From Cnuella takakiae (GTDB lineage: Bacteria > Bacteroidota > Bacteroidia > Chitinophagales > Chitinophagaceae), in contig NZ_MTFE01000010.1 in the NCBI RefSeq assembly GCF_001953305.1, positions 2,218,044 through 2,282,043 on the forward strand: DNA of 64,000 nt, read 5' to 3'. The stretch's first letter is position 1. Each line of letters begins with the position of its first letter. The notes beneath the pieces are model-generated. The model was not told the origin of the DNA. It worked only from the letters and a program-made list of their open reading frames with translations, and searched no databases. Shown here in pieces: positions 1 to 64,000 of the stretch. The translations under genes were made by a program, and so were the position numbers.

Positions 1-117
1 TGGTTAAAGGATAAGCAAAGGCAGTATCGTAATAGTTGTAATTCTTGGCTGGTACGCAAAAAATGGCCAGTAGCATCCGCACTTGACAGGTACCTGTTGC
101 ACCCAGCCACAGCGCCG
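1..117 (-). CDS. Possible 5' end of an unidentified CDS, cut by the window edge
   Basis: A reading frame on the minus strand stays open from about 117 to the left edge. It begins near a TTG at 115-117, just after the stop codon of the next gene, or at an internal ATG at 64-66. The translation starts with a hydrophobic stretch (MSIAALWLGATGTC) that resembles a signal or lipoprotein segment, followed by a Tyr/Asn-rich stretch (AKNYNYYDTAFAYPL). I do not recognise the family. Only about 39 codons are visible, so the gene may not be real. Confidence 0.25.
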
Positions 118-123
118 CTATGC

Positions 124-693
124 TCAAAACAACTGGAACCCGTAATATCCTACAAGGGTAAATACAACACAACGGGTAAGTACACCCAAACAGCACCACA
201 GCACCAGCTTTTGTAAGGGTGCTTTAAAGCCCAATCCCACAGCGAGACTTGCCGGTGCGCCAACTGTTACTGTTCCCAAAAAGCCCAGGCCAATAATGCC
301 ATACTTTTCCCAGATGCGGTACACCAGGCCAGTTTTGGGTTTGGTGTTTTCTTTTTTGTTTTTACCAAAAAAGCGCCTGATGCGGTCGCCCAAAAAAGCA
401 ACAGCAAAAACACCGGCTAGTCCACCAACAAGGCTGGACAGAAATACCAACCAGGGGGAAAGTCCGAATGCAAACCCGGCAGGAATAGCCGCATAGATTT
501 CGAAACTGGCAAGGGAAGCAACAGTAAGGAGTTCAATCAGTATGGTCGTCTTCATAACAAGTGCGGCGAAACTAGGCGTAAACCGTCTCTGCACTTTGTT
601 AAACCTTGAGCTGGGTTTCGCTTCTTGCGCCACTTTTTTGCGGCGTATGGTAGCGTTGGGTGCAGTTTTGAAAACACCAAAAAAATTTATCAC
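124..693 (-). CDS. Small multi-pass membrane protein resembling the small multidrug export family
   Basis: This is a 189-residue protein if the GTG at 691-693 is used. An ATG at 553-555 would give a 143-residue protein beginning MKTTILIELL, which fits better with the membrane domain. Three to four hydrophobic segments follow, one containing FEIYAAIPAGFAFGLSPW, like the E-x-x-x-A-I-P signature of the small multidrug-export (COG2426-like) family. A basic linker (RIRRFFGKNKKENTKPK) separates two membrane blocks. The N-terminal 46 residues are basic and may be untranslated. The family assignment is from memory of the motif; a transport substrate cannot be named. A GTCTAC palindrome lies 35 bp upstream, but its associated hairpin and leader point the other way. 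Confidence 0.55.
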   Translation of the reverse strand: MINFFGVFKTAPNATIRRKKVAQEAKPSSRFNKVQRRFTPSFAALVMKTTILIELLTVASLASFEIYAAIPAGFAFGLSPWLVFLSSLVGGLAGVFAVAFLGDRIRRFFGKNKKENTKPKTGLVYRIWEKYGIIGLGFLGTVTVGAPASLAVGLGFKAPLQKLVLWCCLGVLTRCVVFTLVGYYGFQLF

Positions 694-727
694 ATAAAAT
701 TGCCGGAATGTAAATACTTCTATATTT

Positions 728-746
728 GTCTACATAATTAGTAGAC
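728..746. promoter_or_regulatory. Operator-like palindrome, copy 1 (GTCTAC-N7-GTAGAC)
   Basis: The arms GTCTAC and GTAGAC are separated by ATAATTA. A TAnnTTTG-type -7 box (TATATTTG, 721-728) abuts it, so transcription to the right would begin within the palindrome. The same arms recur at 2791-2809 and 10380-10398 and nowhere else I could find in intergenic DNA of the window. A dimeric repressor site overlapping the promoter is the simplest reading; the regulator is unknown. Confidence 0.55.
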
Positions 747-748
747 TA

Positions 749-771
749 ATCCTGTTAATCGCCGGCAGGAT
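749..771 (+). promoter_or_regulatory. Leader hairpin with conserved loop TTAATCGCCGG, copy 1
   Basis: The stem ATCCTG/CAGGAT (6 bp) closes an 11-nt loop TTAATCGCCGG. The same loop is closed by a different but equally complementary stem at 2824-2848 (CTTGCTG/CAGCAGG). Loop identity with covarying stem bases indicates RNA structure rather than a simple DNA repeat. It lies 3 bp after the palindrome and 25 bp before an ATGAAC start, as in copy 2. Confidence 0.6.
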
Positions 772-796
772 CACCTTTAACCACAAAAGAATTTAC

Positions 797-892
797 ATGA
801 ACGCAAAATTTATCATGCTGCCAATGCAGCAGGCGATGCGTGTGCAATGGGTCCAACCGTTTGCCAGCCTTATTCTCCATTCAAGAGCATAA
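797..892 (+). CDS. Possible leader peptide ORF, counterpart of the poly-Cys leader
   Basis: ATGAACGCA opens a 31-codon frame, placed after the conserved hairpin exactly as the poly-Cys leader ORF is at 2871. Its peptide begins MNAKFIMLPMQQAMRVQW and holds no cysteine, so it cannot sense cysteine in this frame. The overlapping frame from 801 to 1007 is open and very rich in Cys codons. Either the control has decayed, another residue is sensed, or the assembly has a frameshift. Confidence 0.3.
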   Translation: MNAKFIMLPMQQAMRVQWVQPFASLILHSRA

Positions 893-1117
893 TCATTTTA
901 ACCAGGACAGCATTCCTTTTTGTTGCGTAGCTATTGTTTACCGCAACAGTACAACGCTATGTTGCTGCAGGGAGAGCTATGTCCGTTTGGATCAAACACC
1001 CGCACCATGAAATCACCAACCCTTTTTATTTACCGCAATCACAGCTGGTGGGCACACCTGTTTCTTGCCGTGTACGACCTGCTGTTATTCCTGCGGAAGC
1101 ACTAATGCTATTCATAT

Positions 1118-1187
1118 AGCCACGTGGCCGAGTGGCAAGGCTGGGTATGCTGAACCTGTAACGACGGTTCGATTCCGTCCGTGGCGT
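1118..1187 (+). tRNA. tRNA-like gene or pseudo-tRNA, Cys-type body, anticodon loop reading GCT
   Basis: A cloverleaf can be drawn: 6-bp acceptor stem GCCACG/CGTGGC, D arm GCC-GAGTGGCAA-GGC, anticodon stem TGGGT/ACCTG with loop ATGCTGA (U33 present, anticodon GCU), variable loop TAAC, and a perfect T arm GACGG-TTCGATT-CCGTC. The D arm and short variable loop match bacterial tRNA-Cys, while GCU would read the Ser codon AGC; a real tRNA-Ser would have a long variable arm. Base 26 seems to be missing, the first acceptor pair is mismatched, and no CCA is encoded. It shares 20 of 21 bases of the D-arm region with the element at 2455. Confidence 0.5.
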
Positions 1188-1242
1188 CAAGCGTGGAGGC
1201 AAGTGCCTGCACCAAACCTTTATACACCCTATTGTATTGCAT

Positions 1243-2448
1243 ATGAACGAACGGTTATTGGCACTGGCCATTCCCTTGTTTTTATTTTTCATTTTATTGG
1301 AATATGCTGCTGCCCGTAGGCAAAAAAAGCAAACACACCAGTATGCCGAGTCCATTGCCAACCTTAATGTGGGCATTGCCGAAAGGGTAACGGATATGCT
1401 CACTACAGGTTCGTTTTATTTTTTGTTCGACTACCTGCACCGGCACTTTGCTGTATGGCATATTGAAGCCAATGTATGGACCTGGATACTGTTGTTCCTG
1501 GCTACTGATTTTGTATGGTACTGGTACCATCGTGCAGGCCACCGCATCAATATTTTCTGGAGCGTACATGTGGTACACCACCAGAGCGAAGATTTTAATT
1601 ATACAGTATCTACCCGGATTACCATACTCCAGGCCGTAGCCCGTGCACTGTTCTGGTCGGTGCTGCCGCTGGTGGGTTTCCCGGCGCATATGATCGCGGT
1701 ATTGCTCCTGGTGCATGGCGCCTATCCTTTCTTCACTCATACACAGGTAATAGGCAAACTGGGCTGGCTGGAATACATCATCGTCACGCCCTCGCACCAC
1801 CGCGTGCACCACAGCAGCAATCCCGAATACCTGGACAAGAACTATGGCGATATGCTGATCATCTGGGATAAGCTGTTCGGCACTTTTGCTTTGGAAAAAT
1901 CGGAACCCAGGTATGGGCTCACCACACCGCTGAACAGCTATAGTTTCCTGTGGCAACATTTTCATTTTATCCTTGAACTGGTCATCAGCTGGCGCAGGGC
2001 AGCAGGCTGGAAAGCAAAGCTCCGCGTGTTGTTTGGCAAACCGGATGACATTGATCCACGCATCCGGTTACTGCTGGAAAAGAAATTGTTGCGCAGAAAA
2101 GAACTACAGGTGCATAGCCCAACCCTGTTGCGTTTTGTGCTGGTGCAAACAGTTGCCACACTGGTACTGCTGTTTTGTACCATTTGGTTCCGTGAAAACC
2201 TGGCACCTTTCCAGGTAGGAGCGCTGGCTTTGCTGATGCTGCTCACCGTAGTGAATTCAGGTGCCATGCTCGAGCAAAGACAATGGGTATTTCACCTCGA
2301 TTATTTGCGGCTGGTACTGGCAGGCCTGCTCTTTTACACTTACCTGCCTCATGTAATGGCAGCTTATATCATCATCCTGTTACTCTCCCTGGTGCTGGCA
2401 AAATACCAGTCGATGCAACGCTGGTATTGCAATGCCCTGTATGGATAA
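1243..2448 (+). CDS. Membrane fatty acid hydroxylase / sterol desaturase superfamily protein
   Basis: This 401-residue integral membrane protein carries the di-iron histidine motifs of the fatty acid hydroxylase superfamily (PF04116 type): WYHRAGH, HVVHHQSEDFNYT and HRVHHSSNPEYLDKNYGD, the last with the typical GDMLIIWDKLFGTF continuation. The N-terminal half holds several membrane helices around the catalytic core, and a hydrophobic C-terminal domain (about 280-400) adds further helices. Such enzymes hydroxylate or desaturate lipid chains at the membrane using oxygen. The ATG at 1243 is preferred over a TTG two codons earlier. It lies between two tRNA-like genes on the same strand, 55 bp after the first and 6 bp before the second, an unusual context. 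The substrate cannot be inferred from the sequence. Confidence 0.85.
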   Translation: MNERLLALAIPLFLFFILLEYAAARRQKKQTHQYAESIANLNVGIAERVTDMLTTGSFYFLFDYLHRHFAVWHIEANVWTWILLFLATDFVWYWYHRAGHRINIFWSVHVVHHQSEDFNYTVSTRITILQAVARALFWSVLPLVGFPAHMIAVLLLVHGAYPFFTHTQVIGKLGWLEYIIVTPSHHRVHHSSNPEYLDKNYGDMLIIWDKLFGTFALEKSEPRYGLTTPLNSYSFLWQHFHFILELVISWRRAAGWKAKLRVLFGKPDDIDPRIRLLLEKKLLRRKELQVHSPTLLRFVLVQTVATLVLLFCTIWFRENLAPFQVGALALLMLLTVVNSGAMLEQRQWVFHLDYLRLVLAGLLFYTYLPHVMAAYIIILLLSLVLAKYQSMQRWYCNALYG

Positions 2449-2454
2449 AATTCT

Positions 2455-2528
2455 TGTCACGTGGCCGAGTGGCGAGGCAGAGGCCGGCAAAGCCTTCAAC
2501 GATGGTTCGAGTCCATCCGTGACTGCCA
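2455..2528 (+). tRNA. tRNA-Cys-like gene (GCA) with an aberrant position 33
   Basis: This 74-nt cloverleaf has a 6-bp acceptor GTCACG/CGTGAC with position 1 mismatched, D arm GCC-GAGTGGCGA-GGC, anticodon stem GAGGC/GCCTT with loop CGGCAAA (anticodon GCA, Cys), variable loop CAAC, T arm GATGG-TTCGAGT-CCATC and an encoded terminal CCA. The body is that of a bacterial tRNA-Cys, but the invariant U33 is G. It starts 6 bp after the hydroxylase stop codon. It could be a second, degenerate tRNA-Cys, a regulatory tRNA mimic or an unusual functional tRNA. Which of these holds is unresolved. Confidence 0.55.
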
Positions 2529-2640
2529 GATAATGAGCAACTGTTGGTTTTTGCGCCCTTTGTTTCTACAATGGGCATTTTTTTTTAAAGGATAAAAATT
2601 GTGCTTATTGATGTGGGCTTTTTTGCAGGACCATCAATAA

Positions 2641-2728
2641 GTATCGCAAAGTGCGCCAAGGTGGCGCAGAGCAACGCAAAGGTTATTCTTTGTGCTCTTT
2701 GCGTACCCTTCGTGTTCTTTGCGATACC
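2641..2728. repeat. Word-repeat hairpin built on CGCAAAG
   Basis: The left arm reiterates CGCAAAG-like words (GTATCGCAAAG, then AACGCAAAGG) and the right arm carries their complements (CTTTGCGTACC, CTTTGCGATAC), so the 88 bp can fold into one long imperfect hairpin. It sits between the tRNA-Cys-like gene and the susC leader. A single-arm relative occurs at 44396-44440 after rpoB, and a related CCACAAAGAC version at 59048-59127. Confidence 0.65.
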
Positions 2729-2790
2729 CAAAAATATTTTAGCTCACTTGCAAGAATTATTTGGTGTATCAAAATGCCTGTAGTTAATTT

Positions 2791-2809
2791 GTCTACAAAG
2801 TTTGTAGAC
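2791..2809. promoter_or_regulatory. Operator-like palindrome, copy 2, upstream of susC leader
   Basis: GTCTACAAAGTTTGTAGAC is a perfect 9-bp inverted repeat around one central base. An AAAGTTTG box, one mismatch from TAnnTTTG, lies inside it at 2797-2804, so binding here would block transcription of the leader. It is the most symmetrical of the three copies. Confidence 0.65.
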
Positions 2810-2823
2810 TAATTAGTTGCCCA

Positions 2824-2848
2824 CTTGCTGTTAATCGCCGGCAGCAGG
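2824..2848 (+). promoter_or_regulatory. Leader hairpin with conserved loop TTAATCGCCGG, copy 2
   Basis: A 7-bp stem (CTTGCTG/CAGCAGG with one G-U pair) closes the same 11-nt loop as at 749-771. It ends 22 bp before the leader-peptide ATG. The stem differs from copy 1 but stays paired, which is covariation. I cannot match it to a known riboswitch or leader class from memory. Confidence 0.6.
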
Positions 2849-2870
2849 CAAACCTTCAAAAACAAACCAA

Positions 2871-2948
2871 ATGAACACCCTTTACACATCAACCGCTATG
2901 GCGAGCACTTCTTTAATGACCCTGCGTGTCATGCGCTGCTGTTGCTGA
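2871..2948 (+). CDS. Leader peptide ending Arg-Cys-Cys-Cys-stop
   Basis: A 25-codon ORF begins ATG AAC ACC and ends with codons CGC TGC TGT TGC TGA, that is Arg-Cys-Cys-Cys at the extreme C-terminus (last residues LRVMRCCC). Poly-Cys tails placed directly before a stop are the hallmark of cysteine-sensing leader peptides: scarcity of Cys-tRNA would stall the ribosome on the last three codons. It is followed by a multi-helix RNA (2971-3065) and then susC. The upstream AT-rich, A-rich start context is normal for Bacteroidota, which do not need a Shine-Dalgarno. A cysteine-responsive attenuator for the SusC/SusD operon is inferred. Confidence 0.65.
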   Translation: MNTLYTSTAMASTSLMTLRVMRCCC

Positions 2949-2970
2949 TTTTCTCAACCCCTTTAATTAA

Positions 2971-3065
2971 AAACTGCTGATAAGCTGTACCGGCATTACG
3001 CCCTTACGGTAATGTCCTGTAGTACCCGGCAACGCGGTACTAAACAGGATGCTTATGCGCAGTTT
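2971..3065 (+). promoter_or_regulatory. Structured multi-helix RNA between the poly-Cys leader and susC
   Basis: An outer helix pairs AAACTGC (2971-2977) with GCAGTTT (3059-3065) and continues as ATAAGC/GCTTAT. Inside are two hairpins: CATTAC/GTAATG (2994-3014), and CCTGT-AGTACC paired with GGTACT-AA-ACAGG (3016-3048) with loop CGGCAACGC. A further hairpin (about 3091-3127, arms GCCGG/CCGGC) follows before the susC start. The outer helix begins 22 nt after the leader stop codon, so a stalled ribosome could interfere with it. No U-run terminator is visible; control may act on susC translation or through Rho. Folding was done by eye. Confidence 0.5.
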
Positions 3066-3147
3066 GTTTAACTGAATTCACTGGAAAAATGCCGGGGCGG
3101 ACAACCTGTGTCCTTACCGTCCACCGGCTGCATACAAAACCAAGATC

Positions 3148-6100
3148 ATGTATCATTTATCAAGTAGACTGCTGCTTTTTTCTTTGTTGTTGCTGTTGCA
3201 GGTCTTTGCTGTTGCGCAACAGAATGTAGGCTTGTCGGGCAAGGTGACCGATGCTGCAACCAAGCAGCCACTTGCCGGTGCCACCGTTCATATCAGGGGC
3301 ACCACTCACCAGGTGGTTACCAATGCTGATGGGCAATTCTTTTTTCAAACGGGCCAGCGCCTTCCGGTGACCTACGACATCAGTTATGTAGGTTACCAGC
3401 CCATTCAATTAAGAGCCACAACCGCGCAGGTGGAAGTATCGCTGCAATCAAACAGCGGCCAGTTGGGTGATGTTATTGTAACGGGTTATAGCACCCAGAA
3501 CCGCAAGTTCATTTCTGGCTCCATTGTGTCGGTGAGTGGCAATGCGCTCAAGGATATACCAGCTGCGGGTGTAAACCAACTGCTCCAGGGCAAGGCCACC
3601 GGCGTGCAGGTGATTGCCAACTCGGGTGTACCCGGTGGGGGTGTTACCTTCCGCATCCGCGGCAACAACTCCATTAATGCTTCGGTAGATCCCCTGTATA
3701 TCGTGGATGGCGTATTTATCTCCAACACGGATCCCATTCAAACCGGCCTGGGTAACCAACAGCAATCCAATCCCATTGCCGATATCAACCCCGCTGATAT
3801 CGAAAGCATACAGGTGCTGAAAGATGCCAATGCAACGGCCATCTATGGTTCGCTGGGTGCCAACGGCGTGGTGATCATTACCACCAAACGGGGCCGGCTG
3901 AATGCAAAGGCCAAGATCAGTTTTAATACCTACCAGGGCTGGTCGCAACCCATCAACAAGTTCAAGGTAACCACGGGCCCCCAAACGGCCCTGCTCACCA
4001 ACGAGTCAAGGATCAACACCGCCATTGATAATGGCCTGCCGCCCGGAAGCGTGGTACTGCCTTTTCCCAACCCCGATACCCTGCCTACCTACGACCGCTT
4101 CAGTGGCCTGTTCCGCACGGCCCGCACCAGCAACTACGAGCTATCGGCGCAGGGTGGTACCGAAAACAGTACCTACTATGTGGGCCTCGGTTATTTCAAA
4201 CAAGAGTCGGTGGTAAGACCATCGCAGTTTGAACGGTTGTCGGCGCGCCTCAACTACGACAACTATCTCACCCGCCAGTTGAAGGTGGGCACCAGTATCA
4301 ACCTGGCCCGTACACAGCGCAATCTTAGTGGCAGCGACAACAACCCGCAGGGCGTGATCAACTCGGCACTCTTCCCAAGGTCTTACCTGCCTATTTTTAA
4401 CCCGAATGGTACCTATGCCCGCTACGGCAGTTTCGACAATCACCTGGCCCTGATCGAAAACCTGAACAACGATGCCGTGGGCTGGCGCACCATCGGCAAC
4501 CTGTACGCAGAGTATACCTTTTTACCCGGGCTGAAACTGAAAAGCAGTTGGAGCATCGACAATACCAGCGAGTACGAGAACAACTACAACAATACCCTCA
4601 TCAGTGCAGGTATTGCCACCAATGGTTCGGCAGCTTCGTACGAAACCAAGAACCTGGTGCTTACCAACGAGCAGGTGCTGACTTATATCAAGTCGTTTGG
4701 CAAGGGCCGCAAGCACAACATCAATGCACTGGTGGGTAATACACTGAACACGGTGTTGTCGCAAAACACCACAGCTACCGGTTTCGGTTTTGCTTCCAAC
4801 GACCTCACGGCTGTTTCGGTAGCGGCCACCCGGTCCGGTTCATCGTCTAGGGCAGAATCGAAGCTGGTATCCTTCTTTGGAAAGGCCAGCTACACCTTCG
4901 ACAATAAGTATACGTTTGATGGCAGCCTCCGCGCCGATGCTTCCTCCAAGTTTGGCGTCAACAACCAGTGGGGCTATTTCCCTTCGGGTGGCGTAACCTG
5001 GCGTGCCAGCCAGGAGCCCTTTATCCAAAACCTCAACCTGTTTGATGAACTGAAGTTCCGTGCCAGTGCGGGCCTGTCGGGCAACCAGAACGGCATTGGA
5101 TCCTATGCTGCACAAGGCCTTTGGGCCTCCGGCGCCAACTACCTCGAGCAGCCCGGCACTGCGCCTTCGCAACTGGCCAATCCCAACCTTACCTGGGAGA
5201 GCACCCGCCAGGTGGATGTGGGGGTGGAGTTTGCCGTGCTGAAGAACCGGCTGAACGTGGTGCTGGATTTTTACGACAAATACACCTACGACCTCCTGCT
5301 GAACGTGCCGGTGCCAAACCGATCCGGTTTTGCATCCTACCTCCAGAACTATGGCGCCGTGCGCAACAAGGGAACGGAGCTGGCCATCAATACGGTGAAC
5401 GTGGAAACCAAAGATTTCCGCTGGACGACGGATTTCAATATTTCCTGGAACCGCAACCGCATTGAGAAGCTTGCGTCGGATATCGCGCAGGGTGCTTCGG
5501 GCCGCAATATTTCCATCCTGAAACAGGGCTACCCCGTGAACTCCTTCCAGCTGTACCGCCAGCTGTACGTGGATGCACAAACCGGCAATGCAGTGTATGA
5601 AGACGTAAACAAGGATGGCGGTATCACTTCCGCCGACCGGCAGATCGTGGGCAATGCCCTGCCCAACTACACCGGCGGGCTCACCAACAACCTTTCCTAC
5701 AAGGGTTTTGACTTCAACTTCTTCTGGTACTTCCAGCAGGGCAACAAGATCATGAACATGAATGATTTCTTCCTGGTGCATGGCGGCACCCAGGCCAATA
5801 TCGGTTTTGTGCCCCGCCAGTTGGAGCGCTGGCAAAAGCCCGGCGATGTAACGGATATCCCCAGGCTCACCACCTCAAGCCTCAACCCTTCGGTTAATGG
5901 CGGCCCTGCCAACAACTATGGCGGCAATGTGGCCAACCTGAGCTCAAGGTACCTGCGCGACGGTTCGTTCCTGCGGCTGAAAACGATCTCGCTGGGATAC
6001 AACCTGCCCACAGGTGTGGTGCAGAAAGCCCGGTTCAGCTCGGCAAGGGTTTATGTACAGGCCACCAACCTGCTCACCTTTACCAACTACAACGGGCTGG

Positions 6101-6207
6101 ACCCCGAGGTGAGCTCGCAGAGCAGCAACCAGAACACCGCCGGCTACGACTGGGCCACCGTACCCCAGCCTAAAACCATCCAGGCCGGTATCAATATCAG
6201 TTTCTAA
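3148..6207 (+). CDS. SusC/RagA-type TonB-dependent outer membrane transporter
   Basis: This 1019-residue protein has a signal peptide (to AQQ near residue 25), a carboxypeptidase-regulatory-like domain (about 28-105, GKVTDAATKQPLAGATVHI), a TonB plug domain (about 110-230, with FRIRGNNSINASVDPLYIVDGV) and a large beta-barrel ending in a C-terminal aromatic (ISF). These are the SusC features. It forms the energy-driven outer-membrane pore under the SusD lid encoded 19 bp downstream. SusC/D pairs import glycans, peptides or other oligomers; the substrate cannot be read here. The leader with its poly-Cys peptide and the sulfur-type oxygenase nearby suggest a sulfur-containing nutrient rather than a glycan, and no glycoside hydrolases are present. 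Confidence 0.95.
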   Translation: MYHLSSRLLLFSLLLLLQVFAVAQQNVGLSGKVTDAATKQPLAGATVHIRGTTHQVVTNADGQFFFQTGQRLPVTYDISYVGYQPIQLRATTAQVEVSLQSNSGQLGDVIVTGYSTQNRKFISGSIVSVSGNALKDIPAAGVNQLLQGKATGVQVIANSGVPGGGVTFRIRGNNSINASVDPLYIVDGVFISNTDPIQTGLGNQQQSNPIADINPADIESIQVLKDANATAIYGSLGANGVVIITTKRGRLNAKAKISFNTYQGWSQPINKFKVTTGPQTALLTNESRINTAIDNGLPPGSVVLPFPNPDTLPTYDRFSGLFRTARTSNYELSAQGGTENSTYYVGLGYFKQESVVRPSQFERLSARLNYDNYLTRQLKVGTSINLARTQRNLSGSDNNPQGVINSALFPRSYLPIFNPNGTYARYGSFDNHLALIENLNNDAVGWRTIGNLYAEYTFLPGLKLKSSWSIDNTSEYENNYNNTLISAGIATNGSAASYETKNLVLTNEQVLTYIKSFGKGRKHNINALVGNTLNTVLSQNTTATGFGFASNDLTAVSVAATRSGSSSRAESKLVSFFGKASYTFDNKYTFDGSLRADASSKFGVNNQWGYFPSGGVTWRASQEPFIQNLNLFDELKFRASAGLSGNQNGIGSYAAQGLWASGANYLEQPGTAPSQLANPNLTWESTRQVDVGVEFAVLKNRLNVVLDFYDKYTYDLLLNVPVPNRSGFASYLQNYGAVRNKGTELAINTVNVETKDFRWTTDFNISWNRNRIEKLASDIAQGASGRNISILKQGYPVNSFQLYRQLYVDAQTGNAVYEDVNKDGGITSADRQIVGNALPNYTGGLTNNLSYKGFDFNFFWYFQQGNKIMNMNDFFLVHGGTQANIGFVPRQLERWQKPGDVTDIPRLTTSSLNPSVNGGPANNYGGNVANLSSRYLRDGSFLRLKTISLGYNLPTGVVQKARFSSARVYVQATNLLTFTNYNGLDPEVSSQSSNQNTAGYDWATVPQPKTIQAGINISF

Positions 6208-6226
6208 CGCCAACACATAACCGATC

Positions 6227-7558
6227 ATGAAACATACCCTTTTCTATAGCCTTGCTTTGCTGGCCCTTTCGTTAAGCTCCTGCAAAAAATACCTGACCGA
6301 AACGCCCAATAATGCCCTGCCTACCGGCAATGCCATCATCGATGCCGGCACCTCGCGTGCTGCCATCAACGGGGCATACGATGCGGTGCAGAACTATTAC
6401 GCTGCCAACTACCCAACCCTGGGCACCATCACCGCCGACAACGTGGTGTTCAACGGCACCCTGAGCCAGTACCTGCAGCTGGACCAGAACGCCATTCCTG
6501 CCGATAATGTAACCACCGTAGCGGCCTACCAGGGTATTTACCGCGCCATCAATTCGGCCAACAGCATCATTGCTGCTGTGCCAGGTGTGCAGGATCCCCT
6601 GCTGACGCAAGCAGAGAAAGACAAGATTCTGGGTGAAGCATATTTCATCCGTGCCCTCAGCTATTTCGACCTGGGCAGGGGCTGGGGCGGTGTGCAGATA
6701 CAACTGAAGCCAACGGAAAATTTTGAAAGCCTCAAAGGCGTAAAACGCAGCACGCTGGAACAGACCTACGACCAGGTGCTGGCCGACCTGACCAGGGCGG
6801 AGCAACTGGTGCCCGAAGATGCCACCACCCGCAACCGGGTACAGAAAAGCGCGGTGCGTGCCCTGCGTGCCCGCCTGCACCTCTACCGCAAACAATGGGC
6901 GGACGCAGCCGCTTATGCCACACAGGTGATCGACAATCCGAAATTCAGCCTGGTGTTGCCGTACAAAACCTTTTTTACCGCGCCCTTCCTTTCGCCGGAG
7001 TCGGTACTGGAACTGACTTTTTCCGTAAACGACCGCAACAGCTTCTGGAACCTCTGGTATCCCAGCTCGTTGGGCGGGCAGTTTACACTGAAGCCTTCAG
7101 CAGGTATCGTGGAAAAATTGAACAACCCCAATATTGGCGGCACCCGCAATGCCCTGTTGGCGGGCAGCGGCGCATCGGTGTACGGCACTTTGTACAACAC
7201 TTTTGCCACCAGTACCGATCCTGCCTACCTGATACGCATAGCCGAACTCTACCTAATCAGGGCTGAGGCCAGGGCACAACTAAACGACCTCGCTGGTGCC
7301 GTTGCCGACCTCAACAAGGTAAGGGCAAGGGCAGGCGTGCCGCTGCTGCCCGAAGCCGGTAAAGAAAACCTGCTGCTGGCCATCGAGGAAGAAAACAGCG
7401 TGGAGTTTGCCTTTGAAGGACACCGCTGGTTCGACCTGGTGCGCACCGGCAGGGCAGGCGCCGTACTGGGCCTCACCAATACCGATTACTGGCTTTTCCC
7501 CATTCCTTACCAGGATGTTTTGTCCGACCCGGATGTGACGCAGAATCCCGGATACTAA
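6227..7558 (+). CDS. SusD/RagB family nutrient-binding lipoprotein
   Basis: This 443-residue lipoprotein (signal MKHTLFYSLALLALSLSSC, lipobox cysteine at 19) has the SusD N-terminal TPR-like region (EAYFIRALSYFDLGRGWGGVQI) and the C-terminal SusD signature (LYLIRAEARAQLNDLAGA, EFAFEGHRWFDLVRTGRA). It is short for the family, which is usually 450-600 residues, as is common for pairs importing small substrates. It sits on the cell surface as the lid of the SusC pore and is co-transcribed with susC. Confidence 0.95.
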   Translation: MKHTLFYSLALLALSLSSCKKYLTETPNNALPTGNAIIDAGTSRAAINGAYDAVQNYYAANYPTLGTITADNVVFNGTLSQYLQLDQNAIPADNVTTVAAYQGIYRAINSANSIIAAVPGVQDPLLTQAEKDKILGEAYFIRALSYFDLGRGWGGVQIQLKPTENFESLKGVKRSTLEQTYDQVLADLTRAEQLVPEDATTRNRVQKSAVRALRARLHLYRKQWADAAAYATQVIDNPKFSLVLPYKTFFTAPFLSPESVLELTFSVNDRNSFWNLWYPSSLGGQFTLKPSAGIVEKLNNPNIGGTRNALLAGSGASVYGTLYNTFATSTDPAYLIRIAELYLIRAEARAQLNDLAGAVADLNKVRARAGVPLLPEAGKENLLLAIEEENSVEFAFEGHRWFDLVRTGRAGAVLGLTNTDYWLFPIPYQDVLSDPDVTQNPGY

Positions 7559-7563
7559 GAAGT

Positions 7564-7644
7564 AAAAAGTCAAAAGGCAAAAGTCAAAATGGAAGCGACT
7601 GGAATGGTGAAAGTTTTTGACTTTTTCCTTTTGCCTTTTGACTT
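7564..7644. repeat. Word-repeat hairpin built on GTCAAAAGGCAAAA
   Basis: The left arm is AAGTCAAAAGGCAAAA followed by GTCAAAA; the right arm has TTTTGCCTTTTGACTT and another TTTTTGACTT, so the two arms pair almost throughout. It lies directly after the susD stop codon and could stabilise or end the susCD mRNA. A related hairpin using the same word lies at 12457-12535. Confidence 0.65.
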
Positions 7645-7688
7645 GATGACAGCTAGAAATAAATAATTCCCCAAACACATACTGAACC

Positions 7689-10337
7689 ATGAAACCAAGA
7701 AGATTTATACAAGCTACCCTGCAACTGGCGGCAGCATTGCTGCTAACCGGTAGTCAGCTGCTGGCACAGCAGGACTACTATTTTCCCAACAGCGGCTCTT
7801 TTGATCCCAAAGTGCCCACCCCCGAGCAGTTCCTGGGTTACCCCATCGGCTCGCATTATACGCGGCACGACGAGATCGTTGCCTATTTTAAAGAGCTGGC
7901 CCGAACCTCCAACCGGGTACATGTAGAGGTGATCGGCAAAACCTACGAGGAGCGCCCGCTGCTGATTGCCACCATCACTTTGCCTGAAAACTACAGCCGC
8001 CTGGAAAGCATCCGGCAGGAGCACATCACCCTTGCCGATCCCGCCAAGCCGGTGATCCCGGCAACGGCTCCCGTGGTGGTGCACCTGGGCTACAGTGTAC
8101 ACGGCAATGAAACCTCCAGCGGCGAAACAGGTCTTTTAACGGCCTATTACCTGGCTGCCAACCAAAGCGCCGAAACGCAGCAATGGCTGAAGGAAGCCGT
8201 GGTGTTCATCGACCCCTCGCAAAACCCCGATGGCCGCGACCGTGCCGCCAACTGGCACAACTCGTATAAATCATCTCCGCCTGTGGCCGACCCGCTGGAT
8301 AAGGAGCACGTAGAGGCTTGGCCAGGCGGTAGAGCCAACCACTACCTCAATAACCTGAACCGCGACTGGCTGGCGCTTACCCAAACGGAGAGCCGCAGCC
8401 GCATCGAGTTCTTCCACAAGTGGTATCCCAACGTGCAGATCGATTTTCACGAGCAGGGTGCCAACTCTACCTATTATTTCGAACCCACACCCAAAAGGCA
8501 CCAAAGCCCCATCATCCCGCAGTCGGTGTACGACTTCAACGCGGTGCTGGCAAAGTACCAGGCCAAGGCGCTGGACGATATCGGGTCGCTGTATTTTACC
8601 AAGGAGAACTATGATAACCTGTCGCCCATCTATGGCTCTACCTATCCAAAATTTTACGGCGGGGTAGGGGCCACGTTTGAGCAGGCCAGCTCAAGGGGCC
8701 TGGTGCAGGAAACCTCCAATGGCACGCTTACTTTTCCCTTCTCCATCCGCAACCACCTGGCTACCGGGCTGGCTACCATCCGCGGGGCGGTAGCAGAGAA
8801 GGAAGGTTTGTTCCGCCTGCAGAAAGCCTTTTTCCAATCTGCACTCGACCAGGCAAAGGCCGGCAGCACCAAGTGGTACCTGTTTGGCGACAGCCGCGAC
8901 GAAAGCCTGACCCAGAACTTCCTGGATCTGCTGCTGAAGCATCGCGTACAGGTATATGAGCTGAACGATGCCGTAACTGCCGAAGGCAAACGTTTTGAAA
9001 AGGGCAAGGCCTATGTGGTGCCCGCTTTGCAGCCCAATTTTCGGATCGTGCACTCCCTGTTTGAAGAGATCAAACTTACCGACAGCATCTATTACGATAA
9101 TACCGGCTGGTCGGTGATCCATGCTTACGGTTTGCTGTATGCGAAAATTGGCAGCCCTACTTTTGCCAAGGGCGATGCGGTAAAAAGCACCCGCCAGCTG
9201 GCTGGTTCGGTAGATGGCGGCAAGTCGGCCTATGCCTACCTGCTCAACTGGTCGGATTACAATGCATCGAAAGCGCTCTACCTGTTGCAGCAAAAGGGTG
9301 TACTGGTAAAAACTTCCTTCAAGCCCTTTACCGCCAATACGCCGCAGGGCAAACAGGCCTTTAGTTTTGGTACCCTGGTGATACCTGTAGCGGGTCAAGC
9401 CATACAGCCCGACTCGCTGTACCGCGCCCTGCAGCAAACCGCAGCAGCGGCCCAGGTGCGCATCACTTCTGCTGCCAGTGGCTTTAGTGCCGAAGGCATC
9501 GATCTGGGCAGCAATAATATCAAGGCCCTGCGCCAGCCGCAGATCGCACTGGCCTTTGGACAGGGCGTGAATTACGAGGAAGCGGGCCAGGTTTGGTTCC
9601 TGCTGAACCAGCACCTGGGACTGCCGGTAGTGAAGATTGACGTGAGCAATTTTGGACAGGCTTCGCTGAAAAAATACAATACCATCATCCTGGTAGGTGG
9701 TAACTACAACAGCTGGGAAAAACCGGTAACGGAAAAGATCAAGGGCTGGGTGGCCGACGGCGGTACGCTGATTACTTTCCAGAATGCATCGGCATGGGCC
9801 AGCAAGCAGGGCATCACTTCCGAGCAGGTATATGTTGATTCTACGCTCATCAACCGCACGGCGGGTGTGGTGCCCAGTGAGGCAGGTGCCGCAAAAGGCA
9901 GCAATGCCGCCGAGCGCCTCGATTATATCCGTCAGGAAGACGTGGAGGGCTCCAAGCGCATCAATGGCGCCATCTTCCTTACCGATGTGGATACTACCAA
10001 CCCCATTGCCTTTGGCATCAACAGCCGCAAGCTGTTCATCAACAAAAACGGCAGCACACTGCTGGTGCCCAGCAAGAACAAATACGGCACTGTGGCCCAA
10101 TACACCAGCAATGCCTTCATCAGTGGTTATGCACCCCGCCAAAACATCGGGAAGGTAAATAATTCGGCAGCCATCCTGACGGCTTCGGAAGGGCTGGGCA
10201 AGGTGGTGCTTTTTGCCGATGACCCTACCTACCGCAACTACTGGCTGGGTACCAACCGCCTCTTGCTGAACGCCATCTTTTTCTCCAACCTGATCTCCGG
10301 CGGCAGGCAGGCCATTGCTGCCGAAGCGGAAGAATAA
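7689..10337 (+). CDS. Exported M14 family zinc carboxypeptidase-like protein with amidotransferase-like C-terminal domain
   Basis: This 882-residue protein has a signal peptide (cleavage near LLAQQ, residue 27). The M14 metallopeptidase domain (about 45-350) shows the zinc ligands His138 and Glu141 in SVHGNETSSGE and His254 in IDFHEQG, plus an NPDGRDRAN substrate-binding segment. The C-terminal part (about 610-870) contains AFGQGVNYEEAG and TIILVGGNYNSW, resembling the class I amidotransferase-like fold seen in Bacteroidota M14 proteins; no catalytic Cys is evident. It probably trims peptides in the periplasm or outside the cell. It follows susD by 130 bp on the same strand and precedes the third operator, so it likely belongs to the susCD transcript. 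Confidence 0.88.
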   Translation: MKPRRFIQATLQLAAALLLTGSQLLAQQDYYFPNSGSFDPKVPTPEQFLGYPIGSHYTRHDEIVAYFKELARTSNRVHVEVIGKTYEERPLLIATITLPENYSRLESIRQEHITLADPAKPVIPATAPVVVHLGYSVHGNETSSGETGLLTAYYLAANQSAETQQWLKEAVVFIDPSQNPDGRDRAANWHNSYKSSPPVADPLDKEHVEAWPGGRANHYLNNLNRDWLALTQTESRSRIEFFHKWYPNVQIDFHEQGANSTYYFEPTPKRHQSPIIPQSVYDFNAVLAKYQAKALDDIGSLYFTKENYDNLSPIYGSTYPKFYGGVGATFEQASSRGLVQETSNGTLTFPFSIRNHLATGLATIRGAVAEKEGLFRLQKAFFQSALDQAKAGSTKWYLFGDSRDESLTQNFLDLLLKHRVQVYELNDAVTAEGKRFEKGKAYVVPALQPNFRIVHSLFEEIKLTDSIYYDNTGWSVIHAYGLLYAKIGSPTFAKGDAVKSTRQLAGSVDGGKSAYAYLLNWSDYNASKALYLLQQKGVLVKTSFKPFTANTPQGKQAFSFGTLVIPVAGQAIQPDSLYRALQQTAAAAQVRITSAASGFSAEGIDLGSNNIKALRQPQIALAFGQGVNYEEAGQVWFLLNQHLGLPVVKIDVSNFGQASLKKYNTIILVGGNYNSWEKPVTEKIKGWVADGGTLITFQNASAWASKQGITSEQVYVDSTLINRTAGVVPSEAGAAKGSNAAERLDYIRQEDVEGSKRINGAIFLTDVDTTNPIAFGINSRKLFINKNGSTLLVPSKNKYGTVAQYTSNAFISGYAPRQNIGKVNNSAAILTASEGLGKVVLFADDPTYRNYWLGTNRLLLNAIFFSNLISGGRQAIAAEAEE

Positions 10338-10379
10338 ACCCATGTGAATTTTAAGTGCCGGTGGTTTTGGGAAGTGTTT

Positions 10380-10398
10380 GTCTATTATTTTTGTAGAC
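10380..10398. promoter_or_regulatory. Operator-like palindrome, copy 3, before the ligase/monooxygenase genes
   Basis: GTCTATTATTTTTGTAGAC carries one change in the left arm relative to copies 1 and 2. A perfect TAnnTTTG box (TATTTTTG) lies inside it at 10386-10393, so a start near 10400 is expected. It splits the locus into two transcription units under one regulator. Confidence 0.6.
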
Positions 10399-10413
10399 TA
10401 AATTTTACTGACC

Positions 10414-10440
10414 ATGCCTCCGGCCTCAGGCCTTCTATAA
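10414..10440 (+). CDS. Possible 8-codon leader ORF before the ATP-grasp gene
   Basis: ATG CCT CCG GCC TCA GGC CTT CTA TAA would encode MPPASGLL and ends 6 bp before the ATP-grasp start. It overlaps the short inverted repeat GGCCTCAGGCC. It has no Cys codon. Its position after the third palindrome is the only support. Confidence 0.2.
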   Translation: MPPASGLL

Positions 10441-10446
10441 AACCTT

Positions 10447-11421
10447 ATGACAATGGCCCAACCTGTTGGAATTTTTTTCGAGCATCCCGAATGGTTCAAG
10501 AAATTGTTTGCCCGGCTTGATGAACGGGGTATCCCTTACGAAAAGCTGCATGCCGGTTTCCACCGTTTCAACCCGCTGGAAACAGAGCGCAAATACAGCC
10601 TGGTGTTCAACCGCATCAGCTCCTCGGCCTATACCCGTGGGCATGGGCAGGGCATCTTTTATTCCAAGGCATTTATTGCCTACATCGAACAGAACGGCGT
10701 TCCCGTGATCAATGGCTCGAAAGCAACGGAGATCGAAACCTCCAAGGCTTTGCAGCTGCTCTTGTTCCAGCGCCTTGGTCTTAAATTTCCCAAGAGCATC
10801 GTGGTGAACCATGCTTCGCAGATTTTGGATGCAGCGAAAGAACTGCAGTTTCCTATTGCCGTCAAGCCCAATATCGGCGGAGCGGGGGCAGGCATCATCC
10901 GGTTCAATACCCTGGCAAGCCTGGAAGAAGCGGTGGAGAGCGACAGCATCAGCCTGGGTATTGATGAAACTGCCCTGGTACAGGAGTTCATTCCTGCCCG
11001 TGGCGGCCATATCAACCGTGTGGAAACCCTCAATGGCAAGTTCCTCTATGCTATCAAAGTGTTTACTACCGGTGAAAGCTTTAACCTCTGTCCTGCCGAG
11101 ATCTGCCAGGTGCCGCAGGCTCAGGAAGAAGCGCCGCAAGCCATCGGCGAGGTTTGTATGACCACAGCCGTAAAAAAAGGTCTGAAGGTGGAAGCATTCA
11201 CACCGCCCACAGCCGTGATCGAAGCCGTAGAGCAAATTGTAAAAGAAGCCAATATCAATGTAGGTGGTATTGAATACATCGTGGACGACCGCAATGGTGA
11301 TATCCTGTTCTACGATATCAATGCCCTGTCCAACTTTATTGCCGATGCCGAGCAGGTGATTGGCTTTGATCCCTTTGTAAACTTGGTAGATTATATCGAA
11401 ACCCTGATCAAGAACCCTTAA
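10447..11421 (+). CDS. ATP-grasp (RimK-like) ligase family protein
   Basis: This 324-residue soluble protein has the ATP-grasp fold: an N-terminal domain (MAQPVGIFFEHPEW), a RimK-like central lobe with FPIAVKPNIGGAGAGI (about 136-151, nucleotide-binding Lys and Gly-rich loop), ALVQEFIPARGGHINRVETLNG, and the metal-binding end GDILFYDINALSNF. Such enzymes join a carboxylate to an amine or thiol through an acyl phosphate. It starts 49 bp after the third operator and ends 10 bp before an SsuD-like monooxygenase, so they are co-transcribed. The ATG at 10453 is an alternative start. The product is unknown; a role in handling a sulfur-containing or amino-acid-like substrate is inference from context. 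Confidence 0.85.
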   Translation: MTMAQPVGIFFEHPEWFKKLFARLDERGIPYEKLHAGFHRFNPLETERKYSLVFNRISSSAYTRGHGQGIFYSKAFIAYIEQNGVPVINGSKATEIETSKALQLLLFQRLGLKFPKSIVVNHASQILDAAKELQFPIAVKPNIGGAGAGIIRFNTLASLEEAVESDSISLGIDETALVQEFIPARGGHINRVETLNGKFLYAIKVFTTGESFNLCPAEICQVPQAQEEAPQAIGEVCMTTAVKKGLKVEAFTPPTAVIEAVEQIVKEANINVGGIEYIVDDRNGDILFYDINALSNFIADAEQVIGFDPFVNLVDYIETLIKNP

Positions 11422-11431
11422 CAACAAACAC

Positions 11432-12454
11432 ATGAGATTTGGATACTGGCTGCCCGTATTTGGCGGGTGGCTGCGCAACGTGGACGACGAACAGATGGAA
11501 ACCAGCTGGAGCTATGTAAAAAAGCTGGCCCAGCGGAGCGAGCAGATCGGGTTCGACCTGACCCTGATCGCTGAATTAATGCTGAATGATATCAAGGGCG
11601 AAAGCGCACCATCGCTGGATGCATGGTCTACCGCCGCTGCCCTTGCTGCGGTAACCGAAAGACTGGAACTGATGGTGGCGGTGCGCCCCACTTTTCACAA
11701 CCCGGCCATCCTGGCCAAGCAGGCAGCCAATATCGCCAACATCAGCGGCGGCAGGCTTTCGCTGAACGTGGTGTCCTCGTGGTGGAAAGAAGAAGCCCTG
11801 AAATACGGCATCCAGTACGAGCAGCACGACGACCGCTATGCCCGCATGAGCGAGTGGGTAAAGATCGTTACCTCCATGTGGGAAGAAGACGGCTTTTCCT
11901 TCGAAGGCAAGTACTACAGTGTTCAGGATACCATCCTCCAACCCAAGCCCCTGGTGAAGCCGCCCATTTATGCCGGTGGCGAATCGGAAGCGGGCAAAAA
12001 CCTTATTGCCCAGGTATGCGATGGCTATGTGATGCATGGCGATAGTCCTGCAGTAATTGGCGCCCGCATTGCCGATGTAAAGACCCGCCGCGAAAAGCTT
12101 GGACTGCCACCCATGACCTATGGTGTTGCGGCCTACTCCGTGGTGCGGAATACGGAAGCCGAGGTGAAGAAAGAGATCGAACGCATTACCAATGTGCAGG
12201 CATCTGCAGCTGGATACAACAACTACCAGCAATGGCTGAACGGTACCCAGTTGGAGAAGCGCGTGTCGCTGGAAGATTATTCCGTTTCCAACCGCGGCCT
12301 GCGTACCGGCCTGGCCGGCACACCCGAGCAGATCGCTGAAAAGATCTACCAGTTTGAAAAAGCAGGGGTCGATTTCTTTTTGCTCCAGTGCAGCCCGCAG
12401 CTTGAGGAGATGGAGCGTTTTGCCGAAGCAGTGATTGCGCCACAGCTAGCTTAA
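11432..12454 (+). CDS. LLM-class flavin-dependent monooxygenase, alkanesulfonate (SsuD)/sulfone type
   Basis: This 340-residue protein aligns by eye over its whole length with the luciferase-like monooxygenase family: FGYWLPVFGGWLRNVDDE at the N-terminus, GFDLTLIAELMLNDIKG, SLNVVSSWWKEEALKYG, HDDRYARMSEW, PIYAGGESEAGK and a C-terminal SNRGLRTGLAGTPEQIAEKI. These are close to the SsuD/dimethylsulfone monooxygenase branch, which uses reduced FMN and O2 to release sulfite from sulfonates or to cleave sulfones. No flavin reductase gene or ABC sulfonate transporter lies nearby; the SusC/D pair could supply outer-membrane uptake. The family is clear; the exact substrate is not. Confidence 0.88.
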   Translation: MRFGYWLPVFGGWLRNVDDEQMETSWSYVKKLAQRSEQIGFDLTLIAELMLNDIKGESAPSLDAWSTAAALAAVTERLELMVAVRPTFHNPAILAKQAANIANISGGRLSLNVVSSWWKEEALKYGIQYEQHDDRYARMSEWVKIVTSMWEEDGFSFEGKYYSVQDTILQPKPLVKPPIYAGGESEAGKNLIAQVCDGYVMHGDSPAVIGARIADVKTRREKLGLPPMTYGVAAYSVVRNTEAEVKKEIERITNVQASAAGYNNYQQWLNGTQLEKRVSLEDYSVSNRGLRTGLAGTPEQIAEKIYQFEKAGVDFFLLQCSPQLEEMERFAEAVIAPQLA

Positions 12455-12456
12455 GT

Positions 12457-12535
12457 GGAGGAAGTGAGGTCAAAAGGCAAAAGTTAAAATAGGTATTTGC
12501 TCAACCGGTTACCCTTTTGCCTTTCTATTTCCTCC
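12457..12535. repeat. Word-repeat hairpin built on CAAAAGGCAAAAG
   Basis: The left arm GGAGGAAGTGAGG plus TCAAAAGGCAAAAG is mirrored by CTTTTGCCTTTC plus TATTTCCTCC on the right. It starts 2 bp after the monooxygenase stop codon and ends 29 bp before the next gene. It uses the same word as the hairpin at 7564-7644, within the same locus. Confidence 0.6.
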
Positions 12536-12563
12536 TGCTATTTTCCTTACCCTAAATCTTTCT

Positions 12564-13799
12564 ATGCGTTCAATTGCTACTTTTTTATTCCTGCTTTTAC
12601 TTGCTTCCGGCAATACAGTTGCTGCGCAAAAAACGCTGCGCAACGGTGTTTACCGTGCACTGCTGGCCCGTCCCGATGGCCGCGATGTGGTGTTCAATTT
12701 CCAGGTAAAGGACAGTGCCGGCGCCAAGGTGCTGTATGTGGCCAATGCGGGTGAGCGCCTGCTGGTGGATAGCATCCGCGTCCAGGGCGATTCGGTATGG
12801 ATACAGATGCCTTTCTTCGATTCTTATTTCAAGGCAGCCATCCAGCCCAACGGCAATTTGCAGGGGGTGTGGAACAAGCGCTTTGCCGACCGTGAGCAGA
12901 CGATGCCTTTCGCGGCCCTGTTTGGCGCCAAACAAAGATTTGTTGCGGCAGCAAAACCCAAATACAATATCACCGGCCGCTGGGATGTAAGCTTTGGTGC
13001 CGACCCGGCTGATGCGGAAAAGGCAGTTGGAGAGTTTGTACAAAAGGGCTCCCTGCTCACAGGTACCTTTCTCACACCCACCGGCGATTACCGGTACCTC
13101 GAAGGCATCGTGAGTGGCGACAGCCTGCTGCTCTCCGGTTTTGACGGAGGCCATGCCTTCCAGTTTGCCGCACGCATTGCCAACAACAGCACCATCAGCG
13201 AGGGCAGGTTTTACAACGGCACGGCAAAAGCTTCGCCCTGGCAGGGCCGGAAAGATCCAAAAGTGGAGCTGCCCAGCGGTTATGAGGAAACAAAAATGCG
13301 CGACGGCGAATCCAAACTGAACTTCCGCTTTTTGAGCACCGATGGAAAGTGGGTATCGATCAACGATGACCGGTACCGGAACAAAGTCGTGGTGGTGCAG
13401 ATACTGGGTTCCTGGTGCCCCAACTGTATGGATGAAACAGGATTTTTGAGCGAGTACTATAACAGGAACAAGGACCGTGGCTTTGAGGTGATCGGGTTGG
13501 CTTATGAACGCACCACCGATTTTGAACGCTCAAAAGTGGCGCTGGAACGTTTCCGCAAACGCTTTGGTGTTACCTATCCTTTCCTGGTAACAGGTGCCAC
13601 CGTGTCCGACCCGCAGCGCAGTGAAAAGACCCTGCCGCAACTGGCAGGCATCAAGGCTTTTCCTACCTCTATTTTCATTGACAAAAAAGGCGTGGTTCGG
13701 AAAATACACAGCGGTTTCAGCGGACCGGGTACAGGTGTGCATTATGAAAAGTTCCGGAAGGAATTTGGGGAAACGATCGATGCCTTGCTGGCGGAATGA
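12564..13799 (+). CDS. Exported TlpA-like thioredoxin-fold thiol-disulfide oxidoreductase
   Basis: This 411-residue protein has a signal peptide (MRSIATFLFLLLLASG, cleavage near VAAQ), an N-terminal beta-rich region (about 25-230) as in Bacteroidota TlpA-like proteins, and a C-terminal thioredoxin-like domain (about 255-405). The active site is W284-C285-P-N-C288 (GSWCPNCMDETGF), with the cis-Pro region FPTSIFIDKKGVVRKIHSGF. It probably reduces disulfides in the periplasm. It follows the monooxygenase after 109 bp that include a hairpin, so co-transcription is possible but not certain. Confidence 0.88.
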   Translation: MRSIATFLFLLLLASGNTVAAQKTLRNGVYRALLARPDGRDVVFNFQVKDSAGAKVLYVANAGERLLVDSIRVQGDSVWIQMPFFDSYFKAAIQPNGNLQGVWNKRFADREQTMPFAALFGAKQRFVAAAKPKYNITGRWDVSFGADPADAEKAVGEFVQKGSLLTGTFLTPTGDYRYLEGIVSGDSLLLSGFDGGHAFQFAARIANNSTISEGRFYNGTAKASPWQGRKDPKVELPSGYEETKMRDGESKLNFRFLSTDGKWVSINDDRYRNKVVVVQILGSWCPNCMDETGFLSEYYNRNKDRGFEVIGLAYERTTDFERSKVALERFRKRFGVTYPFLVTGATVSDPQRSEKTLPQLAGIKAFPTSIFIDKKGVVRKIHSGFSGPGTGVHYEKFRKEFGETIDALLAE

Positions 13800-13820
13800 C
13801 GGTTGCAGTTTGCCTGAGCG

Positions 13821-13872
13821 ATACAGAATATTAAAAAAGGAGGCGAGTGCCTCCTTTTTTAATATTCTGTAT
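13821..13872. terminator. Perfect 24-bp inverted repeat, bidirectional terminator-like
   Basis: Two perfectly complementary 24-base arms (outermost ATACAG/CTGTAT, innermost GGAGGC/GCCTCC) flank the loop GAGT. The arms contain A6 and T6 runs, so each strand ends its GC core with a U-run. It lies 22 bp after the TlpA-like gene. Confidence 0.8.
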
Positions 13873-13873
13873 C

Positions 13874-13908
13874 TAGATCTTCCATCTCTTCGAAAGATGG
13901 AAGATCTA
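13874..13908. repeat. AGATCTTCCATCTCTT palindrome, copy 1
   Basis: A 14-bp inverted repeat (left arm 13874-13887, right arm 13895-13908). Its 16-base left portion AGATCTTCCATCTCTT is identical to the palindrome at 46541-46573, some 32 kb away, so this is a dispersed REP-like element rather than a chance hairpin. It lies between two terminators. Confidence 0.6.
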
Positions 13909-13911
13909 ATA

Positions 13912-13939
13912 AAAAAAGCCACCCGGAAGAGTGGCTTTT
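13912..13939. terminator. Terminator hairpin for tRNA-Gln (either direction)
   Basis: AAAAAGCCAC and GTGGCTTTTT flank an 8-nt loop. On the minus strand it ends the tRNA-Gln transcript with a T-run. Confidence 0.75.
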
Positions 13940-13943
13940 TTCG

Positions 13944-14015
13944 TTGAGTTACTAGGATTCGAACCTAGACAGACAGAACCAAAATCTGTAGTGCTACCGT
14001 TACACCATAACTCAA
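13944..14015 (-). tRNA. tRNA-Gln (TTG)
   Basis: Reading the minus strand, the acceptor stem TTGAGTT/AACTCAA is perfect, the D arm is TGGTGTAACGGTAGCA, the anticodon loop is TTTTGGT (anticodon TTG) and the T arm is CTAGG-TTCGAAT-CCTAG. No CCA is encoded. It lies alone between the TlpA-like gene and tyrS. Confidence 0.95.
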
Positions 14016-14147
14016 TCCGTACTCAATCGTTATTCGGTGTTACCCGCTGTCCCGATTGGGAGTGCAAATATACGGGCGACTTTTATTCTGCAAAAAGTTT
14101 TTTCCTTTTTTCTGAAAAAAAATTTTGACAACACCCTGATCCTTAGC

Positions 14148-15428
14148 CTATACGGCCTTTACGAGGTAGTAGTTTTTTTTGCCTTTCTGCACCAGCAGGT
14201 ACTCGTTGTGCAGCAACAGCGCGGTGTTTACCGGCATATTGGCGTCGCCCACTTTATTGCGGTTGATGCTTACGCCACCGTTCTGTACCATCTTGCGGGC
14301 TTCGCCTTTGCTGGGGAAGATTTTGGTGTCGGCAAGAAAGGAAATTACATCCACGCCTGTTTCCAGCTGGGTGCGGGCAAAATCAATCTTTTGCAGGCCC
14401 TCCATATTTTCCAAATCTTCCCTGCTCAGTGATTCGGCAGGTGCATTTTGCTGGGCAAACAGCTTCTCGGTTGTTTCGATGGCCTTGTTGTATTCGGCTT
14501 CGCCGTGGATAAAGCTGGTTACTTCTTTTGCAAGGGTTTTTTGCAGCAGGCGCTTGCCTGGGTCTTGCTGGTGCTCGGCAACCAGGCTATCGATGGTAGC
14601 GCGGTCAAGGAAGGTAAAAATGCGGATCCACTTTTCAGCATCGGCATCGGTGGCGTTGAGCCAAAACTGGTAGAACTGGTAGGGCGTTGTTTTCTCCGCA
14701 TCCAGCCATACGTTGCCGGCTTCGCTTTTACCAAACTTACCGCCGTCGGCCTTGGTGATGAGCGGACAGGTAAAGGCAAAGGCTTCGCCACCCACCTTGC
14801 GGCGGATCAGCTCGGTGCCGGTAGTGATATTGCCCCACTGGTCGGAACCGCCCATCTGCAATTTGATATTGTGCTGCTGGTAGAGGTGGAAGAAATCGTA
14901 ACCCTGTATCAGTTGGTAGGTAAACTCGGTAAAGGAAATACCCGCATCGCCTTCAATACGTTTGCGCACGCTCTCCTTGCTCATCATGTAGTTAACAGTG
15001 ATGTGCTTACCGGTGTCGCGGATAAAGTCGAGGAAGGAAATATTTTTAAACCAGTCGTAGTTGTTCACCATCACGGCCGCGTTGGGCAGTGCCGCGTCGA
15101 AGTTGAGGTAACGTTCCAACTGCTTTTTAACACCTGCCTGGTTGCGCTGCAGGATGTCTTCGCTTAGCAGGTTGCGTTCAGCGCTCTTACCGCTGGGGTC
15201 GCCTACCATGCCGGTAGCGCCGCCAACCAATGCATAAGGTTTATGACCCGCACGCTGCAGGTGCACCAGCAGCATGATGGGAACGAGGTTGCCAATATGG
15301 AGCGAGTCGGCAGTAGGGTCGAAACCAATATAGGCGGACGTCATCTCTTTTTGCAATTGTTCTTCGGTACCCGGCATCACGTCCTGTACCATGCCGCGCC
15401 AGCGCAGCTCTTCCATCAGGTTGGTCAT
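14148..15428 (-). CDS. tyrS: Tyrosyl-tRNA synthetase
   Basis: A 426-residue class I synthetase that charges tRNA-Tyr. Visible landmarks are the HIGH-like [19 protein letters not shown], the tyrosine-binding [26 protein letters not shown], the KMSKS-like KFGKSEAG, and a C-terminal S4 RNA-binding domain (about 360-426, [23 protein letters not shown]). The start at 15428 ([12 protein letters not shown]) is the family-typical one; the frame is open 23 codons further upstream. A -7 box TACTTTTG lies on this strand at 15446-15453. Confidence 0.97.
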
Positions 15429-15570
15429 AATAGCAATTTGAGCGGCAAAAGTAAGGGAGAAAGGCGGCCCTACCTGACGCCTGCTTTTGTAGTGCAAATG
15501 CTACGGTGCAAAAGGAAGCAACCGGATAAATTTGAAACCAATCCCTAACCCTAAGTACCAGGCTTTGAAA

Positions 15571-16692
15571 ATGATCTTCAAAACAGGCTGCCGGTGGCAG
15601 CTGTTGTTATGCACCTGCTATTTGCTTTTGCAGGGCAACACAGTTTTTGCCCAATGGCGCAAGTACGCCAACGAGTTCCTCAACATCGGTGCCGGTGCCC
15701 GCGGGCTTGCCATGGGCAGTGCGCAGGCTGCAACAGCTGGCGACGCCACCGCAGCTTACTGGAACCCCGCCGGGCTGTCCGCCGTACAGGAGGCACCGCA
15801 GGCAGCGCTGATGCATGCCGAATATTTCGGGCAAATAGGCAATTACGACTTTGCTGCCGTGGCCCTGCCCACCACGTCGGGCAAGCGCACCCTGGCGCTG
15901 ACTGCGCTCCGTTTTGGGGTGGATGATATTCCCAATACCTTATTCCTTGTGGAGCCCGACGGCACAATCAACTACAATAATATCCGATCTTTTTCCAGCG
16001 CCGACTATGCCTTCCTGGTGTCCATGGGGCAAACCCTTTGGGAAGAGGACGGCAACAGCCTGCGGTTTGGGTTCAATACCAAGGTCATCCACCGCACGGT
16101 GGGCTCCTTTGCCAAGGCATGGGGTTTTGGGTTGGATGCAGGCCTGCAATACACCCACCAACGCTGGCGGCTTGGGCTGGTGGCTCGCGACCTGACCACT
16201 ACAGTGAACATGTGGCGCTTCCAGTTTACGGAGGAAGAAAAAGAAGCGCTCTACCTGGCGCAAAATGATATCCCGGTAAAATCAACGGAGCAAACCGCAC
16301 CAAGGCTGGTGGCAGGCATTGCCCATCTTTTTCCATTGGGTAGAAAAATGGAACTGCTGGCAGAAGCCAATGCCGACCTAATGTTTGACGGTACCCGAAA
16401 TACCCTGCTGCGTGGCCACACCCTAAGCCTTGATCCGAAGCTGGGCCTGGAACTTAATATCAATAAGGTGGTGTACCTGCGTGGAGGCATCAACAACTTT
16501 CAACAGGCATTGGCCGACGATGATTTTGTGAATCAAAAAAAGGTTTGGATCTACCAGCCTTCGGTGGGTGCAGGGTTTCGCATCCAAAATTTCTCCATCG
16601 ATTATGCCTTCTCCAGCCTGGCCAACCAGTCGAGCCCGCTGTACTCGCACATCTTTTCGTTGCACTATGCTTTTGCAAAAAAAGCCAGCTAA
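15571..16692 (+). CDS. PorV/PorQ family outer membrane beta-barrel protein (type IX secretion)
   Basis: A 373-residue protein with a signal peptide (MIFKTGCRWQLLLCTC to VFAQW) and the FadL-like PorV signature IGAGARGLAMGSAQAATAGDATAAYWNPAG at the start of the mature chain, followed by a beta-barrel. PorV acts in the type IX secretion system as the shuttle that carries cargo from the translocon to the PorU sortase. The C25 peptidase 27 bp downstream (16720) makes this a PorV/PorU-type pair, probably the second set (PorV2/PorU2-like), since no other secretion genes are here. A TAAATTTG box lies at 15527-15534. Confidence 0.85.
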   Translation: MIFKTGCRWQLLLCTCYLLLQGNTVFAQWRKYANEFLNIGAGARGLAMGSAQAATAGDATAAYWNPAGLSAVQEAPQAALMHAEYFGQIGNYDFAAVALPTTSGKRTLALTALRFGVDDIPNTLFLVEPDGTINYNNIRSFSSADYAFLVSMGQTLWEEDGNSLRFGFNTKVIHRTVGSFAKAWGFGLDAGLQYTHQRWRLGLVARDLTTTVNMWRFQFTEEEKEALYLAQNDIPVKSTEQTAPRLVAGIAHLFPLGRKMELLAEANADLMFDGTRNTLLRGHTLSLDPKLGLELNINKVVYLRGGINNFQQALADDDFVNQKKVWIYQPSVGAGFRIQNFSIDYAFSSLANQSSPLYSHIFSLHYAFAKKAS

Positions 16693-16719
16693 ACATTCCC
16701 GATTGCTCAATTAATATTT

Positions 16720-19700
16720 ATGCGCTTACTGTTGATTTGTTGTGCCTGCCTGCTGCAACTGGCATTGCAGGCGCAGGTGTACAACAATGAATGGATTGAT
16801 TTTTCCAAAACCTATTATAAACTCAAGGTGGGTAAAACGGGCCTGCACCGGGTGTCGAAGACCGAACTGGCGGCAGCAGGCCTTGGCGAGGCGCCGGTGG
16901 AACAATTGCAGCTGTGGCGCAACGGGGTAGAAGTGCCGCTGTATACGCCGGTAGCTTCGGGAGCCCTGCCAGTTGGTGGCTTTGTGGAGTTTTGGGGCGA
17001 GCGCAATGACGGCAAACCCGACAGGCCGCTGTACCGCAAACCCGAGTTCCTGCTGAGTGATGTGTTTAGCCTGCATACCGATACTTCGGTGTATTTTTTA
17101 ACCTTGAATGCTGCAGGCCAAAACAGGCGCCTGGCAGCTACGGCAAACAATGTAGCCGGCAATATCCTTCCCGCTGAAACATCATTTACTTATACCTACC
17201 TGCAGGCTTTCAACAACCAGCAGAACGCGGGTTACGCCCTCGACCTCGACCAGTACCTGTATTCTGCTGCCTACGATTTGGGCGAAGGGTATTCCTCCGC
17301 TTTCCTGGGGCCAAATGCCAGCAATACAATCAACCTGGGCAACCTCTTCGTGGCGCCCGGTGTAGGACAGGCTTTTTTCAAAATAACGGTAGCGGGCAAC
17401 CGAACTGCCGAGCGCCGCTACCGGGTACGGATCAACAATGATTCGATTGCAGGCGGGGCGGTCAATTTTTTTGAAGCCGTTACTGACTCGGTGCCGGTGC
17501 CGCTTTCCGTTATCAGTACGGCAACCAACAATGTAACGGTTACCAACCTGTCGGCCACGGCTGCCGACCGGCTGGCCATTTACCAGTACAGTATTACCTA
17601 CCCAAGGCAGTTCAATTTTGGCAATGCGGCCAATTTTGAATTTGCTTTGCCGGCATCGGCAAGTGCCCGTTTTTTGGAAATCACCAATTTCAACACCGGC
17701 GGCCAGCCGCCCGTGCTGCTCGACCTGGTGAATGGATTGCGGCTGGTGGGCGATATGGCTGTAGCTGGTAAGGTGCGCTTCCTTTTGCCGCCGCTGGCGC
17801 AAACCGGCCGCCTGGTGTTGTACAGCCAGGTACCTGCCAACCTCACGGCAGTTACAGGTTTGCAAAGCCGCCGTTTTACAAACTACCGCGAGCCCGCCAA
17901 CCAGAGCAACTACCTGATTCTTTCCAATGCTTTGTTGTTTAATGATGGCAGTGGGAATAATGCCGTGGAAGCCTATGCCGCCTACCGCCGTTCGGTGGCG
18001 GGTGGGGGCTATGCAGCCGGTATTTATGATATTGAAGAACTCACCGACCAGTTTGGATTTGGCATCAAGCGTACTCCGCTGGCCATCCGCAATTTCCTTT
18101 GGTTTGCCCGCAATGTATTTTCCCAAAAGCCACAACAGGTGCTGCTGCTGGGAAAAGGGCTGGTGTACACCGAACAGCGTGCCCGTGAGGGCGACGCCAC
18201 CAGCTTGCGGCTGAACCTGGTGCCTACTTTTGGCAACCCAGCCTCTGATATCCTTTATGCCGCAGACCCCGGTTCTGCCGTGCCGAAGCTTTCTATTGGC
18301 AGGCTTTCGGTGGTGAGTGGGCAGGAGGTAATGGACTATTTGCAAAAAGTAATAGAATACGAGGCGGCGCAGGCAAAGGTAAGTGCCGACCCCGCCGATA
18401 TGGCCTGGAAGAAAAACCTGGTACACATAATTGGTTCGGGCGACCCCAACCTTCAGGCCAGCCTGGAGCAGTATATGGCTACCTGTAAGGCCATAGCCTC
18501 CGATACCCTTTGGGGCGCCGATGTGCACACTTTTGCCAAAAAAACAGGGAGCAATACGGAGCAGATCAGCGAAAGAGCCCTGGAGCAATTGTTTGGGGAG
18601 GGCATTTCTTATGTTACCTATTTTGGCCATTCCTCCAGCTCCGGACTGGATTATAACCTGGACAATCCTGATGCCTACAACAACACGGGCAAGTATCCCG
18701 TGTTTACCGCGCTGGGTTGTAATGCCGGTGGCATGTTTGGATTTAATACCAATCGGTTTGCCCTGCGGGATGCAATCAGCGAAAAGTTTGTGCTGGCGCC
18801 GCAAAAAGGCATCATTGGCTTTATTGCTACCAGCCATTTTGGGGTGGTGAGCGTGTTGCGGATCTGGAATACGCAGTTGTACGAAAACATGTCGCGCAAC
18901 GCTTATGGCAAAACCATGGGCGAGCTGATGCAGGCCACTGCTGCAAGCACGCTGTCCTCCGTAGCTGCCGGGGAGGAAAACTTTATGGTACGCACCAATG
19001 TAGAAGCCACCATATTGCATGGCGATCCTGCCATCCGGCTTAATACCTACCCGCAACCCGATTTTGTGCTTACCGATGCGCAGGTGAAAGTGGAACCCCA
19101 GTTTGTTTCCATCGCCGATACGGCCTTCCGGTTGGTGGTGCAGGTGCGTAATACCGGCAAAGCCATCAGCCGCAGCATTGTGCTGTCGGTAAAGCGGCAA
19201 TATCCCGATGGGTCGGAAAAAGAACTGGTAAGGGATAGTGTTGCCGCACCGGTGCTGGCTGCAACCTACAACTATCGAATTGGGGTGGACGGGCAAAAAG
19301 ACAAAGGCCTGAACCGCCTTACTGTAACTATTGATGATGGTGATTCGGTTGCCGAATTGTTTGAAACTAATAATACGGTAACAAAAGAAATACAGGTATA
19401 CGAAGACGAGGCCCGCCCCGTGTACCCGCTGCCTTTTGGTATTGTAAACAATCCCGACCTGACGCTTGCTGTTTCCACCGCCGATCCGTTTAGTGCGGCC
19501 CGCAATTACGTGGTGGAAATGGATACTAAGGAGTTGTTCAACTCGCCCGGGAAATGGAGCCGGCAAATCAACAGCAGGGGCGGCCTGCTGGAAGTAAAGC
19601 CCGGTGTGGCCCTGCAAAACAATACCGTGTATTACTGGCGGGTGGCGCAGGTACCTGAAAGCGGGGCAATGAGGTGGAGCAATCGTTCTTTTGTGTACCT

Positions 19701-21759
19701 GGCAGGCAGTGACGAAGGGTTTAATCAAAGCCATGTGTACCAGCATCTGCAATCGGAGCGTAAAGGCTTGTTGCTGGATAGTGCCGGGGTATGGCGTTTT
19801 GCGGATAAAACCAATGAACTGTTTGTCAATAATGGGGTTTTTCCATCAGCTGCCAACCAGGCGGCAGATTTTGTGGTGTCCATCAATAACGACAACAGCC
19901 TGATCCGCAGCGTGTGCGGCGTGTCTAATATCATCGTCAATGTATTTGACCCGCTTACGTTTAAGCCATGGTTTAATGGCAATGCCGGGCAGCCAGGGCG
20001 CTATGGTAGTGCCACCGTTTGCGGGCAGGACCGGGCCTACAATTTCCAGTACAATATTATGGATACTGCTGGCCGAAAGCGTTTGCTGGAGTTTTTGCAG
20101 TTGATACCTAACAACCACTATGTAGTGGTGCGCAATACTTCGGGCACGGCGGCTAATTCCAACACCTATGTGCAGCAGTGGCAGGCCGATACGGCTTTTT
20201 GGGGATCGGGCAACAGCATTTACCACGAGTTGCAGCGCCGGGGTTTTTCCCAGATTGATTCCTTTACCCGTCCACGGGCCTGGATATTTATATACCGCAA
20301 AGGCGACCCTACCTACCGCACCCGGCAGGTGGTGAGCCAGGGGATACTGGATAAGATCACCCTTTTGGCGCCCTGTGCCACACCGGGCACAGAGGGAAGC
20401 CTGCAGAGCCCTGTGTTGGGGCCGGCAACTAAATGGCAGGAGTTTGTATGGGATGCCAAAACCGCCATCACAGGCCAGGTAAGACTATCCTTGCTAGGCG
20501 TTGAGGATCTGGGCAAAACAGATACCCTCGCCCGCCTTGGCGAAACTGATCCCAGGCGGCTCGATCTTTCTTTTGTAGATGCAGCCCGTTACCCTAACCT
20601 GCGCATTGGCGTACAGCTTAGCGATACGGTTAAGTATAGTCCCAGCCAGCTAAGCATGCTGCGGCTTTCGGGGCTGCCGCTTCCTGAAGGGGCCATAGCG
20701 CCCAACCTGCTTTTTCAACTGGCCGATACCATGGCTGTTGGCGAGCCGCTGGTGCTGAAACTGGCTTTCAAAAATGTAGGCACCCAGCCTTTCGACAGCC
20801 TGCGTGTAAAACTGCAGGTAACCGATCGCAACAATAAAGTGCAGGATATCCCGGTGCAGCAATTGCGGCCGCTACCCGGTGGAGATACCCTGCAGGTGGT
20901 TGCACCCATCAACAACGAGGCTTTTGCGGGTGCCAACCAGTTGTACGTAGAGGTAAACCCGCCCGGGGCCCAGCCCGAGCAGTACCGGTTCAATAATTTT
21001 TTGTTCCGGCCATTTTTTGTACGTGATGACGAACAGGCGCCACTAGTGGATGTAACCTTCGATGGGGTAAGGGTGCAGCACAACGACATCGTATCGGCCA
21101 AGCCCGAAATCCTGATCCGCCTTACCGATGAATCCAAACAACTGCTTTTGAACGATACCGCTTTGGTAGGTGTAAAGTTGCGCAACCTGGCCGCCAACGT
21201 TGAACGGAGTTATGCTTTTGATGGCGATACTTTACGATTCATTCCGGCAGGTGGGGGTACAGAAAATGTGGCAACGGTTGTGTTCCGGCCTCACTTTGCA
21301 ACAGACGGTACTTACGAGTTGCAGGTGGTAGGCAGGGACCGGCGGGGCAACCAATCGGGTACATCAGCTTACCGGGTGCAGTTCCAGGTTGTTGGCAAGG
21401 CCATGATCTCCAACATGCTCAATTATCCCAACCCTTTTACCACGTCCACGGCTTTTGTGTTTACCCTAACGGGGTCCGAAGTGCCGCAGAACCTGCGGAT
21501 ACAAATTCTGACGGCAACCGGCAGGGTGGTGCGGGAAATAAGCCGGGAAGAACTAGGGCCGCTGCGTATCGGCCGCAACATCACGGAGTTTAAATGGGAT
21601 GGCACCGACCAGTACGGTCAGAAGCTGGGCAATGGTGTGTACCTGTACCGGGTAATTGCGCAGGAGAATGGCGGCAAACTGGACAAGTTCAGGCCCATTG
21701 GGGATGTTACCGAGCAGTACTTCTACAAGGGTTACGGAAAAATGTACCTGATGCGGTAA
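16720..21759 (+). CDS. Giant C25 (gingipain/PorU-like) cysteine peptidase with C-terminal FlgD-like/T9SS-type domain
   Basis: A 1679-residue exported protein (signal [19 protein letters not shown]). The C25 peptidase domain covers roughly residues 390-770; the catalytic pair is His637 ([15 protein letters not shown]) and Cys667 ([11 protein letters not shown]). Long beta-rich regions (about 780-1560) hold CARDB-like repeats ([40 protein letters not shown]). The last 100 residues start [14 protein letters not shown] and end [12 protein letters not shown], a FlgD-Ig/type A-like fold. PorU is the sortase that removes cargo CTDs and attaches proteins to lipopolysaccharide. Being longer than typical PorU (about 1100-1300) and paired with a PorV-like gene, it may be PorU2-like or a surface peptidase. 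Confidence 0.85.
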
Positions 21760-21916
21760 GGCTGCCGGGCCTAACTTTGCGCACCCTAGGGGGGATCCCG
21801 GATGTTGGATTTTGGAATTTGTAGTCAGTAGTGAGTTTATAACCTGCATACACCTGCCGAGATCCGAAATCCCAGATCAGAGATCCGCCCTTTGGTTTAC
21901 AATTAAATCCTTTTTC

Positions 21917-23770
21917 ATGGCAAAAATTGGCATTAACCTTTCAACCGGAAGTTTACAGCAGAGCGAAATTATCGTGGGCATTGACTTGGGTACTACCAAT
22001 AGCCTGATCGCCATTATACATCCCGATACAAAACAACCCACTGTTTTGAAGGAGTACGATGCTACTTCGCTCGTTCCTTCAATCGTACATTTTGGAAAAG
22101 GAGGCTCCCTTGCTGTTGGCGTGGAAGCAAAACAATACCTGATCACAGATCCTGAGCATACCATTTTTTCTGTGAAACGCCTGATGGGTAAATCTTATGG
22201 CGATGTAAACGAAGTTTCGGGTCGCCTGGGCTATAAAGTAATTGATGACGGTACCGACAACCTGGTGAAGGTTGAAGTGGATGGTAAGTTTTATACACCC
22301 ATTGAACTTTCTTCTTATATCCTCAAATCGCTGAAGGACCGTGCGGAACACATCCTGAAAACACCCGTGAACCGTGCGGTGATTACCGTACCTGCTTATT
22401 TCAACGATGCACAACGCCAGGCCACCCGGGATGCCGGCAAGCTGGCCGGGCTGGATGTGCTGCGTATTGTAAACGAGCCTACCGCCGCTTCGCTGGCCTA
22501 TGGCATTGGCATCAGCAAAGAGGAAAAAACCGTAGCTGTTTACGATTTGGGCGGTGGCACGTTTGATATTTCCATCATGCGCATTACCAATGGTGTGTTT
22601 GAAGTATTGTCTACCAATGGGGATACCTACCTGGGTGGTGACGATTTTGATGCCGCCATCGTGGCGCATTGGGTAAAAGAACTTGGTCTGACCGAAACCC
22701 AGTTGCAAAACAAGGAACTGGTACAAACCCTCCGCCTGCAGGCAGAAGAAGCCAAGAAGCACCTGAGCAGCGCCGACAGCTACACCGGTGCAGTGATGGA
22801 ATATTCGGTTATGCTTACCCGTGAACAGCTGGAACAACTCGTGCAACCGCTTGTAGAACGGACCATTACCTGCTGCCGCAACGCTGTAAAGGATGCCGGC
22901 GTAGGCATCAACGAAATTGAAGAAGTAGTGATGGTAGGCGGATCTACAAGGGTGCCGCTGGTAAAACAACAAGTTGGCGCTTTCTTTGGCCGAGCCGTAC
23001 ACGACAACATTAATCCCGACGAAGTAGTAGCGCTGGGTGCTGCCATACAGGCTGATATCTTAGCTGGTAATAATAAAGACATCCTGCTGCTGGATGTAAC
23101 CCCGCTTTCGCTCGGTATCGAAACCATGGGAGGTTTGATGGATGTATTGATTCCCCGCAACAACCGCATCCCCACGCGTGCGGGCCGGCAATACACCACG
23201 CAGAAAGATGGCCAAAGCGGTATGCGCATTTCCGTATTTCAGGGGGAGCGCGACCTGGTAAAAGACAACCGCAAACTGGCGGAGTTCAACCTCACCGGCA
23301 TCCCCGCCATGCCTGCTGGTTTGGCCAAAGTGGAAGTGTCCTTCCTGATTAATGCCGATGGTATTTTGCAGGTTACGGCCAAGGAACTGCGCAGCGGTGT
23401 GGCACAATCGGTAGAAGTAAAGCCGCAATACGGACTTACCGATGCTGAAGTAGAGCAAATGCTGATGGATTCCATTACCCACGCCAAAGAAGACATGCAA
23501 ACCCGTGCCCTTGTGGAGGCGCAAACTGAAGGCCGCATCCTGTTGGAAACAACGGAAAACTTCCTGCGGAAAAATGAAGGTTTCTTAACAGCGAAGGAAT
23601 CTGAGGATACAGCAGCTGCTATGGCTGATCTGCGTGCAAAGATTGATGCCGGTTCTAAAGATGAAGTGCAGGCTGCTATTGAGCATCTGAACACTATTTC
23701 CCGGCCTTATGCCGAAAGGCTGATGGATGAAGCGGTAGGTGCAGCCTTACGCAACAAGTCAATCAAATAA
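21917..23770 (+). CDS. hscA: Hsp70 chaperone, HscA-type (Fe-S assembly)
   Basis: A 617-residue Hsp70 with the ATPase signatures [24 protein letters not shown] and [14 protein letters not shown], and a substrate-binding domain ending without the EEVD/EVK-type tail of DnaK. The N-terminal extension of about 17 residues before GIDLGTTNS, the short total length, PSIVHF, and [13 protein letters not shown] point to HscA rather than DnaK. HscA works with HscB on the IscU scaffold to deliver iron-sulfur clusters. No isc genes are nearby. The start MAKIGINL at 21917 is preferred over an in-frame ATG at 21812. A -7 box TAACTTTG lies at 21772-21779. Confidence 0.85.
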
Positions 23771-23775
23771 ATCAG

Positions 23776-23797
23776 AAGGGCCGGAAGGCCCTTATTA
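23776..23797 (+). terminator. Short hairpin after hscA
   Basis: AAGGGCC-GGAA-GGCCCTT followed by TATTATT. It lies between hscA and the convergent membrane-protein gene and could serve both. Confidence 0.55.
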
Positions 23798-23803
23798 TTG
23801 TGC

Positions 23804-24961
23804 TCATTTTTGTGCAAATGGTCTTGCAACAAAGCTTGCCAATATGATGATCATAGGCAGCAAGGGAAGAATAAACCGGTTGTGCCAATCATCGCAGGAT
23901 AAAGTTGCAGCAAACGAAGTAAGCAATAGTAAGGTGACGATAAATCCAAGAAGTGAATGATCGGAACTGCACCACCTCCTTATTCCCAAAACAGAAAGCA
24001 AGTACAAGCTGTAGAAGTAAACGGCGATAAATAGGTTGTGCGCAGGTGCATAAAACGATCTGATTAAACCCCAAAAGGAAAGAAACCTTTCGACTGCTAT
24101 CTGAATAAAAAAGCGGGGCTGCTGCACAATCATGTGTCCTATACCCTGCAAAGAGTTGGGGTTGATATTATTGGGTAGGATAAAGGCCGGTGCTGTATTG
24201 GAAACGCCGCACAGAATTTGTCCTGAACTGAAAGGCATTAAAAAGTTAAAACCGCCACCTGCATTCATAATTGTATTTACCATTAAGGTAAATGCGGCAA
24301 TAGCAATGCTGCAACACAGCCACTTCCAAATTTTAAGGATATGTGTGTTTGGTTGTAATAAAAGGAATGCAACTGTTGCCGGAACTAAAAAGATACCCAC
24401 CGGCCGCGTAAAGATCATTAATACCAACATAAGTGGTAATAATGCTATCCATAACCGTTGCCTGCATACTGCTTGTTGCAGGCCATGTAAATAGATAATG
24501 AGTCCACTGAAATAAATAGATTCAGTAAAGAGGTAAAAATTGTACTCCTGGTAATATACCATTGCAATGAGGGCAGCGGTGCCGGCAGCTGCAATCCAAT
24601 TGCGGTGTGATTGATAAAGCAATCGGTAAAAACAAAGTGTAGCAAAGGCATTCAACGAAAGTTGAACCAATACGGGTAAGTAGGGAAAGGTACCGGTCTG
24701 TTTAGCAATTGAAATCAGTAAAATCTCCGTGTAATAATATCGAAACTGTCCGTTGGCCAGGTGGCCGGTTTGCAGTAGGTGGTCCGCATTGGTGATGTAT
24801 TTTTCTGCTTCATATCCGGTTACTATTCCTTTTTGCAGGAACAAGGCCAGGTTGATGATGGCCCACAGCATTGCCAATGTAATGCCATGTCCATGTTGGG
24901 TAAATCTCAGTTGTAGCAGGTAGTTTTTTGAATTTGATTTTTGTGTTAGCTCCTGCTGCAT
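23804..24961 (-). CDS. Multi-pass membrane protein, GT-C glycosyltransferase-like
   Basis: A 385-residue protein with about nine hydrophobic segments. The pattern of an early loop ending in a charged segment (GIVTGYEAEKYITNADHLLQTG), followed by YYYTEILLISIAKQTG and TESIYFSGLIIYLHGL, resembles lipid-linked-sugar transferases of the GT-C fold, but no defining motif is certain. Its ATG overlaps the stop of the acyltransferase upstream (TAATG), so the two are translationally coupled and may modify the same surface glycan. Confidence 0.6.
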   Translation of the reverse strand: MQQELTQKSNSKNYLLQLRFTQHGHGITLAMLWAIINLALFLQKGIVTGYEAEKYITNADHLLQTGHLANGQFRYYYTEILLISIAKQTGTFPYLPVLVQLSLNAFATLCFYRLLYQSHRNWIAAAGTAALIAMVYYQEYNFYLFTESIYFSGLIIYLHGLQQAVCRQRLWIALLPLMLVLMIFTRPVGIFLVPATVAFLLLQPNTHILKIWKWLCCSIAIAAFTLMVNTIMNAGGGFNFLMPFSSGQILCGVSNTAPAFILPNNINPNSLQGIGHMIVQQPRFFIQIAVERFLSFWGLIRSFYAPAHNLFIAVYFYSLYLLSVLGIRRWCSSDHSLLGFIVTLLLLTSFAATLSCDDWHNRFILPLLPMIIILASFVARPFAQK

Positions 24962-26049
24962 TAAAGAAAATGTTTTTTTAATGCCAGAAAAGGCTGTTCA
25001 ATCCATCGGAAGCTTATTGCACTTAATACAAATACTGTTAGAAGGCTGACTCCTGCAATTACGTTGTGCGAAACTCCGGGATGATTTGCCAGTATTCTAC
25101 CTAGGAGGAATAAGACCGGCAGGTGTAACAGGTAAATGCTGTAGCTTATTTTTCCAAGTTTGCTGAATGTCTGTTTTAGGAGAGAAGCGCTTCGTGTGTG
25201 CTCGTAGGTACTGACATACTGAATTAGGAGCGCACAACATATTGCGGTAAGGGTATAGCCCCAACTGCCCATGATCCAATTATCGGGATGGATATTACCA
25301 AAACTATAGATGGTTGCTGCAAGGGTAAGGAGCCATGCAAGAAGTATGTACAGCAGTAGTTTTGAAAACTTTGCATTTTGTTGTGTGCCCACAATAGCCA
25401 TGTACCCTCCTGCCAGCAGGCTATCAGCCCTTGTAAGCGTGCTGTGGTAATAACGGGAGTAATCTTCAGGATGATTTATGGATAACATACAGCGGAAAAC
25501 AAGGACGCAACCACAGGTGCACAGGATAAGTCTTTTCAGTATAGTTTCATTGGGACAAAGCCAAAGAATTATTGGCCATACCAGGTAAAACTGCTCCTCC
25601 AATGCAAGCGACCATAAATGCAAAAGGTAAGGACTATCGGCTGTAGCCGCTTGTAGTGGTACCCAGTTAAGGGTAAGCGTATAAAATTGAAGCTGGTGTT
25701 GCAGGTGCCACCCAAACGAGGAGCCAGGTCCTTGCTGCCGGAATAGAAAACTGCCACTAATAAAAAATGCGGCCAGCAATAAAAAGTAAAGCGGAAAGGT
25801 GCGCAGTATTCTCCGTGCATAAAAGTTGCGGAAGTAACGGGGATGTTGCCGGGTGCGGAGCAGGTTTTGGGTGATCAGGAAGCCAGATAGTACAAAGAAC
25901 AGGTCAACCCCCATCCAGCCAAAGCGGAACAGGGGATTGCTGTCGAAGTAGTGATATAAAACCACCAGGAGGATCGCCAGGCCCCGTAACCCGTCGAGTG
26001 CCGGGTAGTGGGGTGCTGCCGCCGCTTCCGGGGCTGCAATTGATTTCAT
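24961..26049 (-). CDS. Acyltransferase family 3 (OafA/YrhL-like) membrane O-acyltransferase
   Basis: A 362-residue protein with about ten membrane segments. The N-terminus has the family's YPALDGLRGLAILLVVLYHY and FRFGWMGVDLFFVLSGFLIT with the R-x10-H pattern used for acyl transfer, plus HLWSLALEEQFYLVWPIILW in the middle. These enzymes transfer acetyl or other acyl groups to sugars of cell-surface polysaccharides. It lies 23 bp after ribE on the same strand and overlaps the next gene by one base. Confidence 0.93.
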   Translation of the reverse strand: MKSIAAPEAAAAPHYPALDGLRGLAILLVVLYHYFDSNPLFRFGWMGVDLFFVLSGFLITQNLLRTRQHPRYFRNFYARRILRTFPLYFLLLAAFFISGSFLFRQQGPGSSFGWHLQHQLQFYTLTLNWVPLQAATADSPYLLHLWSLALEEQFYLVWPIILWLCPNETILKRLILCTCGCVLVFRCMLSINHPEDYSRYYHSTLTRADSLLAGGYMAIVGTQQNAKFSKLLLYILLAWLLTLAATIYSFGNIHPDNWIMGSWGYTLTAICCALLIQYVSTYEHTRSASLLKQTFSKLGKISYSIYLLHLPVLFLLGRILANHPGVSHNVIAGVSLLTVFVLSAISFRWIEQPFLALKKHFL

Positions 26050-26072
26050 GGGGTAGGGAGGGGTGGAATGGG

Positions 26073-26666
26073 TTATTGCGCAAACAGGCTTTTGCTCCGC
26101 AAGATGTATTTACCAATCATATCAAACTCCAAATTGATGGCATCACCCTCCTTCAAAAACTGCAGGTTGGTATGCGTCCAGGTAAAAGGGATGATGGCAA
26201 CTGCGAGTGTGGTATTGGTTACATTGAACGCGGTGAGCGAAATGCCATTGATACAGATGCTGCCTTTTTCAATTACCAGCGGGGCAAACTGCTCCGGGAA
26301 TCGAAAGGTCAGTTCCCAGCTACCTTGTTTATCAATAATGGACTGGCAGGTGCCTGTGGTATCTACATGGCCCTGTACAAAATGCCCGTCGAGGCGGGAG
26401 GAGGGGAGCAGGCTACGCTCCAGGTTTACCGTGGTGCCTTCCTGCCACTGGCCGAGGGCGGTTTTGTCGAGGGTTTCCTGAACGGCGGTAACCTGGTAGC
26501 GGCTGCCTTCAATAGCTTCTACGGTAAGGCAAACACCATTGTGCGCCACGCTTTGGTCCACTTTCAGGTCGGCAGTAAAAGGGCTTTCGATCCAAAAAGT
26601 ACGGTTGGTGCCCTGGGTGGTAATTTCGGTAACCTTGCCCAGCACTTCGATGATTCCGGTAAACAT
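26073..26666 (-). CDS. ribE: Riboflavin synthase alpha chain
   Basis: A 197-residue protein made of two lumazine-binding repeats. It begins MFTGIIEVLGKV; other landmarks are SVAHNGVCLTVEA in the first half and GHVDTTGTCQSI and ICINGISLTAFNV in the second. It dismutates two 6,7-dimethyl-8-ribityllumazines to riboflavin, the last step of the pathway. It is the first gene of a minus-strand operon with the acyltransferase and the membrane protein. Flavin supply is relevant to the flavin monooxygenase at 11432, but they are not linked. Confidence 0.97.
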   Translation of the reverse strand: MFTGIIEVLGKVTEITTQGTNRTFWIESPFTADLKVDQSVAHNGVCLTVEAIEGSRYQVTAVQETLDKTALGQWQEGTTVNLERSLLPSSRLDGHFVQGHVDTTGTCQSIIDKQGSWELTFRFPEQFAPLVIEKGSICINGISLTAFNVTNTTLAVAIIPFTWTHTNLQFLKEGDAINLEFDMIGKYILRSKSLFAQ

Positions 26667-26695
26667 GGGGCGAAATTCGGTATTTTAGATTTTCT

Positions 26696-26728
26696 TTTGT
26701 TTGTTATTCCAAATAGGCTTTATCTTTG
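26696..26728 (+). promoter_or_regulatory. rpsU promoter
   Basis: A -33 TTTG (26696-26699) is separated by 21 bp from a -7 box TATCTTTG (26721-26728), matching the Bacteroidota housekeeping consensus. Confidence 0.7.
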
Positions 26729-26745
26729 CCCTTCCTAAAACAACT

Positions 26746-26754
26746 AAAGGAGGT
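26746..26754 (+). promoter_or_regulatory. Strong Shine-Dalgarno of rpsU
   Basis: AAAGGAGGT ends 9 nt before the rpsU ATG, a near-perfect complement of the 16S 3' end. Almost no other gene in this window has one. In Bacteroidota, bS21 helps hide the anti-Shine-Dalgarno of the ribosome, and rpsU keeps a strong site so that only ribosomes lacking bS21 translate it well (established for Flavobacterium johnsoniae). Confidence 0.85.
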
Positions 26755-26763
26755 ATATAAAGC

Positions 26764-26961
26764 ATGCTCATCATCGATTCTAAAGACTGCGAAAACATTG
26801 ACAAGGCCCTCAAGAAGTATAAGAAGAAGTTTGAAAAGGCCAAAATCCTGTTGCAGTTGCGTGAACGTCAATCTTTCACCAAGCCTTCTGTAAAGCGCCG
26901 CGGTGAAGTATTGAAAGCAGTTTACAAGCAGCAGATTGCCAGCGGCAAACTGGAAGCTTAA
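26764..26961 (+). CDS. rpsU: 30S ribosomal protein bS21
   Basis: A 65-residue basic protein (MLIIDSKDCENIDKALKKYKK, then LRERQSFTKPSVKRR). It binds the platform of the small subunit next to the 3' end of 16S rRNA. It is monocistronic: its own promoter lies upstream and a strong hairpin follows before xerC/D. Autoregulation through its exceptional Shine-Dalgarno is expected. Confidence 0.97.
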   Translation: MLIIDSKDCENIDKALKKYKKKFEKAKILLQLRERQSFTKPSVKRRGEVLKAVYKQQIASGKLEA

Positions 26962-26981
26962 TACCTTTATCAATACATTGC

Positions 26982-27018
26982 AATAGCTGCAAGGTTCTTC
27001 CTACCTTGCAGCTATTCT
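26982..27018 (+). terminator. Hairpin after rpsU
   Basis: A 14-bp perfect stem AATAGCTGCAAGGT / ACCTTGCAGCTATT with a 7-nt loop, followed by CTTGTTT. It ends 8 bp before the recombinase ATG. Confidence 0.7.
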
Positions 27019-27023
27019 TGTTT

Positions 27024-27953
27024 ATGGCCCATCCTCATCCTGTAATCGAGCCGTTTCTGCATTATCTCCAATACGAGAAGCGCTACTCCGCACATACCGT
27101 GCTGGCCTACCAAACCGACCTCATCCAGTTTTTCGATTTTGTGCAAACCGATTTTGGCGGGATGGAACTGCCGGCCATTGGGCACACCCATATCCGTTCC
27201 TGGCTGGCCGCGCTGAAAGGTGCGGAGCAAACAGCCCGTACCCTCAACCGCAAGATTTCTTCCCTGCGTGCTTTTTTCAAATACCTGGTAAAAACCGGCA
27301 AGCTGGAAAAATCACCCATGGGGAAAGTGGTGGCGCCAAAAGCGGAAAAGCGGTTGCCGTCGTTTTTATCGGAGCAGGATGTCCGCAAGCTGTTTGAAGC
27401 GCAGCCAGATCCGAGTGTACCGGAACGTTTCCCGGAACATGATTACGACCTGCAAACCGATAAAATGCTCCTGCTCTTATTTTACCACACTGGTATGCGT
27501 TTGTCGGAGGCCCTTGGCTTGCAGGAACAGAACATCCATTTGGGTGCGGGCAATTTAAAGGTGTTGGGAAAGGGAAATAAGGAGCGGATTATTCCCATCA
27601 CACATACACTGGCTGATGCCATCAGAAAGTACGCAGCGCACAAGCGCCATCACCTGGAGCAGCCGCACCATGAATCGGGCTGTTTGTTGCTGAATAAAAA
27701 AGGCCAGCCTTTGCAGCCACGCGCCGCATATGAAAGGGTAAAGCACCATTTGGATGAAGTGACCACCATCAGCAAGCGCAGCCCCCACGTGTTGCGCCAC
27801 ACGTTTGCTACCCATCTTACAAACAAGGGCGCCGACCTGAACGCGGTGAAAGAGTTGTTGGGACACAGCAGCCTTGCAGCTACCCAGGTGTATACCCACA
27901 ATACCATCGAGCAGTTAAAAGATATTTACAGGAAAGCCCATCCCAAAGCCTGA
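27024..27953 (+). CDS. Tyrosine recombinase, XerC/XerD-type
   Basis: A 309-residue protein with an N-terminal SAM-like core-binding domain (about 1-90, YLQYEKRYSAHTVLAYQTDL) and a C-terminal catalytic domain. Catalytic residues are Arg159 (HTGMRLSEALGL), Lys183 (GKGNKERIIPI), His255 and Arg258 (SPHVLRHTFATHL), His281 (LLGHSSLAATQ) and nucleophile Tyr290 (VYTHN). Length and motifs fit the housekeeping XerC/XerD that resolve chromosome dimers at dif, rather than an integrase of a mobile element; no att-like repeats are next to it. The ATG at 27024 follows the rpsU hairpin. Confidence 0.92.
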   Translation: MAHPHPVIEPFLHYLQYEKRYSAHTVLAYQTDLIQFFDFVQTDFGGMELPAIGHTHIRSWLAALKGAEQTARTLNRKISSLRAFFKYLVKTGKLEKSPMGKVVAPKAEKRLPSFLSEQDVRKLFEAQPDPSVPERFPEHDYDLQTDKMLLLLFYHTGMRLSEALGLQEQNIHLGAGNLKVLGKGNKERIIPITHTLADAIRKYAAHKRHHLEQPHHESGCLLLNKKGQPLQPRAAYERVKHHLDEVTTISKRSPHVLRHTFATHLTNKGADLNAVKELLGHSSLAATQVYTHNTIEQLKDIYRKAHPKA

Positions 27954-27964
27954 ATTTAACACTT

Positions 27965-27992
27965 AGCACACCCAAAAAAGGTGTGCTTTTTT
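27965..27992 (+). terminator. Rho-independent terminator of the recombinase gene
   Basis: AGCACACC, loop CAAAAAA, GGTGTGCT, then TTTTT. Confidence 0.85.
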
Positions 27993-28183
27993 CTTGGATG
28001 AAATGCTATTATCGGGTACCTTCAGGATAGACGAAACAGCCAGTTTTTAGTTCAAAGTTGAAAGTTGAAAGTGCAAAGGCTATCAGCGATGTGAACGATT
28101 TTTACTTTGAACGATGAATTTATAACTGTCAACTGTCTTCCTCAGTTCTTTCTTTTATTGTTTCACAGTTAAAATAAAGTTCT

Positions 28184-28486
28184 ATGAACGTACAAATCCA
28201 AACTCATCACTTTGATGCGGATCAAAAACTGATTGACTATGTTGAGCGCCGACTGGACAAGCTCAATACTTTTCACGACCGGATCATCAAAGTTGATGTT
28301 TACCTTAAATTGGATAATGTAGTACACACCATCAAGGACAAGGTAGCTGAGATCCGTGTGCATGTACCCAAAGCCGACTTCTTTGTGAAATCCACCTCAA
28401 AATCATTTGAAGCATCATTCGACGAAGCTTTTGAATCACTCGTCAACCAGATAAAACGTAAAAAGCAAAAACAATTAGCCGTATAA
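28184..28486 (+). CDS. hpf: Short ribosome hibernation-promoting factor
   Basis: A 100-residue protein of the HPF/RaiA family. The N-terminus MNVQIQTHHFDADQKLIDYVERRLDKLNTF and the middle DKVAEIRVHVPKADFFVKSTSKSFEASFDEAFESL are typical. It is the short form, lacking the C-terminal dimerisation domain of long HPF. It binds the A/P sites of idle ribosomes during starvation. A tandem of imperfect repeats (GTTCAAAGT/ACTTTGAAC, 28050-28112) lies upstream. Confidence 0.92.
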   Translation: MNVQIQTHHFDADQKLIDYVERRLDKLNTFHDRIIKVDVYLKLDNVVHTIKDKVAEIRVHVPKADFFVKSTSKSFEASFDEAFESLVNQIKRKKQKQLAV

Positions 28487-28494
28487 AAATCTTT

Positions 28495-28519
28495 AATCCC
28501 GCTTCGGCGGGATTTTTTT
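28495..28519 (+). terminator. Rho-independent terminator of hpf
   Basis: AATCCCGC-TTCG-GCGGGATT followed by a T-run, a textbook UUCG-capped terminator. Confidence 0.92.
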
Positions 28520-28739
28520 TGTCCATGCTGTATAGCGCCTTGATAGTATCGACGGATGGGAGTGATAATATGGAAAGGAGTGAGGCGTATTGTGAAATGC
28601 AGTCCTGTATTGCAATTGCTGCAAACGTGCTTAACTATTGCAGGTACAATTCGCTTTCAGTGAAATAATGATGGGCCAATCTCAATTGGCAATCGACAAA
28701 AAAATCCTTCAAGCTCTGCAGAAAATTTTTCTTTAACTG

Positions 28740-28772
28740 TTTGTTTTTTCGAACTGGTTTCCCTTACCTTTG
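28740..28772 (+). promoter_or_regulatory. Promoter of the tRNA-Thr/Tyr/Gly/Thr-tuf unit
   Basis: TTTG (28740-28743), 21 bp spacer, TACCTTTG (28765-28772): an exact match to the Bacteroidota consensus, 43 bp before the first tRNA. The preceding 220 bp after the hpf terminator show no other feature. Confidence 0.75.
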
Positions 28773-28815
28773 CCTTCCCAAAAACAACGGGTTAGTTCTT
28801 AGAAATGAATGAATT

Positions 28816-28888
28816 GCCGCTTTAGCTCAGCTGGTAGAGCAACTGATTTGTAATCAGTAGGTCGTTGGTTCGATTCCGACAAGCGGCT
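28816..28888 (+). tRNA. tRNA-Thr (TGT)
   Basis: Acceptor GCCGCTT/AAGCGGC, anticodon loop TTTGTAA (TGT), T arm TCGTTGG-TTCGATT-CCGAC region; CCA is encoded at 28889-28891. First of four tRNAs preceding tuf. Confidence 0.97.
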
Positions 28889-28973
28889 CCAACAGGTACG
28901 AAAAAATTTGTTGGTAGTTCGAATGAAAACTCCTTTCTTCGCACTCCCAAAAACAACGCATCGTATCAAAGTC

Positions 28974-29056
28974 GGGCAGGTTCCAGAGCGGCCAAATGGG
29001 GCGGACTGTAAATCCGCTGTCTTTCGACTTCAGTGGTTCGAATCCACTCCTGCCCA
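28974..29056 (+). tRNA. tRNA-Tyr (GTA)
   Basis: Acceptor GGGCAGG/CCTGCCC, anticodon loop CTGTAAA (GTA), a long class II variable arm (TGTCTTTCGACTTC region) and T arm AGTGG-TTCGAAT-CCACT. CCA is not encoded. Confidence 0.97.
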
Positions 29057-29065
29057 CAAAACAAC

Positions 29066-29166
29066 TAGCTAATTAGCCAATGTGCTAATATGCTAACGAA
29101 AAGAGTTCTTTACATAGTGTGCGCTGCTCTTTAGCACATTGGCTAATTAGCACATTAGCACATTAA
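29066..29166. repeat. Word-repeat hairpin built on GTGCTAAT
   Basis: CTAATTAGCCAATGTGCTAA on the left pairs perfectly over 20 bp with its complement on the right, and further GCACATTA words extend both arms. It sits between tRNA-Tyr and tRNA-Gly in a common transcript. The same word is used at 30982-31069 and 35481-35556. Confidence 0.7.
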
Positions 29167-29169
29167 TCA

Positions 29170-29242
29170 GCGGGAGTAGCTCATTTGGTAGAGCGATAGC
29201 CTTCCAAGCTATAGGTGGCGAGTTCGAGCCTCGTCTCCCGCT
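29170..29242 (+). tRNA. tRNA-Gly (TCC)
   Basis: Acceptor GCGGGAG/CTCCCGC, anticodon loop CTTCCAA (TCC), T arm GCGAG-TTCGAGC-CTCGT. CCA is not encoded. Confidence 0.97.
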
Positions 29243-29316
29243 CTCAAAAAGGTTAACGGATGACAGATGATGGAGGACAGTTTTGCTGTCAACTCCCAAC
29301 TGTCAACGGTTTTCAA

Positions 29317-29388
29317 GCCGTTGTAGCTCAGGGGTAGAGCACTTCCTTGGTAGGGAAGAGGTCGTGAGTTCGATTCTCACTAACGGCT
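29317..29388 (+). tRNA. tRNA-Thr (GGT)
   Basis: Acceptor GCCGTTG/TAACGGC (one G-U pair), anticodon loop CTTGGTA (GGT), T arm GTGAG-TTCGATT-CTCAC; CCA is encoded at 29389-29391. Confidence 0.97.
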
Positions 29389-29410
29389 CCAGTTTTGGCA
29401 GGGTGATTTT

Positions 29411-29481
29411 TGATTACTTATTATTAATTAGGAACCGCACTTGGTCACCCAACAGTTAATAATCGATAATAAATAATTGAC
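29411..29481. repeat. AT-rich word-repeat hairpin (TTATTATTAATTA)
   Basis: GATTACTTATTATTAATTA on the left is mirrored by TTAATAATCGATAATAAATAATT on the right. It separates tRNA-Thr from the tuf leader. A small hairpin CCAGCT-TCAG-AGCTGG follows at 29520-29535. Confidence 0.55.
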
Positions 29482-29628
29482 TACCCTTTTCCAAACAAAA
29501 ATAATACGTTGAAGTGTAGCCAGCTTCAGAGCTGGTAACATAAAAATATCCTTCGATGGGCCGTATAGGTGTGTCGGAGGTTTATTGTTTCAGGTAAATT
29601 TGTAACTCCACAACTAAAAACCCATAAG

Positions 29629-30816
29629 ATGGCAAAAGAGAACTTTAAGCGGGACAAACCGCACGTAAACGTTGGTACCATCGGTCACGTTGACCATGGT
29701 AAAACCACTCTGACCGCTGCTATCACTTCCATCCTTTCTTCAAAGGGTCTGGCAGAGGCTAAGAAATACGATGAAATCGACGGTGCTCCCGAAGAGCGTG
29801 AGCGTGGTATCACCATCAACACCGCACACGTAGAATATCAAACTGCCAGCCGTCACTACGCACACGTTGACTGCCCCGGTCACGCTGACTATGTGAAGAA
29901 CATGATCACCGGTGCTGCACAGATGGACGGTGCTATCTTAGTTGTGGCTGCTACCGATGGTCCCATGCCGCAAACCAAAGAACACATCCTGCTGGCCCGC
30001 CAGGTAGGCGTTCCCCGCATCGTTGTTTTCATGAACAAGGTTGACCTGGTGGAAGATGCTGAACTGTTGGAACTGGTAGAAATGGAGATCCGCGATCTGC
30101 TGAGCTCTTACGGTTTCGATGGCGACAACACCCCCATTATCCAAGGTTCTGCTACCGGCGCTCTGGCTGGTGAGCCTCAGTGGGTTGCCAAGGTTGAAGA
30201 ACTGATGGACGCTGTTGACTCTTACATTCCCCTGCCTCCCCGTCCTGTTGATATGCCCTTCCTGATGTCGGTAGAAGACGTGTTCTCTATCACTGGTCGT
30301 GGTACTGTTGCTACCGGTCGTATCGAGCGTGGTCGTATCAAAGTTGGTGAGCCTGTTGAAATCGTAGGTCTGATGGATGCTCCCCTGACTTCTACCTGTA
30401 CCGGTGTTGAAATGTTCCGCAAGCTCCTCGACGAAGGTGAAGCTGGTGACAACGCAGGTCTGCTGCTCCGTGGTATTGAAAAGACCCAGATCCGTCGCGG
30501 TATGGTTATCGTGAAGCCTGGTTCTATCACTCCCCACACCGAATTTAAAGGCGAAGTATACGTACTGAGCAAAGAAGAAGGTGGCCGTCACACGCCTTTC
30601 TTCAACAAGTATCGTCCTCAGTTCTACTTCCGTACTACGGACGTAACTGGTGAGTGCGTACTGCCCGAAGGTACAGAGATGGTTATGCCTGGTGACAACA
30701 CCTCGCTGACTGTTAAACTGATCCAGCCTATCGCTATGGAAAAAGGTCTGAAGTTCGCGATCCGCGAAGGTGGCCGTACCGTAGGTGCTGGTCAGGTTAC
30801 TGAGATCATCGCTTAA
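29629..30816 (+). CDS. tuf: Elongation factor Tu
   Basis: A 395-residue GTPase that delivers aminoacyl-tRNA to the ribosome. G1 [11 protein letters not shown]2 region [16 protein letters not shown]3 [12 protein letters not shown] and G4 NKVD are all intact, as are the beta-barrel domains 2 and 3 ([22 protein letters not shown]). The start [12 protein letters not shown] at 29629 is universal in the phylum. Codon use is strongly biased toward GGT/CGT/ATC, as in highly expressed genes. It lies in the conserved order tRNAs-tuf-tRNA-Trp-secE-nusG. Confidence 0.99.
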
Positions 30817-30824
30817 TTTAAATA

Positions 30825-30895
30825 CAAGTACGAAATACGAGGAAAGAAGTACGAAGTGCATAACTTCGTACTTCCCACTTCAAACTTCGTACTTG
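30825..30895. repeat. Word-repeat hairpin built on AAGTACGAA
   Basis: CAAGTACGAA, ATACGAGGAAAG and AAGTACGAAGT on the left are matched by ACTTCGTACTTC and ACTTCGTACTTG on the right. It lies between tuf and tRNA-Trp. Confidence 0.65.
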
Positions 30896-30900
30896 GATCT

Positions 30901-30971
30901 ACGGGTGTAGTTCAATGGCAGAATAGCGGTCTCCAAAACCGTTGATGGGAGTTCGAATCTCTCCACCCGTG
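30901..30971 (+). tRNA. tRNA-Trp (CCA)
   Basis: Acceptor ACGGGTG/CACCCGT, anticodon loop CTCCAAA (CCA), T arm GGGAG-TTCGAAT-CTCTC. It sits between tuf and secE, the usual bacterial position. Confidence 0.97.
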
Positions 30972-30981
30972 CAATCATCAA

Positions 30982-31069
30982 TGTGCTAATGTGCTAATTA
31001 GCTATTCAGCTAATAATTTCCTTCGGGAAAAGAGCTACATTAGCACATTGGCATATTAGCACATTAGCA
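30982..31069. repeat. Word-repeat hairpin built on GTGCTAAT, second copy
   Basis: TGTGCTAATGTGCTAATTAG with AGCTACATTAGCACATTGGC and ATTAGCACATTAGCA on the right; a TTTCCTTCGGGAAA hairpin forms the tip. It shares its word with 29066-29166. Confidence 0.65.
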
Positions 31070-31079
31070 AATTTTTTTC

Positions 31080-31271
31080 ATGAACAAGATCTCCAACTAT
31101 TTCAGTGAGTCGTTCAGAGAGTTGACCGAGAAAGTAACCTGGCCTACCTGGGAACAGCTGCAGCAGTCAACCATGATCGTACTGGTAGCCACCCTGCTCA
31201 TTACCGCATTGGTATGGGTTATGGACTTCATCGCTGCCGGCGGTCTGAACTTTATCTACAAACTGTTCTAA
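31080..31271 (+). CDS. secE: Preprotein translocase subunit SecE
   Basis: A 63-residue single-span subunit of SecYEG. The N-terminal amphipathic part FRELTEKVTWPTWEQLQQST is the conserved cytosolic helix; one membrane helix (about 30-55) follows. It ends 6 bp before nusG, with which it is co-transcribed. Confidence 0.97.
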   Translation: MNKISNYFSESFRELTEKVTWPTWEQLQQSTMIVLVATLLITALVWVMDFIAAGGLNFIYKLF

Positions 31272-31277
31272 TCAACA

Positions 31278-31865
31278 ATGGAAGCAATCAATCCTGAAAA
31301 TAATGAAATCGTTCAGCCGGCAGACAATACCAAATGGTATGTACTGCGCGTGGTGAGCGGTAAGGAACGTAAGGTGAAGGAATACCTCGATAAAGAGGTG
31401 AGCCGCGACTGGAAAGACGTGGTAAAACAAATCTTCCTGCCTGTTGAGAAAGTGTACAAGGTGCAGAACGGCAAAAAGGTAATGCGTGAGCGCAACTACT
31501 ATCCAGGTTATGTAATGATCGAGGTGGTAGATGGCAAACTGAACGACGACCTGCGCGATACCATTAAGAATACGACCAATGTCATCCACTTTCTGGGAAA
31601 GGAAGATCCGATCGCCTTACGTAAGTCGGAAGTGAACAAGATGCTGGGTAAGATGGACGAAATGGCCGAAGCCGGTGGTGTAAGCATGAGCGAACCATTC
31701 ATTGTTGGTGAAACCATCAAGATCATCGAAGGTCCTTTCAACGACTTCAACGGTGTGATTGAAGAGGTGAACGATGAGAAGAAAAAACTGAAAGTTACCG
31801 TTAAGATCTTTGGCCGCTCTACGCCTGTAGAACTAAACTACATGCAAGTTGAAAAGCTGAGCTAA
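31278..31865 (+). CDS. nusG: Transcription termination/antitermination factor NusG
   Basis: A 195-residue protein with the NGN domain (WYVLRVVSGKERKVKEYLD, then YYPGYVMIEV) and the C-terminal KOW domain (GETIKIIEGPFNDFNGVIEEV). It binds the RNA polymerase clamp and couples to ribosomal S10 or Rho. A strong terminator follows, cutting it off from rplK. Confidence 0.98.
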   Translation: MEAINPENNEIVQPADNTKWYVLRVVSGKERKVKEYLDKEVSRDWKDVVKQIFLPVEKVYKVQNGKKVMRERNYYPGYVMIEVVDGKLNDDLRDTIKNTTNVIHFLGKEDPIALRKSEVNKMLGKMDEMAEAGGVSMSEPFIVGETIKIIEGPFNDFNGVIEEVNDEKKKLKVTVKIFGRSTPVELNYMQVEKLS

Positions 31866-31887
31866 ACTCTATATTTTGCCTTTTGAA

Positions 31888-31916
31888 AAGCTGATTCTTT
31901 GAATCAGCTTTTTTTA
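31888..31916 (+). terminator. Rho-independent terminator after nusG
   Basis: AAGCTGATTC-TTT-GAATCAGCTT followed by TTTTT. Confidence 0.9.
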
Positions 31917-31927
31917 TACCCGCAACA

Positions 31928-33577
31928 ATGCAACCAACCGGACTATCAACCCTGCAATCCAGGTGGGGTATTGCGCTATTATTGAGTTGTTACTTTTTGT
32001 CGGTAACCATCAACCTGGGTGTAATGGAGCTCGATGGTGAAGAGCCCCGCCGCGCTATCATTTCACTCGAAATGCTGGAATCAGGTAATTACTTCAGTCC
32101 TACACAATTTGGCTGGCTTTATTACAATAAACCCGCATTTTTTAATTGGATACTTATTGCTTTTATAAGGCTTTTTGGCAATGCATCGGAATTTGTATTG
32201 CGGCTGCCCTCCCTTTTGTTTTACCTACTATGGGCCGCGATACATTACCGGTTTAGTTGTCGTTTTATGGATAAGGGCTTGGCATTGCTTTCCGCCTTTA
32301 TGTTGCTCACCAGTGCCGATATTTATTTCTATGGATTAGCCAATGGTGCAGAGATTGATATCTTTTACAGCTTTGTTGTCTACCTCCAGGTCATTGCCAT
32401 TTTTCACTATTACCAGCAGCGGCAATGGTCCATGCTGTACCTGGTCTCTTACCTGCTTTGTGCCATCGGGTTTTTAACCAAAGGCTTTCCATCCTTATTA
32501 TTTGAAGGACTTACGCTTACAGCATTGTGTATCTATAACCGGTCCCTTAAGGCAGTACTGCGTTGGCAACATGTTGCAGGAGCAATGATATTTATAATCG
32601 TATGTGGAGCTTATTTGTGGGCTTTTAGTTTGAAAGGTGATGAGGTGTACCTGTTGGCCAACCTGCTGAACGAGTCGGTAGCTAAGTCAGCGGTAGGCGT
32701 GCGGTCGAATAGAGTTCTGGAAAAGTCTGTTGCCTATCCATTCCTGTTGTTGAAACTGGTGGCGCCCTGGTCTTTGTTGCTGTTACTGTTGTTCAACCAA
32801 TCCGTGCGCAGAATGGCCTTTCAAAATGCATGGGTCCGCTTTTCGGTATTGTTTATTGCCTGCAATATTTGGGTGTACTGGCTTACCGGCCAGCCCAAAG
32901 CCAGGTATGTATACATATTTGCACCTTTTGCATCGGTTGTATTTGTAACCTTGCTGCGTTCCTGGGCACAAACAAAACCAGCGCTGGTAAACAAGGTATT
33001 GAAATATCCCGGGTGGATCTTCCTCATCGCTACTGCCGGTGTACTTGCATTGCCTTTTATAACAGCTACTGCACTTTGGCTGGCAATACCCGTGGCTCTT
33101 TTACTAGGCGCTTTTACCTGGTTTTATTTCCAGGTGCGTGCAGCACTCAGGCTATGGCTTTTTATTGCGGGTATTATTTTGCTGCGGCTTACCTATGCAG
33201 TGGTACTTATTCCCATCCTTCACCGCGCTAAAGCATACTACCAAACACCGATGGCAGAAGTAGCAGCTAAGTTCGGGAACGGCCCTTTAACTTATTATGC
33301 GCCGCCCGAAAAGCTTGCTGTGCAAGCTTTTTACCGCTACCTGCCTGTATCTTCAGATACGGTGCTTACACCCAAGCACATAGTTTCGCAATTGTCTTAT
33401 TATTATTACCGGAACACGGGTCAGTTGATGCGTTATGATACGGTGCAAAGGGCAGGAGCCAACATGGTATCTTACGCCGAGGACTTAAAAGCCAATGGTT
33501 TTGTAGTGATCAAACAAATGGGCCCAAAACGGGAACCGGGCACACTGGTTTTTTACCGGCTGGACTTAACAAAATGA
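31928..33577 (+). CDS. ArnT-like lipid-linked glycosyltransferase (GT-C, PMT family)
   Basis: A 549-residue membrane protein with about 12 hydrophobic segments. The first periplasmic loop has the acidic motif of the family (NLGVMELDGEEPRRAIISLEMLESGNYFSPTQFGWLYYNKPAF), with the Asp-Gly-Glu-x-x-R catalytic signature of ArnT/PMT enzymes. It would move a sugar from a polyprenyl carrier onto lipid A, another lipid or a protein in the periplasm. It lies between nusG and rplK, where other bacteria have nothing, and is bounded by a terminator on its left. Codon use is less biased than in the ribosomal genes around it. Confidence 0.85.
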   Translation: MQPTGLSTLQSRWGIALLLSCYFLSVTINLGVMELDGEEPRRAIISLEMLESGNYFSPTQFGWLYYNKPAFFNWILIAFIRLFGNASEFVLRLPSLLFYLLWAAIHYRFSCRFMDKGLALLSAFMLLTSADIYFYGLANGAEIDIFYSFVVYLQVIAIFHYYQQRQWSMLYLVSYLLCAIGFLTKGFPSLLFEGLTLTALCIYNRSLKAVLRWQHVAGAMIFIIVCGAYLWAFSLKGDEVYLLANLLNESVAKSAVGVRSNRVLEKSVAYPFLLLKLVAPWSLLLLLLFNQSVRRMAFQNAWVRFSVLFIACNIWVYWLTGQPKARYVYIFAPFASVVFVTLLRSWAQTKPALVNKVLKYPGWIFLIATAGVLALPFITATALWLAIPVALLLGAFTWFYFQVRAALRLWLFIAGIILLRLTYAVVLIPILHRAKAYYQTPMAEVAAKFGNGPLTYYAPPEKLAVQAFYRYLPVSSDTVLTPKHIVSQLSYYYYRNTGQLMRYDTVQRAGANMVSYAEDLKANGFVVIKQMGPKREPGTLVFYRLDLTK

Positions 33578-33612
33578 AATGAAACGGACCTTGGCCGTTT
33601 CAAATAAATACC

Positions 33613-33620
33613 TACCTTTG
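33613..33620 (+). promoter_or_regulatory. -7 box of the rplK transcript
   Basis: TACCTTTG, a perfect TAnnTTTG, 119 bp before rplK. The -33 element is weak (GTTTC). A ribosomal-protein leader of about 110 nt would follow. Confidence 0.5.
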
Positions 33621-33738
33621 CGCCTCCCCAAAGTAGTTCTTTAGTGTTTCCGCATGCGAAAGCGGAAGTTCGAGGAATTTGGGAGATGGTATTGTCGCCG
33701 AGATCATACCGTCGCTTGAACCAATAAATCAGAAGAAA

Positions 33739-34182
33739 ATGGCAAAAGAAATCACTGGCTACGTTAAGCTGCAGGTGAAGGGTGGCCAGGCCAACCCCGC
33801 ACCTCCGATCGGTCCTGCCCTGGGTTCCAAAGGTGTTAACATCATGGAATTCTGCAAGCAGTTCAACGCCCGCACCCAGGACAAGATGGGTAAGGTGCTG
33901 CCCGTACTGCTGACCGTGTACTCCGATAAGTCGTTCGACTTTATCATCAAAACTCCTCCCGCAGCCGTACAACTGAAAGACGCTGCTAAAATTCAATCCG
34001 GTTCAAAAGAACCCAACCGCGCGAAAGTAGGTAAGGTTACCTGGGCACAGGTGGAAGAAATCGCCAAAGACAAAATGCCCGACCTGAACGCTTTCACACT
34101 GGAAAGCGCCATGAGCATGGTGGCCGGTACAGCGCGCAGCATGGGTCTGACTGTAGAAGGTACAGCTCCCTGGGAAAAATAA
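33739..34182 (+). CDS. rplK: 50S ribosomal protein uL11
   Basis: A 147-residue protein. It begins [23 protein letters not shown] and holds [23 protein letters not shown]. It forms the GTPase-associated centre with rRNA helix 43/44 and is the base of the stalk. It starts a run of stalk and L1 genes with rplA 28 bp downstream. Confidence 0.98.
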
Positions 34183-34210
34183 GTTTTGAACCACAAAAAA
34201 GAATTGAACA

Positions 34211-34906
34211 ATGGCTTTCATTCCTAAAAAAAGAAAAGCAGCCAACGCTAAGGTGGATGCTAACAAAATATACTCACTGAAAGACGCCGCTACCCTGGTG
34301 AAAGAAGTGAACACCGCCAAGTTTGACGCTTCTGTTGACATCCACGTTCGTCTGGGTGTTGATCCTAAGAAAGCTGACCAGGCTATCCGCGGTACCGTTA
34401 ACCTGCCCCATGGCACCGGTAAAACCAAGCGTGTACTGGTACTGTGCGGTCCCGACCAGGAAGCAGCTGCCAAAGGTGCAGGTGCCGACTACGTAGGTCT
34501 GGACGAGTTTGTACAAAAGATCGACGGTGGCTGGACCGATGTTGACGTAATCATCGCTACACCTGCCGTAATGCCAAAGATTGGTCGTCTGGGTAAGATC
34601 CTGGGTCCCCGCAACCTGATGCCCAACCCGAAGACCGGTACCGTTACCAACGACGTAGCCTCCGCGGTGAACGACGTAAAAGGTGGTAAGATCGCTTACA
34701 AGGTTGACAAAGCTGGTATCATCCACGCTTCTATCGGCCGCGTATCGTTCAGCCCTGAGAAACTGGCTGAGAACAGCACCGAGCTGATCAACGCCCTCAT
34801 CAAGGCAAAGCCTGCTACCGCTAAAGGTACTTACCTGAAAGGCCTGACCATGGCTTCTACCATGAGCCCCGGCATTTCTATCGACACCAAATCTTTTGTT
34901 CACTAA
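34211..34906 (+). CDS. rplA: 50S ribosomal protein uL1
   Basis: A 231-residue protein with [40 protein letters not shown]-type central motif and the C-terminal [18 protein letters not shown]. It forms the L1 stalk near the E site and in many bacteria represses its own operon by binding the rplK leader. Confidence 0.98.
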
Positions 34907-34945
34907 TCCTAGACGAATCCGTTCGGCAGGACCAAAATATTTGCA

Positions 34946-35482
34946 ATGACTAAAGAGCAAAAAAACGAGATCATTGAAGTGTTGAAGGGTAAGTTCTCCC
35001 AGTACAACAACTTCTATGTTACCAATACTGAATCGCTCACTGTAGAGCAGGTTTCCAAGCTGCGCCGCGCTTGCTTCAGCAAGAACGTGGAAATGAAAGT
35101 GGCTAAGAACACCCTGATCAAGAAGGCCCTGGAAGCTCTCGGCAACGAGCAGTACAACGGCATGTTCGACTCTCTGAACAACGTAACTGCCCTGATGTTC
35201 TCTGAGAACCCCAAGGAGCCGGCCCTGATCCTTTCTTCTTTCCGTCAGGATTCGAAAGGAGAGAAGCCCGAACTGAAGGCTGCCTTTATCAATGGCGATA
35301 TCTACGCCGGCGACAATAACCTGGTTGCCCTCACCAAGATCAAGACCAAGAACGAGCTTATCGGCGAAGTTATTGGCCTGTTGCAATCGCCTGCTAAGCG
35401 TGTACTGGCTGCCCTGTTGCACCACCACGAGCAAGCTGGCAACGGCGGTGCAGAAGCACCTGCTGAAGCAGCAGCTGAGTAA
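34946..35482 (+). CDS. rplJ: 50S ribosomal protein uL10
   Basis: A 178-residue protein, MTKEQKNEIIEVLKGKFSQYNNFYV, then KLRRACFSKNVEMKVAKNTLIKKAL. It anchors L7/L12 dimers to the ribosome through its C-terminal helix, here followed by an Ala/Glu-rich tail. Spacing to rplA is 39 bp. Confidence 0.98.
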   Translation: MTKEQKNEIIEVLKGKFSQYNNFYVTNTESLTVEQVSKLRRACFSKNVEMKVAKNTLIKKALEALGNEQYNGMFDSLNNVTALMFSENPKEPALILSSFRQDSKGEKPELKAAFINGDIYAGDNNLVALTKIKTKNELIGEVIGLLQSPAKRVLAALLHHHEQAGNGGAEAPAEAAAE

Positions 35483-35556
35483 TGTGCTAATTGTTCATTA
35501 CACACGCAATTTCTTATAATTAGCACATTGGCACATTAGCTAATTGGCTCATTATA
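35481..35556. repeat. Word-repeat hairpin built on GTGCTAAT, third copy
   Basis: AATGTGCTAATT (35481-35492) is exactly complementary to AATTAGCACATT (35518-35529), with more GCACATTAGC words beyond. It overlaps the rplJ stop codon and lies in the 172-bp gap before rplL, where it may affect the rplJ/rplL stoichiometry. Confidence 0.65.
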
Positions 35557-35654
35557 CAACTCCCGCTTCTGGGGTAACCAAAGAAGCAAAATTTTTTTAA
35601 ACCCTCCGGCGGATCCCTTGTAAGGGGCGTGAAGTCGGGAAAAATTTTCAAAAA

Positions 35655-36029
35655 ATGGCAGACGTAAAAGCACTTGCTGAACAACTGGTAGGCCTGACTG
35701 TAAAAGAAGTACAGGAACTGGCTGATGTACTGAAATCTGAATACGGCATCGAGCCTGCTGCTGCAGCTGTAGTAGTAGCCGCTGACGGTGGTGGTGGCGC
35801 AGCCGCTGCTGAAGAGAAAACTTCATTCGACGTAATCCTGAAAGCTGCAGGTGCTTCGAAACTGAACGTAGTAAAAATCGTTAAAGACCTGACCGGTCTG
35901 GGCCTGAAAGAAGCCAAAGACCTGGTTGACGGCGCTCCCAAGCCCGTTAAAGAAGGTGTTGACAAAGCTACCGCTGAAGACATCGCTGCTAAGCTGAAAG
36001 AAGCTGGCGCTGACGTTGAGATCGCTTAA
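35655..36029 (+). CDS. rplL: 50S ribosomal protein bL12
   Basis: A 124-residue acidic stalk protein: N-terminal dimerisation helices ([33 protein letters not shown]), an Ala-rich hinge ([20 protein letters not shown]) and the C-terminal domain ([35 protein letters not shown]). It recruits translation GTPases. A terminator follows, so the usual rplL-rpoBC link is broken here. Confidence 0.98.
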
Positions 36030-36050
36030 TTCGATTTCAATCAATATTGA

Positions 36051-36082
36051 AAAGGGCTTTCCGCAGGGAAGGCCCTTTTTGT
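36051..36082 (+). terminator. Rho-independent terminator of rplL
   Basis: AAAGGGC-TTTCC, loop GCAG, GGAA-GGCCCTTT and a T-run. Confidence 0.88.
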
Positions 36083-36162
36083 TTTGCCTGCCTGCCATTT
36101 TACACCAGCGGTGTTTTCATGTCCCTGTTCTTGCCTATTTTCCACTACCTAAACATGTACGA

Positions 36163-38199
36163 ATGAAGACCAGACCTTCGGTGGTTATTGCCGCCTCATT
36201 GCTTTTGTTTGCTGCCTGCAAGAACAAGAATGCCGGACAGGGCACAGCCCGTCAGCCGGCTTTTGATGTTTCCGGTATCGACGCTACGGTTAAACCCGGT
36301 GATAACTTCTTTTTATACGCCAACGGCAAATGGATGAAGGCCGCAAAGATACCTGATGACCAAAGCGGCTGGGGAAGTTTTTATACGCTGTACCAGGACA
36401 ACCTGAAGCAACTGCATACCCTTTTGGAAGAAGCAGGCGCCAGCGGTGCTGAAAAGGGCACTACAGAGCAGAAGGTAGGTGATTACTACGCCAGCGGCAT
36501 GGATACGCTTGCCATCGAAAAAGCAGGCCTGAAACCTATCCAGCCGCTACTGGCTAAAGTGGATGCCGTTTCAGATTACAAGCAGTTCATGAACCTGGTG
36601 CATGAAGGTTATACTACCGGTAATGGCGACCTGATGGGCTTCTATGTTTTTGCCGATGAAAAGAACAGCCGGATGAATATTCCGGTGTTTACCCAAACAG
36701 GCCTGAGCCTGCCGGAAAAAGATTATTACACCAAAGGCGACAGCGCCTCTGTAGCAGCCCGTAATGCGATGATCCGGTATGCATCCAAGTTGTTTGTACT
36801 TGCAGGGCAGGATACGGCTACAGCCGCAAAAAACGCACAGGCTGTTCTGGCATTGGAAACGGAAATTGCCAAATCGCACCGCAGCCCGGTAGAACTCCGC
36901 AACCCCCAGTTGAACTATAATAAAATGGCTGTTTCCGATTTGCACAAACAACAACCCAATATCAACTGGACTGGTTTCTTTAATACCATTGGGGCAAAGC
37001 CCGATAGCGTGAATGTAGGGCAGCCTGATTATTTCGCTGCTCTTAACAACATGCTTCCGGGAAAACCCATTGAGCTATGGAAAACAAAGCTGAAATACGA
37101 TTACCTGCGCAATAGTGCCGGTTTGTTGCCCAAGTCTTTCCGGGATGCCAGCTTTGCCTTTAAACAAACTTTCAGCGGCCAGAAAGTGCAGGAAGACCGT
37201 TGGAAAACCATCGTGAATGCCGCCGACCAGGAAATGGGCGAGTTGTTGGGTCAACTGTATGTAAAAAAGCACTTTACCGAAGATGCCAAGAAGCGGATGG
37301 ATGAACTGGTAAGCAACCTGCAAAAAGCATTTGCCGCCCGTATCCAGAAACTGGATTGGATGAGTGATAGCACCAAGCAAAGGGCAAATGCTAAGCTCAA
37401 TACCTTCCTGAAAAAAATTGGTTACCCCGAGAAGTGGAAGAACTATGACGATGTAACCATTGATCGCAATAGTTTTTACGCCAATGGAAAAGCATTGGCT
37501 GTTCATGGGCAAAAAGAAATGATCGGCAAGATCGGAAAGCCGGTGGACCGCAGCGAGTGGATGATGAGCCCGCCTACGGTAAATGCATATTACAACCCTA
37601 CCAACAACGAGATCGTATTTCCGGCAGGTATCCTGCAATATCCATTCTTCAACCCCAATGCAGATGATGCTATCAACTACGGAGGTATCGGAATGGTAAT
37701 CGGTCACGAGATGACGCATGGTTTCGATGACCAGGGCAGCCAGTACGATGCAGCAGGTAATTTGCAGAACTGGTGGACCAAGGAAGACAATGAGCGGTTC
37801 AAGGCCAAAACAGCAGCCGTGGTAAAGCAGTATAATGGGTATACCGTGTTCGACTCCCTTCATGTAAAAGGCGAGCTTACCCTTGGTGAAAACATTGCTG
37901 ATATCGGCGGACTTGCCATTGCCTGGGATGCATTCCAAATGACCGATCAGGCAAAGAGCAAGGATAAGATTGATGGCTTTACTCCTGACCAGCGGTTCTT
38001 CCTTGGCTTTGCGCAGGTATGGCGCCTGATCAATCGGGATGAAACCATGCGTATGCGCCTCAACGTTGACCCGCATTCCCCAGAGATGTTCCGGGTAAAT
38101 GGCCCACTTGCCAACTTCGATCCTTTTTATACAGCCTTCAATGTAACAGAAGGAGACAAGCTTTATATCAAACCCGACCAAAGGGCAAGGATCTGGTAA
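36163..38199 (+). CDS. M13 family (neprilysin-like) zinc metallopeptidase lipoprotein
   Basis: A 678-residue lipoprotein (signal MKTRPSVVIAASLLLFAAC, lipobox cysteine 19). The M13 N-terminal domain (about 50-430) starts FFLYANGKWMKAAKIPDDQSGWG; the catalytic domain has the zinc motif H515-E-M-T-H519 (VIGHEMTHGFDDQG) and the third ligand E576 (GENIADIGGLAIAWDAF). A conserved C-terminal arginine (RARIW) ends the chain. It degrades oligopeptides in the periplasm or at the surface. It stands where rpoB is expected. Confidence 0.95.
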   Translation: MKTRPSVVIAASLLLFAACKNKNAGQGTARQPAFDVSGIDATVKPGDNFFLYANGKWMKAAKIPDDQSGWGSFYTLYQDNLKQLHTLLEEAGASGAEKGTTEQKVGDYYASGMDTLAIEKAGLKPIQPLLAKVDAVSDYKQFMNLVHEGYTTGNGDLMGFYVFADEKNSRMNIPVFTQTGLSLPEKDYYTKGDSASVAARNAMIRYASKLFVLAGQDTATAAKNAQAVLALETEIAKSHRSPVELRNPQLNYNKMAVSDLHKQQPNINWTGFFNTIGAKPDSVNVGQPDYFAALNNMLPGKPIELWKTKLKYDYLRNSAGLLPKSFRDASFAFKQTFSGQKVQEDRWKTIVNAADQEMGELLGQLYVKKHFTEDAKKRMDELVSNLQKAFAARIQKLDWMSDSTKQRANAKLNTFLKKIGYPEKWKNYDDVTIDRNSFYANGKALAVHGQKEMIGKIGKPVDRSEWMMSPPTVNAYYNPTNNEIVFPAGILQYPFFNPNADDAINYGGIGMVIGHEMTHGFDDQGSQYDAAGNLQNWWTKEDNERFKAKTAAVVKQYNGYTVFDSLHVKGELTLGENIADIGGLAIAWDAFQMTDQAKSKDKIDGFTPDQRFFLGFAQVWRLINRDETMRMRLNVDPHSPEMFRVNGPLANFDPFYTAFNVTEGDKLYIKPDQRARIW

Positions 38200-38224
38200 G
38201 CCACCAGATTGATATTTCGGTTAT

Positions 38225-38250
38225 AGGCCCGCGTTATTGCGGGCCTTTTT
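38225..38250 (+). terminator. Rho-independent terminator of the M13 peptidase gene
   Basis: AGGCCCGC-GTTATT-GCGGGCCT plus TTTT. Confidence 0.9.
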
Positions 38251-39211
38251 AAATGGTAAAAGCGTGCAGCATAGCCACCTTTTATTTTTAAACAAGTTGC
38301 CTGGGTTAAGTGCAACAGGATATTGGAATGCACAGTTTTTACAATAGGTATGGTATTTTTTAGGGTTGCTTTTAGCTGTAGATGATATTTAGTTGCAGGA
38401 AGCTTATCTAAAATAAAAAGTGTCTACAGTGGTGATTCAAGAATTGCTATGCTCCAATACAATTACATCTGTTTTATTTGAATGCAAAATTCAGTAAGCG
38501 ATGCCAGCCTGCCGAAATGAAAATTAAGGTGTTTGCAATTACTTAAGCCAAACAGTACTGCCTTTAAGTTATTACGCTTTTATAATAAATTTTAAAAGCG
38601 CTGCTCCATTTTAAGTTCAATCATAGGCGATTTGATGGTTTTTTGCTAGGTCTTATTTGTCTGCAAAATGAAACAATAGTAAAGCCATTTAAATCACGGC
38701 CTTTCCAACTCCAGGATGATAAAGCAAAAACTGGGGGAACGAAAACTTAAGTGATTAAAAGAGTTGAAGGTTTGCAACGTTGACTTACATGAATTCTAAT
38801 AACAGGTATGACGGCTCTTATCTTTAATTTATTAATACCTGTGGAACATTTTGAAGTATGCTATTAATTGAGCGTGCTTGCAGAATGTGTATAATAGCAA
38901 TTTCTTTCTTATCAGGTATGGGCTAGTTAATTGCAAGGGAGAAAATTTAGTTCATGCTAATTATTGGTTTAGGGCAATAAACATTTTGTTTTCCAATCGT
39001 TTGTTGCTTTTTATAACTGGTTTAAAAACCAAGTAGGCAGGTCTGGAATTATGGGTATTTGTAGTAAAAAGTAAGGTGTTTCAGGCTTTACCTAAAGCTG
39101 TTGCATTTTGCTCAACCTGCAAATTAGTTATAGCGCATACTTACTGTTTTAAATCAATCGTTTATCCTTCGACGTTAGTTTGAAAAATTAAGTCTTGTTA
39201 CCAACTGTCAC
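38251..39211. other. AT-rich gap of 0.96 kb without a gene
   Basis: No frame over about 60 codons with a credible start or a recognisable product, no tRNA and no clear inverted repeat is visible. The base composition is clearly more AT-rich than the flanking genes and stop codons are dense in all frames. It may hold an untranslated RNA, a decayed gene or a remnant of an insertion. I could not choose. Confidence 0.6.
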
Positions 39212-40144
39212 TTAGTCGAACTGCAAATATGGCAGTAGCTGTTCTAAGGCCTTTTCATCAAGGAGCATGAGCTGCTCCAGGTCTTTCTTACTCTTAATGG
39301 GGCCATGTTGCTGGCGATAGGCAACGATGCTTTTTGCAACCTCCCATTTTATATAAGGGTGCGCGCTCAATTCTTCTTTTGATGCAGTATTAATTTTTAT
39401 TTTAGAAAGTTGCGGGTCTGTTAGTTTCAATTTTGGTTTAATCTTCTGAAAGATTGAATCCTGGAGTCCATAGGTGGTACCAACCTGCTCGATGGATACA
39501 AAGCCGCCCAGTTTAGCCCGGAAGTTCACAATCCGGCTGGCCATTTTTGATCCTATGCCCGGCAGGGCGATCCATTCACTGGTGTCGGCAGTGTTTATAT
39601 CGATTGTTTTTGATGGGTACGTTTTTAGTTCATTATTGATTTCCCTTTTGGCAAATTCCGGCTGATCAGATGCATTTGTTTGAATTTTTATGTAAGGCGC
39701 CACTCTTTGATAAAAATTTTTAGGCAGGCCCCAGATTTTTTGCAGGTCCTCCTTCCTGTAAAATCTGCCGCCCTTATTCCGGTAATTGATGATGGTGCGG
39801 GCAGTACGTTCCCGCAGACCAAGACGCTTCCATCCTGCTTCATCCAAACTGTTTGGATCAAAGGGGAACAAGGAGCCTGCGTTTGGTTCAGGAGCCAAGG
39901 GAACAGTTGCATCACCGAAACCACTTTCCGGGGCTGCACTTTGGTAACCGGCAACCCTGGATGAGTCGGTTTTGTCGAGCCAGCTTTTCAGGGAATCATC
40001 CAGGATTATAGGCGGTGCGACTTTTTCCGGCACCAGGTAGGGAAGTATATATATTATTAAGATGAGGAGCACGAGGGTAAACGCCCCGATGCGGTCTTTC
40101 CGGCTAAAGGTGAGGTAGCCTGAAATAAAAGCCTTCCAATTCAT
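39212..40144 (-). CDS. Helix-hairpin-helix (ComEA-like) membrane-anchored DNA-binding protein
   Basis: A 310-residue protein with an N-terminal cytoplasmic stub and one membrane helix (about 20-42, IGAFTLVLLILIIYILPYLV), then three helix-hairpin-helix units: SLDEAGWKRLGLRERTARTIINYRNKGG, INTADTSEWIALPGIGSKMASRIVNFRAKLGG, and INTASKEELSAHPYIKWEVAKSIVAYRQQHG. These are ComEA-type DNA-binding repeats. It may act in DNA uptake or as a cell-surface DNA-binding protein; competence genes are not nearby. It is transcribed away from rpoB. Confidence 0.85.
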   Translation of the reverse strand: MNWKAFISGYLTFSRKDRIGAFTLVLLILIIYILPYLVPEKVAPPIILDDSLKSWLDKTDSSRVAGYQSAAPESGFGDATVPLAPEPNAGSLFPFDPNSLDEAGWKRLGLRERTARTIINYRNKGGRFYRKEDLQKIWGLPKNFYQRVAPYIKIQTNASDQPEFAKREINNELKTYPSKTIDINTADTSEWIALPGIGSKMASRIVNFRAKLGGFVSIEQVGTTYGLQDSIFQKIKPKLKLTDPQLSKIKINTASKEELSAHPYIKWEVAKSIVAYRQQHGPIKSKKDLEQLMLLDEKALEQLLPYLQFD

Positions 40145-40341
40145 AGTGCAGATTTAAGGATCGCAGATGATGGGGTGTAGGCGGGTGGCTTGGTAGGGAC
40201 AGATTGTTATAACGAAGCAGTGCAAGTGGGATGATCAATAATTTTACAAGAATGCTTTTTATATCCTAGACTATTTATCATCCACAATCCTTAATTTACT
40301 GTAAATTTTTCTCCGGCACCATCTTTGTTGCCCCGAAACTC

Positions 40342-40371
40342 TTGTTGGTGTGGCTTATTTCCTTACTTTTG
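40342..40371 (+). promoter_or_regulatory. rpoB promoter
   Basis: A degenerate -33 (TTGTTGG, 40342-40348) and a perfect -7 box TACTTTTG (40364-40371), 155 bp before the rpoB start. It confirms that rpoB is transcribed independently of the ribosomal genes, with a leader of about 150 nt. Confidence 0.6.
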
Positions 40372-40526
40372 CCCTCCTAGTTTTGGCCAAAAACAATTTT
40401 GACGGTACATATTTTACGCTAAAGTGTTGACTTTCACCAGCTTTTGTACAGTGCTACAGGAGCAGGGGAGAGTTATCTGCGTATTGGAACGTACTTGTCT
40501 AAAACTTTAAACCGGTATTATTTTAT

Positions 40527-43500
40527 ATGCCTGCAACAACAACGAATCAGCGGATCAACTTCGGTAAGATCGGCAAAATTGCCGACACGCCTGATCTGCT
40601 CGCCGTTCAGATCCAGTCGTTTAAAGAGTTCTTCCAGTTAGAGACAACTCCCGACAAGCGCAACAACGAAGGTCTGTTCCGTGTGTTCAAGGAAAATTTC
40701 CCGATCACGGACACTCGTAACATCTTCGTACTGGAGTTCCTCGACTATTTTATTGATCCGCCCCGTTACACCATTGAAGAGTGTATGGAGCGTGGTCTGA
40801 CCTACGCTGTGCCCCTGAAAGCAAAACTGCGCCTGAGCTGTAATGACGAGGAGCACATCGACTTCCAAACCATTGTTCAGGACGTGTTCCTGGGCAATAT
40901 CCCCTACATGACTCCCCGTGGTACCTTCGTGATCAATGGTGCGGAGCGTGTGGTGGTTTCCCAGCTTCACCGTTCCCCGGGTGTGTTCTTTGGCCAGTCT
41001 GTACACCCCAACGGTACGAAGATCTATTCTGCCCGTGTGATTCCTTTCAAAGGCGCATGGATGGAATTCGCTACCGACATCAACAACGTAATGTATGCGT
41101 ACATCGACCGTAAGAAGAAATTCCCGGTTACTACGCTGCTGCGTTCCATTGGTTTCGAAACCGATAAAGATATCCTCGAACTCTTCGGCATGGCCGACGA
41201 GGTGAAAGGAGAGAAGAAGGCCCTGCAGGAGCATGTAGGCAAGCGCCTCGCTGCCCGTGTACTCCGCAGCTGGGTTGAAGACTTCGTAGATGAGGACACC
41301 GGTGAGGTGGTATCGATTGAGCGTAACGAAGTGGTACTGGAGCGTGACTCCATCCTCGACGAAGAAGCCATCGATATGATCTCCGACATGGACGTTAAGT
41401 CGGTGTTCCTGCAGCGCGAAGACGTAGGTGGTGACTATGCCATCATCTACAATACCCTGAACAAGGATACTTCCAACTCCGAGCTGGAAGCCGTACAGGT
41501 GATCTACCGCCAGCTGCGCGGTGCCGATGCGCCTGATAACGAAACAGCCCGTGGTATCATCGACAAGCTGTTCTTCTCCGACAAGCGTTACGACCTCGGC
41601 GAAGTTGGTCGCTACAAGATTAACCGCAAGCTGAACCTGAACGCCAAGCTGGAGCAGAAGACCCTGACGAAGGAAGACATTATCGAGATCATCAAGTACC
41701 TCGTACGCCTCACCAACGGTAAGGCCGAGATCGATGACATTGATCACCTGTCCAACCGCCGGGTACGTACCGTAGGTGAGCAGTTGTATGCGCAGTTCGG
41801 TGTAGGTCTGGCCCGTATGGCCCGTACCATCCGTGAGCGTATGAACGTGCGTGACAACGAGGTATTTACCCCCGTTGACCTGATCAATGCCCGTACGCTG
41901 TCTTCGGTGATCAATTCCTTCTTTGGTACCAGCCAGTTGTCGCAGTTCCTCGACCAAACCAACCCCCTGAGTGAGATCACGCACAAGCGTCGTATCTCCG
42001 CACTCGGGCCTGGTGGTTTGAGCCGCGAACGTGCCGGCTTCGAGGTGCGTGACGTACACTACAGCCATTACGGTCGCCTGTGTACCATCGAAACTCCAGA
42101 AGGTCCCAACATCGGTCTGATCTCTACCCTCTGTGTTCACGCCGCCATCAACGAGATGGGCTTTATTGAAACGCCTTACCGTAAAGTAAAAGACGGTCGC
42201 GTAGATATGAAGGAACTCACCTTCCTGTCGGCAGAAGAAGAAGACAACGCCAAGATCGCCCAGGCCAACGTGCCTTTGAACGAGAAAGGCGAGTTCGTAG
42301 AAGATCGCATCGTTAGCCGTGAAACCGGTGACTTCCCGATCCTGGACAAAGGTGAGGTAGAATATATGGACGTTGCCCCCAACCAGATCGTAGGTCTGTC
42401 GGCATCGCTGATTCCGTTCCTGGAGCACGATGACGCCAACCGCGCACTGATGGGATCGAACATGCAACGTCAGGCGGTACCCCTGCTGCGTCCCGACGTA
42501 CCCATCGTTGGTACCGGTCTGGAAGGCAAGGCTGCCCGCGATGCCCGTATCCAGATCCACTCTGAAGGTGAGGGTGTGGTGGAGTTTGTGGATGCCAACG
42601 AAATTCATGTTCGTTACAACCGCAACTCCGACCAGCGCCTGGTATCATTCGAGGAAGATCTGAAGATCTACCGTTTGACCAAGTTTATCAAAACCAACCA
42701 GGAAACTTCCATCAACCTGAAGCCCGCCGTGAAGAAAGGCCAGAAGGTGGTAGAAGGCGACTTCCTTACCGAAGGTTACGCAACCAAGGATGGTGAACTG
42801 GCACTGGGTAAAAACCTGAAAGTGGCCTTCATGCCTTGGAAAGGTTACAACTTCGAGGATGCCATCGTAATCTCCGAGCGTGTAGTTAAAGAAGACATGT
42901 TCACTTCGGTGCACATTTCCGAATACGAACTGGAAGTACGCGACACCAAGCTGGGTGAAGAAGAACTGACCCCTGATATTCCCAACGTATCGGAAGATGC
43001 GACCAAAGACCTGGACGAGAACGGTATCATCCGGATTGGTGCCCAGATCAAGGAAGGCGATATCATGATCGGTAAGATCACCCCCAAAGGTGAATCTGAT
43101 CCTACGCCTGAAGAGAAGTTGCTCCGCGCCATCTTCGGCGACAAAGCCGGTGATGCCAAAGACGCTTCGCTGAAAGCACCCAACGGTGTGGAAGGTGTGG
43201 TGATCAACAAGAAGCTGTTCCAGCGTGCAAAAAAAGATAAGAACGCCAAAGTGCGTGAGAAAGCGGCCATCGAAAAGCTGGAGCGCATCCACGAGAAAAA
43301 CGTTCAGGACCTCATGGACGTGCTGCTCGACAAACTGCTGACCCTGTTGAAAGACAAGGCTAGCCAGGGCGTAAGCAACAACTTCGGTGAAGTGCTGATT
43401 GGCAAAGGCGCCAAGTTTACCCAAAAGAACCTGGCCCAGATCGATTACCAGAATGTGAACCCCCTGGGTTGGAGCGGTGATGCCAAGGTTGACGAGCAGA

Positions 43501-44330
43501 TCAACATCCTGCTGCACAACTACAACATCAAGTACAACGAAGAGCTGGGTCGTTACAAGCGTGAGAAGTTCAACATCTCCATTGGTGACGAACTGCCTGC
43601 AGGTGTACTGAAACTGGCTAAAGTATACATCGCCGTTAAGCGTAAGCTGAAGGTGGGTGATAAGATGGCCGGTCGCCACGGTAACAAAGGTATCGTAGCC
43701 AAAATTGTACGTGCCGAAGACATGCCGTTCCTGGAGAATGGTGAGCCCGTGGACATTGTACTGAACCCGCTGGGTGTACCTTCCCGTATGAACCTCGGAC
43801 AGATATATGAGACTGTGCTGGGTTGGGCAGGTATGAACCTGGGTACCAAGTTTGCCACGCCGATCTTCGACGGTGCTTCTACCGAAGACATCGCCCAGTT
43901 CTGCGAGCAGGCCGGTATCCCGATGTTCGGTCACACTTATCTCTATGATGGTGAAACCGGTGAGCGCTTCCACCAGAAGGCTACCGTTGGTGTGATCTAC
44001 ATGATCAAACTGCACCACATGGTGGATGACAAGATGCACGCCCGTTCGATCGGACCATACTCGCTCATCACGCAACAGCCCCTGGGTGGTAAAGCCCAGT
44101 TCGGTGGTCAGCGTTTCGGTGAGATGGAGGTGTGGGCACTCGAGGCCTACGGTGCATCCAACATCCTGCAGGAACTGCTTACCATTAAGTCGGATGACAT
44201 CATCGGTCGCGCTAAGACTTATGAGGCCATCGTTAAAGGAGAGAACGTTCCCCGTGCCGGTCTGCCCGAGTCGTTCAACGTACTCGTGCACGAACTGCGC
44301 GGTCTGGGTCTGGACCTCAAGTTTGAATAA
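40527..44330 (+). CDS. rpoB: RNA polymerase beta subunit
   Basis: A 1267-residue protein with the expected landmarks: fork and rifampicin pocket ([46 protein letters not shown]), the catalytic [26 protein letters not shown] and the C-terminal [24 protein letters not shown]. The rifampicin-contact residues appear wild type ([14 protein letters not shown]). It ends normally at LKFE. Unusually, no rpoC follows; a terminator and then a divergent antiporter gene come next. Confidence 0.99.
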
Positions 44331-44352
44331 GCAAACTTTTATACATGCAAAG

Positions 44353-44379
44353 AGCCGTTCCGAAAGGAGCGGCTTTTTT
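44353..44379 (+). terminator. Rho-independent terminator of rpoB
   Basis: AGCCG-T-TCC, loop GAAA, GGA-G-CGGCT, then TTTTT. It shows that rpoB is the last gene of its transcript. Confidence 0.88.
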
Positions 44380-44395
44380 GTTTTGTTTCTCGCAA

Positions 44396-44440
44396 AGGTG
44401 CTAAGGTGCAAAGGATTTCTCGCAACGACGCAAAGGGGCA
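44396..44440. repeat. Single-arm CGCAAAG word repeat
   Basis: CGCAAAGGTGCTAAGGTGC and CGCAACGACGCAAAGG: two direct repeats of the word seen at 2641-2728, but with no complementary arm. It may be half of a decayed hairpin. The rest of the 280 bp to the antiporter gene shows nothing else. Confidence 0.45.
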
Positions 44441-44612
44441 ACGACGGATGTTGATTACGATTGCCGACTAACAGGTATTTGTCTTGCCGACGTATGTTGG
44501 CATCTCCTGCAATAATTAACCATGTTAGATATAGAGGGTGGTAAAATCAATGCGGCTTTTAATTAAGCTGAATACTATTTCACCATCTGGAAAACAGAGT
44601 AATCAGAGGTTG

Positions 44613-45884
44613 CTATTCTTTCTTCCCTGGCTGGTTTTGCCCTTTGGACTTAGGCTTCCGGGTAAATTGGGCTTCCACCTTTTGCATTACCGGCGTTGCA
44701 GTAAAGCCATGCACCAGGATGGATAATAAAACCACAAAGGCCCCAATGGACCATAGTTCCTTTTGCCCGGTAAAATGCACCTCATTAAGTGCAAAGGCCA
44801 GGTAGAAAAAGGAGCCGATGCCTTTGATGCCAAAAAAAGAAATGGCCATTTTTTCTTTTCGGTGTGGTTTGGTACCAATCAACCCGATTAGGCCGGTGAG
44901 CGGGCGGATAAGCAACACAAAGGCAAACCCAAACAAGGCCATTTGCCAGCTCAGGTTATTAAGAATGCCCATTACAAGGCTGCCGCCAAAAAGAATCAGC
45001 ACGATGGCCACAAGTGCCCGTTCCACCTGGTCGCTGAATTCGTGGAGCTTGGTGTGGTACTGGTGGTGCATCTCTGAATTGCGCAGGGTGATGGCTGCAA
45101 CAAAAACGGCCATAAAGCCATAACCATGTATCATCTCTGTTAAGCCATACACTAGCAAAGTGGCCGATGTGGCCACAAAGCCATCCTGCATATCCAGTAT
45201 GCCTTTTTTCTCCGAGAAGTTGAACAGCAGGTAGGCAAGTAGTTTGCCCAACAAAAATCCCAACCCTACCCCGGCAGCAATGCGGTACAAAAGGTCGTAA
45301 CCTATCCAGTGGCTCCAAAGACTTCCTTCTGTTTGGGTAGAAGCTAAGGCAATTGCAAGCCAGGTAAAAGGGAAGGCGGTACCATCGTTCATGCCTGCTT
45401 CAGCCGTGAGGGAAAATTTTACATTATCCTGGGTGCCTTCCAGCGGAGGACCTACCTGTACATCGGAGGCCAGTACAGGATCGGTGGGCGCCAATGCCGC
45501 TCCCAGCAGGAGAGCCGATGGCGGATCGAGGCCAAGCAGGTATATCCCGATTGCCATCACACCAAAAATGGATAGCAGCATGGTAATACTCACCAGCCGG
45601 AAGGGCACAGCCCAACGTTTAAAGGAAAAAGGCGTATCGATCTTTAAGCCGGTTCCCATCAGCGAAATGATCACAACCAATTCTGTTAGGTGTACGGTCA
45701 GTTCGCTTTCGGATAAGGGGTCGGGGAGGGGCAGCAGCCAGCCAAAGGCCAGGTAGATGATCATGCCCAGGAGCACATACAGGATGGCGTAGGAAATGCG
45801 GGTGCGTTTGGAAAGTGCAGGCATCCAGGCCATGCCTAATGCCGCAAAACCAATAAGGGTGATGATGATGATATAACTGCTCAT
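44613..45884 (-). CDS. Sodium/proton antiporter, CPA1 (NhaP-type)
   Basis: A 423-residue protein with about 12 membrane segments. The ion-binding signature ALAPTDPVLASDVQVGPP and the second motif TAEAGMNDGTAFPFTWL are those of the cation:proton antiporter 1 family. It exports sodium or potassium in exchange for protons. The start MSSYIIIITLIGFAAL at 45884 is chosen; the frame is open ten codons further upstream. The C-terminal tail is short and basic (FTRKPKSKGQNQPGKKE). Confidence 0.9.
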   Translation of the reverse strand: MSSYIIIITLIGFAALGMAWMPALSKRTRISYAILYVLLGMIIYLAFGWLLPLPDPLSESELTVHLTELVVIISLMGTGLKIDTPFSFKRWAVPFRLVSITMLLSIFGVMAIGIYLLGLDPPSALLLGAALAPTDPVLASDVQVGPPLEGTQDNVKFSLTAEAGMNDGTAFPFTWLAIALASTQTEGSLWSHWIGYDLLYRIAAGVGLGFLLGKLLAYLLFNFSEKKGILDMQDGFVATSATLLVYGLTEMIHGYGFMAVFVAAITLRNSEMHHQYHTKLHEFSDQVERALVAIVLILFGGSLVMGILNNLSWQMALFGFAFVLLIRPLTGLIGLIGTKPHRKEKMAISFFGIKGIGSFFYLAFALNEVHFTGQKELWSIGAFVVLLSILVHGFTATPVMQKVEAQFTRKPKSKGQNQPGKKE

Positions 45885-46086
45885 ACGAACGGTGCTGCCC
45901 CATTGATACAACAATGGTGCCTTCTAAAATCCTTATTCCCGCATCTATCCTTCGCATGATTTATGTACCGGTGCTATAGTTTACTGCTTAACAGAAGTAC
46001 TGGGAAACCAACGCCGACTCATCTTAGTCGCAATGGATGGGCAAACGGCATAATGCCTTATTTTTAAGGCAAAACTCCCCTCACCA

Positions 46087-46494
46087 ATGCAACAAAACCG
46101 ACGAAAGTTTTTGTCCAATGCAGCCTTAACCGTTGCCGCCGCAGGTGCAGCATCGCTGCCCGTACAAGCTGCACAAACTCCCGCCAAAGCTGGCTTTATT
46201 CACCATGTATATTTTTGGCTGAAGAACCCGGAAAGCAAAGAAGATAAGGCCAAATTGCTGGAAGGCCTGCGCACCTTGTCGAAAGTAAAGACCATTCAAA
46301 ATTTCTATATCGGCCAGCCGGCTGACACCAACCGCGATGTGATCGATCGTTCCTATGCGGTATCCTGGTTGTTGTTTTTTGCCAACAAAGCCGACCAGGA
46401 CAGCTACCAGGTTGATCCTGTTCACCTGGATTTTGTAAAAAACTATAGCCACCTGTGGCAAAGAGTAGTGGTATATGATTCGGTAGATGTATAA
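46087..46494 (+). CDS. Tat-exported Dabb (stress-responsive alpha/beta-barrel) protein
   Basis: A 135-residue protein. The N-terminal twin-arginine signal NRRKFLSNAALTVAAAGAASLPVQAAQ is followed by one Dabb domain (about 37-133, HHVYFWLKNPESKEDKAKLLEGLRTL, then PVHLDFVKNYSHLWQRVVVYDS). Dabb proteins are small ferredoxin-like dimers with varied, mostly unknown roles. It has no operon partner; the thrC gene converges on it across two small repeats. Confidence 0.88.
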   Translation: MQQNRRKFLSNAALTVAAAGAASLPVQAAQTPAKAGFIHHVYFWLKNPESKEDKAKLLEGLRTLSKVKTIQNFYIGQPADTNRDVIDRSYAVSWLLFFANKADQDSYQVDPVHLDFVKNYSHLWQRVVVYDSVDV

Positions 46495-46501
46495 ATAAAA
46501 A

Positions 46502-46532
46502 AACCTTGAAGGTTTAGGAATCCTTCAAGGTT
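46502..46532. repeat. AACCTTGAAGGTT inverted repeat
   Basis: AAACCTTGAAGG and CCTTCAAGGTT form an 11-bp stem, while each half is itself nearly self-complementary. The same word recurs three times at 54459-54532. It lies in the convergent Dabb/thrC interval. Confidence 0.55.
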
Positions 46533-46540
46533 GGAGCAAC

Positions 46541-46573
46541 AGATCTTCCATCTCTTTAAGAGATGGAAGATCT
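46541..46573. repeat. AGATCTTCCATCTCTT palindrome, copy 2
   Basis: A 16-bp perfect inverted repeat with one central base, identical in its left arm to the element at 13874-13908. It abuts the thrC stop codon. Confidence 0.65.
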
Positions 46574-47867
46574 ATGACAACAAATATTCTTTAAGTGCCG
46601 CAAAAGTAGGCGCCACCTTAATGCTTTTCTTTTCCAGCCCCAGCAAACCCTGCACACTTTCAGGGTACTTAATTTTTTGCCCCGTTACTTCTTCCACTGC
46701 ATCCGGAAACTTCACCGGGTGGGCAGTTTCCAACAGGTAACCTTTCTGTCCCTGGTTCTGTGCCAGGTATTGCTCCAGAGCCAGGAAGCCTACAGCACCA
46801 TGCGGATCGAGCAGGTATTGGTGCTCGCGGTATACGCTTGCCAAAGTTTCCTTTGTTTGTGCATCGGTAATACTAGCTGCATGCAGCTTGCCTTTAAGGC
46901 TTGCAAATTCCTGTTTGAATATTTCCAGTATGCGTACAAAATTGGAAGGGTTGCCCACATCCATTGCATTGGACAAAGTAGCTACAGCTTCCCTTGCTGC
47001 ATAGGTGCCACTTTGCAGGTACTGGGGAACAATATCATTGGCATTGGTGGCAGCAATGAAATGTTGCACCGGCAAACCAGATTGATAAGCCAGGATACCT
47101 GCACAGATATTTCCGAAGTTGCCGCTGGGCACGCAAATCACCGGCGGGTTGTCTTTATCCTGCCACTGTTGCCAGGCATAGAAATAGTAAAACTGTTGTG
47201 GCAGCCAGCGGGCCACGTTGATGGAATTGGCCGAGGTAAGGAATAATGCCTTTTGCAGGTCGGCATCGGCAAATGCCTGCTTTACCATGGCCTGGCAATC
47301 ATCAAAGCGGCCGTCCACTTCAAGGGCGGTAACGTTTTTACCCAGTGTAGTCAGTTGCAGTTCCTGTATCGGGCTTACTTTTCCCGAAGGATAAAGAATC
47401 ACAACATCCACACCATCTACGCCATAAAAGCCATTAGCCACTGCACCACCGGTATCACCCGAAGTGGCTACCAGTACCGTTACTTTCTGATTGTTGCCCT
47501 GTACAAAATAACCCAGGCAACGGCTCATGAAGCGTGCGCCTACATCTTTGAAGGCAAGGGTGGGGCCGTGAAACAATTCCAGCGAACTGATTTGCTCATT
47601 GATGTTTACCAAAGGAAAATCAAAAGCCACGGTTTCCGAAGCGATACGTTGCAGTTCATTGCGTGGAATAGTGTTACCAACATAAGGAGCAATTACTTCC
47701 AAGGCAATTTCTTCCTTGGAGTAGTAGTTGATCTCGTTGATAAAATCATTGCGCAAAAATGGAATGTGTTCCGGGAAATACAAACCCTTGTCAGGCGCCT
47801 GTCCATTGATGGTGGCGGTGCGGAAATCAACAGCTGGCGCTTGTTTATTGAGACTATAGAATTGCAT
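46572..47867 (-). CDS. thrC: Threonine synthase
   Basis: A 431-residue PLP enzyme that converts O-phosphohomoserine to threonine. Landmarks: the PLP lysine segment LFHGPTLAFKDVGARFM, the Gly-rich phosphate loop VATSGDTGGAVANGF, ITSANSINVARWLPQ and CVPSGNFGNICAG. The ATG at 47867 is preferred over a TTG three codons earlier. It is the last gene of the minus-strand thrA-thrB-thrC operon; a word-repeat hairpin lies between it and thrB. Confidence 0.96.
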   Translation of the reverse strand: MQFYSLNKQAPAVDFRTATINGQAPDKGLYFPEHIPFLRNDFINEINYYSKEEIALEVIAPYVGNTIPRNELQRIASETVAFDFPLVNINEQISSLELFHGPTLAFKDVGARFMSRCLGYFVQGNNQKVTVLVATSGDTGGAVANGFYGVDGVDVVILYPSGKVSPIQELQLTTLGKNVTALEVDGRFDDCQAMVKQAFADADLQKALFLTSANSINVARWLPQQFYYFYAWQQWQDKDNPPVICVPSGNFGNICAGILAYQSGLPVQHFIAATNANDIVPQYLQSGTYAAREAVATLSNAMDVGNPSNFVRILEIFKQEFASLKGKLHAASITDAQTKETLASVYREHQYLLDPHGAVGFLALEQYLAQNQGQKGYLLETAHPVKFPDAVEEVTGQKIKYPESVQGLLGLEKKSIKVAPTFAALKEYLLS

Positions 47868-47900
47868 TGTGTTCAAATTAAAGTGAGTTGCGGGGTAAGC

Positions 47901-47994
47901 ATTATTGATTAATAATTACTGATTATTGGTTGACGAGCGAGCCGCAATAATTAGCGTACAGCAGCCAATAATCAATAATCCAATAATCAATAAT
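47901..47994. repeat. Word-repeat hairpin built on AATAATCAATAAT
   Basis: ATTATTGATTAATAATTAC and TGATTATTGG on the left; CCAATAATCAATAATCC and AATAATCAATAAT on the right. It fills the thrB-thrC gap inside the operon. Confidence 0.65.
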
Positions 47995-48003
47995 TTAGAT
48001 TTA

Positions 48004-48924
48004 TTATACCAATACCCGCACACCCTGCTGGTTTACTTTGGTTACATAAACATGGTGGTCAAGACCTACACCGTTATAAACATCGTGCATGATGGCTTCA
48101 ACAGCATGGGCGGTTTCTTCGTCTTTGCTCAACATAAAGATGGAGGGACCAGATCCTGATATACCACCACCCAGGGCGCCGGCTGCCACCGACCTTTGTT
48201 TTACATCAGCAAAGCCGGGAATCAGGATACTGCGTACGGGTTCAATGATCACATCTTCCAGTGAGCGGCCAATGAGGTCATAGTCGTTTTTCATAAAGCC
48301 GGCAACCAGTCCTGCTATGTTGCCCCATTGTTTAATGGCATCTTTCAGCAATACTTCCTTGCGCAAAATCTGGCGGGCGTCGGAGGTCTTTACTTCAATT
48401 TGGGGATGCACCACCGTTACAAACAATTCAGGCGCAGGAATTGCCACAATATCCAAGGGAAAAATGGAACGGATCAGGGTAATGCCACCGTATATGCCAG
48501 GTGCGATATTATCAGCATGTTTTACACCGGATGCTACTTTCTCGCCAAACAGCGCAAAGCGCACCAGGTCTTCCTTGGTAAAACGGTTGTTGAGCAACAC
48601 ATTGGCGCCCACCACCGCACCTGCGGCACTTGCCGCACTGGAGCCAATACCACTACCCGGCTTGATGGCTTTATGGATGATCACTTCAAAGCCGATGTTT
48701 TCCTCAATCTCCTTCAGCATCTCCACCAGGGGCGCACCCGCAGTGTTGAGTGCCGGATCTGTGGGCAGGGGATAACCATCAGCGCTTTCGATGATCACTT
48801 TCTTTTCATCCAGCAGCCTGATTACCATGGTATCGTAAGGTGCATCGAGGCAAAGCCCCAACACATCAAATCCACAAACGAGGTTGGCCACGGTGCCGGG
48901 AGCCTGTACTGTTACTGAGTTCAT
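48004..48924 (-). CDS. thrB: Homoserine kinase
   Basis: A 306-residue GHMP kinase that phosphorylates homoserine. The GHMP ATP loop is IKPGSGIGSSAASAAGAVVGA; the N-terminal VTVQAPGTVANLVCGFDVLGL and the C-terminal GGGISGSGPSIFMLSKDEETA are typical. The gene lies between thrA and thrC, separated from each by a hairpin repeat of about 90 bp. Confidence 0.96.
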   Translation of the reverse strand: MNSVTVQAPGTVANLVCGFDVLGLCLDAPYDTMVIRLLDEKKVIIESADGYPLPTDPALNTAGAPLVEMLKEIEENIGFEVIIHKAIKPGSGIGSSAASAAGAVVGANVLLNNRFTKEDLVRFALFGEKVASGVKHADNIAPGIYGGITLIRSIFPLDIVAIPAPELFVTVVHPQIEVKTSDARQILRKEVLLKDAIKQWGNIAGLVAGFMKNDYDLIGRSLEDVIIEPVRSILIPGFADVKQRSVAAGALGGGISGSGPSIFMLSKDEETAHAVEAIMHDVYNGVGLDHHVYVTKVNQQGVRVLV

Positions 48925-48929
48925 TTATA

Positions 48930-49019
48930 AAGCCTTTAGCCTTTGGCTGTTAGCCATTGGCTGGTGGAAATACATACTTATGGTCAAAAGCTAATAGTCA
49001 ACAGCTAAAAGCCAATAGC
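48930..49019. repeat. Word-repeat hairpin built on TTAGCCTTTGGC / GCCAATAGC
   Basis: Left arm words AAGCCTTTAGCC, TTTGGCTGTTAGCC and ATTGGCT; right arm words AAGCTAATAG, TCAACAGC and TAAAAGCCAATAGC. It fills the gap between thrA and thrB. Confidence 0.6.
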
Positions 49020-49022
49020 GTT

Positions 49023-51467
49023 CTATATCCTCGCTGCCCTGATAATATCCGCAAACACACCCGATGCCGTTACTTCCGCACCGGCGCCGGCACCTTTTAC
49101 CACCATGGGCTGGTCGGTGTAGCGGTTGGTGTAGAAGAGCACGATATTGTCTTTGCCATACAGGTGGAAGAAGTCGTGGGCAGGATCGATGTGCTGCAGG
49201 CCGACCTTGGCTTTGCCGCCTTGGTAGTGGGCAACAAACTTGAGTTTTTTGCCTTCTTTGCTGGCGGCCTCGTACAATGCTTTGAAATGAGGCTCCTGCC
49301 GTTCCATTTCTGCGTAGAAGTCTTCCACGCTGCCCTGCATACAGCTTTCGGGCATGAAGCTTACATTGGTGATGTCTTCCATTTCCAGCTGCTCACCGGC
49401 TTCGCGTGCCAGGATCATGATCTTACGGGCAACATCGGTGCCACTCAGATCGAGGCGCGGGTCGGGTTCGGTATAACCTTCGTTTTGTGCATCCCGTACC
49501 ACCTGTGCAAAAGAGCGGGTTGCATCGTAGTTGTTGAACACAAAGTTTAAAGTGCCACTTAATACAGCCTGCATCTTTTGTACCTCGTCGCCACTGCGCA
49601 GCAGGTCGTTGATGGTACCGATGATGGGCAGGCTGGCGCCCACATTGGTTTCAAAATGGAAGGCCGCATTGTATTCCCTTGACAGGTCCTTCAGCTTGCG
49701 GTAGCGAACATAAGGTGAGGAACATGCGATTTTATTGCAGGCCACAACCGATATGCTGCGTTCCAACAGCTGGTCGTACACGCCGGCCACATCAGCGTTT
49801 GCGGTAACATCCACAAATACAGAATTGCGTAAGTTCTTTTGGCGGATGATATCCACATAACCTTGCAGCGACATCGGTTCGCCATTGCCAAGCTGTTCCT
49901 GCCAGTTGCCCAGTTCAAGGCCATTATCGTTAAACACCATCTTACGACTGTTGGCAAGACCAACAACACGTACCTGCAGGCGCAGGTGTTGTTGCAGGTA
50001 GCCGGCTTGCTGTTGTATTTGCGCCAGCAGTTTGCCCCCAACGTTTCCGGTACCAATGATGTATACGTTCAGTTGTTTATAGGTTGTTTCAAAAAAAGCT
50101 TCGTGTAAAACGTTCACCGCTTTTTTTACATCTGAAGAAGCAATCACAGCGGAGATATTCCGTTCCGAAGACCCCTGTGCGATGGCCCTGATGTTGACCC
50201 CGTTGCGACCCATGGCGCCAAACATCTTGCCGCTGGTGCCGGCGTGGCTCTTCATATTATCGCCAACAAGGGCAATGATGGAAAGTCCATTTTCAACCAC
50301 CAAGGGGTTTACTTTGCCCATTTCAATTTCATAGCTAAAGGCATTGTCCACAGCTGCTTTGGCACGGCTTGCCAGCAACTCGTCTACACCCACGCAAATG
50401 GAATGTTCGGAAGAGGCTTGTGTGATCAGGATTACGTTGATGCTGTTGGCGGCAAGGGCTTCAAAGAGGCGCTTGCTGAAGCCTGGAATGCCTACCATGC
50501 TGCTGCCTTCAAGGGAAAGCAGGGCAATTTTATTGATGCTGGAAATACCGCGGATGGTATTGCCATTCTGTTCTGCTTCGGCTTTTATTACCGTGCCGTA
50601 GTCCTGGGGAGCAAAAGTGTTTTTTACCCAAACCGGTATGTTCTTTTGCAGCAGCGGCTGGATGGTTGGCGGATAGATCACTTTGGCGCCGAAATGCGAT
50701 AGTTCCATCGCCTCCTGGTAAGATATCTGTGCAATGGGCTTTGCATTGCTCACCAGGCGCGGGTCGGCGGTCATCATGCCGGACACATCGGTCCATATTT
50801 CTACTTCCTCGGCATCTACGGCAGCACCAAAGATGGCCGCGGTATAATCGGAGCCGCCCCGGCCCAGGGTGGTGGTTACGCCAGCCTCGTTGGCGGCAAC
50901 AAAGCCGGGTGCCAACAGCACTTGTGCTTGGCTGTTAGATACAAGTTGTTTGATCTGTTCGTTTGTAGTCTTGAAGTCAACGACAGCGCGGGTAAACTGG
51001 CTGTCCGTCCGGATCACTTCCCTTGAGTCTACCCATTGGCAGGGCAGTTCGGTTGCAGCCCAAAAAGCAGCGATAATCTGGGAGGAGAGGAGCTCACCAA
51101 AAGAAAGGATCTTGTCTTTTGTGCGGTCGGAGAATTCGCCCAGCAGGAAGATGCCGTTGCAAAGGTCTTCCACTTCATGGCACTGTTGCATGATACGACT
51201 CAGCACGCCGCTCTGCGCAGTAAGGGGCAACAGTTCCCGGATGGTGTCAAGGTGCCGCTGGGTAAGCGCCTGGAGACTTTCTTTATAGGTGGCATCGCCT
51301 TGGGCAGCCAGTGTGCCGCAACGCAGCAAAGCATCGGTAACACCACCCAGCGCCGATACCACTACAATGGTTTTGCCGGTGGCAGCTTTAGCGCGAACAA
51401 TTGCCGTTACCTTTTTGATATTTTCAGCATGTGCCACCGAAGTGCCACCAAATTTCAATACGAACAT
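49023..51467 (-). CDS. thrA: Bifunctional aspartokinase I / homoserine dehydrogenase I
   Basis: An 814-residue fusion. The aspartokinase domain (about 1-290) has KFGGTSVAHAENIKKV and GRGGSDYTAAIFGAAVDAEEVEIWTDVSG; the ACT regulatory domains (about 305-450) include LEGSSMVGIPGFSKRLFEAL; the homoserine dehydrogenase (about 460-814) has the NAD(P) loop IIGTGNVGGKLLAQI and FVDVTANADVAGVY. It opens and closes the first branch to threonine and should be feedback-inhibited by it. The start MFVLKFGG at 51467 is the family start. Confidence 0.97.
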   Translation of the reverse strand: MFVLKFGGTSVAHAENIKKVTAIVRAKAATGKTIVVVSALGGVTDALLRCGTLAAQGDATYKESLQALTQRHLDTIRELLPLTAQSGVLSRIMQQCHEVEDLCNGIFLLGEFSDRTKDKILSFGELLSSQIIAAFWAATELPCQWVDSREVIRTDSQFTRAVVDFKTTNEQIKQLVSNSQAQVLLAPGFVAANEAGVTTTLGRGGSDYTAAIFGAAVDAEEVEIWTDVSGMMTADPRLVSNAKPIAQISYQEAMELSHFGAKVIYPPTIQPLLQKNIPVWVKNTFAPQDYGTVIKAEAEQNGNTIRGISSINKIALLSLEGSSMVGIPGFSKRLFEALAANSINVILITQASSEHSICVGVDELLASRAKAAVDNAFSYEIEMGKVNPLVVENGLSIIALVGDNMKSHAGTSGKMFGAMGRNGVNIRAIAQGSSERNISAVIASSDVKKAVNVLHEAFFETTYKQLNVYIIGTGNVGGKLLAQIQQQAGYLQQHLRLQVRVVGLANSRKMVFNDNGLELGNWQEQLGNGEPMSLQGYVDIIRQKNLRNSVFVDVTANADVAGVYDQLLERSISVVACNKIACSSPYVRYRKLKDLSREYNAAFHFETNVGASLPIIGTINDLLRSGDEVQKMQAVLSGTLNFVFNNYDATRSFAQVVRDAQNEGYTEPDPRLDLSGTDVARKIMILAREAGEQLEMEDITNVSFMPESCMQGSVEDFYAEMERQEPHFKALYEAASKEGKKLKFVAHYQGGKAKVGLQHIDPAHDFFHLYGKDNIVLFYTNRYTDQPMVVKGAGAGAEVTASGVFADIIRAARI

Positions 51468-51557
51468 GGGATTGGTCTTTTTTGCAGAATGGGTACTGTA
51501 CGGAAAAGCAGGAAACAATTCTTAGATATCAGCGCGGAGGCCCAGGAGGCAATATGA

Positions 51558-51614
51558 CTATTCACAACCCTTTCGGGTTGTAATAATGGTAGTTGTGGTA
51601 ATAGCGATAGTCAT
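51558..51614 (-). CDS. thrL: Threonine operon leader peptide
   Basis: An 18-codon ORF encodes MTIAITTTTIITTRKGCE, with seven Thr and four Ile codons in its first 13. That is the pattern of the enterobacterial thr leader. It ends 90 bp before thrA. The hairpin ACAACCC-GAAA-GGGTTGT overlaps its end, and ATGACTAT at its start can pair with ATAGTCAT just after it, flanked by CCCAGG/CCTGGG, giving mutually exclusive structures set by ribosome position. No U-run terminator is visible, so the control may act on thrA translation. Confidence 0.8.
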   Translation of the reverse strand: MTIAITTTTIITTRKGCE

Positions 51615-51826
51615 GGCGGTGTCGGCTGCCTGGGAGAATAGAATGATATGGTGCAGTGGATAGTTCACGCGGAATGCAGGGCCAAGATAAAGATTATTCA
51701 ATCATTGGGCAAGATTTATAAAAATTATTTTAAGAAGCGGCCGCTTCCTTGTATTTTCATACGCTAATTAGGATGCTGCCATTGAACTTATTCTATTGTA
51801 TTAATCATTTATAAGTATCTGTTTTC

Positions 51827-54406
51827 ATGGACCACCAGTCTACCCGTGGGTTGCAACAGTTCAAGAACAGCGTGGGCATTAAGTTCCAGTTGTACAACAG
51901 CCTGTTTACCTCCCTGCCTTTTCACCGTATTGAGAAAACCGGTATTCACCTTTCGCTGTTGCTCAATCATTGCGAGGAGGGATACAAGAAAAAACACAGT
52001 CCGCAACAGATCATCGAAGATTTTTTTAACCGCTACACCAATTTCACCAACGAACGCGAACAGGTAGACCTGCTCTTTCGCTTTGTGCAATATGTGGAGC
52101 GCCAAGTGGTGTTGTTTGATGCACTGGAAGATGCCGCTTTCCGCGATGTAAATGATATCAATGGCGCAGGTTCCATCAAACATCTGGAATCGGAAGTGCT
52201 GCAAAGTGGCAGTGAAGAAGCCCTTGCCGAAAAGCTGAAGGACTTTGCCATCAGGCTGGTGCTGACCGCGCATCCTACGCAGTTTTATCCTGGCACCGTA
52301 CTGGGCATCATCAACGACCTGTCGAAAGCCCTTTCGGAAAACAACGCCGAACTGGTAAACCTGTACCTGCAGCAACTAGGTAAAACACCTTTTTTCAAAA
52401 AGCAAAAACCTACGCCCTACGATGAGGCGGTAAGCCTTGTATGGTACCTGGAAAATGTGTTTTACAATGCTGCCGGCCGCATCGTTTCTTATTTGAAAGA
52501 ACGGTTTCCACATGCCCTTGCCGAAAACAATTCGGTGATCAATATGGGCTTTTGGCCCGGTGGCGACCGTGACGGCAATCCCAATGTAACTTCCGAAACA
52601 ACCCTGAAGGTGGCTGATGCCCTGCGCAGCAGCATCCTTAAATGTTATTATATGGATGTGCGCCGCCTCAAGCGCAGGCTCACTTTCCGCGAGGTGGATA
52701 CCATGCTTTGCGACCTCGAAGACCACCTCTATGCCAACCTCTTTATACCCGGTCATAAGGCCGATATCAGCAAGCAGTCTATTTTGGATACCCTGAAAAA
52801 AGTACGGGAGATCCTCATTCACCAGCACAACAGCCTGTTCCTGTCGCAACTGGATATGCTGATCAACAAGGTGCTGGTATTTGGGTTGCATTTTGCCAAC
52901 CTCGATATCCGCCAGGATAGTTCGGTGCATGGTAAGGTGCTTGGCCTGATAGCCGAAAAGGAAGATGTGCTGCCCAAGAACTACGCAGGCCTTCCGGATG
53001 AAGAAAAGATGAAACTGCTTACCGGCATTACCGGCAAAGCCAACCCCGACCTGTACGATGATGTGTTGATGAAGGACACACTGGTATCGGTACAGGCAAT
53101 CAAAACCATTCAGCAAAACAATGGCGAGTTGGGTTGCAACCGTTATATCATCAGCCAGTGCAACAGTGCATTGAATGTTTTGGAAGTGTATGGCCTCTTC
53201 CTTTTGGGTGGCTGGAAGAAGAAGGCGCTAACGGTAGACATCGTTCCGCTCTTTGAAACCATCGATGACCTGCAACATGCCCCAGATATCATGCGGCAGT
53301 TGTATGAAAATAAAGACTATCGCAACCACCTGAAGCTGCGCAAGGATGCGCAAACCATTATGGTGGGCTTTTCGGATGGCACCAAGGATGGTGGTTACCT
53401 GATGGCCAACTGGAGTATCTACAAAGCCAAAGAGGAGCTGACCCGTGTTTCGAAAGAATATGGAATCGATGTAGTATTTTTTGACGGCCGCGGTGGCCCT
53501 CCTGCACGTGGCGGTGGTAAAACCCACAAGTTTTATGCTTCCATGGGTAAGAATATTTCCAACAGGGAGATTCAACTGACCATACAGGGCCAAACCGTTT
53601 CGTCCAACTTTGGAACCATTGATTCGGCGCAATACAATATCGAACAGTTGCTCAATGCCGGCATCACCAACGACCTCTTTCCCCGCAAGGAGCGCATACT
53701 GGATGAAAGCGAAGTGCAATTGTTGCAGGAGCTTGCCGAGGAAGGTTTGCAGTCCTACCAGGCTCTGAAGGAGCATGCCAATTTCCTGCCCTACCTGTCG
53801 CATGTTAGCCCCCTGCAGTTTTATGCCCAAACCAATATTGGAAGCCGCCCTGCAAAGCGCAGCGCAGGTGCAAAACTTTCCCTTAAAGACCTGCGCGCCA
53901 TTCCCTTTGTAGGTTCGTGGAGCCAGTTAAAGCAAAATGTGCCCGGGTATTATGGCGTGGGTACTGCCTTGCAGGCTTTGGATAAAAAAGGCAAGCTGGG
54001 CGAACTGAAGGAACTGTATCGCTCCTCGCTGTTCTTCCGCACCCTGATGGATAATTGCGAGATGGCGATGAAAAAATGTTTCTTCCCGCTTACCGCTCAT
54101 CTTGCCGATGATGCGCAGTTTGGAGAAATCTGGCGCATGATTCACGGGGAGTTTGAACTCACCCAACGTTATATCCTGCTCCTTTCGGATAAAAGTGAAC
54201 TGATGGCCGACTACCCGGTAGATCAGTTGTCCATCCAGATGCGTGAGCGTATTGTGCTTCCGTTGACTACCATACAGCAATATGGCATTTCCCTGATCAG
54301 GGAAATGGACGAGGGGCGTGTAAAACCTGCCAGCCGCGAAGCACTGGAGCGACTGGTGGTGCGTTGTTCTTTTGGTATCATCAATGCCGGCCGCAACTCA
54401 GCTTAA
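51827..54406 (+). CDS. ppc: Phosphoenolpyruvate carboxylase
   Basis: An 859-residue enzyme that makes oxaloacetate from PEP and bicarbonate, replenishing the TCA cycle and feeding aspartate synthesis. The catalytic His149 lies in VLTAHPTQFYPGTVL; the PEP/Mg motif GFWPGGDRDGNPNVT, the second active-site loop FFDGRGGPPARGGGKTH and the C-terminal FGIINAGRNSA-type end are visible. It is transcribed away from thrABC with a shared 360-bp spacer containing thrL; apart from thrL no other feature stands out there. Confidence 0.96.
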   Translation: MDHQSTRGLQQFKNSVGIKFQLYNSLFTSLPFHRIEKTGIHLSLLLNHCEEGYKKKHSPQQIIEDFFNRYTNFTNEREQVDLLFRFVQYVERQVVLFDALEDAAFRDVNDINGAGSIKHLESEVLQSGSEEALAEKLKDFAIRLVLTAHPTQFYPGTVLGIINDLSKALSENNAELVNLYLQQLGKTPFFKKQKPTPYDEAVSLVWYLENVFYNAAGRIVSYLKERFPHALAENNSVINMGFWPGGDRDGNPNVTSETTLKVADALRSSILKCYYMDVRRLKRRLTFREVDTMLCDLEDHLYANLFIPGHKADISKQSILDTLKKVREILIHQHNSLFLSQLDMLINKVLVFGLHFANLDIRQDSSVHGKVLGLIAEKEDVLPKNYAGLPDEEKMKLLTGITGKANPDLYDDVLMKDTLVSVQAIKTIQQNNGELGCNRYIISQCNSALNVLEVYGLFLLGGWKKKALTVDIVPLFETIDDLQHAPDIMRQLYENKDYRNHLKLRKDAQTIMVGFSDGTKDGGYLMANWSIYKAKEELTRVSKEYGIDVVFFDGRGGPPARGGGKTHKFYASMGKNISNREIQLTIQGQTVSSNFGTIDSAQYNIEQLLNAGITNDLFPRKERILDESEVQLLQELAEEGLQSYQALKEHANFLPYLSHVSPLQFYAQTNIGSRPAKRSAGAKLSLKDLRAIPFVGSWSQLKQNVPGYYGVGTALQALDKKGKLGELKELYRSSLFFRTLMDNCEMAMKKCFFPLTAHLADDAQFGEIWRMIHGEFELTQRYILLLSDKSELMADYPVDQLSIQMRERIVLPLTTIQQYGISLIREMDEGRVKPASREALERLVVRCSFGIINAGRNSA

Positions 54407-54428
54407 ACCTTTTTTGAATAGTGATACA

Positions 54429-54455
54429 GACCGCCTGTTTGGGCGGTCTTTTTTG
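54429..54455 (+). terminator. Rho-independent terminator of ppc
   Basis: GACCGCC-TGTTTG-GGCGGTC and a T-run. Confidence 0.9.
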
Positions 54456-54458
54456 TTT

Positions 54459-54532
54459 AACCTTAAAGGTTGCTAAAAACCTTCAAGGTTTGCCAAAGGC
54501 AAGGCTCACTGGTTGTTCAACCTTGAAGGTTT
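54459..54532. repeat. Three AACCTTNAAGGTT palindromes
   Basis: AACCTTAAAGGTT, AAACCTTCAAGGTTT and AACCTTGAAGGTTT occur within 74 bp, spaced by 5 and 27 bp. A further copy lies at 46502-46532. Confidence 0.6.
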
Positions 54533-54555
54533 CCAAACAAATAGTTATGGTGTAT

Positions 54556-54592
54556 AAAAAAAGAAAGAGCCACCTGCCGGTGGCCCTTTCCT
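54556..54592 (-). terminator. Terminator of the porin gene (minus strand)
   Basis: AAAGAGCCACC-TGCC-GGTGGCCCTTT with a run of A on the left, which becomes a T-run on the minus strand. It is 50 bp after the porin stop codon. Confidence 0.75.
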
Positions 54593-54641
54593 TTTGCTTG
54601 CCATTTTGTGCCATGTGAACCTTAGTTGCGGTGGTACAAGA

Positions 54642-55709
54642 TCAGAACTTGTACACGGCCGCAACCAGTGCGCTTGCAGTGCTTTTCTTGGAGGCTATAT
54701 CAGCCCCTTTTGTATAGATAGCGGTACTTGCGTTTTCGATACGGAGTTCAGGAATAAAGGTGAGCGGACCTACCCTGAAATTGGCGGAGAGCGTGTTGGC
54801 AAAAATGCCTGCCTCGGGTGCACCTACTACCGCTTTCTTGTTGGAGAAATATTCACTCCGGAGGGTTAGCCCAAAAGCTTCGGTAGGGTCCAGGTTCAGG
54901 TACACTGCCGATCCCCACCAGCTGTTGCTGTCGCCAAATTTGCCTTCAGGGTCTTTGGTTTTAACAGACTGTACGGTACCATTGTAGCCCATGCTGAACT
55001 TGCTAGAAACTGCAGCCGAAACGGTCAGGTCAAACTGGTTCATTTTGGCGCCTTCTCCGGGCTTGCCGCCCTGGTAGTTTACATACATTTTCAGCTTGTC
55101 GTCGATAGCGGAAAGGCTATACTGCGCGATCATGAACTTGCGGGAGAAATCGGCTGACTTCAGATCGGTAGGATTGGCAAAACCCAGCATGAAGGCGCTT
55201 TTGCCCAGGCTTACATCGGCTTTTACACCGGTGTGAAAGAAAGGACCATAAGAGAACATGTAGCTCATGCTATAGTTCCGGTTGAGGATAGGGTCTACCA
55301 ACTCGTAACCAACGTGGGTGGCCCAGCTACCGGCAGTCAGTTTTACGTTGGCTGCGGGGCTGTAGGTGAGGTATGCCTGCTTGATGATAAAGTTGGTGTT
55401 TTCGTCGTTGTAAGAGAACTCTTCAGCTCTTTTGCCAAAGCCCAGGTCGGCAACGGCGCCCACTTTACCAAAGCTATGTTCCAGTTTTACCGATGCCATG
55501 TTCAGTTCGAAAGAATTCTGGCTATTGGTAAAAGAGGTGAAGTTGTTGGTGGCTTCTGTTTCCTTCTTGGGGTTGCCCAGGTTGAAACGGTAGTATGCAT
55601 CTACGTATCCGGAAACCGCTAGTGTAGGTTTGGGAGCAGTCGAGTCCTGCGCTTTAACACAAGTGAAAGCGGCCACAGCAGCGGCGGAAAAGATAAATTT
55701 CCGTAACAT
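54642..55709 (-). CDS. Outer membrane beta-barrel porin
   Basis: A 355-residue protein with a signal peptide (MLRKFIFSAAAVAAFTCVKAQ) and a beta-barrel of alternating strands (SGYVDAYYRFNLGNPKKET, NSFELNMASVKLEHSFGKVGAVADLGFG) ending with a C-terminal phenylalanine (VAAVYKF). This type of porin often accompanies amt and gltBD in Bacteroidota. It probably lets ammonium or other small solutes pass the outer membrane; the solute is not proven by the sequence. It is the last gene of the gltB-gltD-amt-porin run, and its leader contains a large hairpin (55741-55783). Confidence 0.85.
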   Translation of the reverse strand: MLRKFIFSAAAVAAFTCVKAQDSTAPKPTLAVSGYVDAYYRFNLGNPKKETEATNNFTSFTNSQNSFELNMASVKLEHSFGKVGAVADLGFGKRAEEFSYNDENTNFIIKQAYLTYSPAANVKLTAGSWATHVGYELVDPILNRNYSMSYMFSYGPFFHTGVKADVSLGKSAFMLGFANPTDLKSADFSRKFMIAQYSLSAIDDKLKMYVNYQGGKPGEGAKMNQFDLTVSAAVSSKFSMGYNGTVQSVKTKDPEGKFGDSNSWWGSAVYLNLDPTEAFGLTLRSEYFSNKKAVVGAPEAGIFANTLSANFRVGPLTFIPELRIENASTAIYTKGADIASKKSTASALVAAVYKF

Positions 55710-55740
55710 TGTTTTAGTTTTTACGTCAGTAGAAATAAGG

Positions 55741-55783
55741 GTACAGCCCACAAGCTTGGTCAGAAGCTTTGTTGGGACTGTAC
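55741..55783. promoter_or_regulatory. Large imperfect hairpin in the amt-porin intergenic region
   Basis: GTACAG-CCCACAAGCTT pairs with AAGCTTTGTTGGGA-CTGTAC through 18-20 base pairs with a GGTCAG loop; a T-run follows on the plus strand. It lies in the 184-bp spacer between the amt stop and the porin start, so on the minus strand it would be in the porin leader. Confidence 0.55.
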
Positions 55784-55893
55784 CTTTTTTTGTTATGGAG
55801 CAGCAGAAAGAGCAGTTGGTCGGTCGGAAGAGGAAAGGTGCAGGGGTTGGTCCATAACCCCCACACCCGGGGTTGTTTATTATCTGGGAAAGA

Positions 55894-57279
55894 TTAGATT
55901 TCAGAGAGTTCTTCTTCTTCCATTTTACCTTTTTGGCCTACCAGCAGGGTGCCCTGCAGGTATTTTTCATCGTGCTGCGATGCATCCAGACCCATTACTT
56001 CATCCTCAGGAGCTACACGGAGGGGTTGGATCAGGTTTACGATCTTAAAGATCACGAATGACATTACCAGGCTGTAGCCCACCACGATGGCAACGGCTTT
56101 CAGCTGTGTCAGGAAGAAATCAACATTTCCGTAAAACAGGCCGTCGTTGCCGGCGCCATTAACCGTTTTGGTAGCAAAAAAGCCGGTGAGCAGCATACCT
56201 ACAATGCCACCTACACCATGGCAGGGGAATACGTCGAGGGTATCATCAAGGGTGGACTTTTGCTTGTAGTAAACTGCCAGGTTGGAAATCAGCGCGGCAA
56301 CCACACCAATGGTAATAGACTGGGGGATGGCTACAAAACCGGCACCGGGTGTAATGGCAACTAGGCCAACTACTGCACCAATACAGAAACCTACAACAGA
56401 AGGCTTTTTACCACGCAGCACATCAAAGAACATCCAGGCCAGGCCAGCGGCAGCGGCGGCGGTATTGGTAGTGCCAAAGGCAGTTACAGCCAGTGAATTT
56501 GCACCAAGGGCAGAACCGGCGTTGAAGCCAAACCAGCCAAACCACAGCAAACCGGTACCAATCAGTACATAAGGAATGTTTGCAGGGGGGATTTCTTTGT
56601 GTTCCAGGTGCGACATGCGGCGCTTCAGTACCAGTGCGCCTACCAGGGCAGCGCAACCAGCAGAAATGTGTACCACAGTTCCACCGGCGAAATCGAGGGC
56701 GCCCATTTTAAACAGGAAGCCATCGGGATGCCAGGTCCAGTGGGCTATAGGAGCGTACACCAAAAGGCTGAAAAGTGCGATAAAAAGTACATAAGAAGTA
56801 AAGCGGATACGTTCTGCCACGGCGCCAACCACCAGTCCGGGAGTGATGATGGCGAACATCAGTTGGAAGAGTGCAAACAGCGCCAGGGGAATGGTGGGAG
56901 CCAGGCTCCAGGGCTGACCGGAGAGCACATTCTTGAAGAACATAAATGTGGTGGGATCACCGATGAAACCACCAATCGAATTACCAAAGCAAAGGGAAAA
57001 GCCAACAAAGACCCAAAGCACGCTCACTACACCTGTAGCCACAATGCTCTTGATCATGGTGGAAATCACGTTCTTACGATGTACCATGCCGCCATAGAAA
57101 AAGGCCAGACCGGGTGTCATCAGGAAAACTAAGGCAGTAGCAACAAGGATCCAGGAAATATCGGCGCCGTTGTACAGCTTGCCATCGTCGTTGAAGGTAG
57201 GAAGTGTGGGGACGAAGGCCGCGCCTAAGGCAATAGCGCCCAAGATGAGGAAAGGAAGGGAGCGTTTCAATGTAGCCAT
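55894..57279 (-). CDS. amt: Ammonium transporter
   Basis: A 461-residue protein with about 11-12 membrane segments. It begins with a short extra N-terminal helix, then SWILVATALVFLMTPGLAFFYGGMVHRKN, the conserved LDFAGGTVVHISAGCAALVGAL (substrate gate) and GFCIGAVVGLVAITPGAGFV, and DDTLDVFPCHGVGGIVGMLLTG with the central His residues. It moves ammonium across the inner membrane. No glnK (PII) gene is adjacent, unlike in many bacteria. It sits between the porin and gltD; a gltD terminator and 180 bp separate them. Confidence 0.95.
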   Translation of the reverse strand: MATLKRSLPFLILGAIALGAAFVPTLPTFNDDGKLYNGADISWILVATALVFLMTPGLAFFYGGMVHRKNVISTMIKSIVATGVVSVLWVFVGFSLCFGNSIGGFIGDPTTFMFFKNVLSGQPWSLAPTIPLALFALFQLMFAIITPGLVVGAVAERIRFTSYVLFIALFSLLVYAPIAHWTWHPDGFLFKMGALDFAGGTVVHISAGCAALVGALVLKRRMSHLEHKEIPPANIPYVLIGTGLLWFGWFGFNAGSALGANSLAVTAFGTTNTAAAAAGLAWMFFDVLRGKKPSVVGFCIGAVVGLVAITPGAGFVAIPQSITIGVVAALISNLAVYYKQKSTLDDTLDVFPCHGVGGIVGMLLTGFFATKTVNGAGNDGLFYGNVDFFLTQLKAVAIVVGYSLVMSFVIFKIVNLIQPLRVAPEDEVMGLDASQHDEKYLQGTLLVGQKGKMEEEELSEI

Positions 57280-57461
57280 AGAAGATTGATTTTAGATTAA
57301 AATATTTTCTATCTGTTTAATCTCAAGACTAAGTTAAAGTTTGTGGATTTATATTCCCGAATCAAATTTAGATATTTGTTTGTTTAATGTGTTGTTGGTT
57401 GCAGCTTTGTATTAGACGACAGCCATGCAGATGAACTTATTTTTGAGTTTTATGCAATAAA

Positions 57462-57489
57462 AAAGGGCTGTTTTTGTAAACAGCCCTTT
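57462..57489 (-). terminator. Rho-independent terminator of gltD (minus strand)
   Basis: AAAGGGCTGTTT and AAACAGCCCTTT flank TTGT; the A-rich left side becomes a T-run on the minus strand. It is 20 bp after the gltD stop, so amt has its own promoter. Confidence 0.9.
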
Positions 57490-57509
57490 CGAAAAATGTA
57501 TTTGAAAAA

Positions 57510-59009
57510 TTATAATGCTAATAAACTGGCGTCTTTTGTCTCCAAAACGGAATAGCCCATCAGATACTCGTCCACTTTTCTGGCACACTCTCTACCTTCA
57601 GAAATGGCCCAAACTACCAAGCTCTGGCCACGGCGCATATCGCCCGCTGTAAAGATCTTGGCAATAGAAGTCTGATAAGCTTTTTCTGAAGCTCTTACAT
57701 TGCCTCTTTCGTCCAGTTCCACCTCCAGCTGGGCCAGAAGGCCTTCTTTCTGCGGGTGTACAAAGCCCATGGCCAGCAATGCCAGTTCGCAAGGCATCTC
57801 TCTTTCGGAGCCGGGTACTTCCTGGAAAGAAGCGGCACGGCCGTCTTCAGTGAGTTTCCATTCCAGGTCCACCACTTTCAGGGCACGGAGCTTGCCTTCG
57901 GCATCACCCAGAAACTCCTTGGTGGCAATGGCCCAGTGGCGTTCAACCCCTTCTTCGTGCGAAGTGGAGGTTTTCAGCACCATGGGGTAGGAGGGCCAGG
58001 GCATGGCAATAGTGCGTCCTTCGGGCGGCTTGGGCAGCAGCTCAAACTGGGTTACGCTCTTCGCGCCATGGCGGTTGGAAGTGCCCACACAATCGGAGCC
58101 GGTATCACCACCACCAATCACGATCACGTTCTTGCCGGTAGCTTTCAGTTCCTCATGGAAAATATTGCTTTCGATCTGGGGATTGGCCAGCGGGTCTTTG
58201 CCTGCAACACGTTTGTTTTGTTGCTTCAGGAACTGCATGGCGTAATAAACGCCCTTCAGATCGCGGCCGGGCACGGGCAGGTCGCGGGGTACGGTAGAGC
58301 CACCCGCCAGCACAATGGCATTGTATTCGCGCAGCAGGTCGTTCACATTTACGTTTACGCCCACATTTGCATTGTATTTAAATACCACGCCTTCCTGTTC
58401 CAGAATTTCCACGCGGCGGTCGATCACCCATTTTTCCATTTTGAAATCGGGGATGCCATAGCGGAGCAGACCGCCGGGAGCATCGTCTCTTTCAAAAACG
58501 GTAACTTGGTGGCCGGCATAGTTTAGCTGTGCGGCAGCTGCCATACCTGCGGGACCTGAACCGATTACGGCTACCTTTTTGCCGGTGCGTACCAGTGGTG
58601 CCTTGGGTTTCACCAGTCCTTTGTCAAATGCGATCTCGATGATATGCTTTTCAATTTCCTCGATGGTAATGGCCGGCTGGTTGATACCCAATACGCAGGC
58701 GCTTTCGCAGGGCGCCGGGCAGATGCGGCCGGTGAACTCGGGGAAATTGTTGGTGAGCGAAAGAATCTCGTAGGCTTCTTCCCAGTTCTTGCGGTATACC
58801 GCATCGTTGAACTCGGGTATGATATTGCCTAAGGGGCAACCGTTGTGACAAAACGGTACGCCGCAGTCCATACATCGGGCAGACTGCTGGTTAAGCTTCT
58901 GCTCCGAATAGCGCGCTACAAACTCGTTGTAGTCTTTGATGCGCTCCGCAACCGGCCTTTTAGCTGGCAGTTCGCGGGTAAATTCCATAAATCCTGTGGG
59001 CTTACCCAT
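57510..59009 (-). CDS. gltD: Glutamate synthase small subunit
   Basis: A 499-residue flavoprotein. The N-terminus has the cysteines for two [4Fe-4S] clusters (CMDCGVPFCHNGCPLGNIIPEFND, CPAPCESACVLGIN), followed by the FAD loop VIGSGPAGMAAAAQLNYAG and the NADPH loop VIGGGDTGSDCVGTSNRHG. It passes electrons from NADPH to GltB. It is encoded 124 bp after gltB, separated by a word-repeat hairpin. Confidence 0.97.
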   Translation of the reverse strand: MGKPTGFMEFTRELPAKRPVAERIKDYNEFVARYSEQKLNQQSARCMDCGVPFCHNGCPLGNIIPEFNDAVYRKNWEEAYEILSLTNNFPEFTGRICPAPCESACVLGINQPAITIEEIEKHIIEIAFDKGLVKPKAPLVRTGKKVAVIGSGPAGMAAAAQLNYAGHQVTVFERDDAPGGLLRYGIPDFKMEKWVIDRRVEILEQEGVVFKYNANVGVNVNVNDLLREYNAIVLAGGSTVPRDLPVPGRDLKGVYYAMQFLKQQNKRVAGKDPLANPQIESNIFHEELKATGKNVIVIGGGDTGSDCVGTSNRHGAKSVTQFELLPKPPEGRTIAMPWPSYPMVLKTSTSHEEGVERHWAIATKEFLGDAEGKLRALKVVDLEWKLTEDGRAASFQEVPGSEREMPCELALLAMGFVHPQKEGLLAQLEVELDERGNVRASEKAYQTSIAKIFTAGDMRRGQSLVVWAISEGRECARKVDEYLMGYSVLETKDASLLAL

Positions 59010-59047
59010 AGTATAGTTCGAAGTTTGTCGTGATTAGTTTGTTTGTT

Positions 59048-59127
59048 GAACCACAAAGACACTAAGCGACTAAGGTGCACATAGTAATCCTTTGTGATTC
59101 TTGGTGTCCTTAGAGTCTTTGTGGTTC
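59048..59127. repeat. Word-repeat hairpin built on CCACAAAGAC
   Basis: GAACCACAAAGACACTAAG on the left; CTTAGAGTCTTTGTGGTTC on the right, with more TTTGTG words between. It lies between gltB and gltD. It is the same family of words as at 2641-2728 but the arms are nearly exact here. Confidence 0.7.
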
Positions 59128-59133
59128 CCTTTT

Positions 59134-62100
59134 TTATGCCTTTACTGTAACCGCTTTCGCCTGCAACACTTTCTTGTAATCGCGGGGGAACACTTTTACA
59201 AAGTTGCGCAGTTGGTTGTCGAAATCGTCGAGTACAAAGCGGGCAACGGTGCTGCCGGTATGATCGTAATGTGCCTGGATCATGGCGCGCAGATCGTTGG
59301 CGTCCTCAGTGCCTACAGGATCGAGGTCTACCATTTCCTGGTTTACCAGCGAGTGGAACTGCCCTTTCACATCATACACATAGGCAATACCACCGCTCAT
59401 GCCTGCCGCGAAGTTGCGGCCGGTATCACCCAGGATCACTACCTGGCCACCGGTCATGTATTCGCAACCATGGTCACCCACGCCTTCCACTACAGCCGTT
59501 ACACCCGAGTTGCGCACCGCGAAGCGTTCGCCAGCTTTACCGCGGATATAGGCCGAGCCGGAAGTGGCGCCATAGAAGGCCACATTGCCGATAATGATAT
59601 TTTCTTCGGGCACAAAGCCAGCTTCTTTTGCAGGATATACCACCAGTCGGGCGCCGGAGAGTCCTTTGCCAAAGTAGTCGTTGGCATCGCCTTCCAGCTC
59701 CAGGGTCACACCCTTGGTGTTGAAGGCGCCAAAGCTCTGGCCTGCGGTTCCGGTAAACTTAAAGTGAATGGTATCATCCGGAAGACCAGCCGATTTATGG
59801 CGCTTCGAAATTTCGTTCGACAGCATGGTACCAAGAGATCGGTCGGTGTTGATCACCTTGAACGAGCCGCTGATCTTTTCGCTTTTTTCCAAAGCGGGCT
59901 TGGCAGCTTCGATCAGTTTCCAGTCCAGGATGCCGTCCAATCCGTGATCCTGGTCTTCCTGGCGGTACAGGCCGGTGTAAAGTGATGCGGGTTCCTTGTA
60001 CAGGATGGGCGAAAGGTCAAGTTTGCTGTATTTCCAGTGCTTCACATCTTGGCGCACCTCGAGACAGTCAACCTGGCCTACCATCTCGTTGATGGTACGG
60101 AAGCCCAGTTCGGCCATGATCTCGCGGAGTTCCTGCGTGATGTACTTGAAGAAATTTACAATATGCTCGGGATCACCGTTAAAGCGCTTGCGCAGTTCCG
60201 GATCCTGAGTGGCCACACCTACAGGGCAGGTGTTCAGGTGACACTTGCGCATCATGATACAACCTTCCACTATCAGTGCTGCAGTTGCCACACCCCATTC
60301 TTCAGCACCGAGCAGGGTAGCGATGGCAATGTCGCGGCCGGTTTTCATTTGTCCGTCAGCCTGTACCACTACGCGGCTGCGGAGTTTATTGCGTACCAGG
60401 GTCTGGTGGGTTTCGGCAAGGCCTAATTCCCAGGGCAAACCTGCGTGCTTGATGGAAGAGATCGGCGAAGCACCGGTACCACCGTCATGGCCTGCAATCA
60501 GTACCACGTCGGCCTTTGCCTTGGTAACACCTGCGGCAATAGTACCCACGCCACCTTTGGAAACCAGTTTCACGGAAATACGTGCCTGGCGGTTGGCATT
60601 CTTCAGGTCAAAAATGAGCTGTGCCAGATCCTCGATGGAATAGATATCGTGGTGCGGGGGCGGGGAGATCAGGCCCACACCAGGTGTGGCATGGCGCACC
60701 TTACCGATCCAGTCATCTACCTTGTGGCCTGGCAGTTGTCCGCCCTCACCGGGCTTGGCACCCTGTGCCATCTTGATCTGGAGTTCGTCGGCATTGGTCA
60801 GATAATAAGCGGTAACCCCAAAGCGGCCCGAAGCTACCTGCTTGATGGCGGAGCGCATGCTGTCGCCGTTGGGCAGGGTGTCATAACGCATCTCGTCTTC
60901 ACCACCTTCTCCGGTATTGCTCTTGCCGCCGAGGCGGTTCATGGCAATGGCCAATGTGCTGTGTGCTTCGTGCGAGATAGAGCCAAAAGACATGGCACCG
61001 GTAGCAAAGCGCCTGTAAATGTTTTCTGCCGGTTCTACTTCGTCGATTGAAATAGCCGGGCGGTTGCGCTTGAACTGGAACAGGCCACGCAGGGTTGCTG
61101 CTTTCTCGGCCTGGTCGTTCACCAGCTTGGAGTATTTTTTAAAAGAGTTGTAATCGCCCATCTTGGTGCTGTACTGCAGCATGTGGATGGTTTGCGGGTT
61201 GAACAGGTGGAACTCGCCCTTGCGTTTCCACTGGTAGATACCACCTACGGGCAGGCGGTCAACCGGTGCTTCCTTTTTGGAGAAAGCCAGGTTGTGCTTG
61301 GCCAGGGTTTCGCGGGCAATTTCATCCAGGCCCATACCCTCTATGCGGGAAACGGCGCCGGAGAAATATTTATCTACAACAGACTTGTTCAAACCAATGA
61401 TCTCGAAGATCTGTGCACCCTGGTAAGACTGCAGGGTAGAGATACCCATCTTCGAAAACACTTTCAGCAGGCCTTCGTTAACAGCCTTGATATAGTTCTT
61501 CTTCAGGTAATCCGGGTCGAGGTCGGTTTCCATCAGGCCCTGGAGCTTCATGTCGCGGATAGAAGACAATGCCAGGTAAGGGTTGATGGCAGTAGCGCCA
61601 AAAGCTACCAGGCAGGCAAAATGGTGCACTTCCCATACATCACCGGCTTCGATCACCAGGCCGACCTGTCCACGCTTACCCTTGCGGATCAGGTGGTGGT
61701 GCACAGCGGCTGTTGCCAGCAGGGTAGGGATGGGTGCGTGGTCGCTATCGATGGCCCGGTCGGAAAGAATCAGTACCTCAAAGCCATCATCCACCGCATC
61801 CACCGCATAACGGCAAAGACGCTCCAGGCCGCGTTGCAGCGAACCGGGTTTGCCATCGGCGCGGAAATACAGCTGGAGGGTTTTAGCCTGGAAAATACCG
61901 GTATCAATAGAGCGAATCTTTTCCAGCTCGTGGTTGTTGAGGATGGGTTGCTTCAGCGCTACGGTGTGGCAGGCCATGGGGTCTTCCACCAGCAGGGTGC
62001 TGTTATTACCTACAAAAGTTGCCAGCGACATCACCAGCCGTTCCCGGATGGGATCGATAGGCGGGTTGGTAACCTGGGCAAACAGTTGTTTAAAATAAGA

Positions 62101-63645
62101 AGACAGGTGCTGGGGTTGGTCGCTCAAAATGGCCAGGGGCACATCGGTACCCATGGAGCCAATGGGCTCTTTGCCATCCAGCGACATCGGCGCAATGATG
62201 TTTTCCAGGTCTTCGGTAGAATAACCAAAGGCTTTCTGGTATTTGAATACTTGCTCGTGCTCCAGGTGCGTAAAGGTTACGCGGGGCTCGGGCAGTTCTT
62301 CCATGCGGATCTGGTACTTGTTCAGGTACTCGGCATAAGGCTTCTGTCCGCAGATATTTTGCTTCAGCTCGTCATCCGAAATGATGCGGCCCTGCTCCAT
62401 ATCCACCACGAACATCTTACCGGGCTGCAGGCGGCCTTTTTCAACGATGATGCTCTGGTCAACAGGCAGCGCACCGGTTTCAGATGCCATGATTACACGG
62501 CCATCGTTGGTAACGGCATAGCGCGAGGGGCGCAGACCGTTGCGGTCGAGGGTGGCACCAATGATTTTACCATCGGTAAAGGAGATAGAGGCGGGACCGT
62601 CCCAGGGCTCCATGAACGAAGCGTGGAACTCGTAGAAGGCTTTCTTCACGGGGTCCATCAGCTCATTGCCATCCCATGCTTCGGGGATCAGCATCATCAT
62701 TACATGGGGAAGCGAGCGGCCACAGAGTGCCAGCAACTCAATCATGTTGTCGAGGCAGGCCGAGTCGGACTGGCCTTCGGAAATGATGGGCAGCAGCATC
62801 TCCATTTCCTCACGGGTAAAGTAAGGGGTAGTGAAATTGCGTTCGTTGGTCTTCAGCCAGTTGATATTACCCTGAACGGTATTGATTTCACCATTGTGGG
62901 CAATATAGCGGAAGGGCTGCGCCAGTTTCCACGAAGGAAAGGTGTTGGTAGCAAAACGGCTGTGTACCAGGCCAAAGGCCGATACCACGCGTTTGTTTTG
63001 CAGGTCGGGAAAATAGCCGCGCACCTGGTTGGAGGTGAGCTGGCCTTTGTACACCACGGTTTTGTAAGAAAGCGAAGCCACGTAAAAACCGATGGCATCC
63101 TTCTTAACGGTATTGTTGATGGTATGGCTGGCGTAGTTGCGCAGCACAAAGAGCTTGCGCTCAAAATCTTCGGGGTTGGTGATATGGTCGGGCGAGGCGA
63201 TGAACACCTGCTCCATCTCCGGCTCCACAGACAGCGCCGTTGTACCAATACCTTCGGCATTAACCGGCACCTTGCGGTAAGCCAGTACTTCAAGACCGAG
63301 CTTTTCAGCTGCACGGTTAAATATATCGCGGCATTCTTCCTTCAGACGGATGTCTTTAGGGAAAAGCAAAACACCCACGCCGTATTTACCAAAGGATGGA
63401 AGATGGACACCCAGTTTTACACACTCGTCAAAGAAAAACTCGTGGGGTGTTTGGATCATGATACCGGCACCGTCGCCGGTATTGCTTTCGCAACCGCATG
63501 CCCCGCGGTGCTCCATGTTTTCCAGGATGGTCAGCGCATCGGAGATGTGCTGATGCGACTTGTGCCCTTTAATGTTGGCAACAAAGCCAATACCACAGGA
63601 ATCACGTTCAAAGGCGGGGGAGTACAATCCAGTGTTGCCAGCCAT
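59134..63645 (-). CDS. gltB: Glutamate synthase large subunit
   Basis: A 1503-residue enzyme. The nucleophile Cys17 of the Ntn amidotransferase domain lies in [15 protein letters not shown] and becomes N-terminal after processing of a 16-residue leader. The glutaminase domain covers about 17-420, the central domain about 460-780, the FMN-binding synthase domain about 820-1220 ([68 protein letters not shown] with the [3Fe-4S] cysteines) and the C-terminal GXGXG helix about 1230-1500. It makes two glutamates from glutamine and 2-oxoglutarate. Confidence 0.98.
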
Positions 63646-63816
63646 ACGCGTCGTTAATATTGTTTAAAAAAATAGGATATGCTTGATGAATTATTCATCA
63701 TATGACGGGAGCAATCGTCTGAAATTACAACAAAAAGCTCATTTCCTTGAATAAATCGTTGAAATGACGCTTTTTAGGTGGTAAAATCAGTAATTCGGGG
63801 TTTGAAGCATTAAGGT

Positions 63817-64000
63817 TTATACCAGGTAACCAAATAAGGTATCATCCTTATTTAGTTCCGTGTAGTTGATGCCATAGCGCTTCATGTTATCCAGAAGAGC
63901 GGTATAATCGTCCTTGGTCTTGAGTTCAATACCTACCAGGGCAGGACCTGTTTCCTTGTTGTGTTTCTGCATGTATTCAAACCGCACGATGTCGTCATTT
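63817..64000 (-). CDS. ilvA: Threonine ammonia-lyase, C-terminal end (partial)
   Basis: The last 61 codons of a minus-strand gene cut by the window edge. The fragment begins NDDIVRFEYMQKHNKETGPALV and ends with DTLFGYLV-stop, the C-terminal ACT-like end of biosynthetic threonine dehydratase. IlvA deaminates threonine to 2-oxobutyrate for isoleucine synthesis. It is upstream of gltB on the same strand with a 170-bp spacer in which I see nothing else. Its presence fits the thr operon 12 kb away. Confidence 0.85.
   Translation of the reverse strand, partial: NDDIVRFEYMQKHNKETGPALVGIELKTKDDYTALLDNMKRYGINYTELNKDDTLFGYLV

Follow-up and report, generated by a model that had tools for sequence, protein, structure and literature searches.

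Introduction

Leader attenuators of the trp/his type carry control codons for the relevant amino acid in a short leader. In E. coli, the nascent tnaC leader peptide senses tryptophan, and the ribosome stalled beside the tnaC stop codon shields the downstream RNA from Rho. SusC/D systems, the main nutrient importers of Bacteroidota, are usually discussed together with glycan-sensing regulators. A B. thetaiotaomicron map mentions leader-like short ORFs in general. A Flavobacterium psychrophilum transcriptome study mentions leader-peptide attenuation before amino-acid biosynthesis operons (PMC9723704). In mycobacteria, polycysteine leaderless short ORFs act as attenuators that respond to cysteine (Canestrari et al., 2020, Mol Microbiol 114:93, doi 10.1111/mmi.14498, as summarised in PMC9031893; also cited in PMC13236596). 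A limited literature search, which left subscription journals mostly uncovered, found no poly-Cys leader in Bacteroidota. The preliminary description of the DNA studied here knew such leaders from actinobacteria and not from SusC/D operons.

Here we describe a short ORF with consecutive Cys codons that lies upstream of, and is codirectional with, a SusC/D operon of Cnuella takakiae, within a 64-kb stretch of DNA (64,000 nucleotides; hereafter the window). Like the mycobacterial polycysteine ORFs, it places consecutive Cys codons in a short ORF of an operon 5′ leader, and we propose that Cys supply is read by elongation speed. Unlike them, it belongs to another phylum, precedes a SusC/D importer, lies under a palindromic operator and, judged by the distance from operator to ATG, is not leaderless. 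With leaders of the trp/his type it shares control codons for an amino acid in a short leader, but here terminators do not exceed chance and the control codons are not paired beyond chance. The likeness to tnaC lies in the proposed stop-adjacent stall, which would shield RNA just downstream from Rho; the proposed cause of the stall is scarce Cys-tRNA rather than the sensing of tryptophan by a nascent peptide.

Results

The preliminary description reported an operator-like palindrome, a conserved hairpin, a 25-codon ORF ending Arg-Cys-Cys-Cys-stop and a multi-helix RNA in front of susC. The palindrome and the ORF are both present as described (Table 1). Among the window's 812 ATG ORFs of 5–60 codons, counted on both strands with distinct stops, only this one ends in CCC, and its Cys codons directly precede the stop, forming a candidate stop-adjacent stall site. 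The ATG lies 61 nt from the operator; the corresponding spacing is just 2–29 nt in 14 relatives.

Table 1. Features of the window (positions are those of the 64-kb stretch)
Feature	Position	Strand	Remarks
Sister operator	728-746	no strand	Upstream of fatty-acid hydroxylase gene (PF04116)
Sister element	752-892	+	Hairpin-1 copy 752-768; ORF 797-892 without Cys tail
Candidate -7 promoter box, TTAATTTG	2784-2791	+	One base off TAnnTTTG; adjoins operator
Palindrome GTCTACAAAGTTTGTAGAC	2791-2809	no strand	Putative operator of a sulfur-linked regulator
Hairpin 1, loop TTAATCGCC	2817-2851	+	5′ of leader ORF
Leader peptide ORF, MNTLYTSTAMASTSLMTLRVMRCCC-stop	2871-2948	+	25 codons, RCCC end; Cys tail kept in relatives
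GGCGAG, degenerate form of mid-ORF site GGCGAT	2900-2905	+	31 nt before first Cys codon
Cys codons TGC TGT TGC	2937-2945	+	Directly 5′ of stop TGA (2946-2948)
Structured RNA linker, leader stop to susC	2949-3147	+	199 nt; no terminator; no hairpin-2 match
susC, TonB-linked outer-membrane protein	3148-6207	+	TIGR04056, 790.3 bits (cut-off 368.25)
susD-like lipoprotein	6227-7558	+	PF07980 (101.2, cut-off 23.1) and PF14322
M14 zinc carboxypeptidase-like protein	7689-10337	+	PF00246
Second operator, GTCTATTATTTTTGTAGAC	10380-10398 (C1:2228423-2228441)	no strand	2 mismatches; 5′ of ATP-grasp gene
ATP-grasp (RimK-like) ligase	10447-11421	+	Query of relatives searches
Luciferase-like monooxygenase (LLM)	11432-12454	+	Nearest SfnG and SsuD (sulfone, sulfonate)

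The putative promoter box is one base off TAnnTTTG, which we take to be the consensus of the Bacteroidota -7 box, and of the 20 leaders for which an operator was found within 90 nt, 13 have an exact TAnnTTTG directly next to it. No sigma-70 type promoter was found in window positions 2550-3300. The pattern GTCTAC-N3..9-GTAGAC occurs twice in the window, compared with 0.00 times in 100 shuffles, and at 5 places in the 5.7 Mb genome, compared with 3 for the reversed control pattern. At up to two mismatches to GTCTACNAANTTNGTAGAC the genome has seven operator sites (reversed controls were run at exact arms and at up to three mismatches). At up to three mismatches the search returned 19 places, against 25 for the reversed control; as this is the noise level, sites seen solely at three mismatches were left uncounted. 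One such site, C1:2465524, has a TauE-family gene on one side and on the other a SusC-like gene, behind which lies a gene for a Cys/Met-metabolism enzyme.

The seven sites are those of the present SusC/D operon, its ATP-grasp-LLM half, a sulfatase operon, another SusC/D operon, a TonB receptor-like gene beside molybdopterin (sulfite-oxidase type) and PF03601 genes, a chromate transporter gene and the fatty-acid hydroxylase gene. Judged from the neighboring genes, they lie mostly at sulfur-linked loci, the chromate transporter and hydroxylase genes not being plainly so. In relatives, an operator with at most 3 of its 12 arm bases changed precedes 15 of the 16 leaders of SusC orthologues, and operators were found for at least 20 of 36 leaders in a search that reached 90 nt upstream of the leader ATG.

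The claim that the hairpin is conserved held in part. Hairpin 1 is present, and its core CTGTTAATCGCCGGCAG, at 2828-2844, is repeated at 752-768. The loop TTAATCGCC is common to four copies in the same genome, to G064, which has a variant of the hairpin, and to Niastella, which has the same core; it follows four of the seven operator sites. It is not general among relatives. With at most one mismatch the hairpin occurs at 37 places in 32 of 244 family genomes (2 places for the reversed control), four of them the elements of the same genome; at the 30 hairpin-matching loci that were read, a leader was found only at the one from this genome, which is also the sole match among 118 genomes to the combined pattern of operator plus hairpin.

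Downstream, both family models place the SusC and SusD proteins above their cut-offs (Table 1), so that the pair is a SusC/D pair. The LLM scored 239.8 bits with TIGR04021 (cut-off 382.95) and 169.7 bits with TIGR03565 (cut-off 518.2); an assignment as SfnG dimethylsulfone monooxygenase was rejected because the TIGR04021 score is below its cut-off. By similarity, the operon cargo is sulfur-related, with an SfnG/SsuD-like LLM here and a sulfatase and FGE in a sister operon. That operon, at C1:1867326, has the leader MNFGRTISMSSVAMCNCATPPARMCCC-stop (RMCCC end) 5′ of genes for SusC, SusD, a PF00884 sulfatase and a PF03781 FGE, with a further protein, just below the PF06439 cut-off, between sulfatase and FGE. 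A leader with a CSCCS-stop end precedes another SusC/D pair at C1:95011; with that of the window, the genome thus has three Cys-tailed leaders in all.

Relatives were queried with the ATP-grasp protein, which 5 of 157 family genomes have, and the best 80 of 174 confirmed relatives were taken as loci. Among these best 80, all seven SusC orthologues of at least 69% identity (from Sediminibacterium, a Chitinophagaceae bin, Flavisolibacter, Hufsiella, Ferruginibacter and two Niastella) have a short ORF ending in CCC to CCCCC 70–230 nt before susC, and in five of the seven an exact CTAC...GTAG palindrome lies ahead of this ORF. A SusC search of 294 family genomes, with a match in 22, added further loci. 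A sense ATG ORF with at least three Cys in its last six residues is present in 24 of 39 SusC upstream regions, as compared with 0.20 in shuffles (30 rounds, maximum 2) and 2 on the reverse strand; this count left out L144-L146 (copies), SusC proteins of at most 900 aa or aligned over at most 800 residues, and upstream regions shorter than 300 nt or containing N. The 24 comprise 14 of 18 close orthologues (shuffles 0.10), 9 of 15 homologues below 50% identity, 0 of 5 at 50–60%, and the sister locus L009. When all amino acids were compared in leader tails, cysteine alone stood out, the next being Leu (8 vs. 3.5).

Some close relatives depart from this pattern. Leaders are absent at L147 and L153, SusC orthologues of 68–70% identity, and two close orthologues below the threshold, L148 and L150, show weaker tails, RCC and CCFTTCY. 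Of five SusC homologues with 53–57% identity (Hymenobacter, Spirosoma, Dyadobacter), none has three Cys in the last six residues; at Dyadobacter L127, an ORF with an SCC end was seen by eye.

An alignment of 11 leaders, chosen out of 35 by leaving out weak tails and near-duplicates, has only M1 and CCC invariant, over lengths of 11–44 residues. The Cys tract is thus kept while the rest of the peptide varies, which argues for a leader read by its codons rather than a functional small protein. Among close relatives leader bodies are shared, examples being Niastella and G064, L155 and L156, and L098 and L103. Lack of conservation of the ORF or its Cys tail had been named beforehand as the outcome that would count against the attenuator; instead, the tails recur before orthologous and paralogous SusC/D operons. 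Cys-ending leaders were found in Chitinophagaceae, Sphingobacteriaceae (Hufsiella), Hymenobacteraceae and one of two Flavobacteriia loci.

Some paralogous SusC leaders (L155, L156, L157, L160, L162 and L163, also L164) are accompanied by a different arrangement, a hairpin with a TGTTNGCGCAG- or TGTTGCGAGCA-type loop and then a AACAAGGC-type box; in the first six, the loop lies 59–98 nt before susC. The core of this paralogue hairpin, TGTTSGCGCAGT...AACAAGGC, has 7 matches in 294 genomes, 5 of which (G025, G140, G171, G239 and G242) are known SusC loci by place.

Leaders also precede other genes of the operon. Where SusC is missing, the leader is found before the M14 gene (L100) or a TlpA-like gene (L102). 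In Hymenobacteraceae, an ATG leader with three Cys in the last eight residues precedes 8 of 25 ATP-grasp genes (shuffles 0.28), and another 8 of the 25 are without any run of three Cys codons; most of the remainder have Cys runs whose frames begin with GTG or start beyond the 350-nt region. A leader before the ATP-grasp gene is also present in Pontibacter (seven Cys), Rufibacter, Sabulibacter and Salegentibacter. By the same count, leaders were found at 0 of 9 loci in other Cytophagales (the Pontibacter, Rufibacter and Sabulibacter starts fall just outside 350 nt), 1 of 2 in Flavobacteriia, 0 of 20 in Chitinophagales plus Sphingobacteriales and 0 of 20 in other phyla. The SusC and ATP-grasp counts are to be compared with their different thresholds in mind (last six and last eight residues), and both cover ATG starts only, so that GTG-start or longer leaders are missed. 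At L061/L113 and L064-L066, the ATP-grasp and LLM genes are present and the leader is absent.

At five Acidobacteria loci (L106, L109, L110, L121 and L129), Cys-rich frames such as MAMCCCMCMC and MAMCMCMCCC stand before the ATP-grasp gene, with a stop 96–117 nt upstream of it; the Cys run is internal and not at the ORF end.

The multi-helix RNA reported before susC is borne out for the window, where positions 2949-3147 fold with -60.6 kcal/mol (z -3.49; none of 200 shuffles matched this). It is not a general feature: 13 of 16 orthologue linkers are not clearly better folded than shuffles. Linkers with z below -2 follow 10 of 35 leaders, including 3 of the 16 orthologues, the window among them. 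Orthologue linkers are 74–144 nt long except that of the window, at 202 nt with the stop codon counted. The folding counts, like those of operators, C/G content, pairing and terminators, cover loci with a leader candidate only; a minor additional candidate at each of L154 and L157 was left out of the operator, pairing/folding and terminator counts, and that of L154 also out of the C/G count. In the window, only tRNAs reached a curated Rfam score. A riboswitch or other known cis-regulatory family was considered for the leader and rejected, as matches in 2550-3200 were far below the gathering scores.

In L009, L166, L186 and L187 there is a second hairpin 3′ of the leader, whose invariant 7-nt loop GGCGATT is exactly complementary to AATCGCC of hairpin 1. 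Its long stem has 28 predicted pairs, 8 of them changed on both sides among the four sequences. A 15-nt core of hairpin 2 has 4 matches in 394 genomes (1 for the reversed control), all of them Cys-tailed SusC leaders with hairpin 1, and a covariance model matched in 2 of 147 genomes. In all four, the leader ORF also contains a site, GGCGAT, that complements the hairpin-1 loop, 28–34 nt before the first tail Cys codon (the leader of L187 being represented in this measurement by L135). In these sister elements the loop of hairpin 1 thus looks, from its complementarities, to have two competing partners, the choice depending on ribosomes on the leader. The loop pairing itself is invariant in the four sequences and so shows no covariation, and pairing of hairpin 1 was modestly unusual against shuffled linkers in L009 (7 of 200) and L166 (9 of 200) and not unusual in the window (29 of 200) or at the element at 728 (43 of 200). 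Because the window copy has no hairpin-2 match and its ORF site reads only GGCGAG, we make no claim of a kissing-loop switch for the window.

Discussion

As many relatives have Cys-ending ORFs in front of this operon and of related sulfur-scavenging operons, the locus very probably carries a cysteine-shortage switch: a leader-peptide attenuator that senses cysteine before a sulfur-scavenging SusC/D operon, under a sulfur-linked operator. The preliminary description had read the locus as a cysteine attenuator, and the comparative evidence strongly supports that reading through the recurrence of the Cys tail, the varying peptide bodies and the sulfur-related cargo. Several observations fit it less well. 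L147, L153, the five SusC homologues of 53–57% identity, L061/L113 and L064-L066 have no qualifying leader, the sister element at 728 lacks a Cys tail, and two of the seven operator sites (chromate transporter and hydroxylase) are not plainly at sulfur genes.

In the mechanism that we infer, transcription would start at a promoter whose -7 box extends into the palindrome, and a regulator could thereby gate initiation. The nascent RNA would encode the 25-residue leader, whose last three codons are Cys. When Cys-tRNA is ample, the ribosome would finish the leader and leave at the stop, exposing the linker, and downstream expression would be attenuated. When Cys-tRNA is scarce, the ribosome would stall on the Cys codons beside the stop, and its footprint over the stop and the first linker bases would prevent attenuation, allowing susC-susD and the sulfur genes to be expressed.

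How a stalled ribosome would prevent attenuation is the least certain step. We tentatively favor a tnaC-like shielding of a Rho loading site over a translational switch through RNA structure or protection of the mRNA. A tnaC/Rho-like step fits the finding that 26 of 35 leaders end in Cys, with Cys codons mostly abutting the stop, and that C exceeds G over the first 40 nt 3′ of the stop in 16 of 18 linkers (a set that includes the leaders before M14 in L100 and the TlpA-like gene in L102); as C also outnumbers G in the ORFs (16 of 18) and over the final 30 nt ahead of the gene (18 of 18), this excess speaks only weakly for Rho. The strong fold of the window linker, unlike 13 of the 16 orthologue linkers, is not predicted by a pure Rho-site model, and a translational effect is possible, more so in the window, where the linker is so folded. 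In classical trp-type attenuation, the Cys codons would instead form an arm of alternative hairpins that make or break an intrinsic terminator before susC. Control codons in the leader would suit such a scheme, as would structured RNA 3′ of the leader in the window and after the 10 of 35 leaders with z below -2. However, no intrinsic terminator-like site was found in 2550-3300, such sites are at chance level elsewhere (5 of 35 linkers, compared with 3.15 in shuffles, range 0–6; 1 of 16 orthologue linkers), and pairing of the Cys codons with the linker is no better than in shuffles (P at most 5% in 2 of 35 leaders, mean z -0.04), which, with codons that mostly abut the stop, makes trp-type attenuation improbable.

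It is somewhat doubtful that control is by translational attenuation, in which ribosome position would pick the partner of the hairpin-1 loop (the ORF site or the hairpin-2 loop) and so open or close the susC start region. The exact loop complementarity, the GGCGAT site and the two-sided stem changes in L009, L166, L186 and L187 argue for it, as does the restriction of the hairpin-2 core to Cys-tailed leaders. The scheme is limited to four sequences, with a hairpin-2 model that matches in just two genomes and loop pairing that is modest against shuffles in L009 and L166 and unremarkable in the window and at 728; in the window, hairpin 2 has no match and the ORF site reads GGCGAG. It is very improbable that the ORF arose by chance or encodes a conserved small protein with a function of its own. 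Close relatives share leader bodies, as would be expected of a functional peptide, but the frequency of Cys tails is far above that in shuffles, and distant loci keep M1 and CCC alone at widely differing lengths.

Returning to the cysteine-sensing leader, a wider scheme can be envisioned, which we consider unlikely as a whole. Organosulfur import in much of Bacteroidota would be under two layers, with a sulfur regulator acting at the promoter and ribosomes stalling on Cys codons of the leader. In one lineage the stalled ribosome, or a queue behind it 28–34 nt upstream, would cover the ORF site and hand the loop of the 5′ hairpin to the second hairpin through a 7-base kissing interaction, and paralogous tRNA-Cys with mismatched 1:72 pairs near the operons would be dedicated supply or sensing tRNAs.

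If the cysteine-sensing reading is correct, a Cys-codon leader ties outer-membrane uptake by SusC/D to internal sulfur status, and poly-Cys attenuation extends from actinobacteria to another phylum. It would also offer a genomic signature that is simple to search for and that marks sulfur-dedicated SusC/D operons without an assigned substrate.

Some further tRNA genes were seen in the course of this analysis. Four extra tRNA-Cys-like genes lie near three leader elements, two in the window (2455-2528 and 1118-1188) and two at L009 (14194-14266 and 14663-14734), the latter behind the operon, with a normal tRNA-Cys located separately at C1:2915041. The anticodon loop carries G33 in two of the four; one, called tRNA-Ser, has the anticodon GCU and no long arm; and the 1:72 pairs are A-G, T-T or T-G. 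tRNA-Cys genes with an A1-G72 mismatch are present at L098 (1264-1335), L099 (2356-2427) and L100 (5696-5767), where they follow the TlpA-like gene of the sulfur operon after ~6 nt and share its strand, and at L102 (6768-6839), where the tRNA gene is more distant and neighbors a gene with 62% identity to the fatty-acid hydroxylase of the window. Such tRNA-Cys genes also occur at L190 and L192 (1501-1572 in both). In G255 the palindrome CTACTATTTTGGTAG lies ~80 nt before one of them, in G038 one lies ~700 nt before a sulfatase-like gene, and in G141 (L189) neither a palindrome nor a sulfatase-like gene was seen nearby; each of these three genomes has a second tRNA-Cys-like match. At L133 (9695-9767, Armatimonadetes) and L142 (9810-9885, Acidobacteria), a tRNA-Cys gene lies ~220 nt and <120 nt, respectively, before the ATP-grasp gene.
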